Below, in pieces: positions 1 through 42,756 of a stretch of DNA of 42,756 bases. The number at the start of each line of letters is the position of its first letter. The stretch's first letter is position 1. The notes beneath the pieces are model-generated. The model made no database searches. It had not been told where the DNA came from and worked only from the letters and a program-made list of their open reading frames with translations. Location of the stretch: contig JAFVHP010000041.1 of assembly GCA_017474455.1 (NCBI GenBank), positions 1-42,756 on the forward strand, in the 5' to 3' direction. Made by a program: the position numbers and the translations under genes. This stretch comes from Lachnospiraceae bacterium (GTDB lineage: Bacteria > Bacillota > Clostridia > Lachnospirales > Lachnospiraceae).

Positions 1-20
1 CCGTACAGTAATAAGATATA

Positions 21-833
21 TTATTCTTTTACTGTCGCGATATATTCCATGTCACCCGTTACGGGTATCCCGGGATCCGATATAACGATCCCCGGTACGG
101 ATCCTCTTTCCTCCAGACCCATCACAAAATGACACAGGCCGATCCCAACGTCGATCTTCTGCAGATCGCCGGCGGCGTCGCTGACGTATCCCCTGTCCTT
201 TTTTTCATAGAAATGGTATGCGCCATCCTTAAGGATGATCCTCCAGGGCTGTTTGTTGACAGCGGACGGAGCCCACCTCACCATTTCGGTCAGGTTGGCG
301 ATCTCCTCTTTTTTCTGTCCCGACAGAGGTGTATCCAATGAGCCGTCGAAGAAGAGCTTCTCTGCAGGGAGCCTCGAATCGGCGCCTACGCCCCTGCGCA
401 TCAGCGATTCCTTAAGGGAACGCCTGGCGGCGGGATAGCCCAGAGGGCTGATGCACGGCATCATCTCCCCTTCCTTAAGGCCGGCCGCTTTCTCAAACTG
501 CTCCCTCTTCATCGTCCCTCCGATCCAGGTCGTCCCTATACCGAGGGACCAGGCATACAGGACCAGCTTTTCAAATGCGTATCCGAAAGCAGCGTCCGCA
601 TAGGGCTTTTTGTCCACGATCCCGGCGACGTACAGCTTTTCACCGGACAGTACCGGGCTGGATAACCCGTACTCTTCCGCATCCAGGAATACGAAACGGA
701 CAGGGATCCCGAAAGGTTCTTCAATTCCCGCCGCATACTCCTTAATCTTTGCAAGATCCTCATCCGTGATCTTCCTGCCGTCAAAACTGCGCACGCTTTT
801 CCTTGTTTATATCAGATCCATCAATGCTGACAT
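21..833 (-). pseudogene. Nitroreductase-family flavoprotein with in-frame TAA at codon 9
   Basis: FMN-dependent nitroreductase-like oxidoreductase, about 270 codons, related to the clostridial two-half nitroreductases. Visible segments are VRSFDGRKI near the N-terminus, WAPSAVNKQPWRI (the family's substrate/FMN loop) and a C-terminal VGIGLCHFVMGLEE helix. The natural start appears to be the ATG at 833, 7 nt after GAGGAG, giving MSALMDLI, then TAA (809-807), then TRKSVRSFDG in the same frame. The TAA falls where relatives normally have a sense codon just before the FMN-phosphate-binding R-K/R-S motif. Translation could restart at GTG 794, which has AAGGA about 7 nt upstream, giving 257 residues that lack RKS. 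It lies 28 bp downstream of the alcohol dehydrogenase remnant, probably in one transcript. The family call is solid. Whether the gene is dead, reinitiated or affected by a sequencing error cannot be told from sequence alone. Confidence 0.75.
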
Positions 834-861
834 ATCATGCCTCCTCACTGGTGTAAACTTG

Positions 862-1038
862 TCAGATCATCAGACGGTATATCTTTTCACAGTCTTCCGC
901 GTCCAGCCTGACAAAACCGTCGATCACGCCGTTTCGTCCGTTGCCGTAACAAAGCACACGGACCAGTTCCGGAATATCTTCCTCCGTTTCTTTTCCGAAA
1001 ACAAAATAAGCAGGAGAATAAAAAGTGAAATTATCCAT
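862..1038 (-). pseudogene. Iron-containing alcohol dehydrogenase remnant (internal in-frame deletion)
   Basis: A 58-codon reading frame starting at ATG 1038, 7 nt after GGAGGA, and ending in TGA. Its first 16 residues, MDNFTFYSPAYFVFGK, match the N-terminus of butanol/iron-type alcohol dehydrogenases. From about residue 17 it reads like their extreme C-terminus: a DIPELVR helix, then YGNGR, GFVRLDAEDC and EKIYRLM. Family members are about 380-400 residues, so roughly 330 residues are missing, including the NAD-binding GGGS region and all iron ligands. The join is in frame and start, stop and ribosome binding site are intact, so a small protein could still be made but could not be a dehydrogenase. 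It precedes the damaged nitroreductase by 28 bp. An unrelated genuine small protein is possible but less likely given the matches at both ends. Confidence 0.7.
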
Positions 1039-1059
1039 GCTGTACTCCTCCTTTTTATG

Positions 1060-1070
1060 TATAGACTATA
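1060..1070. promoter_or_regulatory. TATAGACTATA palindrome ahead of the ADH remnant
   Basis: An 11-bp perfect palindrome (TATAG-A-CTATA) about 20 bp upstream of the minus-strand ATG at 1038, between its ribosome binding site and the repeat array. It could be an operator or part of an AT-rich -10 region. No regulator gene adjoins it. Confidence 0.3.
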
Positions 1071-1076
1071 TACTTA

Positions 1077-1672
1077 CAACAACAATTCTATAATCCATAA
1101 TCCAGGCCGTATCAAAACTGAAAATGACGGCCCACAACAACATTTCTGTAATCCAGGCCGTATCCAAAACTGAAAATGACGGCCTACAACAACAATTCTA
1201 TTATCCAGGCCGTCTCAAAAACTGAAAATGACGGCCTACAACAACATTTCTGTAATCCAGGCCGCCTCCAAAGCTGAAAATGACGGCCTGCAGCAACAAT
1301 TCTATTATCCAGGCCGTATCCAAGACTGAAAATGACGGCCTGCAGCAACATTTCTGTAATCCAGGCCGTATCCGAAGCTGAAAATGACGGCCCACAACAG
1401 CATTTCTGTAATCCAGGCCGTATCCGAAGCTGAAAATGACGGTCTGCAACAACATTTCTGTAATCCAGGCCGTATTCAAGACTGAAAATGACGGCCTGCA
1501 ACAACATTTCTGTAATCCAGGCCGTATCCAAAGCTGAAAATGACGGCCTACAGCAACAATTCTATTATCCAGGCCGTATCCAAGACTGAAAATGACGGCC
1601 TGCAGCAACATTTCTGTAATCCAGGCCGTATTCAAGACTGAAAATGACAGCCTACAGCAATAATTCTATACT
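1077..1672. repeat. Tandem array of eleven 52-bp hairpin repeats
   Basis: Copies begin (at CCAGGCCG) at 1102, 1153, 1205, 1257, 1309, 1361, 1413, 1465, 1517, 1569 and 1621, so the period is 52 bp except for a first copy of 51. A partial tail precedes copy 1 and copy 11 decays into unique sequence. Each unit carries CAGGCCGT and, about 18 nt on, ACGGCCTG, which can form an 8-bp stem. The loop, with core CTGAAAATG, holds most of the variation. The inter-hairpin segment has two alternating forms, CATTTCTGTAAT and CAATTCTATTAT. 52 bp is close to five helical turns, so the stems would lie on one face of the DNA. The array fills the space between the divergent ADH remnant and the ybaK-like gene. 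Open frames across it merely reflect that 3 x 52 is divisible by three. It has no unique spacers, so it is not CRISPR. Function unknown. Confidence 0.95.
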
Positions 1673-1730
1673 TTTTCTGTATGCTCTGCATTTATAATAT
1701 CCATAGCGGTTTTCAGAAGGGGGCTGTAGT

Positions 1731-2207
1731 ATGTCACTGCAAAAGGCAATTGATTTTCTAACTGAAAAAGGGTTCGGGGACAGGGTGATCATTCCGGAAC
1801 AAAGCAGCGCGACAGTTGAAGAAGCGGCCCGGGCGATCGGCTGCGAACCGGGGATGATAGCTAAAACGCTCTCCTTTCTGCAGAAGGAAAGACCTGTGCT
1901 GATACTGGCAGAGGGAAACGTGCGTATAGACAACAGAAAGTATAAAGACCGGTTCGGCTGCAAAGCCGTCATGATCCCCGCAGACAGGGTCGAAGACCTG
2001 ATCGGACATGATATCGGCGGGGTCTGCCCATTCGGCATCAACGAAGGCGTCACTGTTTATCTGGATGAGAGCCTGAAGCTCCATGAGACCGTATACCCTG
2101 CGGCAGGCAGCAGCCGAAGCGCCGTCCGGCTCTCGATCGCCGAACTCGAACAGTGCAGCGGATATACGGAATGGGTCGACGTCTGCAGGCAGCCTGCAGA
2201 TGAATGA
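1731..2207 (+). CDS. YbaK/ProX-type aminoacyl-tRNA deacylase
   Basis: 158 residues, typical of single-domain YbaK/EbsC proteins, which hydrolyse mischarged aminoacyl-tRNAs such as Cys-tRNA(Pro) in the cytoplasm. Diagnostic parts are SATVEEAARAIGCEPGMIAKTLSF with the invariant lysine at K45, the VRIDNRKYKDRFG segment, GGVCPFGI (the substrate-pocket GxxxPxG loop) and the terminal AGSSRSAVRLSIAEL. The start is ATG 1731, about 8 nt after AGAAGGGGG. It is the first gene past the 52-bp array and reads away from it, so the array occupies its upstream region. The next gene follows after 39 bp on the same strand. Which tRNA it edits (Cys, Ala or other) cannot be told from sequence. Confidence 0.9.
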   Translation: MSLQKAIDFLTEKGFGDRVIIPEQSSATVEEAARAIGCEPGMIAKTLSFLQKERPVLILAEGNVRIDNRKYKDRFGCKAVMIPADRVEDLIGHDIGGVCPFGINEGVTVYLDESLKLHETVYPAAGSSRSAVRLSIAELEQCSGYTEWVDVCRQPADE

Positions 2208-2246
2208 TCTTTCCCACAGGAACAATCCAGCGAAAGGACAGGGCTT

Positions 2247-3191
2247 ATGACAACAAAGATCATTATCCTCGGACGGCACACAGAAGAAACCATGGACAGG
2301 TTCCGCACCCTGCCGGGATGCGTCATCGTATCCGCCGCGCGCCCCGAAGACATCCTGCCTGAGGATCTTGCGGACGCGGAGATCCTCGTCGGCAATACCC
2401 GCAAAGAGATCATAGATAAAATGCCGCGGCTGAAATTTATACAGTTGTACAGCGCCGGCGCGAACAATTATGCCTGGCTGCCCTGGCGGATCACTCTGGC
2501 AAATGCCTATGGAGCATATGGGGATTCGATCGCGGAGCATATGCTCACGACGACGCTGATGGCAATGAAGCGTATCCCGGAATACCTCAGAATGCAGGAC
2601 AGACAGGGCTGGGAGCTTCTTTCCGATATCGTCCGCTTTGAAGGCTCCCGTATACTCTCCGTTGGCATGGGTGCGATCGGCACCGCCTACCTGAAAAGAG
2701 CGTCCGCTCTCGGCGCCGTCTGTTACGGCGTGAGAAGGACGCTCCATGATAAACCTGATTTTGTAACGGAACTGGTCACACCGGACGGGATGGACGCGCT
2801 GCTGCCCGAAATGGACGTTGTCGCGCTCAGCCTGCCGGGAACCGCCGGCGTGGACGGTATGTTTGATGAACGGCGGCTCCGGCTGATGAAGAAGGACGCG
2901 ATCCTCATCAATGTCGGCCGCGGAAATTCGGTGGTGACGGATGCCCTCATAAAGGTCATGAGTGAAGGGCATTTAAAGGCTGCCTGCCTGGATGTGATGG
3001 ATCCTGAACCGCTGCCGGCAGACCATCCGCTGTGGACGACCCCGCGGGTATATATAACACCGCATATTTCTGGCGGTTACCGGGCGGGCGTCAACTATAC
3101 CCGTGTGATCGACGCAGTCATCAGGAACCTGTCACTGGTCCTTGAAGGAAAGCCTCCTGTCCATATCGTCGACCGGGAGCTCGGTTACTGA
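2247..3191 (+). CDS. D-isomer-specific 2-hydroxyacid dehydrogenase
   Basis: 314 residues, matching the usual length of NAD(P)-dependent D-2-hydroxyacid dehydrogenases, which interconvert 2-keto and 2-hydroxy acids. The dinucleotide-binding glycines are in SVGMGAIG (139-145). The catalytic triad is visible as R225 (INVGRGN), E254 (MDPEPLP) and H273 (TPHISGG). Arginines R163-R164 after the second strand suggest NADP rather than NAD preference, which is inference. The start is ATG 2247. The gene is 39 bp after the ybaK-like gene and probably co-transcribed. It converges on the Na/Pi transporter gene with only 16 bp between the stops. The substrate is unknown; glyoxylate or hydroxypyruvate reductase-like activity is one option. 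Confidence 0.88.
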   Translation: MTTKIIILGRHTEETMDRFRTLPGCVIVSAARPEDILPEDLADAEILVGNTRKEIIDKMPRLKFIQLYSAGANNYAWLPWRITLANAYGAYGDSIAEHMLTTTLMAMKRIPEYLRMQDRQGWELLSDIVRFEGSRILSVGMGAIGTAYLKRASALGAVCYGVRRTLHDKPDFVTELVTPDGMDALLPEMDVVALSLPGTAGVDGMFDERRLRLMKKDAILINVGRGNSVVTDALIKVMSEGHLKAACLDVMDPEPLPADHPLWTTPRVYITPHISGGYRAGVNYTRVIDAVIRNLSLVLEGKPPVHIVDRELGY

Positions 3192-3207
3192 AGCCCGCCT
3201 GTATCCT

Positions 3208-4905
3208 TTACCATTCGTTGATCATCTTTCCGACGTTGATGAAGTGGTCCGCCACTCTTTCGGAATTGGATGCCAGCGACATATACTGGGATCCCACGAT
3301 CGCCGTGCAGATGCCTTCATTGAGGCGGATGATATGGTTCTCTTCCATACGTCCCGTGATCCTGTCCACTTCGTCCTCTATCCTGTAGGCTTCCCTGAGG
3401 GCACTTTTATCACTGTTCGAATATGCCCTGATCACATTGTCAAAGAGTTTTTCGATATGTTCCCGCATGTAGGCGATCTCGGATATCGCCGACTCCGAAA
3501 AACCTTTCTCCTCGTTTTTCAGGGTCGCGGCATATTCCATGATATTTTCCGCATAGTCGCCGACTCTTTCCAGATCGCTGATCGTATGGTAGGTGGTCGC
3601 GACGTATTTATGGTCGTTCTCGCTCAGCGTCAGCTTTGACAGGTCCACCACGAACTTCACCAGCTCTTTATTGATATAATCCAGTTCTTTTTCATTGGAT
3701 TCAAACTGCTGCTGTCCGGAAAAGTCAAGCCGGCAGATCGTATCCAGCGACAGGAGGAAATTGCGCATGGCGAGCCCCGCCATGTTAACGATCTCCTGCT
3801 TCAGCTGCGCGACCGCGATCGGCGGAGTCCTTAACATATTGCGGTCAACATAATACAGGCGGAGTGCACTCTCAGCGCTGTCCTTATCAGAGCCGTCCGG
3901 TATCAGGCGGGATACTAAGCGGACCAGCAGCTCTGTAAACGGAAGGATAAGTATGACCGTCAGCACGTTGAAGGCCGTATGGAACATAGCCAGCTGCAGC
4001 TGCGGCGCGCCGGGGAACAAGGTTGCAAAGATGCGCCCGTAATCGAGCCTCCCGGCCGTAAAAGCGGACAGAATAAAGCCCAGGCAGACAAAAACGATGA
4101 CGCCGCCAACGTTGAACAGCAGATGGATCAGCGCTGTCCTCCTGGCATTTTTACTGCTGCCGGCACCGGCGAGCATAGCCACTACGCAGGAACCGATGTT
4201 GGAACCCATCGTCAGGTAAATACCCTGGTCCAGTGTGATCAGTCCCGCGACCACCATCGTGATCGCGATCGAAGTCATGACCGAAGAACTCTGGATGATC
4301 GCGGTGAATGCTGCGCCTACGAGCACCAGCAGGATCACGCTGTTGATGCCGGCGAGGAATTGTTTCACACTGTCCAGTCCCGAAAAGACTTCCATAGCCG
4401 AGCTCATCATCGACAGGCCGACAAAAAGCATACCGAATCCGGAAAAGATCCCGCCCAGATGCTTTATGCCGTCTTTTTTCGAAAACAGGCTGACCGCGGC
4501 GCCGATACCGGCGAAAGCGGAAAAGATAACCGTCGTGGAGATCCGGCTTCCACTGGTCATGCCCAGCGCGACGATCTGTCCGGTTATCGTCGTTCCGATA
4601 TTGGCCCCGTAAATGACCGTAGCCGCCTGCACAAGGGACATGATCCCGGCGTTGACGAAACCGATGACCATGACCGTAGTCGCACCGGAACTCTGGATCG
4701 CAGCCGTTGTGACGGCTCCTATCCCGACGCCCACCAGTTTGCTGCCCGATACTTTATGGAACAGCGTTCTTAACCTGTCGGAGCTGACAGCTTCCAGATT
4801 GGAGCTCATCATACTGCATGCCACCAGGAATATACCAATACCGGCCAGCATGGACAGGATGGCGGAGATTATCACGGCAGCACTGATTGGACCGGATGAC
4901 ATCAT
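3208..4905 (-). CDS. Na/Pi-cotransporter family protein with PhoU-like C-terminal domain
   Basis: 565-residue inner-membrane protein of the NptA/YjbB type. The transport core carries the two inverted QSS repeats that define the family, AAIQSSGATTVMVIGF and TAIIQSSSVMTSIAITM, within eight or more hydrophobic segments. The last 200 residues form a PhoU-like helical domain (YHTISDLERVGDYAENI ... SLASNSERVADHFINV). The start is ATG 4905 (MMSSGPIS), about 3 nt after GAGAGGTG. An open frame extends 62 codons further upstream, but those codons run through a riboswitch and terminator and are not credible protein. Family members move phosphate with sodium, although related proteins have been linked to other ions. 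Control by a manganese-type riboswitch raises the possibility of a role in metal or phosphate balance. It stands alone, transcribed from its own promoter. Confidence 0.9.
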   Translation of the reverse strand: MMSSGPISAAVIISAILSMLAGIGIFLVACSMMSSNLEAVSSDRLRTLFHKVSGSKLVGVGIGAVTTAAIQSSGATTVMVIGFVNAGIMSLVQAATVIYGANIGTTITGQIVALGMTSGSRISTTVIFSAFAGIGAAVSLFSKKDGIKHLGGIFSGFGMLFVGLSMMSSAMEVFSGLDSVKQFLAGINSVILLVLVGAAFTAIIQSSSVMTSIAITMVVAGLITLDQGIYLTMGSNIGSCVVAMLAGAGSSKNARRTALIHLLFNVGGVIVFVCLGFILSAFTAGRLDYGRIFATLFPGAPQLQLAMFHTAFNVLTVILILPFTELLVRLVSRLIPDGSDKDSAESALRLYYVDRNMLRTPPIAVAQLKQEIVNMAGLAMRNFLLSLDTICRLDFSGQQQFESNEKELDYINKELVKFVVDLSKLTLSENDHKYVATTYHTISDLERVGDYAENIMEYAATLKNEEKGFSESAISEIAYMREHIEKLFDNVIRAYSNSDKSALREAYRIEDEVDRITGRMEENHIIRLNEGICTAIVGSQYMSLASNSERVADHFINVGKMINEW

Positions 4906-4954
4906 ACACCTCTCATTCCGTCTGAAATATCTGTTTCTTCGTTTGTCAGACCAT

Positions 4955-4992
4955 AAAAAAGACTTTGCCACAGAAATAACTGCGGCAAAGTC
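4955..4992 (-). terminator. Riboswitch-controlled intrinsic terminator
   Basis: On the minus strand GACTTTGCCGC pairs with GTGGCAAAGTC (4961-4992) around a short loop and is followed directly by TTTTTT (4960-4955). It lies between the aptamer and the Na/Pi transporter start at 4905. The 5' arm CTTTGCC is the same stretch that would close aptamer helix P1, so the two structures are mutually exclusive. Confidence 0.85.
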
Positions 4993-5090
4993 TCGCTCTT
5001 TACAACAAGTTCCGGGGATCATTCTTATCCCGTACTGACGAAACAGGTCACATCCCCTTAACAGGGAATGCAAGCTACTCCCTTTGACCA
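4985..5090 (-). ncRNA. yybP-ykoY-type (manganese) riboswitch aptamer
   Basis: Reading the minus strand, GGTCAAAGGGAGTAGC opens the element, TCAGTACGGG and CCCCGGAA follow in the middle, and GAGCGAGACTTTGCC closes it. These match the conserved blocks of yybP-ykoY RNAs: the AAAGGGGAGUAGC loop, the CANNACGG/CCGG internal segment and the AGAC-CUUUG closing strand. Helix P1 would pair GG(T)CAAAG with CTTTGCC. That strand is reused by the terminator at 4955-4992, so ligand binding should prevent termination and turn the gene on. Known members bind Mn2+. The usual clients are MntP, TerC-family and P-type ATPase genes, so a Na/Pi cotransporter-like client is less usual. Assigned by eye, without a covariance search. 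Confidence 0.8.
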
Positions 5091-5096
5091 TAAATC

Positions 5097-5125
5097 ACAA
5101 TATCAAATACCCGGACTGCTGTCAA
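5097..5125 (-). promoter_or_regulatory. Sigma-A promoter of the riboswitch/transporter transcript
   Basis: TTGACA (5125-5120), a 17-bp spacer and TATTGT (5102-5097) on the minus strand. The predicted start, about 5090, coincides with the first base of the aptamer, which supports both calls. Confidence 0.8.
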
Positions 5126-5169
5126 TTTCCCTCAGCACGGCGTTCCCGGGCATCCGGTATCCGCAGCGC

Positions 5170-6477
5170 TCAGAAATGGAACGGAAGCGGTTTCTCTTCC
5201 GGAACGGCAGGCATCTTTGCGAGACGGCTGTTCTTTTCTCCAAAATACCCGATCACGCCTTTACGGATACTGTCCGGCAAAAACCGCGGTATGGGGAATA
5301 CTTCCGGATCCGCCAGCCGGTGCACCAGGTACATGATAAACTCCGCTTCCCTTTTCAGTACGTTTTCATCGATCAGGTCCATGTTGTCGTACCTTGTATG
5401 CATATAGCCGCCGCCCTGGGGGGCATCCTGGCCGATACTGATACTGGGGATCCCCACGTCATTAAAGCGGGCGGAATCACTGCTCATGACCATTTTTACA
5501 GTAACGGCTTCATACCCGCTCTCCTTCAGCAGCTGGCGCACCCAGACCTCCGTATCGTCCGAGGCGGAAAGGAATATGAGCTCTTTCCCGAGTATGCTGC
5601 CGCCTACGTCGATATTCAGCATGGCCTTCGTCTTTTCGATCACTTCAGGATGTGCTTCTACATAAGCCTCGGATCCGTGCAGTCCCGTTTCTTCCGACCC
5701 GAAGAGGATGACCTTGACCGTCCTGCGGGCAGGGTGTTCTTTTAAATGCTCAAGGAGAGAGAGCATTTCGACCGCGCCGGCCCCGTTATCCCAGGAGCCC
5801 AGGGAATACGGCACACTGTCATAATGGGCGCCGACCGCCAGGATCTCTTCCGGCAGGGACGTCCCGGGCACTGTGACCGACAGGTTCCGTGACTGCACTG
5901 TCTCTTCTTTGAGGCGCAGCCTAAAGCGGAGTTTTTCCGGCCGGAGCCTTAAAAGTTTCACTGCGTCGATCATACGGATCGTGAATGCCGGCAATGCACC
6001 AAGGTCCGACAGATTATCACGGAATCTGGCCGTTTCGAGATCACTGTTCTCATATGTATCCCGTATCGTTCCGCTGGTCACGATATAGCCGGCGATCCCG
6101 GCGTTTTTGATCCTGCGGTATTCCTCCATAGAAAGCCTGCCGTGGATCAGTACGATCTTTCCGCGGACGCGTGTCAGACTGACTTCGTCATAGGATCTCA
6201 GATAATAGAATTCCGCCGTTTCTCCTTCCGGCGCTGTCTCCATACTGTCTGTAATACCGGTGACCGGGAAAGCGATCTCCGAACCGTCGTCCAGTACCGC
6301 TGCCACATACGCTTCCTCCGGGATGCGCCTCGTATAGGAAAACTCTTCGATCTCAGGATCAAATCCCATTTCGCGGATCTGTTCCGCCAGGTAGTCAAGC
6401 GTTTTCTTCTCCTGTGCGCTGCCGCTCGGGCGCGGATAACTTATCGCTTTCAGTCTTTCATAGATTTTTTCCGCCAT
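5170..6477 (-). CDS. M28-family zinc aminopeptidase
   Basis: 435-residue metallopeptidase with no signal peptide, so probably cytoplasmic. Residues 90-200 resemble a PA (protease-associated) insert (VRGKIVLIHGR, GIAGYIVTSG). The catalytic M28 core follows with all expected residues: H218 (GAHYDS), bridging D230 (SWDNGAGAVEM), E262-E263 (GSEETGLHGSEAY), D290 (LNIDVGG) and H360 (YMHTRYDNMD). It should remove N-terminal residues from peptides using two zinc ions. The start ATG 6477 is 8 nt after GGAGG. It lies 39 bp downstream of the DUF3048 gene and probably shares its transcript. The exact peptide specificity is not predictable. Confidence 0.9.
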   Translation of the reverse strand: MAEKIYERLKAISYPRPSGSAQEKKTLDYLAEQIREMGFDPEIEEFSYTRRIPEEAYVAAVLDDGSEIAFPVTGITDSMETAPEGETAEFYYLRSYDEVSLTRVRGKIVLIHGRLSMEEYRRIKNAGIAGYIVTSGTIRDTYENSDLETARFRDNLSDLGALPAFTIRMIDAVKLLRLRPEKLRFRLRLKEETVQSRNLSVTVPGTSLPEEILAVGAHYDSVPYSLGSWDNGAGAVEMLSLLEHLKEHPARRTVKVILFGSEETGLHGSEAYVEAHPEVIEKTKAMLNIDVGGSILGKELIFLSASDDTEVWVRQLLKESGYEAVTVKMVMSSDSARFNDVGIPSISIGQDAPQGGGYMHTRYDNMDLIDENVLKREAEFIMYLVHRLADPEVFPIPRFLPDSIRKGVIGYFGEKNSRLAKMPAVPEEKPLPFHF

Positions 6478-6516
6478 CTCTTTTCCTCCGGGTTTCTCTT
6501 TCGTTCCGTGCGTTCC

Positions 6517-7677
6517 TTACTCCAGCCGTACCTGTTCCCACGAATCGGCCGGTATCAGCCCGATATAAGTCTTCCCGGTATTGATCTCCAGTTCTTCCCC
6601 GTTGATATCGTAAAACCGGGTTATATCCGTTTCGCTGTTTTTCACCCATGCGCAGTCTATGGCGACGCCGTTATGGATATAGAGGCCAAGTCCTGAAGAG
6701 ATCACGTCATAGATCATATATCCGTTCTGGTCCAGCTGCTTAAAATCACAGCACTGCAGCAATACGTTGGTGAAAGTCAGGACTTCCTTGTCTTCCGCGT
6801 CCTCATGCAGGGTATCATATTCATAATAATCGTAGGTGCCGGTCTCTTCATTGAACGCCAACTGGGACTTATTGTGCTTAAAAGGCAGGGATACATACTG
6901 TGCGTCATAAACTGTTTCGTATTTCTCCTTAAGATCGACAGAAGATCCGTACGGCACAAAGCGGAAATGCGATTCCTCCGCCCCTTCCGGAGCATATTCG
7001 TTATATTCCACGGAATAACCAGTCCTGGCGAAATTCTTTTCCATATCACCGGCCAGGGCATATTCCGTAAACTCGGAAGGTTTGCCGTTTCTGACCCTTG
7101 AAAAAGTCGCGGAGAAATGATCCGCCCATTTGCGTGAAAAATACTGGTTGTTGTAGTAAGGGCCTCCGTCATGGCACAGGACGGCGTTCCATTCCGAAGC
7201 CAGCAGGATATTGGTCGGCCGGGCACTGCGGATATTCCCCATCTGCACGATATCGCTCCAGTCCTTCAAAAGGACCATCAGGCGGGTGATACGGCCGTTG
7301 GCCGTTGAGTTCATCATTTCATACACTACATCCGCTTCGGCTATCCCGAAATGCGGGAGCGCGGTCTTTTCATTATCCACCATCATCGCGATAGGCCGCT
7401 GATGCTGCAATGCTTCATCTATCGGTTCACCGGTCAGTTCACTGATCACCATTCCTTCCGGTATTTCGGCGTCAGCTGCATCTTTTTCGGCGTCAGCCTT
7501 ATCTTTTTCAGCTTCTGCTTCTTCACCGGACTCATCGGAGGCAGTGGTCTGTCCTTTTCCCCTGTCCGGACTCTTGGAGCCTGTCCCCGCTGCCTTCACC
7601 TGCATCAGCGAACCGGCCGAGAGGGCAGCCGTCAGCAAAACAGCCGCACACATCATACCAAGTCTCTTTGCTGTCAT
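6517..7677 (-). CDS. Exported DUF3048 (YerB-like) protein
   Basis: 386 residues from ATG 7677, chosen because AAGGAGG sits 7 nt upstream and the protein then opens with a clean signal peptide (MTAKRLGMMCAAVLLTAALS ... VKA). A Lys/Asp/Glu/Ala-rich linker (residues 30-75) leads to the DUF3048 domain: AMMVDNEKTALPHFGI, ADVVYEMMNSTANGRITR, GNIRSARPTN, HDGGPYYNN and a C-terminal YSGQ-like half (DITRFYDINGEELEINTGKTYIGLIP). No lipobox cysteine follows the signal, so it is secreted or membrane-tethered by its signal segment. DUF3048 proteins (Bacillus YerB) have no firmly assigned biochemical activity. It heads a probable two-gene operon with the M28 peptidase and has its own promoter at 7713-7740. 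Confidence 0.88.
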   Translation of the reverse strand: MTAKRLGMMCAAVLLTAALSAGSLMQVKAAGTGSKSPDRGKGQTTASDESGEEAEAEKDKADAEKDAADAEIPEGMVISELTGEPIDEALQHQRPIAMMVDNEKTALPHFGIAEADVVYEMMNSTANGRITRLMVLLKDWSDIVQMGNIRSARPTNILLASEWNAVLCHDGGPYYNNQYFSRKWADHFSATFSRVRNGKPSEFTEYALAGDMEKNFARTGYSVEYNEYAPEGAEESHFRFVPYGSSVDLKEKYETVYDAQYVSLPFKHNKSQLAFNEETGTYDYYEYDTLHEDAEDKEVLTFTNVLLQCCDFKQLDQNGYMIYDVISSGLGLYIHNGVAIDCAWVKNSETDITRFYDINGEELEINTGKTYIGLIPADSWEQVRLE

Positions 7678-7712
7678 TTCACATCCTCCTTTCGCTGTTA
7701 TCCTATACTTCA

Positions 7713-7740
7713 ATTATATTTGAATGCCTGTATCAGACAA
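7713..7740 (-). promoter_or_regulatory. Sigma-A promoter of the DUF3048-M28 operon
   Basis: TTGTCT (7740-7735), 16-bp spacer, TATAAT (7718-7713) on the minus strand, giving a leader of about 30 nt before ATG 7677. Confidence 0.7.
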
Positions 7741-7743
7741 GGC

Positions 7744-9012
7744 TTATTCGATCCGGTTATAGATCTTTTCCACATATTTCTTTCCTCCGCCGATGAAGCA
7801 TACCGCAGCCAGCGCGCACAGCAGCATCGCCAAAAGCAGCACGGTCCTGCCGGCAATAAACACAGTGAGCGTCCCGGCCGCGAATTCACCGGCCAGGGCA
7901 CCGGCCGTATTCAGCATATTGAAGGCCCCGTTGAACCTTCCCTTCTTCTCATCCGGGACATAACTCTGCGTTGCCGATATCCGTATCGTATAACTGGTCA
8001 CGCCGCCGATACCGATGATAAAGCACAGCAGCATCATTACCCGGAAGGAAAAGTACAGATACACTCCTTCACAGACTGAAATGATGATATACACCGCCAG
8101 AGCTGTCCGGTAACGGAGTTTTGCCGGGATCTTTATCCGGTAATGGATCATCCCGCCGATGGCTCTCCCGGCCAGCGAAAACGCCATCACGAACATATAC
8201 CAGTACTCCCCGTTTGGGAAAGTGCGTTTGAAATACGGCAGTACGATAACTGCCGAAACGCCTCCGCAGACAGCGGAGAAAGTGAAGTATGCGGCTATTG
8301 CCAGAAGCCCTTTTTCAGCCGCAAGATAGCGGAAGCCTTCTTTTGTATCGGTCAGCACCTGCCTTACCGGGGAACTGTTTTCAGGCGTATTCCTTTTCTG
8401 TTCATCAATGTAACGTTCCTCCGCTCCGATTCGGGTCTCCATCAGGGCTGCAATAAAGAAGCATATGCCGTTGACAAACAGAAGCGGCGAAAGCCCGAGT
8501 TTCCCGTAAAGGAAGGTCGATACGGGCACCATCACCGCGGACAATGTCTCCAGTACGCTTGCTATGGAATAGGCTTTCTGGAAATTCCCTTCACTGATCA
8601 AAAGGGGATAAAAGCTTTCATAGGCCACCATATAGATACTCTGGATGGACCCCAGCACATAGCAGTAGAGAGCAAATACCGGAAAGGAAAACCATCCCGC
8701 AGCCAATACGCCCGCCATCAGGATATACAGAAAAGCCGAGATGAAATCCAGCGAATAGATCGTCCTCTTCCTGGAAAAACGGTCAAGCAGGGCGCCGGAG
8801 ATGACAGGCATGAACAACTGCGGCAGCGTGAACATGGCTATATAGATGGAATAAAGAAGTGTCGACTCTGAAATATCCAGTACCATCAGACTCATGGCAA
8901 AGCCGGACATCGCGTTTCCGAACATGGAAACAACGCTGCCGAGCGTGATGATCGTAAAATCCCTGGTCCACAGGGTCGTTTTGTTTTTCAGATCGGGCCT
9001 TTGTGCGTTCAT
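7744..9012 (-). CDS. MFS transporter (12-TM drug/siderophore-exporter type)
   Basis: 422-residue major facilitator with about 12 hydrophobic segments and no binding-protein partner. Features are a long first helix (FTIITLGSVVSMFGNAMSGFAMSLMVLDI), the loop 2-3 motif GALLDRFSRKRTIYSLDF (the MFS G-x-x-x-D-R/K-x-G-R-K signature) and a charged central loop (RIGAEERYIDEQKRNTPENSS). This subtype usually exports drugs, macrolides or siderophores, but the substrate is not predictable. ATG 9012 (MNAQRPDL) is the likeliest start. No good Shine-Dalgarno precedes it or the alternative TTG 9030, which is odd beside the strong sites of neighbouring genes. It is divergent from the XRE/zinc-ribbon regulator, which is a candidate for its control. 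Confidence 0.85.
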   Translation of the reverse strand: MNAQRPDLKNKTTLWTRDFTIITLGSVVSMFGNAMSGFAMSLMVLDISESTLLYSIYIAMFTLPQLFMPVISGALLDRFSRKRTIYSLDFISAFLYILMAGVLAAGWFSFPVFALYCYVLGSIQSIYMVAYESFYPLLISEGNFQKAYSIASVLETLSAVMVPVSTFLYGKLGLSPLLFVNGICFFIAALMETRIGAEERYIDEQKRNTPENSSPVRQVLTDTKEGFRYLAAEKGLLAIAAYFTFSAVCGGVSAVIVLPYFKRTFPNGEYWYMFVMAFSLAGRAIGGMIHYRIKIPAKLRYRTALAVYIIISVCEGVYLYFSFRVMMLLCFIIGIGGVTSYTIRISATQSYVPDEKKGRFNGAFNMLNTAGALAGEFAAGTLTVFIAGRTVLLLAMLLCALAAVCFIGGGKKYVEKIYNRIE

Positions 9013-9054
9013 ATACCGGTACCACAACAATCAGCTTATTCTGTTCCAGTTTAT

Positions 9055-9083
9055 ATTATAAGCATCCCGCTGCGGATGTATAA
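9055..9083 (-). promoter_or_regulatory. Probable promoter of the MFS gene
   Basis: TTATAC (9083-9078), 17-bp spacer, TATAAT (9060-9055) on the minus strand. It lies in the divergent gap with the regulator gene at 9191. Confidence 0.5.
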
Positions 9084-9190
9084 TTAAATTACAGGGAAAC
9101 CGGACCGGGAAATCCTGTTTTGCCCGCAACAGCAGGTTGCGTTTATTCCGGATATCTCCGTATTAGAATCATGAATAAGGAGGTATGAAA

Positions 9191-9955
9191 ATGAGCACAC
9201 AGGACATTATTTACGAACTCAGAACAAAGAACGGCCTGTCGCAGGACGATCTGGCTGAAAAGGTCTTTGTAACACGCCAGGCTGTATCCCGCTGGGAAAA
9301 CGGCGAAACCATTCCGAACACCGAAACGCTGAAGCTTTTGTCGAACCTTTTCAACGTTTCCATCAACACCCTGCTCGGTTCACCGCGAAAGCTCATCTGC
9401 CAGTGCTGCGGGATGCCGCTGGAGGACGGGATCATCGGCAGGAATAAAGACGGTTCCCTCAATGAGGACTACTGCAAATGGTGCTATGCCGACGGGACAT
9501 TTACATACAGCGACATGGACGATCTGATCGATGTATGTGTAAAGAATATGGCCGGTGAAGGATTCTCCGAAGACCAGGCCCGTATATACCTGAAACAAAA
9601 GCTCCCGGAGCTGAACTACTGGAAAAGGTATGAAGAGCTCAGCGACAACGGGGAATTTGAAGCATTTAAGAAACAGCTGATCGAAGAGATCAACGGCCTG
9701 CATATAGAGGGCATGCCCAGACTGGAAAGGCTCAATGCCCTGGTCGGGTCCTATGTCAACCTTGAGTACCGCCTTCCGGGCGGCATGAAAACAAAATTCC
9801 TGGATGACGGCACAACGTATCTCGGCTGCCAGCTGGAACCGGAATTCGGAGGGGACAGGTGTTTCGGTGTCCTTGCGAACATGGATTTTATCCTGGTCTG
9901 CACATATAAAGCAGAAGGCGCTGATCCCGAACTCATCTTGTATAAGAAGAGATAA
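9191..9955 (+). CDS. XRE-family HTH regulator fused to a zinc-ribbon domain
   Basis: 254 residues from ATG 9191. The alternative ATG at 9185 is only 1-2 nt after GGAGG and too close, whereas 9191 has an 8-nt spacing. Residues 1-60 are a Cro/CI-type helix-turn-helix (LRTKNGLSQDDLAEKVFVTRQAVSRWENGETIPNTETL in shape). It is followed by a putative zinc ribbon with C-Q-C-C-G-M-P-L and Y-C-K-W-C-Y cysteine pairs (about residues 73-102), then a helical region with EGFSEDQARIYLKQKLPEL. The C-terminal 80 residues (LNALVGSYVNLEYRLPGGMKTKFLDDG) are unassigned. It likely represses or senses a ligand or metal. It reads divergently from the MFS gene and 21 bp ahead of the flavoprotein gene, which suggests it controls one or both. 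Confidence 0.85.
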   Translation: MSTQDIIYELRTKNGLSQDDLAEKVFVTRQAVSRWENGETIPNTETLKLLSNLFNVSINTLLGSPRKLICQCCGMPLEDGIIGRNKDGSLNEDYCKWCYADGTFTYSDMDDLIDVCVKNMAGEGFSEDQARIYLKQKLPELNYWKRYEELSDNGEFEAFKKQLIEEINGLHIEGMPRLERLNALVGSYVNLEYRLPGGMKTKFLDDGTTYLGCQLEPEFGGDRCFGVLANMDFILVCTYKAEGADPELILYKKR

Positions 9956-9976
9956 CTGTATAATAGGAGGCCTGCC

Positions 9977-11110
9977 ATGAATCTTCTGATACACGATCTG
10001 ACTGCCGCGGAGTGGGAACTTGCCAAAGACGATTACAAAGACTGGACAGTAATATCAGACAACGGCACTATCAGGCCGTGTATCGGATGTTTTTGCTGCT
10101 GGACCGGCGGTAAAGGCGAGTGCGTCTTCAGGGACGGATATGAAAACATGGGCTCCCTGATCCACGAGGCAGATGAAATGGTCGTCATGAGCCGGTATAC
10201 TTACGGGGGATTCAGCAGTTTTGTCAAAAATGTATTCGACCGCAGCATAGGATATGTGCTCCCGGAATTTGAAACGGCATATGGGGAAATGCACCATAAA
10301 AAGCGTTATGCCGGGGACAGGCCGGTCACATTCCGCTTCCGGGGCAGTGCACTTACCAAAGCGGATAAGGAGAAAGCACGGAATTATGTCGCTGCAGTCT
10401 GCAGGAACCTGCGGGGAACGGTAAAAGAAGTCATCTTCGACGAATGCGCTCCCGCGAAGACCGGTACAGCGGTACCTTCACCCAGATCGGCGGGCCGCTC
10501 CGGGATCCTTCTCGCCGACTGCAGTCTTCGGGGCAAAAGATCCAATACAGCCGTATTCCTTGAAAAGCTCCGGGAATATATGGATGTTCCGGCACAGATA
10601 CTGAGCTTATCGGACGGTATTTCCCCTGATGAGGCTGCTGCGGCCGTCAGCCGGGCCGGGACCGTAGTCCTGGGCGTCCCGCTCTATGTGGACGGCCTGC
10701 CATCACCCGCTATCCGCCTTATGGAAGCTGTCAAAGAAAAATATTCCGGGGATCCCTGCCGGATCTACGCCGTCGTGAACAACGGCCTTTACGAGAGCCG
10801 CCAGAACGATAATCTTCTGGAGATGATAAAAGCCTGGTGTTCTGACTGCGGCTTTATCTACAGCGGTGCGCTGGCTATTGGTGCCGGCGAGGTGGTCGGG
10901 ACTCTTATGCGCGGTCAAAAGCATGTGCTCTGGCCTGCGCGGAATGCGCTCATTCGCCTGTCCGCTCTGGCCAAAGCAGTCAAGGGAAGTGAAGAAAACG
11001 GAGATGACTATGCCGACACCTTCCTGTTCCCGAGATGGCTTTATATCCTGATCGCCAATACCAACTGGCAGCGGCTGAAAAAGACGGCAGCCCGGGGAAA
11101 GCAAAGATAA
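9977..11110 (+). CDS. Double flavodoxin-like NAD(P)H:FMN oxidoreductase-type protein
   Basis: 377 residues that appear to hold two flavodoxin-fold halves. The first (1-165) resembles NADPH-dependent FMN reductases, with a CIGCFCCWTGGKGECVFRD cysteine motif (C-x2-C-x-C-C) and the flavin-loop-like MSRYTYGGFSSFVKNVFDRS. The second (about 175-330) starts SGILLADCSLRGKRSNT and includes LGVPLYVDGLPSPAIRLMEAV, a typical flavodoxin phosphate/isoalloxazine loop, and AVVNNGLYESRQN. The C-terminus is basic. The start ATG 9977 has GGAGG 8 nt upstream. It lies 21 bp after the XRE/zinc-ribbon gene, so the two are almost surely one operon. Electron donor and acceptor are unknown. Confidence 0.8.
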   Translation: MNLLIHDLTAAEWELAKDDYKDWTVISDNGTIRPCIGCFCCWTGGKGECVFRDGYENMGSLIHEADEMVVMSRYTYGGFSSFVKNVFDRSIGYVLPEFETAYGEMHHKKRYAGDRPVTFRFRGSALTKADKEKARNYVAAVCRNLRGTVKEVIFDECAPAKTGTAVPSPRSAGRSGILLADCSLRGKRSNTAVFLEKLREYMDVPAQILSLSDGISPDEAAAAVSRAGTVVLGVPLYVDGLPSPAIRLMEAVKEKYSGDPCRIYAVVNNGLYESRQNDNLLEMIKAWCSDCGFIYSGALAIGAGEVVGTLMRGQKHVLWPARNALIRLSALAKAVKGSEENGDDYADTFLFPRWLYILIANTNWQRLKKTAARGKQR

Positions 11111-11149
11111 AGCAGTATGAAGCGCCTGTGTAAGTGCAGACGCATTTAT

Positions 11150-12919
11150 TTACCGCAGGAAATCACCCAGTAAGTCTATCATCCTGTTAAAGTCAGATCT
11201 GCTTTCCAGTTCTTTTCTGACCTCTGCCGCCTGGAAGACCCGGTCCGTTATGATCGCGTCGGCACTGCCGGTCAGAAATCTTTTCTGGGACTGCTCTGAA
11301 TTCATGGTCCATATGATCACCTTCCTGCCATTTTCATGGATGCTCGAGATGTTTTCAGGTGTCGCCAGCTCTTCTTCCAGCGCCAGATAGTCACAGTTCA
11401 GTCTGGCCGTATCCCCGAATGAGGCAAAAGCCAGGTATCCCGTCTGCATTTCAGGATAATGTGTTTCGATATAGTCAATAAGATCGTATTTAAGCGAGAT
11501 GATCACGGTCTCGTCTTCCATTCCGTGCTCTTTTATGATCCGGACCGCATCTTCAGCCATCCGGATATCCGCAGTCTTTCCTTTCAGTTCTGTAAAGAGG
11601 ACGAGCCTGCCCCTGCAGCCCTCCAGCATTTCTTCAAATGTTGCGACCGGTTCCCCGTCTATCCTCAGTTCTTTCACTTCCGCCAGTGTCATCTGGGATG
11701 GTTCTTTATTTACGCCCGCAACACGTTTGAACGTATTATCATGATTGACGACATAATAACCGTCCAAAGTTCTCTGGATATCGATCTCCGCTCCGAAAGC
11801 GCCTGCCCTGACGGATGTTTCCAGCCCGGCTGCAGTATTTTCCGGCGCTTCATACCCGCCGGCCCTGTGGGCGACCACGCCCACACTGATCTTACTTGGA
11901 AATGCCGCATCAAATGCAATTGTCAGACCGACCGACATCAGAAGGATGCCAAGCAGGATCGCCGTATTGACAAGGATGCGGGTCCACCATTTCCGCCGGC
12001 TCTTCTCGACCGGATAACTGATCTTCTCTCCGGTCTTGTACGTGTAGAACCGCCTGGTGACCTCCAGGATATACACCGGTGTTGCCAGCATGCTGACCTT
12101 GACACTGCAGTAAGCGGTCAGCAGGAAAAAGAGGACCATAAGGAACCGGTCTGTCTGTACGCTGATCAGTCCCTTTTCCGCTACGGTCCGGATAATGATC
12201 ATGGGAATGACAGCCACTAAAAGCAACACGAGTACCGTAATCAGAGCCAGCCGGACAACTTACAGCAAAGTCTTTACAAAGTAGTCTTTCCAGTTCGCTT
12301 TCATCAGGCTTTTTGACTGCCTTCCCGATTCCTTTACGGACAGGTCATCCAAAAGGACTCCGTGCAGTATGAAAATATTGCTGATGCCGAACAGCGTAAA
12401 GAAGGCCATGCCTCCGTAATACAGCGGCGCATATACCGGTGAGTGCTGGATGACCGATGTAATGAAATTAGGGACGTAAAAATTCTCAGTCAGGGAAATG
12501 GAAAAACCGACGCCCACCAGCGGAGATATAAGGGAGATATAGAGAATGATCCAGATCCCGCGCGGACTTAAGAACTTCGTCATCGACAGAAAACCTTCCT
12601 TCAGGTTCTTCCAGACAGGATCCTTCTGCCCTTTCAGCAGTTTGCTGCTCATGATGATCTTTGTGTTCAGGTCGAGGGCGACGTAAACGAACAGGGAGAA
12701 CAGGCCTATGAACAGGATCAGCGGGCCTTGCCAGCTGGTAAAGAGGAATACAAAATCACCACTGGTAAGGGCGACCCTGCCCGTGCTTTTCAGCAGCAGC
12801 CCGAAAAGCTTGCGTAACACAAAGGCCCAGGCAACTAAACCTGCTTTCGTGACGAGCTGATATAACTGTATCCGGTCCAGTATCGCAAGATATCCTGATA
12901 GTCTTTTTGACAGTTTCAT
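11150..12919 (-). pseudogene. Membrane glycerophosphodiester phosphodiesterase split by one in-frame TAA
   Basis: A single 590-codon frame with an internal TAA at 12262-12260. Before it (219 codons from ATG 12919, GGAG 6 nt upstream) lies a multi-pass GDPD membrane domain ending KDYFVKTLL. After it the same frame continues VVRLALITVLVLLLVAVIPM, two more helices, then the catalytic GDPD barrel: AHRAGGYEAPENTAAG (active-site H-R), GAEIDIQRTLDGYYVVNHD (metal E-x-D and the second His), ELKGK and IITDRV. Intact relatives are about 590 residues with this architecture, so the stop interrupts one gene rather than separating two. The downstream half could be restarted at GTG 12229, but no ribosome binding site is evident. 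The protein would cleave glycerophosphodiesters, or polyglycerolphosphate-type polymers, at the outer membrane face. A sequencing error is the main alternative. Confidence 0.8.
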
Positions 12920-12967
12920 TGGTACTCCTGTCCTTGAATTACCCGGTTCCGTTTTCCGTATTGTTTC

Positions 12968-12995
12968 ATTGTACAGCCTGTAAGCCCCGGTACAA
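12968..12995 (-). promoter_or_regulatory. Probable promoter of the GDPD gene
   Basis: TTGTAC (12995-12990), 16-bp spacer, TACAAT (12973-12968) on the minus strand, about 50 bp upstream of ATG 12919. Confidence 0.5.
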
Positions 12996-13160
12996 AGTTT
13001 CTTTTTACCTGTAAATATCCCGGTCGGATAAAACTGATCCAAAATCCGGGTTCTGCTGTCTTCCCGGAACGATTATACTGGTTGCATGAACAGTTGACCA
13101 CAGACCGGATCCCCTGACGTTTATCGTTTAGCCGGGACCGGACCTAAATGGGGATAGAGT

Positions 13161-14309
13161 ATGAAACTTTTATTTGCTTCTGATTCGTTCAAGGGTAGTC
13201 TTTCCTGCGGGCAGACAGCCGCCCTGCTGAAACAGGCCGCGGAATCGGTGTTCGGCCGCTGTGAGACCCTGGCAGTACCTGTAGCCGACGGAGGTGAAGG
13301 GACGGTAGATGCTGTCGTACAGGCTGAACATGGGACCAGGATCTCCCTTACGGTACACGGCCCGCTTATGGAACCGGTAACGGCAGAATACGGAGTCTTC
13401 GGTGATCATAAAGCGGTCATTGAAATGGCTGCAGCTTCCGGGCTGCCTTTGGTTCCGGAGGACAGGCGGGACCCCAGATATACGACCAGTTACGGTACGG
13501 GCGAACTTGTCCTGCATGCCCTGGAGAACGGACACCGGGATATCTCCATCGCTATCGGAGGATCTGCCACAAACGACGGCGGCATGGGGTGCATGAGGGC
13601 ACTGGGCATCCGTTTTCTAGACGAAAACGGCCGGGAACTGGAAGGATATGGCCGCGACCTGATCCATGTCCGCCGGATCGATACCGACGGACTGGATCCC
13701 AGGCTGAAAGAGGCCGGGATCACGGTAATGTGTGACGTAACGAACCCGCTTTGCGGTGAAAACGGAGCCACATGGACCTTTGGCAGACAAAAGGGCGCAA
13801 CTGAAGAGATCCAGAAAGAACTGGAAGAAGGTATGTGCAATTATAACAGGGTCATCCTGGATCAGTTCGGCATCGACTGCAGCAGGACAGAAGGCGCCGG
13901 CGCTGCCGGCGGCCTCGGTGCGGCTCTTATGGTATTCCTGCACGGTGAGATGCGTTCCGGTATAGAGACCGTGCTGGATCTGATCCGCTTCGACGAACGC
14001 CTGGAAGGTGTCGATCTTGTCGTTACCGGAGAAGGCCGGACAGACTGGCAGAGCTGCTTCGGAAAGGTCATGCAGGGAATAGGCACCCACGCAAAAGCAA
14101 AAGGCATCCCGGTGGCCGGACTCTCGGGGTCTCTCGGTCGGGATGCCATGGATATCTGTGATTACGGTATATCTTCGCTCATGACTACGATCAATGCGCC
14201 TATGGAACTGGATGAAGCACTCTCCCGTGCCGAAGAGCTTTATCTTGAGGCGGCTGTCCGTATGTTCCGCTTTATCCGCACAGGGATGGAAATAGCTTCG
14301 AAACGGTAA
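13161..14309 (+). CDS. Glycerate kinase (GarK/GlxK type)
   Basis: 382 residues, the normal size for the GarK family, which phosphorylates D-glycerate with ATP, usually to 2-phosphoglycerate, feeding lower glycolysis. Conserved stretches are SDSFKGSLS (6-14), VADGGEGTVDA, TTSYGTGELV, IAIGGSATNDGGMG, CDVTNPLCGENGAT, GAGAAGGLG and VVTGEGRTDWQS. The start ATG 13161 follows GGGATAGAG. It is a monocistronic plus-strand gene converging on the ABC permease with 21 bp between the stops. No glycerate-forming genes are adjacent, though the 2-hydroxyacid dehydrogenase at 2.2 kb and the sugar-acid-type dehydratase at 17.4 kb could in principle supply related intermediates (inference). Confidence 0.92.
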   Translation: MKLLFASDSFKGSLSCGQTAALLKQAAESVFGRCETLAVPVADGGEGTVDAVVQAEHGTRISLTVHGPLMEPVTAEYGVFGDHKAVIEMAAASGLPLVPEDRRDPRYTTSYGTGELVLHALENGHRDISIAIGGSATNDGGMGCMRALGIRFLDENGRELEGYGRDLIHVRRIDTDGLDPRLKEAGITVMCDVTNPLCGENGATWTFGRQKGATEEIQKELEEGMCNYNRVILDQFGIDCSRTEGAGAAGGLGAALMVFLHGEMRSGIETVLDLIRFDERLEGVDLVVTGEGRTDWQSCFGKVMQGIGTHAKAKGIPVAGLSGSLGRDAMDICDYGISSLMTTINAPMELDEALSRAEELYLEAAVRMFRFIRTGMEIASKR

Positions 14310-14330
14310 ATAAAACAGGCTGTTGTCCGT

Positions 14331-14960
14331 TCACTGTTTCCCCATTTTTTTCTGCAGCCTGCTTTCTGCAGCGCGAAGGGAAACATCCGCTGAAAGGGCA
14401 ATGATAATGGAGAGGATCATGCCCCAGCCGATCTTCATCAGATTCCTTGAACCAAGGCCTGTCAGCAGCACTTCACCAAGGCCGCCGGCGTTGATCGTGG
14501 CCGCGATGGTCCCCATGCTGGTCGTGGCAATTATGGCAAGACGCAGCCCGGCCAGGATAGACGGCAGAGCCAGCGGGAGCTGCACCCTTGTGATCAGCTG
14601 CATACGGCTCATTCCCATACCGGTCCCCGCTTCCAGTATCTTCGGATCGACACCTTCCAGTCCGGTCATGAAATTCCGGATCAGCAGATACTGGTTATAG
14701 GCGACCAGCACTATGATCGCTGTCTTTCTGCCCAGCCCCGTCACCGGGATCATCAGTGAAAAAAGGGCGAGGGACGGGATCGAATAAATAACGGAACAGA
14801 TCTGGACGACCGCATGCGTTCCCTTCCCGGTCACGAGCAGCAGATAACAGATCAGTGCAGCCAGGACAGTCGAGATCAGAAGCACCGTCAGGACCAGCAC
14901 CAGGTGCTCCGCAAACGCCGAAAGCAGCATATGGTGATATCGCTGGAAATAGGCGATCAT
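14331..14960 (-). CDS. OpuC/OpuB-type ABC permease (second permease)
   Basis: 209-residue permease of the osmoprotectant/choline uptake family with about five or six membrane helices. The cytoplasmic EAA loop that docks on the ATPase is clear (LEAGTGMGMSRMQLITRVQLPLALPSILAGL), as is the family's INAGGLGEVLL. Its ATG overlaps the ATPase stop by 4 bp (translational coupling), and it is the last gene of the five-gene operon. It is paired with the other permease at 16724 to form the channel. Family substrates are quaternary amines (glycine betaine, choline, carnitine, proline betaine). The substrate here is uncertain given the dehydratase at the head of the operon. Confidence 0.9.
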   Translation of the reverse strand: MIAYFQRYHHMLLSAFAEHLVLVLTVLLISTVLAALICYLLLVTGKGTHAVVQICSVIYSIPSLALFSLMIPVTGLGRKTAIIVLVAYNQYLLIRNFMTGLEGVDPKILEAGTGMGMSRMQLITRVQLPLALPSILAGLRLAIIATTSMGTIAATINAGGLGEVLLTGLGSRNLMKIGWGMILSIIIALSADVSLRAAESRLQKKMGKQ

Positions 14961-15733
14961 TTGGCCCCCTGAGAAAGTTTTCCGGCTTCTTCCGCCGTCA
15001 TTCCGCTGGTCCGCAGAAGTTCGCGGACAAAATCGTCTGCCGGGTCTTCAGTGATCCTTAACGGAGTATCATACTGCAGTATCTTTCCCCGCTCCATAAT
15101 GATCGTTTTCGTACCCAGTTTGAATGCTTCCCGGATGTCATGCGTCACGAACAGATATGTCTTTTCACTGCCCTGCGAAAGAGCCTTCAGCTCATTCTGG
15201 AGAAGGTCACGGTTGATCGCGTCTATCGCACCGAACGGTTCGTCCAGCAGCATTACTTTCGGATCGCATATCATAGCACGGGCAAGACCTACTCTCTGCT
15301 GCTGTCCTCCCGAAAGCTGTGAAGGATAGCGGTTCCTGAATTCTTCAGGCGGCAGGTTCATCAGCGTAAGTATCCTGTCGGTCTCGGCCGCTGTCTTTTC
15401 TTTGTCCCACTTAAGTATCTTCGGTATCGTCGCGATATTCCCGGCGACCGTCATATGCGGGAACAGGCCGATCTGCTGTATCACATAGCCTATCTTCCTT
15501 CGCAGCAGGACGGGATCCTGTTCCCCTACCGGCTCTCCGAACAGTGTGATCTCTCCGGAATCCGGTTCGACAAGACGGTTGATCGTTTTGATCAGTGTCG
15601 TCTTACCGCAGCCGGAAGAGCCCAGGATGGTCACGAACTCACCCTGCTCTATGGAAAGTGAGATATCGTCGAGCGCATACCCGTTCATTCCGGGAAAGGT
15701 CTTATATACATGTTTGAATTCAAGAACGCTCAT
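14957..15733 (-). CDS. OpuC/OpuB-type ABC transporter ATPase
   Basis: 258 residues from ATG 15733 (MSVLEFKHVYKTF). An upstream extension in frame would overlap the binding-protein gene and is not supported. Walker A is GSSGCGKTT (38-46); then the Q-loop region VIQQIGLFPHM, signature LSGGQQQR, Walker B VMLLDEPFGAID and the H-loop VTHD follow. The regulatory tandem CBS domains found in many OpuCA/ProV proteins are absent; the protein ends soon after the LRTSGMTAEEAGKL tail. It follows the binding-protein stop by 16 bp and overlaps the last permease by 4 bp. It powers uptake through the two permeases. Confidence 0.92.
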   Translation of the reverse strand: MSVLEFKHVYKTFPGMNGYALDDISLSIEQGEFVTILGSSGCGKTTLIKTINRLVEPDSGEITLFGEPVGEQDPVLLRRKIGYVIQQIGLFPHMTVAGNIATIPKILKWDKEKTAAETDRILTLMNLPPEEFRNRYPSQLSGGQQQRVGLARAMICDPKVMLLDEPFGAIDAINRDLLQNELKALSQGSEKTYLFVTHDIREAFKLGTKTIIMERGKILQYDTPLRITEDPADDFVRELLRTSGMTAEEAGKLSQGAK

Positions 15734-15749
15734 TGTCTTTTCTGTCCGG

Positions 15750-16631
15750 TTATTTTTTGATGCTTTCGTAGTAATCCCTGGCGACGTCAGCTGGTTCCTC
15801 GCCGTCAAGATCGACCCGGGCGTTAAGTGAAGTGACGACTTCCGTTGTCAGTGTCTTTGATATGGCGTTGCAGACATCTGCGATCTCCGGGTATGCTTCC
15901 AGGATCTCATTGCGTACGATAGGCGCAATATTATACGGCGGCCATACATGCTTGTCGTCTTCCAGCAGTGTGAACTGGGGAAGCGTAAGGTAAGCTTCCG
16001 TAGTATATGCCGGAGCCAGATCCGCCTCGTTGCTGTCCAGGATGTCATACTTCAGGGCGTCCGAATAGACGGTCAGTGATTTCCATTCGAAGGGGCCGTA
16101 GACCTTTTCCAGAGCCTTCTGGCCGTCCTCACGTTCCTCAAATTCTCCCTGCGTCGCGATCCGGATCTCACCGGCATGCTTCTGCAGATCGGAGATCGTA
16201 TATATATTCAGGGCTTCGGCCACATCTGTCCGGATGACCAGTCCTTCCCCGTCGTTGGCTTCCGCGTAATCGAGCCAGGTGATATTCAGTTTTTCGGCAT
16301 ATCCCTTCTTAACGGTATCATACACTTCCTGCGGATCATACAGAGGATCCAGGCCGAGCACGACGATCAGGCCGGTCCCGGTATACTCGGGATAGATATC
16401 GATCTCGCCGGCAGCTATCGCTTCCTGGATAGCGGAAACGCCGAACATACGCTCGATGGGAATACCGGCATCTTCCAGGGCCAGCGCGTAGACTTCTGCC
16501 ACGATACGGCTCTCGGAGAACTGTTTTGAAGAAAAACGCACAACGGGTTTTCCGTCAGTTTTGCTTCCGCAGGCACAAAGAAACATTGCTGCGGCAAGGA
16601 CAAGTGCAGCCAGGGCAGTTGCTTTTTTCAT
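15750..16631 (-). CDS. OpuC-type substrate-binding lipoprotein
   Basis: 293 residues from ATG 16631, set by GGAGGAGAG 5-8 nt upstream. It has a lipoprotein signal, MKKATALAALVLAAAMFLCAC, with a lipobox ending at the cysteine in LCAC. The mature domain is the OpuAC/ProX-like type II binding fold (VRFSSKQFSESRIVAEVYALALED, DIYPEYTGTGL, EADLAPAYTTEAYLTL, LEDDKHVWPPYNIAPIV). The D-I-Y-P-E-Y-T-G-T block is a hallmark of choline/betaine/carnitine binders of the OpuBC/OpuCC/OsmF branch. It would capture the substrate outside the membrane for the permeases on either side in the operon. Ligand identity is not deducible by eye. Confidence 0.92.
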   Translation of the reverse strand: MKKATALAALVLAAAMFLCACGSKTDGKPVVRFSSKQFSESRIVAEVYALALEDAGIPIERMFGVSAIQEAIAAGEIDIYPEYTGTGLIVVLGLDPLYDPQEVYDTVKKGYAEKLNITWLDYAEANDGEGLVIRTDVAEALNIYTISDLQKHAGEIRIATQGEFEEREDGQKALEKVYGPFEWKSLTVYSDALKYDILDSNEADLAPAYTTEAYLTLPQFTLLEDDKHVWPPYNIAPIVRNEILEAYPEIADVCNAISKTLTTEVVTSLNARVDLDGEEPADVARDYYESIKK

Positions 16632-16723
16632 TTCTCTCCTCCTTCTGAATTTACAGGTAAACAACATATACAGTCTGAAGGTGTGAACGGATGAACTGCC
16701 GGGTCCGTCCGCTTCCGATATGA

Positions 16724-17362
16724 TCACGCCCTGCGGTATCTGGTCATATACTTCAGCAGCTGGTCCAGCACAAATCCGGTTGCCAGTGACAAAATGGCCA
16801 CTGCCCCGCCTCCGATGATCAACAGATCATAACGCAGCAGGTTAAGGCCCGAAAAAATGATAACGCCAAGGCCTCCCGCCCCGATATACGAGGCGATCGT
16901 CGCGGACGCCACGATCTCGACCGCCGCTGTCCGGATGCCCGCAAACATCTGCGGGAAGGCCAGCGGCAGTTTTACACGGAAAAAGATCTGCGCGTCAGAC
17001 ATGCCCATCCCCCTGGCGCCTTCTATAAGATCAGCAGGAAGGTTCAGGAAGGCCTGGATCGTATTGATCAGGATCGGCGGCATTGCCAGGATGACAAGCG
17101 CCACCAGTGCGGGGCGGATCCCCGACCCCATCAGCGGGATCAGGAAGGCCAGTACTGCTAATGACGGCACGATACGGAGGAAACCGAACAGTCTTTCCCC
17201 GATCGTCCTTCCGATACGGTAACGGTACAAAAGGATGCCGAGCGGTACTGTGATGATAAGGGCGATCATAAGCGCAAGCAGACTCACGCCGATGTGCTGC
17301 CCCGCGTAACGCCAGAATTCTCCGCTTCTGTTCTGAAAGTAATAGACTATCTTTTCCAGCAT
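16724..17362 (-). CDS. OpuC/OpuB-type ABC permease (first permease)
   Basis: 212-residue partner of the permease at 14331, with about six hydrophobic segments, EAA loop EGARGMGMSDAQIFFRVKLPLAFPQMFAGI and IGAGGLGVIIFSGL. ATG 17362 lies 19 bp after the dehydratase stop, so the transporter is transcribed with it; the binding protein begins 92 bp downstream. Gene order permease, binding protein, ATPase, permease differs from the classical opuCABCD order. Confidence 0.9.
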   Translation of the reverse strand: MLEKIVYYFQNRSGEFWRYAGQHIGVSLLALMIALIITVPLGILLYRYRIGRTIGERLFGFLRIVPSLAVLAFLIPLMGSGIRPALVALVILAMPPILINTIQAFLNLPADLIEGARGMGMSDAQIFFRVKLPLAFPQMFAGIRTAAVEIVASATIASYIGAGGLGVIIFSGLNLLRYDLLIIGGGAVAILSLATGFVLDQLLKYMTRYRRA

Positions 17363-17381
17363 CTTTCTTCCGCCGTCTGCT

Positions 17382-18563
17382 TTATGAGATAACTGTCTTT
17401 ACAAGTGCTTTTTCCATCGCTTCACCGGTCAGTTCCTGGCCGATCCCCGGCCGGTCGGGAACAGAAAGCCTGCCTCCAAGGGGCTGGTCATCATAGATAC
17501 AGAGATCCCTATATGCCGGGGAAAGGCATGTGACGATATGCTCATGGATCAGGAAATTGGGGACAGCGCTTTCAAGCTGCACCGAAGCGGCCGTTATGAT
17601 CGGGGACCCGCTTAGGTGGGTCTGAATGTTCACATCAAAGGTATCCGCCATATCACAGATCTTTTTCGTCTCCGTGATCCCGCCGCTGCTGCCCACATCG
17701 GGCTGTGCAACGGCAAGCGCACGCGCTTCAAAGAAGTTCGCGAATGCCCTTTTTCCGTAGATCCTTTCACCGCCGGCGACCGGGACGGAACACCGGGATG
17801 CGAACTCCGCGCAGTTCTGTACTTCTTCCTGTGTACAGGGTTCTTCAATAAAAAAGGCTCTGTACGGCGCGCAGACATCCGCCAGGGAAAGAGCGGCTTC
17901 CTTATCAGTAAAACCGTGGTTTTCGAGCAGGATATCGACATCTTCACCGACCGCTTCCCTGACCGCTTTCATCCGCCGTTCGGCTTCCCGCAGGACCTTC
18001 CCGGGCAGCGGGCCCTTCAAAATGCCGTACCGGGATCCGTCGGGTGCGTACGTCAGAAGATTGACCTTCACCGCGTCGTATCCGTCCGAAACAGCGGCCG
18101 CGGCCTGTTCGGCCAGAAGGTCCGGTGAGTATCCCTTCCCTCCGGTGATCCCTTCCTTAGACCAGCCGAACTGGATCTGGCTGGCATAGGCGCGGAGACT
18201 ATCACGCATCCTGCCTCCAAGCAGCGTACCGACAGATACGCCCAATGCCTTTCCGCGGATATCCCAGACTGCGATATCGATCGCACTGATCGCGCTCATG
18301 ATCGCGGCACCGCCGCCCTGTCCCCAGAAAGAATCGTAATACATCCGGTTCCAGATGGCTTCATGCGCCATCGGATCCATTCCGATCACAAGCGGAGCTA
18401 TCTCGCGGATCATCCCCAGCGCGCCTTCCGGGCCGCTGGAAAAGCCAAGAGACGCTTCGCCGTACCCGGTGATCCCTTCATCTGTCAGGATGCGGGTCAC
18501 GACCGGGCGGAAAGACGGTTTTCCTATATTCAGAATATAAGCTTCCACAGTTATTATCTTCAT
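17382..18563 (-). CDS. Mandelate racemase/muconate lactonizing enzyme-type dehydratase (enolase superfamily)
   Basis: 393 residues with the full enolase-superfamily architecture. An N-terminal capping domain (VEAYILNIGKPSFRPVVTRI) is followed by a barrel carrying K166-V-N168, metal ligands E214 (LLENHG), E240 (FFIEEP) and E266 (AGGERIY), and histidines H216 and H316 (QTHLSGSP). The H216/H316 pair with E ligands resembles the acid/base set of D-galactonate and related acid-sugar dehydratases, so dehydration of a sugar acid is the best guess. Family members linked to quaternary-amine transport can instead epimerise betaines. It heads an operon with an OpuC-type importer. No Shine-Dalgarno precedes the ATG, and the -10 element lies only 8 nt upstream, suggesting a leaderless message. 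Confidence 0.85.
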   Translation of the reverse strand: MKIITVEAYILNIGKPSFRPVVTRILTDEGITGYGEASLGFSSGPEGALGMIREIAPLVIGMDPMAHEAIWNRMYYDSFWGQGGGAAIMSAISAIDIAVWDIRGKALGVSVGTLLGGRMRDSLRAYASQIQFGWSKEGITGGKGYSPDLLAEQAAAAVSDGYDAVKVNLLTYAPDGSRYGILKGPLPGKVLREAERRMKAVREAVGEDVDILLENHGFTDKEAALSLADVCAPYRAFFIEEPCTQEEVQNCAEFASRCSVPVAGGERIYGKRAFANFFEARALAVAQPDVGSSGGITETKKICDMADTFDVNIQTHLSGSPIITAASVQLESAVPNFLIHEHIVTCLSPAYRDLCIYDDQPLGGRLSVPDRPGIGQELTGEAMEKALVKTVIS

Positions 18564-18571
18564 AGGGTTTT

Positions 18572-18580
18572 ATTATACCA
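18572..18580 (-). promoter_or_regulatory. Extended -10 promoter of the dehydratase/ABC operon
   Basis: TGG (18580-18578) followed by TATAAT (18577-18572) on the minus strand, a TG-N-TATAAT extended -10. No clear -35 is visible. Only AAAACCCT separates the hexamer from ATG 18563, so the transcript should begin at or within 1-2 nt of the start codon. Confidence 0.7.
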
Positions 18581-18606
18581 TACCCCGTGAACCTGCTCCG
18601 CGCACA

Positions 18607-18635
18607 TTGCTAATAAGATGCACAGGCGGTATCTT
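18607..18635 (+). promoter_or_regulatory. Possible promoter of the esterase gene
   Basis: TTGCTA (18607-18612), 17-bp spacer, TATCTT (18630-18635), about 54 bp upstream of ATG 18689. Confidence 0.45.
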
Positions 18636-18688
18636 TATATTAAGGCGGAAGACAGCAATGCAAAGACTTAAAACAGGAGGAACGGATT

Positions 18689-19471
18689 ATGGCAGTTATC
18701 AGAATGAATTTCTTATCGCAGGCGATCGGGATGCAGACAAACGTGACGATCTGCCTTCCCACCTATTCTTTCGCGGATACCATGCAGGGAAGAAAGGATG
18801 TCTATGTGCCGGGGATGAAATACCAGGTACTCTATCTGCTTCACGGCGGTCTGGGAGATGACAGTGATTACCTGCATTTCACCAACATCACCCGCTACGC
18901 GGACGAGCATAAACTGGCCGTGGTCATGCCGGCTGATTACAACATGGGTTACGAAGACAATGAAAAAGGACAGTTCATGACTTACGTGGCAGAAGAACTG
19001 CCGAAGATGTGCCAGGCGATGTTCCCGATCTCAGGCAAGAGGGAGGATAACTTCATCGGCGGCCTGTCAATGGGTTCCATGGGTGCACAGAAGATCGCGG
19101 TGAAGTATCCGGAGCAATATGCGGCAGTGCTTGCCATGTCCGCCGGCGCGTTTGGGCTCGAATTCGAGAAGAAAAAGAAAGAAGCCGGCGAAGAGCTGGT
19201 CTTTCTGGACGAGACTATCGCGGCACGGAAAACATTTGAAGAAAACCTTGCTGCCGGAAAGTCTTTCCCGAAGTTCTTTATGACCTGGGGCGATCAGGAT
19301 TTTGTCCGCGAAGGGCATCAGGAATCCTGTGAATATCTGGAAGCGCATGGTCTGGACGTTTTCACGGAGATCGTCCCCGGCTACAGCCACGAATGGGATT
19401 TCTGGGACCTGACCCTCAGGAAAGCTTTTAAAGAGTGGCTGCCCATACGCCACGAAGCGATCTATCCGTAA
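18689..19471 (+). CDS. Alpha/beta-hydrolase esterase (EstA/FrmB-like)
   Basis: 260-residue cytoplasmic esterase of the tributyrin-esterase / S-formylglutathione hydrolase-like group. The fold is shown by QVLYLLHGGLGDDSD (oxyanion region), the nucleophile elbow G-L-S127-M-G in FIGGLSMGSMGAQK, a likely acidic residue in FFMTWGDQDFVREG and the catalytic histidine in VPGYSHEWDFWD. The start ATG 18689 follows ACAGGAGGAACGGATT with an 8-nt spacing. It is 42 bp ahead of the methyltransferase gene and probably co-transcribed. In gut anaerobes such enzymes often deacetylate sugars or oligosaccharides, but substrate assignment here would be a guess. Confidence 0.88.
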   Translation: MAVIRMNFLSQAIGMQTNVTICLPTYSFADTMQGRKDVYVPGMKYQVLYLLHGGLGDDSDYLHFTNITRYADEHKLAVVMPADYNMGYEDNEKGQFMTYVAEELPKMCQAMFPISGKREDNFIGGLSMGSMGAQKIAVKYPEQYAAVLAMSAGAFGLEFEKKKKEAGEELVFLDETIAARKTFEENLAAGKSFPKFFMTWGDQDFVREGHQESCEYLEAHGLDVFTEIVPGYSHEWDFWDLTLRKAFKEWLPIRHEAIYP

Positions 19472-19513
19472 AGGCCGGACACCGCCGGGTCACACACAGC
19501 AGGATAAACACGT

Positions 19514-20035
19514 ATGGTATATACACAGTATTATGAATCGCCGCTGGGCCTGATCACGCTGGAAAGCGACGGCGAAGCCCTGACGGGGCTGTGGTTTGAA
19601 GGACAGAAGTATTCTGCCAGGCCGCAGGATGCTGAACATGAAGACAGGCTGCTGCCGGTCTTTACCCAGACCGGCAGATGGCTCGATATTTATTTTAGCG
19701 GGAAAGAACCGGACTTCACCCCGCCTCTTTCCATGCAGACAACGCCTTTCCGCAAGGCAGTCTGGGAGATCATGCTGACGATCCCTTACGGGCAGACGAT
19801 GAGCTACGGGGAGATCGCCCGCAGGATAGCCATGCAGAGAGGGATCCCCCGTATGGCGGCACAGGCTGTCGGCGGCGCAGTAGGCCACAATGCCATCTCC
19901 ATTATCATCCCCTGCCACCGCGTCATCGGCGCAGACGGTGACCTTACCGGATATGGCGGTGGGATCGATAAGAAGATACAGCTGCTGACTCTTGAGAACG
20001 CTGATATGTCAGCGATGTTTTACCGGCCGCGGTAA
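19514..20035 (+). CDS. ogt: Methylated-DNA-[protein]-cysteine S-methyltransferase
   Basis: 173 residues, the size of Ogt. It repairs O6-alkylguanine by irreversible transfer of the alkyl group to its own cysteine. The acceptor is C134 in the diagnostic IIPCHRVIG motif; upstream are PFRKAVWEIMLTIPYGQTMSYGEIA and AVGGAVGHNAIS, the recognition helix and asparagine hinge. The N-terminal half is a short RNase H-like domain as usual. It follows the esterase by 42 bp and is ended by a hairpin shared with the convergent secreted-protein gene. Confidence 0.95.
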   Translation: MVYTQYYESPLGLITLESDGEALTGLWFEGQKYSARPQDAEHEDRLLPVFTQTGRWLDIYFSGKEPDFTPPLSMQTTPFRKAVWEIMLTIPYGQTMSYGEIARRIAMQRGIPRMAAQAVGGAVGHNAISIIIPCHRVIGADGDLTGYGGGIDKKIQLLTLENADMSAMFYRPR

Positions 20036-20084
20036 CCTGTCAGTGAAGCCGTGTTCACTATAGCAGGTATACTTACTTCATCTG

Positions 20085-20126
20085 AAAAACTCCCGGACCG
20101 GATGCATAAGCATCGATCCGGGAGTT
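20085..20126 (-). terminator. Intrinsic terminator shared by convergent genes
   Basis: AACTCCCGGA (20088-20097) pairs with TCCGGGAGTT (20117-20126). On the minus strand the stem is followed by TTTTT, ending the secreted-protein gene. On the plus strand the same hairpin follows ogt but lacks a good T-tract. Confidence 0.8.
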
Positions 20127-20187
20127 CTGTTATCAATACATCATATCTGCACAGATCCGGCTAAGTTCCTGTGCCGGCGGAGACTGA

Positions 20188-22569
20188 TCAGTATCCGCTG
20201 ATCTGTCTTCTGCCGAACCGGCCGGAAAGGAACAGGAAGCCGGCATAGCCTTCTTCATTCATCAATCCGGACACGCTGGATGCGGGAGGTATAACTACCT
20301 CATACATCTTCCCGCCATCTCTATAATCGATAACAAGTCTTACATCCGGGCGTTTTGCGAGTTCATTCCAGACGACCGAATAAAAGCTGATCCATTTTTC
20401 CGTCCTGATAACAACATCAGCGCCGGGCCTTGCGTTCCTGATCCTTACTGCCGCATCCTTATTGAATGCCGCATAACCGGAGATCGGGATCCTCTGGGCT
20501 ACCGAACCGCATTCGGTACATTCGTATACCATCTCGCCGTCGATAGTCGGTGTCGCTTCCCTCGTCACATTCCATACATAGTTGTGTTCATGGTGGTATT
20601 CTGCGGGAGGTTCAGGCTTAGGTTCCGGTTTCGGCTCAGGCTTGGGTTCAGGCTTAGGTTCCGGTTTGGGTTCCGGATCGGGTTCGGGCTTAGGTTCAGG
20701 TTCTTTGTCTTTAAACTTATAAATGATCGTTTTATATGGCGTATTGACTTCAGAAACATTTACCGTGTATGTTCCGGTAATATCACAATCCGTATGCACT
20801 ATGGCGGCAGCATTTGGATCTGCGACAGCCCAGGTAACGGAAATATCCGCCTTGCCGCTGCCGTCCAGGTCAATGTCCTTGGTCCCTTCGGGGAGAGTAA
20901 ATCCGGACTCGCCCCACTGACGGTTATATACATACACATCATCCGGAATCGAAGCAGAACCGGATGTCAGATCGATGGTACAGGTCTGGCGGTCGGCCGT
21001 TATGATCTCAAAGGTCACTGCTTTCGCAGGCATGACAAGGCCGCCGTCATATTCGAAAATATCGATGCTTATTCCTTCAAAGGTAATGTCCGTGACATAC
21101 TTTCCTTCAGGAGGCGTATCATATCCGATATAGACCGTATCACCTTCCGCTGCTTCAGTGATCACTGCAGTCTTTTCATGATCGCTGTATGCGTGGCCTC
21201 CGCCGACGACCGTGATCGTATACACGGCAGGCTCAATGACTTCGGTCCAGCCAGCGTATACTGTTTTTGTCTCCTCCAGCCCGAGAGTGAAATCAAATGC
21301 CTCGGTGCACCCCTTATCGTTGAACCAGCCGTCGAAAGTCCAGCCTTCAGCCACCGGATCCTCAGGTTTTGCGGGCTTTTCACCTTTATCTATGGTCTGT
21401 GCCTCCGGAGCCGTACCGTGTCCCTGCACATCAAAACTCAATATGACCTGAACATCCGCAGCGGCAATTTCAAATTCTGTCTTCAGGAGGATCTCCCCGG
21501 CAAATTTCATACCGAGTGTGTGCGTCCCGGAGGAGAGAGTCTTCAGATACTCTTCCTTCAGCGTCAGTTTTACACTGCCCTCCGTAACGTCATAATTGGC
21601 AGGATCCAGCGTTTCGCCATCCATGGTAGCACCCTGGAAGTTGGCATAGCTGGTATCACTGTCTCCATTTCCTTTGGCAGTAAAATCCAAATCTCCCGTA
21701 CCGTCCCATTCTGAAGGCGTTTCTGTCCACGAATACGGCTGCTTCCACAGGTATTTGACCGTAAAATCATGATCTATATACTCATGGATGCCCATGGGCG
21801 GTTCGGAACGGTGGCCGTCTATTTCCAGCGCGTCAAATTCCATTCCCTCGGGTGGTGTTACGATATCGTCCGTCGGTTTGTTGATGAAATAAGCTTCTCC
21901 GTTGTTCTGATAGGGCACATATACGTAATCCACCCAGTTTGTGCCCTTCGTTCCGCCATTCGCGTCGTATGTGATCTTATATAACGACTTCCACAGGTAT
22001 TTGACCGTAAAATCATGATCGATGTATTCATTGATGCCCATGGGCGGTGCGGAACGGTGTCCGTCTATTTCCAGCGCGTCAAACTCCATTCCCTCGGGTG
22101 GTGTTACGATATCGTCCGTCGGCTTGTTGATCAGATAAGCTTCTCCGTTGTTCTTATAGGGCACATCTACATGATCCACCCAGTTTGCGCCCTTCGTTCC
22201 GCCGTTCGCGTCGTATGTGATCTTATATAACGACTTCCACAGGTATTTGACCGTAAAATCATGATCGATATATTCATTGATGCCCATGGGCGGTGCGGAA
22301 CGGTGTCCGTCTATTTCCAGCGCGTCAAACTCCATTCCTTCCGGCGGTGTTACGATATCGTCCGTCGGCTTGTTGATCAGATAAGCTTCTCCGTTGTTTT
22401 TATAAGGCAGATCCACATGATCAACCCAGTTTTCGCCCGTTGTTCCGCCGTTTGCGTCAAATGTGATCCGGTAAGTCTCATCTGCGTGCACCGTCAGACG
22501 AAATCCCGGCAGCAGGGCTGCTATCAGGCAGATCATAAGCAGCAGGCTCAGCAGTCTCTTCCCTTTCAT
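20188..22569 (-). CDS. Large secreted repeat protein with InlB B-type repeat and Pro-Glu-Lys linker
   Basis: 793 residues from ATG 22569 (GGAG 8 nt upstream). A signal peptide (MKGKRLLSLLLMICLIAALL ... VHA) is followed by three near-identical 82-residue repeats (33-278), each opening Y-K/R-I-T-F/Y-D-A-N-G-G and ending FTVKYLWK. Next comes an X-module-like Ig region (YDVTEGSVKLTLKEEYLKTL, SSGTHTLGMKFAGE), then a Listeria/Bacteroides-type InlB B-repeat (EGWTFDGWFNDKGCTEAFDF) and a region beginning TITVVGGGHAYSD. A proline-rich EPKPEPKPEP linker follows, then an ECTECG pair and a novel C-terminus ending GRFGRRQISGY. No LPXTG, transmembrane tail or other anchor is seen, so it is probably released or held non-covalently. 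A role in surface adhesion or envelope interaction is inference from the repeats. Confidence 0.85.
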   Translation of the reverse strand: MKGKRLLSLLLMICLIAALLPGFRLTVHADETYRITFDANGGTTGENWVDHVDLPYKNNGEAYLINKPTDDIVTPPEGMEFDALEIDGHRSAPPMGINEYIDHDFTVKYLWKSLYKITYDANGGTKGANWVDHVDVPYKNNGEAYLINKPTDDIVTPPEGMEFDALEIDGHRSAPPMGINEYIDHDFTVKYLWKSLYKITYDANGGTKGTNWVDYVYVPYQNNGEAYFINKPTDDIVTPPEGMEFDALEIDGHRSEPPMGIHEYIDHDFTVKYLWKQPYSWTETPSEWDGTGDLDFTAKGNGDSDTSYANFQGATMDGETLDPANYDVTEGSVKLTLKEEYLKTLSSGTHTLGMKFAGEILLKTEFEIAAADVQVILSFDVQGHGTAPEAQTIDKGEKPAKPEDPVAEGWTFDGWFNDKGCTEAFDFTLGLEETKTVYAGWTEVIEPAVYTITVVGGGHAYSDHEKTAVITEAAEGDTVYIGYDTPPEGKYVTDITFEGISIDIFEYDGGLVMPAKAVTFEIITADRQTCTIDLTSGSASIPDDVYVYNRQWGESGFTLPEGTKDIDLDGSGKADISVTWAVADPNAAAIVHTDCDITGTYTVNVSEVNTPYKTIIYKFKDKEPEPKPEPDPEPKPEPKPEPKPEPKPEPKPEPPAEYHHEHNYVWNVTREATPTIDGEMVYECTECGSVAQRIPISGYAAFNKDAAVRIRNARPGADVVIRTEKWISFYSVVWNELAKRPDVRLVIDYRDGGKMYEVVIPPASSVSGLMNEEGYAGFLFLSGRFGRRQISGY
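21736..22473 (-). repeat. Three tandem 246-bp coding repeats
   Basis: Three in-frame 246-bp (82-codon) units inside the secreted-protein gene. They are nearly identical at DNA level, including shared synonymous positions, which points to recent duplication or gene conversion. Differences concentrate in a few codons such as DHVDLPYKNN versus DYVYVPYQNN. Confidence 0.92.
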
Positions 22570-22747
22570 AACTGTCTCCATTCCGGAACGCAAATTATGA
22601 CAATGCAGCTATTTGTTGATAAACCGATTCCCTTCTGCTGTCAGACGAACCGGGGCGTTCCATTCCGGGCTTTCAGCTTCAGGAATATAATTACTCATAG
22701 TAAGTATACTATATATAACTGTTCAGGGAAATCCGGATCTGCAGGGC

Positions 22748-22778
22748 TTGACCCTTACGTAACGTCATAGTTTATAGT
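22748..22778 (+). promoter_or_regulatory. MerR-type promoter with 19-bp spacer
   Basis: TTGACC (22748-22753), a 19-bp spacer containing TTACGTAA and TATAGT (22773-22778). Over-long 19-bp spacing with an internal dyad is characteristic of promoters twisted open by MerR-family activators, here presumably autoregulation of the gene at 22804. A GTG start at 22777 would fall inside the -10 and is rejected. Confidence 0.75.
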
Positions 22779-22803
22779 GGTGGCAGAAAGGAATGGTTCT
22801 GAT

Positions 22804-23562
22804 ATGAGCGATATGAAAACTGTCCATGAAGTGAGCCGGATCACGGGCATCAGCATCCGGACACTCCAGTATTATGACAGGATCGGACTCCTTGCCCCTG
22901 CCGGATACACGGATTCCGGCTACCGGCTTTATGACGACAGCTCTCTTGCAAGGCTGCAGATGATCCTTCTTTTCCGTGAGCTGGAATTCCCTCTCAGGGA
23001 TATCGGAAGGATCATCGACAGTCCGGATTTTGACCGCATAAGGGCACTGGAGCAGCAGATCAGGCTTCTGGAAATGAAAAAAGAACACATGGAGGATCTG
23101 ATCCTCCTCGCACGCAGAATGAAAACGACAGGGGGTAAAAACATGGGAAACAGCTCAACGAACGACTTTACGGCATTCGACACTTCAAAGATCGATGAGT
23201 ATACAGAAAAAGCCAGGGCATCCTGGGGAAATACTCCCCAGTGGAAAGAATTTGAAGAAAAATCGAAAGTAAGATCCAAAGCAGAGATGAACAAAGCCGG
23301 GGAACAGATGATGAAAGAGATATTCGGAGCATTCGGCAGGATCAGAAAACAAGATCCCGGCTCCAAAGAAGCACGGGATCTTGTAAAGAAACTGCAGGAC
23401 TTTATTACAGAACACTTCTATACCTGTACAGACGAGATCCTAAGGAGCCTCGGCAAAATGTACGCGGGCGGCGGAGAATTCACTGCCAATATAGATGCCG
23501 CCGGCGGTGAAGGCACCGCTGAATTCGTTCACCGTGCCATCGAGAGCTTCTGCGGGAAATAA
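22804..23562 (+). CDS. MerR-family regulator with TipAS antibiotic-recognition domain
   Basis: 252 residues from ATG 22804. Residues 1-75 are the MerR winged helix (VHEVSRITGISIRTLQYYDRIGLL, SGYRLYDDSSLARLQMI), then a dimerisation coiled coil (ALEQQIRLLEMKKEHMEDLILLARRM). The rest (about 120-252) is a TipAS domain (TEKARASWGNTPQWKEFEEKSK ... FIRKQDPGS-like helices ... GGEFTANIDAAGGEGTAEFVHRAIESFC). TipAS-type regulators bind thiopeptides and other drugs and activate promoters with long spacers. The promoter just upstream has that form, so autoactivation is likely. No transporter is co-oriented next to it; a weak hairpin and a T6 run follow the stop. The divergent neighbour is the secreted repeat protein. 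Confidence 0.92.
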   Translation: MSDMKTVHEVSRITGISIRTLQYYDRIGLLAPAGYTDSGYRLYDDSSLARLQMILLFRELEFPLRDIGRIIDSPDFDRIRALEQQIRLLEMKKEHMEDLILLARRMKTTGGKNMGNSSTNDFTAFDTSKIDEYTEKARASWGNTPQWKEFEEKSKVRSKAEMNKAGEQMMKEIFGAFGRIRKQDPGSKEARDLVKKLQDFITEHFYTCTDEILRSLGKMYAGGGEFTANIDAAGGEGTAEFVHRAIESFCGK

Positions 23563-23602
23563 GCTGTCCGGTACGGCCGGGTCTGTACTTTTTTGGTTTC
23601 AT

Positions 23603-26329
23603 TCACCTCTTCAGTGTTACATGCCCGGTCAGGCCGGACAGGCAGTCCGGTTCGTATGTATGTCCGAAATTATCCGGTACAGCCGCCCTCTCCCTTTCCA
23701 GGGTCGTCGCTACCTCAACCGCGATCTCATGCTTTCCTATCGAAAGCTCCGGATGATACACAAACGGGGGAACAATCTGGATCCCGCAGCTTTCACCGTC
23801 AACGAAGACTTCGACTCCTTCGGAAGCGTCCGTGATAATGAGGGTATATCTTCCGGCTTCTTTCACTGAGTATTCGGCAGCATAGCGTACAAGGCCGGAA
23901 AAAGCAGGCATCTCTTCTGCCAGATCATCCGGCAGGAGGACTTCTTTTTCATCATGGAAACCGGGATATTCAAGGTTCGTGCAGATGCTTCTCTTCCATC
24001 CGCTATCCGGCAACAGTTTAATGCCATTATCAATAACTTCATCAATATCCGGGACATACTCTTCAAATCCTGCGATGTCTTCCGTGTTTTCAGAGGGATC
24101 CAGTATAAACAGGATGCTCTTGCGGGGAGACAGGGCCAGCGGATACGTTCCGTCCGCATTCTGCGCGGCTTTGAAGCTCCTGTTTTCCCATGCATCATAC
24201 AGATACATCTCAGCTTCATTACCGCCGTGCATGCGGATATTGATGTTCCCCCTATAAGGATCTTTTCCCTCGTTGGTGAACATCCAGATCTGTGTGCCGT
24301 CATCATGAAGATAATGATAGAACCTGATCCCGGGAACAGCAGGTGAAACGGAAACATCCCATGCGCCTGCCTCTTTGGCCAGTTTTACAGCTTCTGTCTT
24401 GGATACGACTGGTATATCTTTCAGTTTTGCATACAGAGCATCGTCTTTCCTGTCGCCGACAGCTTCCGGGAAAGTATCGATAAACAACACAGGGACTTTG
24501 TTCGCTGTAAGCTCGACGGCTGCTTCTGCCAGGGTGGAGGAAATATACTGTCTGGAAGGTATCAGAAGGATGCTGTAGCAGTTGTGATTGACCTCAAACT
24601 TCTTTTCGCTGATACCGGTTCCGTACAGTTTTCTGTCGGCAAAAACATCGTCCGGGAGAAAATCATAATTCACCTGGTGCTCCGACATTGCTTTGGCAGT
24701 CAGGGAAATGCTTTCTCTTTCTCCCATCCAATCCGATTCGCCGTCATAGGCAATGGCGACCGGCGCATAATGCCTTCCGCCGCTGATCAGCTCGCCGATC
24801 CTGTTGCCGTATTTCATCAGTTCGCCAAAATGCCTGTACTGCGGATTGTGTCCGTGGGCATAGAAATGCGGCGGGCAGTCATAATCCGGGAATTCTTTCG
24901 GTGAGAAGGCATGGGGCACAAAGTGATTGATCCCTCTGACCAGAAGATGATCGAGCAGGTATTTTTCCAGATAAACACCTTCACCCCATCCGTACGCGCC
25001 AAAGACTTCGCACATCGCGTCGCCCTTCTTTAGCGGCTCGATCGCAGCCGCAGAAGCAGCCAGGGCGGCCAGTTCATAATGGAAAAAGGCGCCTTTCCTT
25101 GGTCCCCATACGCCAAGTGACATCGACGTATCCTCTGCCTGCGGATAAAGCTGCCCGCCGATCACGTCGATGCCTGCCATATCCTGTCCTGCCAGGCCCC
25201 TGAAATAGTGGCCCAGTGCGGAACCGGTCCTGGATGTGATGTCATTGTCTTCTATGCTGTGGCCGATATACTGAACCCCATGCTCACGGCACCAGTTTCC
25301 TATCTGGTCGGAGAAGCATTCTTTTACAAGGCTCGACACGCAGTCCATATACAGATACCGGAGCTGTGTCTTTTCTTCCGTATCCGCGTCATTCTCCCAC
25401 AAAAGCGCAAGATATCCCGGATATTTAACTCCGAGCCTGTCCTTCAGTCTCTGTTCCAGTTCGATACTCCAGGGGAAATCCGCCGCGTCACGGCAGCCCG
25501 GCTTCAGATCCGCATCATACAAAGGCCCGTTTCCGATATCCGGTTCATCTGAGAAAAACCCGGCGATGGTCTTCCCGAAATCATCCTTATAATGCTCCCA
25601 GTGCGCTTCATAGACGGTGTCTATGAACACTTTGACGGAACGCCTGTCCATCATATTGATATGTTCACGCTGAGCGCCCCTGTTCCTGGTAAGGTGCATC
25701 AGGTATACGTACCATTCCCCTTCCGGCGCAGTCCACTCCAGCCTGCCGCCGTTTATCATACCGGTCAGGTCTTTAACGCCATCCAGATCAGCAAACGGCG
25801 CACCGGCAGCGTTTTTATCCTTTCTGACTGCAAAAACGCCCAGCAGCCTGTCGTCGCTGAACCTGATCTTATCCGCCTGTTCCATGCCGGCTTTGACATA
25901 GAACGGCACATCTCTTTCGTCAGGTTCCATCGGGCCTGCTTCCAGGAGTTCTTTTCCCTCACATACGAAGGTCTCGCCGCAGTTAACGGTTTCCCTGCGG
26001 AACGTAATGCTCTGGCGCCGCAGATCGTCCGGCTCATTCCGCAGTGCACCGTTGGCAAATCCGCTGGGGAAATGACTGTCATCCAGGATCCAGACTTTCA
26101 TATTCCTTTTCCTTGCTTCGTCCAGGATAACGTCCATATCGTGCCACCATTTCGGTCCCGCGAAATCCGGATGGGGTCTGCTTTCGATACAGACAGCGCT
26201 GATATTGTCATTATTGATGGCTTCCATATACTCCCGGAGGGTAGCCTCGTCTTCGCCGTGCTGCCAGAAGAACGGAAGCATATAGTTGCTGTTTTTGCCT
26301 TCCAATACTTTCTTTATCCTGTCGTTCAT
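23603..26329 (-). CDS. GH106-like glycosyl hydrolase, probable alpha-L-rhamnosidase
   Basis: 908 residues without a signal peptide, hence cytoplasmic. The N-terminal barrel has the look of the Glyco_hydro_106 family: FFWQHGEDEATLREYMEAI, GPKWWHDMDVILDEARKR, VWILDDSHFPSGFANG, GFFSDEPDIGNG and VQYIGHSIEDND. The C-terminal region is beta-rich with a carbohydrate-binding-like end (VEVFVDGESCGIQIVPPFVYHP). ATG 26329 follows AGGGGTAAGAG. It is the last gene of the rhamnose operon, 33 bp after rhaB, which supports release of L-rhamnose from imported rhamno-oligosaccharides or glycosides. The substrate within GH106-like enzymes, and the family itself without a profile search, remain somewhat uncertain. 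Confidence 0.75.
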   Translation of the reverse strand: MNDRIKKVLEGKNSNYMLPFFWQHGEDEATLREYMEAINNDNISAVCIESRPHPDFAGPKWWHDMDVILDEARKRNMKVWILDDSHFPSGFANGALRNEPDDLRRQSITFRRETVNCGETFVCEGKELLEAGPMEPDERDVPFYVKAGMEQADKIRFSDDRLLGVFAVRKDKNAAGAPFADLDGVKDLTGMINGGRLEWTAPEGEWYVYLMHLTRNRGAQREHINMMDRRSVKVFIDTVYEAHWEHYKDDFGKTIAGFFSDEPDIGNGPLYDADLKPGCRDAADFPWSIELEQRLKDRLGVKYPGYLALLWENDADTEEKTQLRYLYMDCVSSLVKECFSDQIGNWCREHGVQYIGHSIEDNDITSRTGSALGHYFRGLAGQDMAGIDVIGGQLYPQAEDTSMSLGVWGPRKGAFFHYELAALAASAAAIEPLKKGDAMCEVFGAYGWGEGVYLEKYLLDHLLVRGINHFVPHAFSPKEFPDYDCPPHFYAHGHNPQYRHFGELMKYGNRIGELISGGRHYAPVAIAYDGESDWMGERESISLTAKAMSEHQVNYDFLPDDVFADRKLYGTGISEKKFEVNHNCYSILLIPSRQYISSTLAEAAVELTANKVPVLFIDTFPEAVGDRKDDALYAKLKDIPVVSKTEAVKLAKEAGAWDVSVSPAVPGIRFYHYLHDDGTQIWMFTNEGKDPYRGNINIRMHGGNEAEMYLYDAWENRSFKAAQNADGTYPLALSPRKSILFILDPSENTEDIAGFEEYVPDIDEVIDNGIKLLPDSGWKRSICTNLEYPGFHDEKEVLLPDDLAEEMPAFSGLVRYAAEYSVKEAGRYTLIITDASEGVEVFVDGESCGIQIVPPFVYHPELSIGKHEIAVEVATTLERERAAVPDNFGHTYEPDCLSGLTGHVTLKR

Positions 26330-26362
26330 CTCTTACCCCTTTTTGGTTGAGCCGCCGCTTAA

Positions 26363-27787
26363 TCAGTTCAGCGATCTGAAAACTGCATGCCTGAAATCCT
26401 TAAGATCGGTAAACACCTTATCCGCCAGCATCAAGGAACCGAGATTGCCGATCGCAGTCGCTTCGGACGGACCCGCGATAACAGTTTTCCCGGTCGATTC
26501 CGCAGTAAGACGGTTGAGATAATCCGCATTGGATCCGCCTCCGACGATATTGATGACCGGGTACTTCCTGCCGGTTATACTCTCAATTTCCCTGACAGCC
26601 TTAGCGTAACTTGCGGCTAATGACATATAAATGACTTTCGCCAGTTCCCCGGGTGTACCGGGCACAGCCATACCGCTTTCCTCACAGGCCTTCCGGATCT
26701 CCCGCGTCATGGACACCGGTGCAAGGAAGCGCCCGTCGTCTGCATCCACCAGCGAGCGGATATCCGCTTCTTCCGCCAGGTCACACAGTTCCGCAAAGGA
26801 AAGCCGGATGTTTTCATTGGCTGCGAGTTCTTTCCTGACAGACTGGATCATCCACAGGCCCATGATATTCTTCAGGAAGCGGAACCGGTATCCGTACCCT
26901 CCTTCATTGGTGAAGTTTGCCGCCTGCGCCCTGCTGCCAAGCTCCGCCTCGGGGAGTTCGCAGCCCAGCAGCGACCAGGTGCCCGAAGAGATATACAGAA
27001 CATCCCCGATTTCTTCTCCGGCTTCGTTCTCCGAAGGAGCTGCCGGTACACTCATGACAGCTGAAGCTGTATCATGGGTCGCGGGCAGTATGACATCACA
27101 GTCAAATCCCGCTTTCTCCCTGATACTTTCTTTTAGCCTTCCCACCTTTGTGCTCGGCATGGACAAAGGTCCGAACAGCCTTTCCGGCAGTCCCAGAAGT
27201 CTGATCAGCTCATAGTTCCACTGTTTTGTATACGGATCCGCCAGCTGTGTCGTCGTCGCGTTGGTATATTCCTGCAGAGCTGTCCCGGTCAGAAGGAAAT
27301 GCAGGTAATCCGGGATCTGGAGCAGCATCTGCGCTTTTTCCAGTGATTCCGGCTCCTGCTTCTTCGCTGCCGTCAGCTGGTATATGGTGTTAAAAATAGC
27401 TTTCTGGATCCCGGTCTTCCGGTACAGATCGTCGTCACTGACCAGTTTCCGCACTTCCGCGTCCATACCCTCTGTACGGCTGTCCCTGTAGGAATAGCAT
27501 GGAGCGGTCCTTATGCCGTCCTTATCCAAAAGTACATAATCCACGCCCCATGTGTCGATTCCCATGGAGATAGGAATAATTCCTTTGTCGGCACAGGCCT
27601 TCATGCCGTTCACGACTTCTTCAAACAGCCTGTCGATATCCCAGGTAAGGTGCCCGTTTTGCATAACAGGGCCGTTCTCAAAACGGTATACCTCTTCCGT
27701 GATGATCTTCCCGTTCTCTTCATGCCCGAGAATATGCCTGCCGGAAGAAGCGCCTATGTCTACCGCAAGATAGTATCTTTCATTCAT
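26363..27787 (-). CDS. rhaB: Rhamnulokinase
   Basis: 474 residues, typical of FGGY-family rhamnulokinases, which phosphorylate L-rhamnulose at C1. Seen are the N-terminal phosphate loop LAVDIGASSGRHILG, GIDTWGVDYVLLDKDG (substrate-binding WG-D), YRDSRTEGM, LPATHDTASAVMSVPA, ISSGTWSLLGCE and NIVGGGSNADYLNRLTAE near the C-terminal ATP site. ATG 27787 overlaps the rhaD stop (ATGA), so the two are translationally coupled. The downstream GH106-like gene starts 33 bp later. Confidence 0.93.
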   Translation of the reverse strand: MNERYYLAVDIGASSGRHILGHEENGKIITEEVYRFENGPVMQNGHLTWDIDRLFEEVVNGMKACADKGIIPISMGIDTWGVDYVLLDKDGIRTAPCYSYRDSRTEGMDAEVRKLVSDDDLYRKTGIQKAIFNTIYQLTAAKKQEPESLEKAQMLLQIPDYLHFLLTGTALQEYTNATTTQLADPYTKQWNYELIRLLGLPERLFGPLSMPSTKVGRLKESIREKAGFDCDVILPATHDTASAVMSVPAAPSENEAGEEIGDVLYISSGTWSLLGCELPEAELGSRAQAANFTNEGGYGYRFRFLKNIMGLWMIQSVRKELAANENIRLSFAELCDLAEEADIRSLVDADDGRFLAPVSMTREIRKACEESGMAVPGTPGELAKVIYMSLAASYAKAVREIESITGRKYPVINIVGGGSNADYLNRLTAESTGKTVIAGPSEATAIGNLGSLMLADKVFTDLKDFRHAVFRSLN

Positions 27788-28596
27788 TCCAGGTAACCGT
27801 CTCTTCCCTTTACGTTAAAGCGCTCTTCGAGCTGGTGCATCATCTCGTCCGTGATCGTATTCACCCTCGGCAGATGGGCAATCTTCATATAGATCTCCGC
27901 CGCCTTCTCCGCTGTTTCGATCAGGCCGAAAGTTTCATCCAGGTCTTTTCCCGCACCGTAAATTCCGTGCAGCGACCAGACAACGAGCCTTGCCGTCTTC
28001 ATCTTTTCCGCGGTAGCCAGTCCGATCTCGTTGGTCCCGCAGAGCATCCAGGGCAGTACGTTCACACCGTCCGGGAACACCACGATACATTCCGTGCACA
28101 TCTGCCAGAGTGTACGGGTGAACTCTTTCTCATCCAGGGTATGGACATAGGTCATGGCCAGAAGATTCGCCGGATGGCAGTGCATGACGACACGGTTTGC
28201 CGGATCGACGCCAAGCCTTGCCGCATGGCTCATCATATGCGCCGGAAATTCCGATGTGAACTGGCCGCCGTCACTGTATCCCCAGAGGAGCCTGGCATTT
28301 TCCCCGCCGTCTTCAAGGCGTACGATGCCGAGATTGACCTCGGGTTCATACTGAACATTTTTAAAGTACTTTCCGGTCCCGGTCACCAGGAAATACTTTC
28401 CTTCCAGATCCGGTGCCGAAAAACCCGTAGGTATGGTGCGGATAACTTTATCCGTATCGAGATATTCACTCACCTCGGCTTCATCCAGCAGCAGACTGAC
28501 ATTGCCGCCGTTGCGTTCATCCCATCCGTGTGCATACATGTTCGTGACTGTACGGATCATTTCGATCATAAAAGGGGCTTCCAGAATATTCTTCAT
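27784..28596 (-). CDS. rhaD: Rhamnulose-1-phosphate aldolase
   Basis: 270 residues, class II aldolase/adducin fold, splitting L-rhamnulose 1-phosphate into dihydroxyacetone phosphate and L-lactaldehyde. The phosphate-binding ERNGGNVSLLL is near residue 30. The zinc ligands are H139 and H141 (MHCHPAN) and H210 (WSLHGIYG), and E116 (TSEFPAHMM) is the catalytic acid. The DLDETFGLIETAEKAAEIYMKI helix is typical of RhaD and separates it from fuculose aldolases. It lies 17 bp after the isomerase stop and overlaps rhaB by 4 bp. No lactaldehyde reductase or microcompartment genes are in the window. Confidence 0.93.
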   Translation of the reverse strand: MKNILEAPFMIEMIRTVTNMYAHGWDERNGGNVSLLLDEAEVSEYLDTDKVIRTIPTGFSAPDLEGKYFLVTGTGKYFKNVQYEPEVNLGIVRLEDGGENARLLWGYSDGGQFTSEFPAHMMSHAARLGVDPANRVVMHCHPANLLAMTYVHTLDEKEFTRTLWQMCTECIVVFPDGVNVLPWMLCGTNEIGLATAEKMKTARLVVWSLHGIYGAGKDLDETFGLIETAEKAAEIYMKIAHLPRVNTITDEMMHQLEERFNVKGRDGYLE

Positions 28597-28613
28597 AACA
28601 GTGATCTCCTTAT

Positions 28614-30032
28614 TTACCTTGTGATGATATCTACCGGAACATCAAAGATCTTCGCGACCTTCAGGATCGTGTCGATATGACGCCCGGAAGCTGCTGCCAT
28701 ATGATGCGTGGGGCCTGCCTCGCTCCACCTGTTGCAGAATTCTCTTGCCCCGCAGGTGAACCTTGTCCGCATATTCGTGTCACCGAATGTGAAGATCGGA
28801 CCGGGTTCGTTTATGCCCTCTGCCGCGACAAACTTGAAATGCCCGTCCCTGTCCTGGGTAATGCCGAGATATGTCACAGGACCCAAATGAGGATAGAACT
28901 GTGTCAGATATCCGCCGCCTGTCTTTCCATGGAAAACAGGAACGATCTTCATGGACGGTTTTTTGGCGGAGATATCAGCATCACCTGATCCGGAGTGCCC
29001 GATGATACAGATGTCTTCATTAAAATCTATGGAATACATCTCGGAAAGCTGTCCCATTCCGGATATGGTCTTAAGGATGCTCATGGCCATGGATACTTTT
29101 ATGTCGCCTTCCACTGCACAGGCTACGCCGTCTTTTATCAGCATGGAGAAAGCCGGGATCAGCATGCTGTCCAGGACACCTGCCGCTCCCTTGGCGAATC
29201 CGTCGTAATGAGAAGCGATAAAGCCGATCTGTTCCTCTTTGACCCACTGTTTGAACGCCACGACATATCTGGCCATATCCCATACTTTTTCGATCGTCCC
29301 GCCGCCTTCGATATCAAAGGTATCCAGTATTTCCTGCGCCTGGGCACGGATGATCTCTTCATCGTCGATATCATCCGCGATCGCCCACATTTTTTCCCAG
29401 TCGAACTGCTTTGTGTAGAGCCACATCCGGTGATACAGATTAGTCTCATCAATATACAGATCCATCATTCCGGGATAAGCCCGCCCGATCTGGGCCAGGT
29501 TCAGGTCACGGAAACGCCGGCGCACCTGGGCTGCTTTGCACCAGTCAGCGATCTCCCTGTCTACTTCCGGATCTCCGCCTTCCACCACACCGGTGATCAC
29601 CGCGTGCCGCTTGCCGGCTCTCTCCAGATCAGCCACCATCTCGCCCACAGCCCCGCAGGCATACAGTTCGCCAAGCCATGTGGCTGTGTCCGTATTTTCA
29701 TAATCCGGCGCTTTTTTCTTCTGTAGATTGACCAGCACCACCGGGACATCCAGATCGCGGACCGCCGGCAGCATGTTGTAAGATGTGGCATACGTCAAAA
29801 GCTGCAGGATGACCAGGTCCACATCTGCAGCCCTGAACCTGTCGCCCGCGGCCATGGCCAGTTCCTTTGTTGTGACAAAACCGCCGTCTACCAGCTCCAC
29901 ACTGTCCGGGATACGCTTTTTGAAGTCTTCATACTGTCCTCTGAACTCGGTTTCCAGTCCCGTAAACTGGGGAAGATATGCCCCCAGCGCAATGGAAAAA
30001 ACACCTACCCTTGCTTTTGTATCGTTCAACAT
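28614..30032 (-). CDS. L-fucose/L-arabinose-isomerase-family protein, presumed L-rhamnose isomerase
   Basis: 472 residues of the fucose/arabinose isomerase superfamily, not RhaA. Its N-terminal domains are Rossmann-like (RVGVFSIALGAYLPQF, LVILQLLTYATSYNML) and the C-terminal half has FIASHYDGFAKGAAGVLDSMLIPAFSML, VEGDIKVSMAMSIL, ICIIGHSGSGD, PVFHGKTGGGYLTQFYPHLGPVTYLGI and GPTHHMAAASGRH, consistent with metal-dependent ketol isomerases. Its position as first gene of an operon with RhaD and RhaB, 17 bp upstream, implies it makes L-rhamnulose from L-rhamnose, the step otherwise missing. The start ATG 30032 has AGGAGGG 8 nt upstream. It could also act on L-fucose or L-lyxose; no canonical rhaA exists in the window. 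Confidence 0.82.
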   Translation of the reverse strand: MLNDTKARVGVFSIALGAYLPQFTGLETEFRGQYEDFKKRIPDSVELVDGGFVTTKELAMAAGDRFRAADVDLVILQLLTYATSYNMLPAVRDLDVPVVLVNLQKKKAPDYENTDTATWLGELYACGAVGEMVADLERAGKRHAVITGVVEGGDPEVDREIADWCKAAQVRRRFRDLNLAQIGRAYPGMMDLYIDETNLYHRMWLYTKQFDWEKMWAIADDIDDEEIIRAQAQEILDTFDIEGGGTIEKVWDMARYVVAFKQWVKEEQIGFIASHYDGFAKGAAGVLDSMLIPAFSMLIKDGVACAVEGDIKVSMAMSILKTISGMGQLSEMYSIDFNEDICIIGHSGSGDADISAKKPSMKIVPVFHGKTGGGYLTQFYPHLGPVTYLGITQDRDGHFKFVAAEGINEPGPIFTFGDTNMRTRFTCGAREFCNRWSEAGPTHHMAAASGRHIDTILKVAKIFDVPVDIITR

Positions 30033-30140
30033 ATATTACCCTCCTGATCATTCATGATCCATTCTCATGATAAGTGATGTCCGGTGAATTATGAATGTCC
30101 TGTATATTCGAAAAAAGAGTCCGTTCTTGCAGATATACTA

Positions 30141-30566
30141 TTATTCATTATCCGTCCTCATCAGTGACGCGCCGCCCCTGTACATATCCGGATAATCCTC
30201 TTTCTTCCAGGTCTCATAGTATTCGAGTATGCTGGGATCGCTTTCACTGGTCCGGTATGTGTACTGTCCCCCGTTGGATGCCTGCGCCTGTATTTTGAAC
30301 ACCCCCGGTGCAGTCTCCTCAAAAAAGCTGATCCTGTCGGAATAATCAGCGGCAAAGGCTCCGTCCTTCATATGCCCGTACTTGATTTCCGCTTCTGTAA
30401 ACCGGACATAGTATTCCGGATATACGGATCCGTCATCCCCGTATACCATGGACGCTGTCTGCCATGTACCCGGTACTGCATGCTTCGTGTCTGAAACATT
30501 TTCCTTTCCTGTCCTGCATCCAGTGACCAGCAACATCGACAATAAAAGGATCAGTACTCTCTTCAT
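30141..30566 (-). CDS. Small lipoprotein of unknown function
   Basis: 141 residues beginning MKRVLILLLSMLLVTGC, a clear lipoprotein signal with lipobox LVTG-C17. The mature part (PGTWQTASMVYGDDGSVYPEYYVRF, GVFKIQAQASNGGQYTYRTSE) is small and beta-rich, resembling lipocalin-like "GTW" domains, with no identifiable active site. The ribosome binding site is AAGGAAGATGC just upstream of ATG 30566. It lies on the same strand 108 bp upstream of the rhamnose operon but is likely separate. Confidence 0.75.
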   Translation of the reverse strand: MKRVLILLLSMLLVTGCRTGKENVSDTKHAVPGTWQTASMVYGDDGSVYPEYYVRFTEAEIKYGHMKDGAFAADYSDRISFFEETAPGVFKIQAQASNGGQYTYRTSESDPSILEYYETWKKEDYPDMYRGGASLMRTDNE

Positions 30567-30725
30567 GCATCTTCCTTTCTGCCGGCTGCCCGATCCGGTA
30601 TATTCCCCTCTTTATTTTATCAAAGTATAATATCTGTTGAATTGTTTTATGTACCGGTCTATCCATGTATTGTCTGTATTTGACTTGACGCTGAAAGATA
30701 TTGCATCAAAAGAAGGTGGTATGCC

Positions 30726-31382
30726 ATGGAACTTAAGAAACGGAAGATCCTTGTCCTCGGAGACAGCATTACGGAAGGCTGCGGTCTTTCCGATCCTGAT
30801 GAGCAGGCCTTCTGGCGGCTGCTTGCCATCAGGGACGGAGCTGCGGTGAAAGGATACGGGATCGGCGGGACCCGGATCGCCCGTCAGCGGACCCCTTCCG
30901 CAGAGAGCAAATATGACCGGTATTTCAGTTCCCGCGTCCCTGAAATGGACCCGGAAGCCGATATTGTGATCGTTTTTGGCGGAACGAATGATTACGGACA
31001 CGGCGACGCCCCGCTGGGGAGGATGTCAGACCGTACGGAAGACACTTTTTACGGCGCGCTCCACTGCCTTTACCTGTCGCTTTTGGAGAAGTATCCAAAA
31101 GCACTGATCGTCGTACTTACGCCGCTTCACCGCGAGAAAGAAGAACAGATGATCAACGAGATCGGGATCAGGAACGTCGGAACGCTCGCCGATTACGTGG
31201 ATATCATCCGCAGGGTCGCCGCTTATTATGCCCTGCCTGTCCTGGATCTGTACAGATACAGCGGGATCCAGCCGAATGAAGCAGGCCTTCGGGAGAGATA
31301 CGCGCCGGACGGTCTTCACCCGAACGAGGCAGGCCACGAAAAAATATACAATCTGCTTAAAAGCTTTCTGGAAACGTTATAA
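30726..31382 (+). CDS. SGNH/GDSL hydrolase
   Basis: 218 residues, cytoplasmic, no signal peptide. The SGNH blocks are in order: nucleophile S14 in LVLGDSITEG (block I), the glycine in YGIGGTRIARQR (block II), FGGTNDYGHG with the oxyanion asparagine (block III) and YAPDGLHPNEAGHEKI with the Asp-His pair (block V). It should hydrolyse an ester, commonly an acetyl group on a sugar. ATG 30726 follows AAGAAGGTGGTATGCC. Monocistronic, ended by the bidirectional hairpin at 31414-31461. Confidence 0.9.
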   Translation: MELKKRKILVLGDSITEGCGLSDPDEQAFWRLLAIRDGAAVKGYGIGGTRIARQRTPSAESKYDRYFSSRVPEMDPEADIVIVFGGTNDYGHGDAPLGRMSDRTEDTFYGALHCLYLSLLEKYPKALIVVLTPLHREKEEQMINEIGIRNVGTLADYVDIIRRVAAYYALPVLDLYRYSGIQPNEAGLRERYAPDGLHPNEAGHEKIYNLLKSFLETL

Positions 31383-31413
31383 GTGTTCCTGTATATCAGT
31401 GATCCAGGCTGTT

Positions 31414-31461
31414 AAAAAGCCCCCGCAGCCCTGTGCTTTATAAAAGCCGGGACCCGGGGGC
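31414..31461. terminator. Bidirectional intrinsic terminator
   Basis: GCCCCCG (31419-31425) pairs with CGGGGGC (31455-31461), with further pairing inside. On the minus strand TTTTT follows, and on the plus strand ATTTTC, so it serves both the SGNH gene and the convergent flavodiiron gene. Confidence 0.85.
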
Positions 31462-31489
31462 ATTTTCATGTTCAGAACAGCGCCAAAGC

Positions 31490-34006
31490 TTACAGATTGA
31501 TCACATCACTGAACTTGGCATGATCTTTGACTTTTGCTGTCAGCTCGGCCAGGCGTGAAGTATCACCGATCAGGATCACTCCGACCAGGCGGTTCTTGTC
31601 AAAGGTATACTTCTCATACTGTCTGCGGCGCATATCCGTTGTCTCGACAGTCTTGTAAAGTCTGGACGGGTCACTGCCGTTGTCGCCGATAGCGAAAAGC
31701 GAGGTGTTCATGCCGTTAAAGGAAAGCGCACCGTCAACGGTCTCATAGGCGATATCATCACCGGCCGCATTGGCACCCGCTGTCTTACCCTGTTCAACGG
31801 ACTGGCTCCAGAGAGCATAGTTGACGCCGTTATATTCGGCGCAGTCACCTGCCGCGTAGATATCCGGCACGCTGGTCTCCATATGGTCGTTGACTGTAAT
31901 GGACTTGCCTATGGCGAGGCCTGCTTCCTGTGCGGCCGAGAGGTTTCCGCGGACACCTGTGGAAACGATCACAAGCTCCGCCGGAATGACTGTACCGTCT
32001 TCAAGAACGACACCTTCCTCGTTGATCTCAGCGGTATTCGCTGCCGTATAGACTTTGATGCCGCAGTCCTCTGCCAGTGTCCTGATCATAGCCGAAGCAG
32101 TCGGATTGAGCTGTCTGGCCATAAGGGCAGGCGCGCCTTCGATGACCGTGACGTCGATCTTTGCCTTTCGCAGCGACCATGCCGCTTCCAGTCCCAGGAC
32201 ACCGCCGCCTATAACGGCTGCTGCATGGATATTCGGAACCATATCCTTGATCCTGGCTGCGTCCTCGATCGTACGGATGGAGACGACCTTGTCCAGATCA
32301 TGCCCCTTGAACGGCGGAATGAAACAATATGCGCCAAGTGCGTAGACCAGCTTGTCGTAACGGAAAGTTTCCCCGCCGGCGGCAACAGTCTTCGCCTTAG
32401 GATCGATGGAAGTGACTTTGATATTCTTAACGAAGCGTATCGCATTTTCATCGAACCATTCCTGCGTTTCGACAGCCATCTGGTCATCCGAAAAATCGGA
32501 AAGCAGAGCCTTTGTCAGCATCGGGCGGTTATACGGCAGATGATCTTCCTCGGAAAGGATCGTCACAGATCCTGTCCTGTCACGCTCACGGATCGCCCTG
32601 GCGGCTTCAAGGCCCGCAATACCTCCTCCTAAAATGAGATATTCCCTGTCCGTATTATTCTGGTAACCGGTGCCGGCTTCGCCTGCAGGGACAAAGTTTT
32701 CCGGTCCCACTCCGCAAACCGGGCACGCTTCTATGGATGAATCGAAGATAGCGCCGCAGACCAGGCATTTGACCAGCTGATGCGCGCCTTTGGCCGTCTG
32801 TTTCTGCTCTTTCTTCAAAAGGACACAGCCGAAGTTGTATCCGAAGTCATAGGCATCCGTAAGTTGGGAAGCGTTGGGTTTGAAACGTACACGGAACCCG
32901 TCGAGGACATTCAGGCGGATCTGTTTCAGTCTTTCAATGAGATGCGGAACGCCTTCGCCTGACCAGCCGTAGCTGCCGAAAGCGGAAGCCAGCCTCCCCT
33001 TGTATACAGGAGGATACATGCTGAGGGTCAGGTTATAGACCGGCTCCAGCGTTTCACCCAGAATAGTGGGCGTACCGAACAGATAGCCGTCAGCAGCGGC
33101 CATGTCGGCAGCCAGAGATGACTTATCATCAAATACAAGGTCGTAGCGGTGGACTTCAGCGCCGGCATCTTCGACACCGCGGGCAATTTCTTCAGACAGC
33201 TGTTTTGTGTAGCCATACGCGCTTACATAAGGCATGACCACCAGCTTCTTCTCCTTCTGTACAGGAGCCTTGCACCACTCATGATACCAGCCAAAGATCT
33301 GGTCGAAATGAGAATCCAGGACCGGGCCGTGCCCGCAGCAAATGTGTTCGATCTCCAGGTCTTTGATCCGCTCAAGGGCATTGAACATATACGGATAGGC
33401 GAAAGGCCCGATGATGCAGTCGAAATAGTACTTGGTCGCATCCGCGTAACCGGCTTCGTCCGTAACGGAAGACCTGACGATCCCGTCCGCCGCGTAATGT
33501 GAACCGAAGGAATCGCAAGTGAAAAGAGTCCTGATCTCCGGGACATACGTGTACATCGTATCCGGCCAGTGCAGGTTGGGAAGGACCATGAATTCCAGGG
33601 TCTTGTCACCCAGAGACAGCGTCATGCCGTCCGTGACCGGGATACTGTTGAAATCCGTGTTGATGATGTGCTTAAGGAACTGGATCGCCGTACCGGTCGC
33701 AACAACGGTAATATGCGGATTCAGATCGAGAAGCTTTTCGATCGCTCCGGCATGATCGGGTTCCGTATGATCCATAACAAGGTAATCGATCTGTGAAACA
33801 GAAGCCACAGATTCGATATACTCGACCATTTCATCAAAAAAGGCGAGCTTCGCCGTTTCGAACAGCGCCGTTTTTTCACTGCCCTCCAGGAGATAGGAAT
33901 TGTACGAAGTCCCGTACTTCGTCTCCATAATGATGTCGAACACACGCAGGTCAGGGTCAAGGACCCCGGTCCAGTACAGATCTTTTTTGATCCTGAATGC
34001 TTTCAT
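31490..34006 (-). CDS. Class F-type flavodiiron protein: diiron/flavodoxin core, short rubredoxin, NADH:rubredoxin reductase
   Basis: 838-residue three-part fusion that would carry electrons from NAD(P)H to its own diiron site and reduce O2 to water or NO to N2O. Residues 1-250 are the beta-lactamase-like diiron domain with H80-x-E82-x-D84-H85 (DHTEPDH), H146 (LHWPDT), D165 and H226 (CGHGP). Residues 255-400 are an FMN flavodoxin (GTPTILGETL, FGSYGWSGEG). Residues 411-435 are a short-spaced rubredoxin with C414-x2-C417 and C428-x2-C431, only 10 residues apart rather than about 29. Residues 454-838 are an FAD/NAD oxidoreductase (LILGGGIAGLEAARAIRERD, AAVIGGGVLGLEAAWSL, DIYAAGDCAEY). ATG 34006 has GGAG 7 nt upstream. 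It is monocistronic with its own terminator. The architecture matches class F flavodiiron proteins known from Clostridioides difficile. Confidence 0.95.
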   Translation of the reverse strand: MKAFRIKKDLYWTGVLDPDLRVFDIIMETKYGTSYNSYLLEGSEKTALFETAKLAFFDEMVEYIESVASVSQIDYLVMDHTEPDHAGAIEKLLDLNPHITVVATGTAIQFLKHIINTDFNSIPVTDGMTLSLGDKTLEFMVLPNLHWPDTMYTYVPEIRTLFTCDSFGSHYAADGIVRSSVTDEAGYADATKYYFDCIIGPFAYPYMFNALERIKDLEIEHICCGHGPVLDSHFDQIFGWYHEWCKAPVQKEKKLVVMPYVSAYGYTKQLSEEIARGVEDAGAEVHRYDLVFDDKSSLAADMAAADGYLFGTPTILGETLEPVYNLTLSMYPPVYKGRLASAFGSYGWSGEGVPHLIERLKQIRLNVLDGFRVRFKPNASQLTDAYDFGYNFGCVLLKKEQKQTAKGAHQLVKCLVCGAIFDSSIEACPVCGVGPENFVPAGEAGTGYQNNTDREYLILGGGIAGLEAARAIRERDRTGSVTILSEEDHLPYNRPMLTKALLSDFSDDQMAVETQEWFDENAIRFVKNIKVTSIDPKAKTVAAGGETFRYDKLVYALGAYCFIPPFKGHDLDKVVSIRTIEDAARIKDMVPNIHAAAVIGGGVLGLEAAWSLRKAKIDVTVIEGAPALMARQLNPTASAMIRTLAEDCGIKVYTAANTAEINEEGVVLEDGTVIPAELVIVSTGVRGNLSAAQEAGLAIGKSITVNDHMETSVPDIYAAGDCAEYNGVNYALWSQSVEQGKTAGANAAGDDIAYETVDGALSFNGMNTSLFAIGDNGSDPSRLYKTVETTDMRRRQYEKYTFDKNRLVGVILIGDTSRLAELTAKVKDHAKFSDVINL

Positions 34007-34100
34007 AATAAACTCCTTCTTAGAAACAATTGAACAATGCAATGGTTAATGCTTCCCTTCTCCGGCTCCTTCAGTTTCCAACCGCACTTCCGCTGTATCG

Positions 34101-36155
34101 TTAGTTCTGTGTCTTTCCTAAATTCGCCAGGCTATTTTCAACTCTTTCCAGAAGCATCTGCAGGATCTCTGATATCCTTGCACTCACTTCCTCGTCGTTG
34201 TATGTGATCTGAGTCGTGCCGTTCTGGTACAGATGTACCGCATCTGTGATCCCTTCGGGATCAAACCACGGAACATTGCCGGCGAACAGGATCGACGGCA
34301 TCATATTCATGTCCGGCGTCGTTGCCTTTTCATCCGAAACAAATATGCCTTCCTGCATCCTTCCGAGTTTAAGCATGCTGGAATAAAAGGCACAGCGTCC
34401 GTAGGCGTCTATAAAGTAGCCGACGACACAGTCTCCGCCGCCCGGCTTTGTCCCGATGATCGTCGCGAGAGAATCCTGCTGTGCGAAATACGGCAGCGCG
34501 GTACCGCAGGAATAAGACTGGCCGCTGCACATGATATAAAACTCATACTGTCCGCCGAAACCGTCCTTATCATCTGCGATCCCGTCCAGATTCGTATCGA
34601 CATGATAGAATTCTTCATTGTAGGCCCCTGTCATAGTATCCTGATAAGTGATCCTCACATCACCGTCCTCTGAGAGGAATCCGAGGACTGAGATCAGCGC
34701 AGCTGCGCTTCCCCCGCCGTTATCGGAGATATTGATCACGACGTTTCTGACTTCTTCGTGTTCCCTGATCTTTTCGAAACAATCATAGAAAAACGCAAAG
34801 GTGCTGTCAGGAATATCCTCTTCATTTACAGGATCAAGATAGAATGAAGGGTCTCTCTTTGTGGAGTTATCCTTAAAGGCGTCAAAATAGATCACTGCGG
34901 TGTCGTCAACAAAATCCAGCCGCTCGTCTTCATAGCCTTCTGGCCTGACGCAATCCATGAGGTATGACCAGATTATAAGAGGGGCTAACTCAGGCACCTT
35001 CATGCCTTTTTCCAACAGGACACCAAGGATCGCAGCCTGCTGCGGATCATTCGCCTGATTCCCCTCTGCGGGCAGCTGTACAGGATTTTCAAAGAGCTGC
35101 TTTCCTTCCTCTGATTCCTTCAGCTCATCGGCGATATTGCCGACATCGGACAGATTCGCTGCCAGCTGCTCTCCAAACACCGTCTTTAAGCCGAATAAAG
35201 CATCGTGACCGCTGTCGAACAGATAACCGAAGAGCAGGAACTCTGTCGTCATGGCATAGGCAGGATCCGTGGAACATAAGGCGTTCTTCGCATTCATCCT
35301 TGTGAAATACTCGTCAAATGTAGTAATATTCTTCTCCGCTTTATGGCCGAAGGTCAGATCCAGCAGCAGACAGATAGAATAATACCCGTAGTCAGCGTAA
35401 GCCTGTGTCGTTTCGGTCTTTGCGCTGAACGGGCCGGAATTGATCGCCTTCACATAAGCGCTTTCTTTTGCCGTCTCATGTTCTTTATCCAAAATGAAAG
35501 AATCCGCTTCGAATGCGTTGTAATAATCTTTACCGTTATAAGCCAGATGATTCTGCATTCTGACACTGCCGAAGGTGTTCTGCAGCGCCAGAAAAGGCAT
35601 CAGGATCGTATCCTCATATGCGATGACCGGCATATGGTACTCTTTCAGGGATATGGTAAGCGGCTTTACATCTTCCTGGAAGGAGCTGTTCCCGGGAGAA
35701 GAAGTGATAAAGTTATATTCATCTTTTTCAACAATAGCGCCGTCTATATCCCCGGCTGATCTGAACTTCGCCGTATTTTCAAACCAGATCGTGTCCGCGG
35801 CCGGATCGATCACTGCCTCTGTCCCGTTCACGGCGATCTTCATGACTCCGTCTTCTATCGTGATCGTTTCCCTGCCGTCGCAAAGGATATCCAGATAAGC
35901 ATGAGCCGAGATGAACGGAACGTCCTCAAACCCTTTCACTCCGTATGTAGTGATCGAAGTATATCTGCCCAGTGTCAGTTCATTGTAAACATGACTGTCC
36001 TCCCAGGTGACAGATATATCCTCCGGCGTGATCTCCTCCAGCGCTGCAGCATCCTGTACAGCAGTATCTTCCCCTGCGGCAGCATATACCCTGCCTGCAG
36101 AAGACATGAGCATGGCCAGAATGATCCCGACGCCTGCAATCCTTCTAAGTTTCAT
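34101..36155 (-). CDS. Secreted S41-like (C-terminal processing-type) peptidase
   Basis: 684 residues from ATG 36155 (GAGGAGG about 9 nt upstream) with a signal peptide (MKLRRIAGVGIILAMLMSSA ... YAAA). Residues 30-230 form a beta-rich region (ITTYGVKGFEDVPFISAHAYLDIL ... AVNGTEAVIDP) like copper-amine-oxidase-N/stalk domains that precede some S41 proteases. A helical middle follows. The C-terminal 250 residues resemble tail-specific proteases: TAVIYFDAFKDN, RNVVINISDNGGGSAAALI, IMCSGQSYSCGTALPYFAQQ (likely nucleophile Ser in SYSCG) and ATIIGTKPGGGDCVVGY (possible Lys/Gly-rich loop). No PDZ domain is evident. It probably cleaves cell-surface or secreted substrates. Activity is inferred, since the Ser-Lys pair is only tentatively placed. 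Confidence 0.75.
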   Translation of the reverse strand: MKLRRIAGVGIILAMLMSSAGRVYAAAGEDTAVQDAAALEEITPEDISVTWEDSHVYNELTLGRYTSITTYGVKGFEDVPFISAHAYLDILCDGRETITIEDGVMKIAVNGTEAVIDPAADTIWFENTAKFRSAGDIDGAIVEKDEYNFITSSPGNSSFQEDVKPLTISLKEYHMPVIAYEDTILMPFLALQNTFGSVRMQNHLAYNGKDYYNAFEADSFILDKEHETAKESAYVKAINSGPFSAKTETTQAYADYGYYSICLLLDLTFGHKAEKNITTFDEYFTRMNAKNALCSTDPAYAMTTEFLLFGYLFDSGHDALFGLKTVFGEQLAANLSDVGNIADELKESEEGKQLFENPVQLPAEGNQANDPQQAAILGVLLEKGMKVPELAPLIIWSYLMDCVRPEGYEDERLDFVDDTAVIYFDAFKDNSTKRDPSFYLDPVNEEDIPDSTFAFFYDCFEKIREHEEVRNVVINISDNGGGSAAALISVLGFLSEDGDVRITYQDTMTGAYNEEFYHVDTNLDGIADDKDGFGGQYEFYIMCSGQSYSCGTALPYFAQQDSLATIIGTKPGGGDCVVGYFIDAYGRCAFYSSMLKLGRMQEGIFVSDEKATTPDMNMMPSILFAGNVPWFDPEGITDAVHLYQNGTTQITYNDEEVSARISEILQMLLERVENSLANLGKTQN

Positions 36156-36332
36156 GTGCTTTTTTCCTCCTCTGATGTTCATGTCTGCTGTCTCTGTAGA
36201 TATAATAACGGATCCGGTCCGTATTCATCCCTTGATGATCCGTGATCTCCGTTAATCGTATCATACCATTATTATCTGCCGGTCTCTATCACCCCGATCC
36301 TTTTAATGCCATGCCTTGATCCGGTTTCCGGA

Positions 36333-37100
36333 TCACCGAGCACACAGATCCTGCTGCTTCATCCAGACTTTCATGACCAGGCTGTGCGGCAGGAGTTTCA
36401 CCAAAAGGGCCTGGCCTTTGGCCTTGAACCCGTACAGGCAGATATCCCTGTGCTTTCCGGCTGCCTTCCAGGCTCTGTCCACGACATCTTCCGGTCTGTA
36501 CATTGCAACATATTTTTTCACGACTTTATTGCTGCTTACCGCGCGGTCAAAAAACTCTGTTCTGGTCCAGAACGGGCAGAGCGCCATAACATGGATCTTA
36601 TCCAGTTCACGATTCAGTGCCCGGCTGTAGCTGACAACAAAAGCCTTCGACGCGGCATATACATCTATATACGGAATGGGCTGAAAAGCCGCCACCGAAG
36701 CGATATTGATGATCTGCCCGCCCTCGGGCATATACGGGATCGTTATCTGGCACAGGGCTGCCACAGCCTTGCAGTTCAGATCGACCATATTGAGATTATC
36801 CGCGAGCGGCGTGTCCATGACAGCATCGAATTTTCCGAAGCCGCTGGCGTTGATGAGAAGACCGACCGACGGTCTTTCCGATTCCAGAAGCGCTTCATAT
36901 TCGCTGTAGGATGCCTGATCCGACAGATCCAGCACGACCGGTCTGACAGCAAAGGGGACCTCTGCCTTGAGTTCCTCCAGTCTTTCTTTCCTCCTGGCGA
37001 TCGCCCACACTTCATCAAACCGGCCGAACTTATCCAGCGTAAGCAGGAATCTTCTCCCCATACCGCTGGAAGCCCCGGTTATGACTGCAATCTTCTTCAT
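36333..37100 (-). CDS. Short-chain dehydrogenase/reductase
   Basis: 255-residue classical SDR. The cofactor site is VITGASSGMGRRF (TGxxxGxG), with NASG in place of NNAG. The catalytic Ser-Tyr-x3-Lys is in NIASVAAFQPIPYIDVYAASKAF. After the Lys, ALCPFWTRTEFF substitutes for the usual PG motif. A C-terminal basic/hydrophobic tail (KGQALLVKLLPHSLVMKVWMKQQ) suggests membrane association. The start ATG 37100 follows AGGGAGAG. It lies 46 bp downstream of the AGE epimerase, probably in one transcript, so a carbohydrate-related or lipid ketone substrate are both possible. A perfect hairpin TGATCCGG-TTT-CCGGATCA covers its stop codon. Confidence 0.88.
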   Translation of the reverse strand: MKKIAVITGASSGMGRRFLLTLDKFGRFDEVWAIARRKERLEELKAEVPFAVRPVVLDLSDQASYSEYEALLESERPSVGLLINASGFGKFDAVMDTPLADNLNMVDLNCKAVAALCQITIPYMPEGGQIINIASVAAFQPIPYIDVYAASKAFVVSYSRALNRELDKIHVMALCPFWTRTEFFDRAVSSNKVVKKYVAMYRPEDVVDRAWKAAGKHRDICLYGFKAKGQALLVKLLPHSLVMKVWMKQQDLCAR

Positions 37101-37146
37101 ATTCGTATTCTCTCCCTGTTTATGACGCCTGTTCCGGATACTGCTT

Positions 37147-38382
37147 TTACAGATCGATGCCCGCCGCAGCTGCGGCTATGGATACACCGACAGAAGCGTT
37201 GTAAGGGATCAATGTGGCCTGCACGGCATGATACAGATCCGATTTACCCGGCCAGACCGTATCCTTTGGCCTGTTTTCCCTGTCCAGCTGGTGGAACCAG
37301 GATCCGTTTTCGTGATCGATGACCTTTTCATCCAGGTACTGCATAAAATCCCTGTAGTTTTCCCTGTATCTGTCTCTGCCGGTGATCCCGGCAAGGACAG
37401 CCGCCGTATTTATGGCCTCCGCAAGGGTCCAGTGCATCCTGTCATGTACGATAGGGCTGCCGTTCCAGTCAGTCGTATAACAGATACCGGGGGCGCCGTC
37501 AGCATACCAGGCATCCTCTATCGCCCGTTCATACAGTTTTTCCGCACAGGAAATATACTTTTTCGTCTCTTCACTGTCAGTGCCGTATGCGGAAACAGCC
37601 CACTGCGTGACCAGCCTGCTCCATTCAATGCCATGTCCGGGCGTAGCCCCATAGGGTTTGAAGCAGTCCTCCGGCTTATCACGGTTGCATTCGAGATCAG
37701 GGATCCATTCGTCCGTGAAATGTTCCGGTATCCTCCAGCTGTTATCCTTTGCCCATGCGATCACATGATCTATGATCCGTCCCGCGCGCTTTCTGTATTT
37801 TTCTTCTTTCAGGACATCCGCTGCAGCCAGAAAAGCTTCAACTGTATGCATGTTCGCGTTGATCCCGCGGTATGCGGACAGTTCATGGAATTCTGTATCC
37901 CAGGTATCAACGGACAAACCTTCCTTATCATCCCAGAAATACCTGTCATAGACTGCCAGGGCATCCTGCAGGAGGCTCATGGCGCCGTTTACTTTCGCAA
38001 GCACTGCAGACGACGATGCCAGTATGACAAAAGCATGGGCATAGCACTGCTTGTCCGGAAGGATCCCTCCGTCGGCTGTCCTTCCCGCATACCATCCTCC
38101 GTTCCTGTCATCATGCAGCTCGCCCGTAAGCCCCTTAAGCGCGGCATCGGCAAGTTTCCGGCTTCCTTTGTGTCCCAGTATGATCCCTATGCTGTATACA
38201 TGTTCCATACGGGAAGTGATCCAGGTCTCCCTTGGTCTTGACTTCCACGGGGTTCCGTCATCACCCAGATAATATGCTCCGCCTTCCGGCGAAGGGAAAA
38301 GATGTCCGAACGAAAACAGCTCTTCCCTCAGTTCCTTCAGATAACCCTTGTTCTCTTCAGTATCAAACTCATACTTTTTCAT
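37147..38382 (-). CDS. AGE-family (N-acylglucosamine 2-epimerase) sugar epimerase/isomerase
   Basis: 411-residue (alpha/alpha)6-barrel enzyme of the AGE/cellobiose epimerase superfamily, which interconverts C2 epimers or aldose/ketose sugars. Typical elements are RETWITSRMEHVYSIGI, DDRNGGWYAGR, KQCYAHAFVILASS, YRGINANMHTVEAFLAA (the family histidine), TPGHGIEWSRLVTQW (second catalytic histidine) and MHWTLAEAINTAAVL with ENGSWFHQLDRENRP near the end, similar to YihS/RnmA-type isomerases. Specificity (N-acetylglucosamine, mannose or cellobiose) is not decidable by eye. First gene of a pair with the SDR. A 19-bp perfect palindrome lies 55 nt upstream of ATG 38382. Confidence 0.88.
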   Translation of the reverse strand: MKKYEFDTEENKGYLKELREELFSFGHLFPSPEGGAYYLGDDGTPWKSRPRETWITSRMEHVYSIGIILGHKGSRKLADAALKGLTGELHDDRNGGWYAGRTADGGILPDKQCYAHAFVILASSSAVLAKVNGAMSLLQDALAVYDRYFWDDKEGLSVDTWDTEFHELSAYRGINANMHTVEAFLAAADVLKEEKYRKRAGRIIDHVIAWAKDNSWRIPEHFTDEWIPDLECNRDKPEDCFKPYGATPGHGIEWSRLVTQWAVSAYGTDSEETKKYISCAEKLYERAIEDAWYADGAPGICYTTDWNGSPIVHDRMHWTLAEAINTAAVLAGITGRDRYRENYRDFMQYLDEKVIDHENGSWFHQLDRENRPKDTVWPGKSDLYHAVQATLIPYNASVGVSIAAAAAGIDL

Positions 38383-38436
38383 GATCTTTCACCGCCTCTT
38401 TTATTATCAGGATACCCGTGCGAAGTCATCCGCGAT

Positions 38437-38455
38437 TCAATGCAGTCTGCATTGA
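38437..38455. promoter_or_regulatory. 19-bp perfect palindrome, likely operator
   Basis: TCAATGCAG-T-CTGCATTGA, two perfect 9-bp arms around one base, 55-73 nt upstream of the AGE epimerase start and about 145 nt ahead of the plus-strand lipoprotein gene. It has no T-tract and sits near an AT-rich palindromic -10-like CATTATAATG (38483-38492). It looks like the site of a homodimeric repressor or activator. No regulator gene adjoins it. Confidence 0.65.
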
Positions 38456-38599
38456 TCCGGCTGTTCCGGCAGTATATACGATCATTATAATGTATATTCA
38501 GATTGAATGACTTCCCGATCTGGTGTATTAATCTTCTATGCGGAGCTTTTCCGGCAGACACACAGAAAATGCATCCGTATCTGGTGAAAGGAGCCTGGA

Positions 38600-39355
38600 A
38601 TGAAGAAAAAAGCCATACGTACGACTGTGCTCGCAGCACTTACTGCCGTGCTGCTGATGACGACGCTCAGCGGCTGCAGCAGGAATAATGATACGGCGTC
38701 ATACGAGCCCGCTGTCACCCCGATCCCCGTCAGTACAGACGGGCCGGCAGGAGCGCCTGAGACCGGTTCCCCCGAAACCGTTCCTTCCGTTACCGGGCAG
38801 GCCGGAACCGCTGCCGGTACAGGCAGGCAGGACGGTGAGCGTTTTGAAGATGTCATCATACTGGAAGGCATGGAAGAGACCGTCCGGTATGAGCATATCA
38901 GGAATGATGCTCTCGGATTCGAGATGGACTACGACTACGAGTCATTCGAGCGGCAAAGCGAACCGGACCGTGAATGCTTCATTTCAGTATATGACGATCC
39001 GGCAGCTCCCGAGAATTACCTTGAAGTGACCTGCAGTCCGGAAGATGCCGAAACCGTCTCCGCGTCCATTGGCGAAGCCCTCTCTGAGGATTATACGATC
39101 ACCAGGGAGTCATATATGCTCGACCATGCCGGCAGTTGTATACGGATCGGCGCTTCCGAGACAAAAAGCGGCGGCACGATGCCTGAATTACTGCAGATGG
39201 TGTATATCATTCCCGCATCCGATGGCTGCCGTATCGCCTGGGAGCACTATAGAATTGAAGGCGCTGAGGGCTTTGGACGGCGCTTCTCATATATCGTAAG
39301 GACGCTTGTGGTCACTGAAAGGCAGGCAGGAGAACCGCTGACCGCGGATCAATGA
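38600..39355 (+). CDS. Lipoprotein of unknown function with Pro/Thr/Gly-rich linker
   Basis: 251 residues. The signal peptide ends with lipobox TLSG-C26. A low-complexity linker (about 32-80, rich in P, T, G, E) follows, then a compact domain (YEHIRNDALGFEMDYDYESFERQ, CFISVYDDPAAPENYLEVT, LDHAGSCIRIGASE, VYIIPASDGCRIAWEHYRIEGAEGFGRRFSYIVRTLVV) typical of small surface sensor or stress lipoproteins in Lachnospiraceae. No catalytic motif is seen. ATG 38600 follows GAAAGGAGCCTGGA. It stands alone. Confidence 0.8.
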   Translation: MKKKAIRTTVLAALTAVLLMTTLSGCSRNNDTASYEPAVTPIPVSTDGPAGAPETGSPETVPSVTGQAGTAAGTGRQDGERFEDVIILEGMEETVRYEHIRNDALGFEMDYDYESFERQSEPDRECFISVYDDPAAPENYLEVTCSPEDAETVSASIGEALSEDYTITRESYMLDHAGSCIRIGASETKSGGTMPELLQMVYIIPASDGCRIAWEHYRIEGAEGFGRRFSYIVRTLVVTERQAGEPLTADQ

Positions 39356-39380
39356 CAAAAGACGAATAATAACTGACCTG

Positions 39381-39426
39381 AAAAAAACAGCTCCCGCCAC
39401 CGGATCTCTGCCGGTGACGGGAGCTG
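39381..39426 (-). terminator. Intrinsic terminator of the C-glycosidase-like pair
   Basis: CAGCTCCCG and CGGGAGCTG (39388-39426) with an inner ACCGG/CCGGT stem. On the minus strand seven T's follow (39387-39381), 26 bp past the stop of the small-subunit gene. Confidence 0.9.
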
Positions 39427-39451
39427 CTGTCTGTATTACAGCATTACAGCG

Positions 39452-39895
39452 TTATACGATGAGCATCCTTCTTTTGGATGTGTTGCTCTTACGCATCATT
39501 GCGAAGCTTTCCTTGGAATCGTCAAAGTTCTCCATTTCCGGAGGCATATAGGAAGAGGACCAGCCCCAGCGCAGAGCCACGTCGTGGAAGCCCTGGCTCA
39601 GGCCGCCGGGTTTCTTTACACGGATCGTAGCCACTTCGTTCATCGGCCACATCTCTTTATTTTCTTCGGCCATTTCAGCGGGTGTGTACTCTTTGCCGCG
39701 GATGATCCATGTGACCAGGCCGGAGTCCGCCAGGAACTCCTCGCCGTCTACGATGACACGGCCTGCGCGGATCTGGCTCAGCCAGAGGCCGCGGTAATAA
39801 GTGGAACGGAGGCAGAATTCAAAGCCTGCTGCGCTTCCGTTTTCATCATAAATATTGCGGAAACCTCGATACTGTATTTCTTCTCTTTCAAGCAT
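39452..39895 (-). CDS. DUF6379 protein, C-glycoside deglycosidase beta-subunit-like
   Basis: 147 residues from ATG 39895 (AAGGAG 8 nt upstream); an extension of ten codons would overlap the preceding gene. The protein, all beta in character, reads MLEREEIQYRGFRN, GFEFCLRSTYYRGLWLSQIR, VIVDGEEF, VTWIIRGKEYTPAEM, VATIRVKKPGGLSQGFHDV. This matches my recollection of DUF6379/C-glycoside deglycosidase beta subunits (DgpB, DfgB, CarC-type), which partner a xylose-isomerase-like alpha subunit to cleave C-C glycosidic bonds. The alpha-like gene is immediately upstream (19 bp between the stop and this start), the same adjacency as in known enzymes. Substrate and activity are inferred. The pair could instead act on another 3-oxo sugar. 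Confidence 0.75.
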   Translation of the reverse strand: MLEREEIQYRGFRNIYDENGSAAGFEFCLRSTYYRGLWLSQIRAGRVIVDGEEFLADSGLVTWIIRGKEYTPAEMAEENKEMWPMNEVATIRVKKPGGLSQGFHDVALRWGWSSSYMPPEMENFDDSKESFAMMRKSNTSKRRMLIV

Positions 39896-39914
39896 GTTCT
39901 TGTCTCCTTTCCGA

Positions 39915-40790
39915 TCAATAGCCAAGGCAGTTCTTCATAAGGATCTGGTGCTCGTGCAGGACCTCGGACAGATAGGCTTCATCGCCGCGGTTCTTGCCTT
40001 CGTACTCAGCCATCATCCAGCCGTCCCAGCCATTGTCCTTAAGGATCTTGATGACCTCAGGATAAGGGATCCACTCTTCACGGAACATATACTCATCATC
40101 AGAAGGTACCATCGAAGTAAACTTGGCATGGCAGCACTTCACGTAAGGAAGCAGCGGGATCAGCGCTTCCGGCTTGGAATAGCGGACAAGGCCGGTCCTG
40201 GGATTAGGCTGCGGCGAGAAGACGCCGAAGTCAATGTTCAGGCCAAATGCCTTCGTCCCTGTTTTGTCGATATACTCAACAAAATCCTGCACCATCTTCT
40301 GCTCCAGGACAGTGGGCAGATGGATCTCCGGCAGCATCACGACATCGTACTTTAAGGCGGCAGGTGTTGCAGCGTCGATGATTTCACGCCAGTTCTCGAC
40401 CGGATCCAGTGTGCCGTTGATAACGGTCTGTTTCGTACGCAGGCAATGGAATCCCAGTGCGTGCGCGATCTTAAAGTCATTCTCCAGATACTCGACCGCT
40501 TCGTCTACGGTGAGCATGCGGTCTTTCCACATACGGCCGTCGATCCAGTGACCGTATTCCGCGGGAATGATCTCATACTTTTCACAAAGCGTATGCCACT
40601 TTTCCAGGAACTCGTCAGTAAGCTCCGGGTATCCGTCAATGTGGGAATTTGCGAGAATTTCCACACCATGGACGCCCATATCATACATTTCCTTAAAAGC
40701 ATCCTCCAGTGTCAGTCCAAGGGAAAAGAGATCCGAATAGCTGTAAATACTCATTCCGCGCTTGGGGCCCTTAGGTGGAACATAATTCAT
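39915..40790 (-). CDS. Sugar-phosphate isomerase/epimerase-fold protein, C-glycoside deglycosidase alpha-subunit-like
   Basis: 291-residue xylose-isomerase-like TIM barrel (AP endonuclease 2 family). The likely divalent-metal ligands are E155 (LPEIHL), D187 (LNIDFG), H221 (KCCHAKF) and E262 (MAEYEG), with H157 a candidate catalytic base two residues after the first ligand. The opening PPKGPKRGMSIYSY is typical of the DgpC/DfgA/PuCGD alpha-type group. The partner DUF6379 gene follows 19 bp later. Known pairs need a sugar already oxidised at C3 by a separate oxidoreductase, which is not in this window. ATG 40790 has AAGGAGG 9 nt upstream, and promoter TTGTAA-17-TATACT is at 40890-40862. Confidence 0.78.
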   Translation of the reverse strand: MNYVPPKGPKRGMSIYSYSDLFSLGLTLEDAFKEMYDMGVHGVEILANSHIDGYPELTDEFLEKWHTLCEKYEIIPAEYGHWIDGRMWKDRMLTVDEAVEYLENDFKIAHALGFHCLRTKQTVINGTLDPVENWREIIDAATPAALKYDVVMLPEIHLPTVLEQKMVQDFVEYIDKTGTKAFGLNIDFGVFSPQPNPRTGLVRYSKPEALIPLLPYVKCCHAKFTSMVPSDDEYMFREEWIPYPEVIKILKDNGWDGWMMAEYEGKNRGDEAYLSEVLHEHQILMKNCLGY

Positions 40791-40861
40791 AGCACATTAC
40801 CTCCTTTTTGTATTTTTAGCGGGTTCTGCACATATATTAACATGATACAGATATATATAAT

Positions 40862-40890
40862 AGTATATCTTATGATAATATATCTTACAA
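40862..40890 (-). promoter_or_regulatory. Promoter of the C-glycosidase-like pair
   Basis: TTGTAA (40890-40885), 17-bp spacer, TATACT (40867-40862) on the minus strand, with AGATATA and TATATCT arms overlapping the -10 that could act as an operator. Leader about 65 nt. Confidence 0.65.
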
Positions 40891-40927
40891 TGCTGTCATT
40901 TGATGACTGCGTGAAATATAGTGCACG

Positions 40928-40956
40928 TTGTTTATCATGCCGCAAGGGAGTATGAT
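40928..40956 (+). promoter_or_regulatory. Promoter of the M15 peptidase gene
   Basis: TTGTTT (40928-40933), 17-bp spacer, TATGAT (40951-40956), about 40 nt upstream of the predicted transcript's GTG start at 41003. Confidence 0.6.
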
Positions 40957-41002
40957 GCAAGGGAAACTCGTTGGAAAACAGTTGCTTTGAAGGATACAGC
41001 CT

Positions 41003-42082
41003 GTGGATCACAGATCTTTACGGAACTATAAGAAAAAAAGGCGCACCCAGATCATCGTCAGAGTCCTGATCTGCGGCGCAGCTTTGTTTGCCGCTGCCGT
41101 ACTGGCAGCTGTACTTATTCCGGGAAACCGGAAGCCTGAAGATATGATATCGAACGGAGAGATAAAGACACCTGCCGTCACGCCGATCGATACTGCTGAT
41201 TCTGTCATACCTGTTGAAACGACTTTGACGGATGCGTCCGAACCTGCTGAATCGGCAGCTACTGATCCCTCATCTGCCAAAACACCTGTTCCTGAAGCTG
41301 GTACCGATCCTGTTCCTGAACCTGAGCCAGAACCTGATCCCGAAGCTATGACTGAAGCTGAGGCTGATCCTGAGCCTGCTCCTGAAGCTGATCCCGGAAC
41401 TGTATACCTGGCATCTCTCGAAGGATACAGGCCCGGTGACGTGATCGATTCAGACCTGATCGATAAGGGAAACCTTAAGCAGTACTTCTCAATTCGGGAA
41501 ATACAGGAAGGTGATCCCGTATATCAGAGGATCTACGGCCGGTCTTTTGTGAACAACAATGATATTCCGCTTTCCGGTCTGCGATATCTCACGATGCTGC
41601 ATGTGAACTTCGACGGGCAATACCAGGTCGGGGAGATGATCGTAAACGCCTCCGTCGCGGAACAGGTCACGGAGATCTTCCGGTCACTGTGTGGACAAGG
41701 ATACGAGATCTGTTCCATGTACCTGATAGATGACTTCTGGGTGGGGAACGGGACCGATTCGGACACGAATTCCATAGATCATAACAATACCAGCTGTTTC
41801 TGCTACCGCCCGGCTACCGGATCCTCTCATATCTCAAGGCATGCGCTGGGACTCGCGATCGACCTTAACCCGCAGCAGAATCCTTACGTGACGATACGAA
41901 ACGACGGCAGCCTCAGCTATGCTCATGCTAACGCTGCCGCCTATGTTTCCGGCCGCTCTTCCGACACTCCGCATGTGATCACGGAAACGGATCCTGCGTA
42001 CCGGCTGTTTACTTCAAACGGGTGGACCTGGGGAGGTAACTGGAATAATCCCAAGGATTATCAGCACTTTCAGTACGAATAA
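41003..42082 (+). CDS. Membrane-anchored M15-type D-Ala-D-Ala carboxypeptidase-like protein
   Basis: 359 residues starting at GTG 41003 (AAGGATAC upstream). A cytoplasmic basic head and one transmembrane helix (about 17-40) precede a long Thr/Pro/Glu/Asp-rich extracytoplasmic stalk (50-133, with repeated PEPEPEPDPE). The C-terminal domain (about 185-359) has Zn motifs of the Peptidase_M15 (VanY/DacB-like) fold: SSHISRH280ALGLAID287LNP (H-x6-D) and DYQH356FQYE. It should trim peptidoglycan stem peptides outside the membrane. It is divergent from the C-glycosidase-like pair and not followed by another gene. Confidence 0.9.
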   Translation: MDHRSLRNYKKKRRTQIIVRVLICGAALFAAAVLAAVLIPGNRKPEDMISNGEIKTPAVTPIDTADSVIPVETTLTDASEPAESAATDPSSAKTPVPEAGTDPVPEPEPEPDPEAMTEAEADPEPAPEADPGTVYLASLEGYRPGDVIDSDLIDKGNLKQYFSIREIQEGDPVYQRIYGRSFVNNNDIPLSGLRYLTMLHVNFDGQYQVGEMIVNASVAEQVTEIFRSLCGQGYEICSMYLIDDFWVGNGTDSDTNSIDHNNTSCFCYRPATGSSHISRHALGLAIDLNPQQNPYVTIRNDGSLSYAHANAAAYVSGRSSDTPHVITETDPAYRLFTSNGWTWGGNWNNPKDYQHFQYE

Positions 42083-42223
42083 CTGACAGGATCAGTCCAC
42101 AGTCGCCAGACTATTTGCCCGAAGCCCTTGAATTTACTTGGTTTTTGAGCTTCGGCATTCTCAGTTCCCTCACTCATTAACTACTGATAGAATCCTCTTT
42201 TTACTCGTCATTTTGGACGATTC
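42083..42223. other. Intergenic stretch with weak dyads only
   Basis: 141 bp between the M15 gene and the recombinase remnant. Two short dyads are visible (CCGAAGC/GCTTCGG near 42119-42155, and TCGTC/GACGA near 42206-42221), but no T-tract, open frame or clear signal. The first could be a weak terminator or a relic of an attachment site. Confidence 0.4.
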
Positions 42224-42573
42224 TCAGCTTTCATCGGAATCAGCCTGCAGCTTCAACGTACCGTTTACGACCTCGGAAAGCTCTTCGGGCCTATTATACT
42301 TAGCCTTCGCGTAATGTCCATAGTAACCTGACTGTTCTCATGACCGGCAAGATACTGCACTGTCTTAGGGTCTACTCCGGCATGGATCAGGTTAGTGATG
42401 TAGGTGTGCCGCAGCTGGTGCGGTGTGACCTTAAAATCCAGGCAGTAAACGATATTCTCCCGATTCACGCACTTCTGTCCGGGTTCCGGCTTGAACTTCT
42501 TCGCTGTAACAAGGGCTAATTCGTGAATCCAATTATCCGGTGAGAAATCGCAGCGAATTATATATAAGAAAGT
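42224..42573 (-). pseudogene. Tyrosine recombinase C-terminal remnant, frameshifted at the catalytic tyrosine
   Basis: A minus-strand frame open from 42573 with no start. After IIRCDFSPDNWIHELALVTA-like sequence it has TPHQLRHTYITNLIHAGVD (catalytic H-x-x-R-H) and VQYLAGHENSQVTMDI (box II H), the C-terminal catalytic domain of phage/conjugative-type integrases. At 42310 the frame continues wrongly as TRRLSIIG. Inserting one T after GACATT restores I-Y-A-K-A-K-Y-N-R-P-E-E-L and runs on to a TGA at 42226-42224, so a single base deletion has removed the nucleophile tyrosine. The core-binding half (first 200 or so residues) is absent. An inactive relic of an integrated element. Confidence 0.85.
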
Positions 42574-42595
42574 TCACAAATTCTTCACAGAAGAA

Positions 42596-42622
42596 TTAGC
42601 ACTCTCTCTTGACGAGTGCTAA
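42596..42622 (+). promoter_or_regulatory. CIRCE operator (HrcA binding site)
   Basis: TTAGCACTC (42596-42604), nine bases, GAGTGCTAA (42614-42622): a perfect match to the CIRCE inverted repeat bound by the heat-shock repressor HrcA. It overlaps the -35 of the promoter at 42609-42637. The controlled gene, normally groES-groEL, hrcA-grpE-dnaK or a clp/hsp gene, must begin beyond the window; 42638-42756 shows no gene start I can support. Confidence 0.95.
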
Positions 42623-42637
42623 AAATGGTAGTATAAC
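42609..42637 (+). promoter_or_regulatory. Heat-shock promoter under CIRCE
   Basis: TTGACG (42609-42614), 17-bp spacer, TATAAC (42632-42637). The -35 lies inside the CIRCE element, so HrcA binding would block RNA polymerase. Confidence 0.85.
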
Positions 42638-42756
42638 ATGCTCGCAAGAGGGAAAGAGATCCGGAGCTTTGATCCTGGGTTTCCTCAACTCCCCTTGCGG
42701 CATATACCACAGTTACAGCCCTGAACAGTATCCGGGACCGAAAATAAAAAGAAGAC

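Follow-up and report, generated by a model that had tools for sequence, protein, structure and literature searches.

BIME and REP elements are intergenic and dispersed, with alternating inverted motifs, regular spacing, and tandem expansion, and BIMEs bind IHF and DNA gyrase (PMC2817692). In Streptococcus pneumoniae, the BOX elements are modular, dispersed, and intergenic and have the form boxA-(boxB)n-boxC (PMC3049150). The operators of CytR, a member of the LacI family, offer a precedent in geometry: half-site spacing is flexible, and large spacers between half-sites tend to whole helical turns (PMC3454398). CRISPR loci are regular intergenic tandem arrays of identical repeats with unique spacers. 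Dispersed bacterial repeats are usually defined by their sequence; in the arrays described here, sequence is largely free and spacing is fixed. In the open-access papers searched, we recognized no description of this array geometry.

The locus lies in a window of 42,756 bp, positions 1–42,756 of contig JAFVHP010000041.1 (C23) from the genome of a Lachnospiraceae bacterium (GCA_017474455.1; G000). Like BIMEs, the arrays are dispersed intergenic copies in alternating orientation, present at seven contig places in G000. Unlike REP elements, their conserved word is ~6 bp with an interior of 9–30 bp instead of a compact stem-loop, and they lack a constant GTAG tag, which was seen by eye only in some units of the arrays on C23 and C39. 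CGTC was seen by eye on one side in several arrays, and the REP class with this tag has a stem of 8–9 and a loop of 4–5, a range outside which the array stem and loop fall. The tagged palindrome of REPs, compact and with GTAG or CGTC unpaired at one end, was not found in the arrays, whose interior lacks extended pairing. BOX is the closest system in layout for the arrays of a second genome, bin71, where by eye a variable number of central units lies between conserved ends. The likeness is one of layout; the conserved feature of the arrays is half-site geometry, and end modules common to the arrays were not found between most G000 arrays by blastn. CytR serves here as a precedent for geometry, with no relation by descent claimed; its sites are single promoter operators in gamma-proteobacteria, from which the present arrays differ. 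The likeness to CRISPR ends at the regular intergenic tandem layout. Variants of the inner segments recur, as do those of the linkers, unique spacers are absent, and a CRISPR reading is unsupported, as the preliminary description of this DNA had already concluded.

Results

The Window Array and Its Flanks

In the window, TRF reported a repeat at 1098–1667 with a period of 52 bp, 11.0 copies, 88% matches, and a score of 839, and units placed in register span 1098–1669 (no strand assigned). The eleven 52-bp units of the preliminary description are thereby confirmed, and its outer limits of 1077–1672 are fair, with 1077–1103 read as a partial linker lacking a left half-site and 1654–1672 as a partial linker at the right edge. 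The first unit has an inner segment one base shorter, and units 5 and 10 are identical. Register and half-site scoring place the first right-type half-site, AGGCCG, at 1104–1109 on the plus strand; the last left-type half-site, a degenerate CAGCCT, lies at 1648–1653 on the minus strand. Linker sites of 33 bp, with half-sites 27 bp apart, repeat every 52 bp without an assigned strand: site 1 (CGGCCC-N21-AGGCCG) at 1128–1160, site 6 (left half-site CGGCCC) at 1388–1420, site 7 (left half-site degenerate, CGGTCT) at 1440–1472, and the sites returned by a free-gap search at 1180–1212, 1232–1264, 1284–1316, and 1336–1368 (sites 2 to 5) and at 1492–1524, 1544–1576, and 1596–1628 (sites 8 to 10). The period of 52 bp agrees with the earlier statement that this is not a protein repeat. 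The 8-bp stem once ascribed to every unit holds in full, with eight Watson–Crick pairs, for 3 of 11 units and was overstated for the remainder; the inner 7 bp pair in 6/11 units and the 6-bp half-sites in 7/11.

To the right of the array lies a ybaK-like aminoacyl-tRNA editing gene (1731–2207, plus strand; tRNA_edit PF04073, E 6.7e-26). To the left, the ORF list contains a remnant ORF of 58 amino acids (862–1038, minus strand) for which the Pfam search returned no family; it looks like what is left of an iron alcohol dehydrogenase gene, its beginning, after deletion of the larger part. Two decayed neighbors had been proposed: of these, only ORF 862–1038 looks decayed; the nitroreductase ORF at 21–794 proved to be open over 257 codons with Pfam support.

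Arrays Elsewhere in the Genome

Six contig places besides the window array carry arrays in G000: C15 at ~98.8–99.6 kb (hereafter C15_99k), the end of C15, C17, the start of C21, C39, and the end of C47. The C39 array (C39:12627–13095) was found with a 104-base query from the window, and the further places, which share half-sites and differ in sequence, came from looser pattern searches. Two specific patterns gave 12 and 66 matches in G000, the latter with three half-sites, against 0 for the reversed-pattern control. The looser patterns gave 43+17 matches vs. 7+10 in the reversed control, 44+36 vs. 23+13, and 59 vs. 51, and the free-gap search gave 62 vs. 50; because these controls are sizeable, only regular clusters were counted there.

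Comparison of the G000 arrays by blastn matched C23 with C39, the C15 end with the C47 end, C21 with the C47 end, and the C15 end with C21. The C17 and C15_99k arrays matched no other array at E 1e-4, and their geometry is still the common one. The C15 and C47 ends match at 98% over 116 bp in opposite orientation, so the assembly may have split a single array between them. The contigs break within arrays at the C15 end, the C21 start, and the C47 end; arrays could explain some of the assembly breaks, and their number and length in this assembly may be underestimated. A short tandem repeat, ACTACGCAGATTACACAG-like, follows straight after the C21 array (L026, ~415–520).

The arrays lie outside the long ORFs found, between divergent, tandem, and convergent gene pairs. 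C15_99k is situated between convergent genes, and the genes beside the C15 and C47 ends terminate toward the array. A Pfam search of ten array neighbors returned varied genes. The C39 and C21 arrays adjoin MatE-family transporter genes (L017, 6435–7832, and L026, 735–2087, respectively), and the C47-end array and one bin71 array (L061) adjoin ABC transporter genes. With two MatE and two ABC transporters among them, the neighbors may not be wholly random.

Site Geometry and Sequence Conservation

The site common to the arrays is a 33-bp dyad, CGGC(C/T)T-N21-A(A/G)GCCG, whose half-sites are spaced by 27 bp. In the G000 arrays, left-type (CGGCYT) and right-type (ARGCCG) half-sites alternate. Among exact half-sites in G000, 52 of the 56 steps from a left half-site to the next right one measure 27 bp, a count that takes in both the C15 and C47 ends, which overlap; the exceptions are 41 bp (2 cases), 79 bp (1), and 28 bp (1). 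When the gap was left free (linker N5–35), 32 of the 33 forward array matches listed had a linker of 21 bp, and the single exception among them (35 bp, C21:194) starts within an inner segment, at an additional CGGCCT. In C39, a single linker is shorter by 13 bp. The step from a right half-site to the next left one is 25 bp in most G000 arrays and 15, 35, or 36 bp in C15_99k, where the unit is 167 bp by addition. Counted over exact half-sites, it is 25 bp in 34/58 cases and 15, 35, or 36 bp in 13; the remaining 11 are steps of 11 (2 cases), 24, or 26 bp or longer jumps over degenerate half-sites.

Neighboring dyads in G000 are consequently 42, 52, or 62/63 bp apart, corresponding to ~4, 5, and 6 helical turns. 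Dyad spacings are 51/52 bp in bin71 and 53/63/64 bp in a congener, G066. A phase test on the seven distinct spacings (42, 51, 52, 53, 62, 63, and 64 bp) gave R 0.895 and p 0.00015, with periods of 10.2–10.7, p obtained by random draw from 36–70, and a scan peak at ~10.75; the weight of this result is lowered by the possibility that 51–53 and 62–64 are each one spacing with small indels, and on three spacing classes the phase is only suggestive. Spacings close to whole turns recur between arrays and across the three genomes, which supports the proposal of the preliminary description that same-face phasing points to multiple binding sites.

Across five G000 arrays, the GCCG cores are kept while the inner and linker sequences diverge. 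Core mismatch was 0–0.05 within and 0–0.04 between arrays, compared with 0.13–0.61 and 0.40–0.80 for inner segments and 0.17–0.37 and 0.28–0.69 for linkers. With one array flipped, the values were 0–0.04 for cores, 0.47–0.87 for inner segments, and 0.30–0.67 for linkers; C21 and the C15 end were closer in this orientation (inner 0.47, linker 0.30). The center of the linker dyad is A/T in 47/47 distinct linkers of G000, 24/24 of bin71, and 5/6 of G066. This observation was made post hoc; by clusters at 70% it holds in 17/18 (P ~0.001 vs. local A/T frequency) and by clusters at 60% in 6/7. Under single linkage at 60%, 81 linkers from G000 and bin71 chain into one cluster, so a remote common descent of the linkers is possible.

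Arrays in Other Genomes

A four-half-site pattern searched against the GTDB contig set returned eight stretches, seven from the uncultured Lachnospiraceae E0_DP__bin71 and one from an Acidobacteria contig. The latter (L060) has four half-sites only and was dismissed as chance. The bin71 metagenome-assembled genome (G612) contains at least seven arrays with a shifted half-site, AAAAAGCCG/CGGCTTTTT; the step over the linker is 27 bp, and that inside is 24 or 25 bp. Exact left-to-right steps in bin71 are 27 bp in 27/32 cases, with the others at 35 to 99 bp. Compared by blastn, the seven loci match in all 21 pairings, to some extent via their units, and by eye they have left and right edges in common and a variable number of units. 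Other shared intergenic repeats, including GTCCGC...GCGGAC palindromes, were seen by eye beside the bin71 arrays (flanks of L061–L067).

The congener G066 has two dispersed copies, which match at 72% over 162 bp and have 27-bp linkers, half-sites of GGCCG type, and inner spacings of 26, 36, and 37 bp. The left-to-right step is 27 bp in 6/8 cases, and one step of 42 bp is unexplained. Because the search patterns that led to the loci in bin71 and G066 prescribe two linkers, part of the 27-bp count of these loci is due to selection. Single matches in congeners occurred at the level of the control, so the case for G066 rests on reading its sequence. Those in G016, G071, G073, and G031 (4/61 congeners) were set aside on this account, as were those in G062, G004, G075, and G008, for which the control matched 8/62 genomes.

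Beyond these genomes, the distribution is narrow. The spacing pattern applied family-wide was found in 1/397 genomes, and a DNA blast of four units hit 1/61 genomes, in both cases G000 itself. Extending the search to the genome and its relatives, as had been proposed, thus showed recurrence in G000, bin71, and G066. Scans of genome contigs and viral contigs for the exact unit gave no match, nor did the window array match phage or plasmid records. Single three-half-site matches in 28 viral contigs were attributed to chance, as no chain exceeded five loose cores. A wider search matched 14/395 genomes, G000 and G066 among them; the reversed control matched 22/395, and single matches accordingly mean little. 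Nine others of the 14 were judged by eye to be coding or GC-rich chance matches.

In G210, G090, and G099, paired TTCGGCTAA/TTAGCCGAA-like palindromes lie upstream of an ATPase-type gene. They are probably a separate operator and were set aside because their second spacing (33, 33, and 27 in the six-base metric) fits the phase poorly. Paired CGGCTAA/TTAGCCG-like palindromes occur at ~1495–1600 of L118, L120, and L121, from three other genera, the 27 bp between their half-sites being fixed by the search pattern. The neighboring gene encodes an AAA_14/DUF4143 ATPase in L118 and L121, and presumably, from its look, an ATPase in L120; these palindromes could be an autoregulatory operator.

Discussion

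The repeat family is real, recurrent, intergenic, and conserved in its geometry. We put at about 0.5 the probability that it is a dispersed intergenic family of BIME/BOX-like layout whose conserved part would be a helically phased lattice for a putative dimeric DNA-binding protein. The proposal draws on sequence and spacing. A sequence-specific dimer would contact both half-sites of one linker at their fixed distance, and adjacent dimers would touch along one face of the helix, with changes in spacing by one whole turn tolerated. Arrays of 3–14 sites would nucleate a cooperative nucleoprotein filament. Because array neighbors and gene orientations vary, the output would most likely, if tentatively, be architectural or insulating, with the tract separating transcription units, and not that of a local operator. 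Units spread locally by duplication, as the identical window units 5 and 10 show, and between loci as dispersed copies of the kind seen in bin71 and G066. That the pattern occurs in a single genome of the family-wide set is not what one would expect of a basic chromosomal function. The fixed spacing is suggestive of a protein lattice on DNA; the 33-bp site could serve as bait for finding the protein. If such a lattice is confirmed, these would be satellite-like phased arrays of a kind rare in bacteria.

More conjectural, and less likely than not, is a satellite-like lattice, in which the phased dyads would load a putative cooperative architectural protein and the half-site word would shift between species (AGGCCG, AAAAAGCCG, and GGCCG-type) with the 27-bp and near-whole-turn spacings kept. 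The roles proposed for such a lattice are a domain boundary, a segregation tract, or a silencing tract, any of which it may fill.

Among the alternatives, a non-autonomous mobile or parasitic repeat of BIME/BOX-like kind fares best, and even this we regard as unlikely overall. A transposase or recombinase acting in trans would recognize the half-sites and spacings, and the repeat would have no host function. Such an element would account for arrays dispersed between different genes and for the match between the two G066 copies, one of which (L097) lies beside what we take to be a transposase-like ORF pair. It would also fit bin71, in which every pair of loci matches and the edges common by eye recall the boxA-(boxB)n-boxC plan (PMC3049150). 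The Pfam search for a Y1 transposase (PF01797) cuts both ways. It gave 1–38 matches in 8/8 other congeners, with 4 in the array-bearing G066, but none in either G000 (96.55% complete) or G612/bin71 (completeness not stated), the genomes with the most array places. Most G000 arrays, moreover, match each other only in their units, the window array is without a counterpart in the phage and plasmid records, and steps of nearly whole helical turns are not expected from slippage alone.

That the arrays are transcribed as structured RNA, forming rows of hairpins in which AGGCCG pairs with CGGCCT, is improbable. Set against 20 dinucleotide shuffles, the window array does fold better on each strand (z −4.2 and −5.9), a result that can follow from the inverted half-sites alone. 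When the half-sites were held fixed and the rest permuted, the arrays on C23, C17, C21, and C39 gave z of −0.41 to +1.11 on either strand, whereas C15_99k (−2.59 on the plus and −1.87 on the minus strand) and a bin71 array, b71_67 (−2.88 and −1.03), still folded better. The structured RNA raised in the preliminary description is thus weakly supported: 2/6 arrays fold better than their permuted versions on the plus strand, and 4/6 do so on neither strand. Terminator-like matches in L027, L026, and L061 (3, 3, and 4 vs. 0.8, 0.9, and 1.4 in shuffles) lean toward RNA. Against it, pairing next to the inner half-sites, at the bases that adjoin them on the inside, is below expectation (0.17 vs. 0.46 and 0.13 vs. 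0.36), pairing in the linker-side extension of the stem is near expectation, Rfam returned no match at gathering score for the window and 14 array loci, and the arrays keep no fixed strand relative to genes. Across arrays, the DNA reading is favored over the RNA reading, which may still apply to single arrays.

Still less probable is a cluster of operators or promoters serving the adjacent gene, here ybaK. Promoter-like matches number 8 in window positions 800–1800 vs. 2.3 expected, although they fall in repeat units and are hence non-independent. One of them, ATGACA-N17-TATACT in the degenerate last unit (1644–1672, plus strand; 10/12 consensus matches), precedes ybaK, and, judged from its letters, the repeat unit may here have given rise to a promoter for that gene. 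The two arrays beside MatE genes would also suit local regulation. The convergent setting of C15_99k and the genes that end toward the C15-end and C47-end arrays would not, and promoter-like matches in six other array regions were 1, 0, 0, 1, 0, and 0. Promoters were rejected as a general explanation on this lack of enrichment.

A neutral minisatellite expanded by slippage is very improbable: the identical units 5 and 10 and the mosaic linker forms do indicate unit duplication, but the cores are conserved across arrays amid diverged surroundings and the geometry is common to three genomes despite different sequence. Transcription aside, the solitary, unconserved unit with random stem changes by which a minisatellite was to be recognized is not what the arrays show. 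Elsewhere in the window, at 21742–22468, TRF reported a second tandem repeat of three 246-bp copies (93% matches), which may be coding, its period being divisible by 3.
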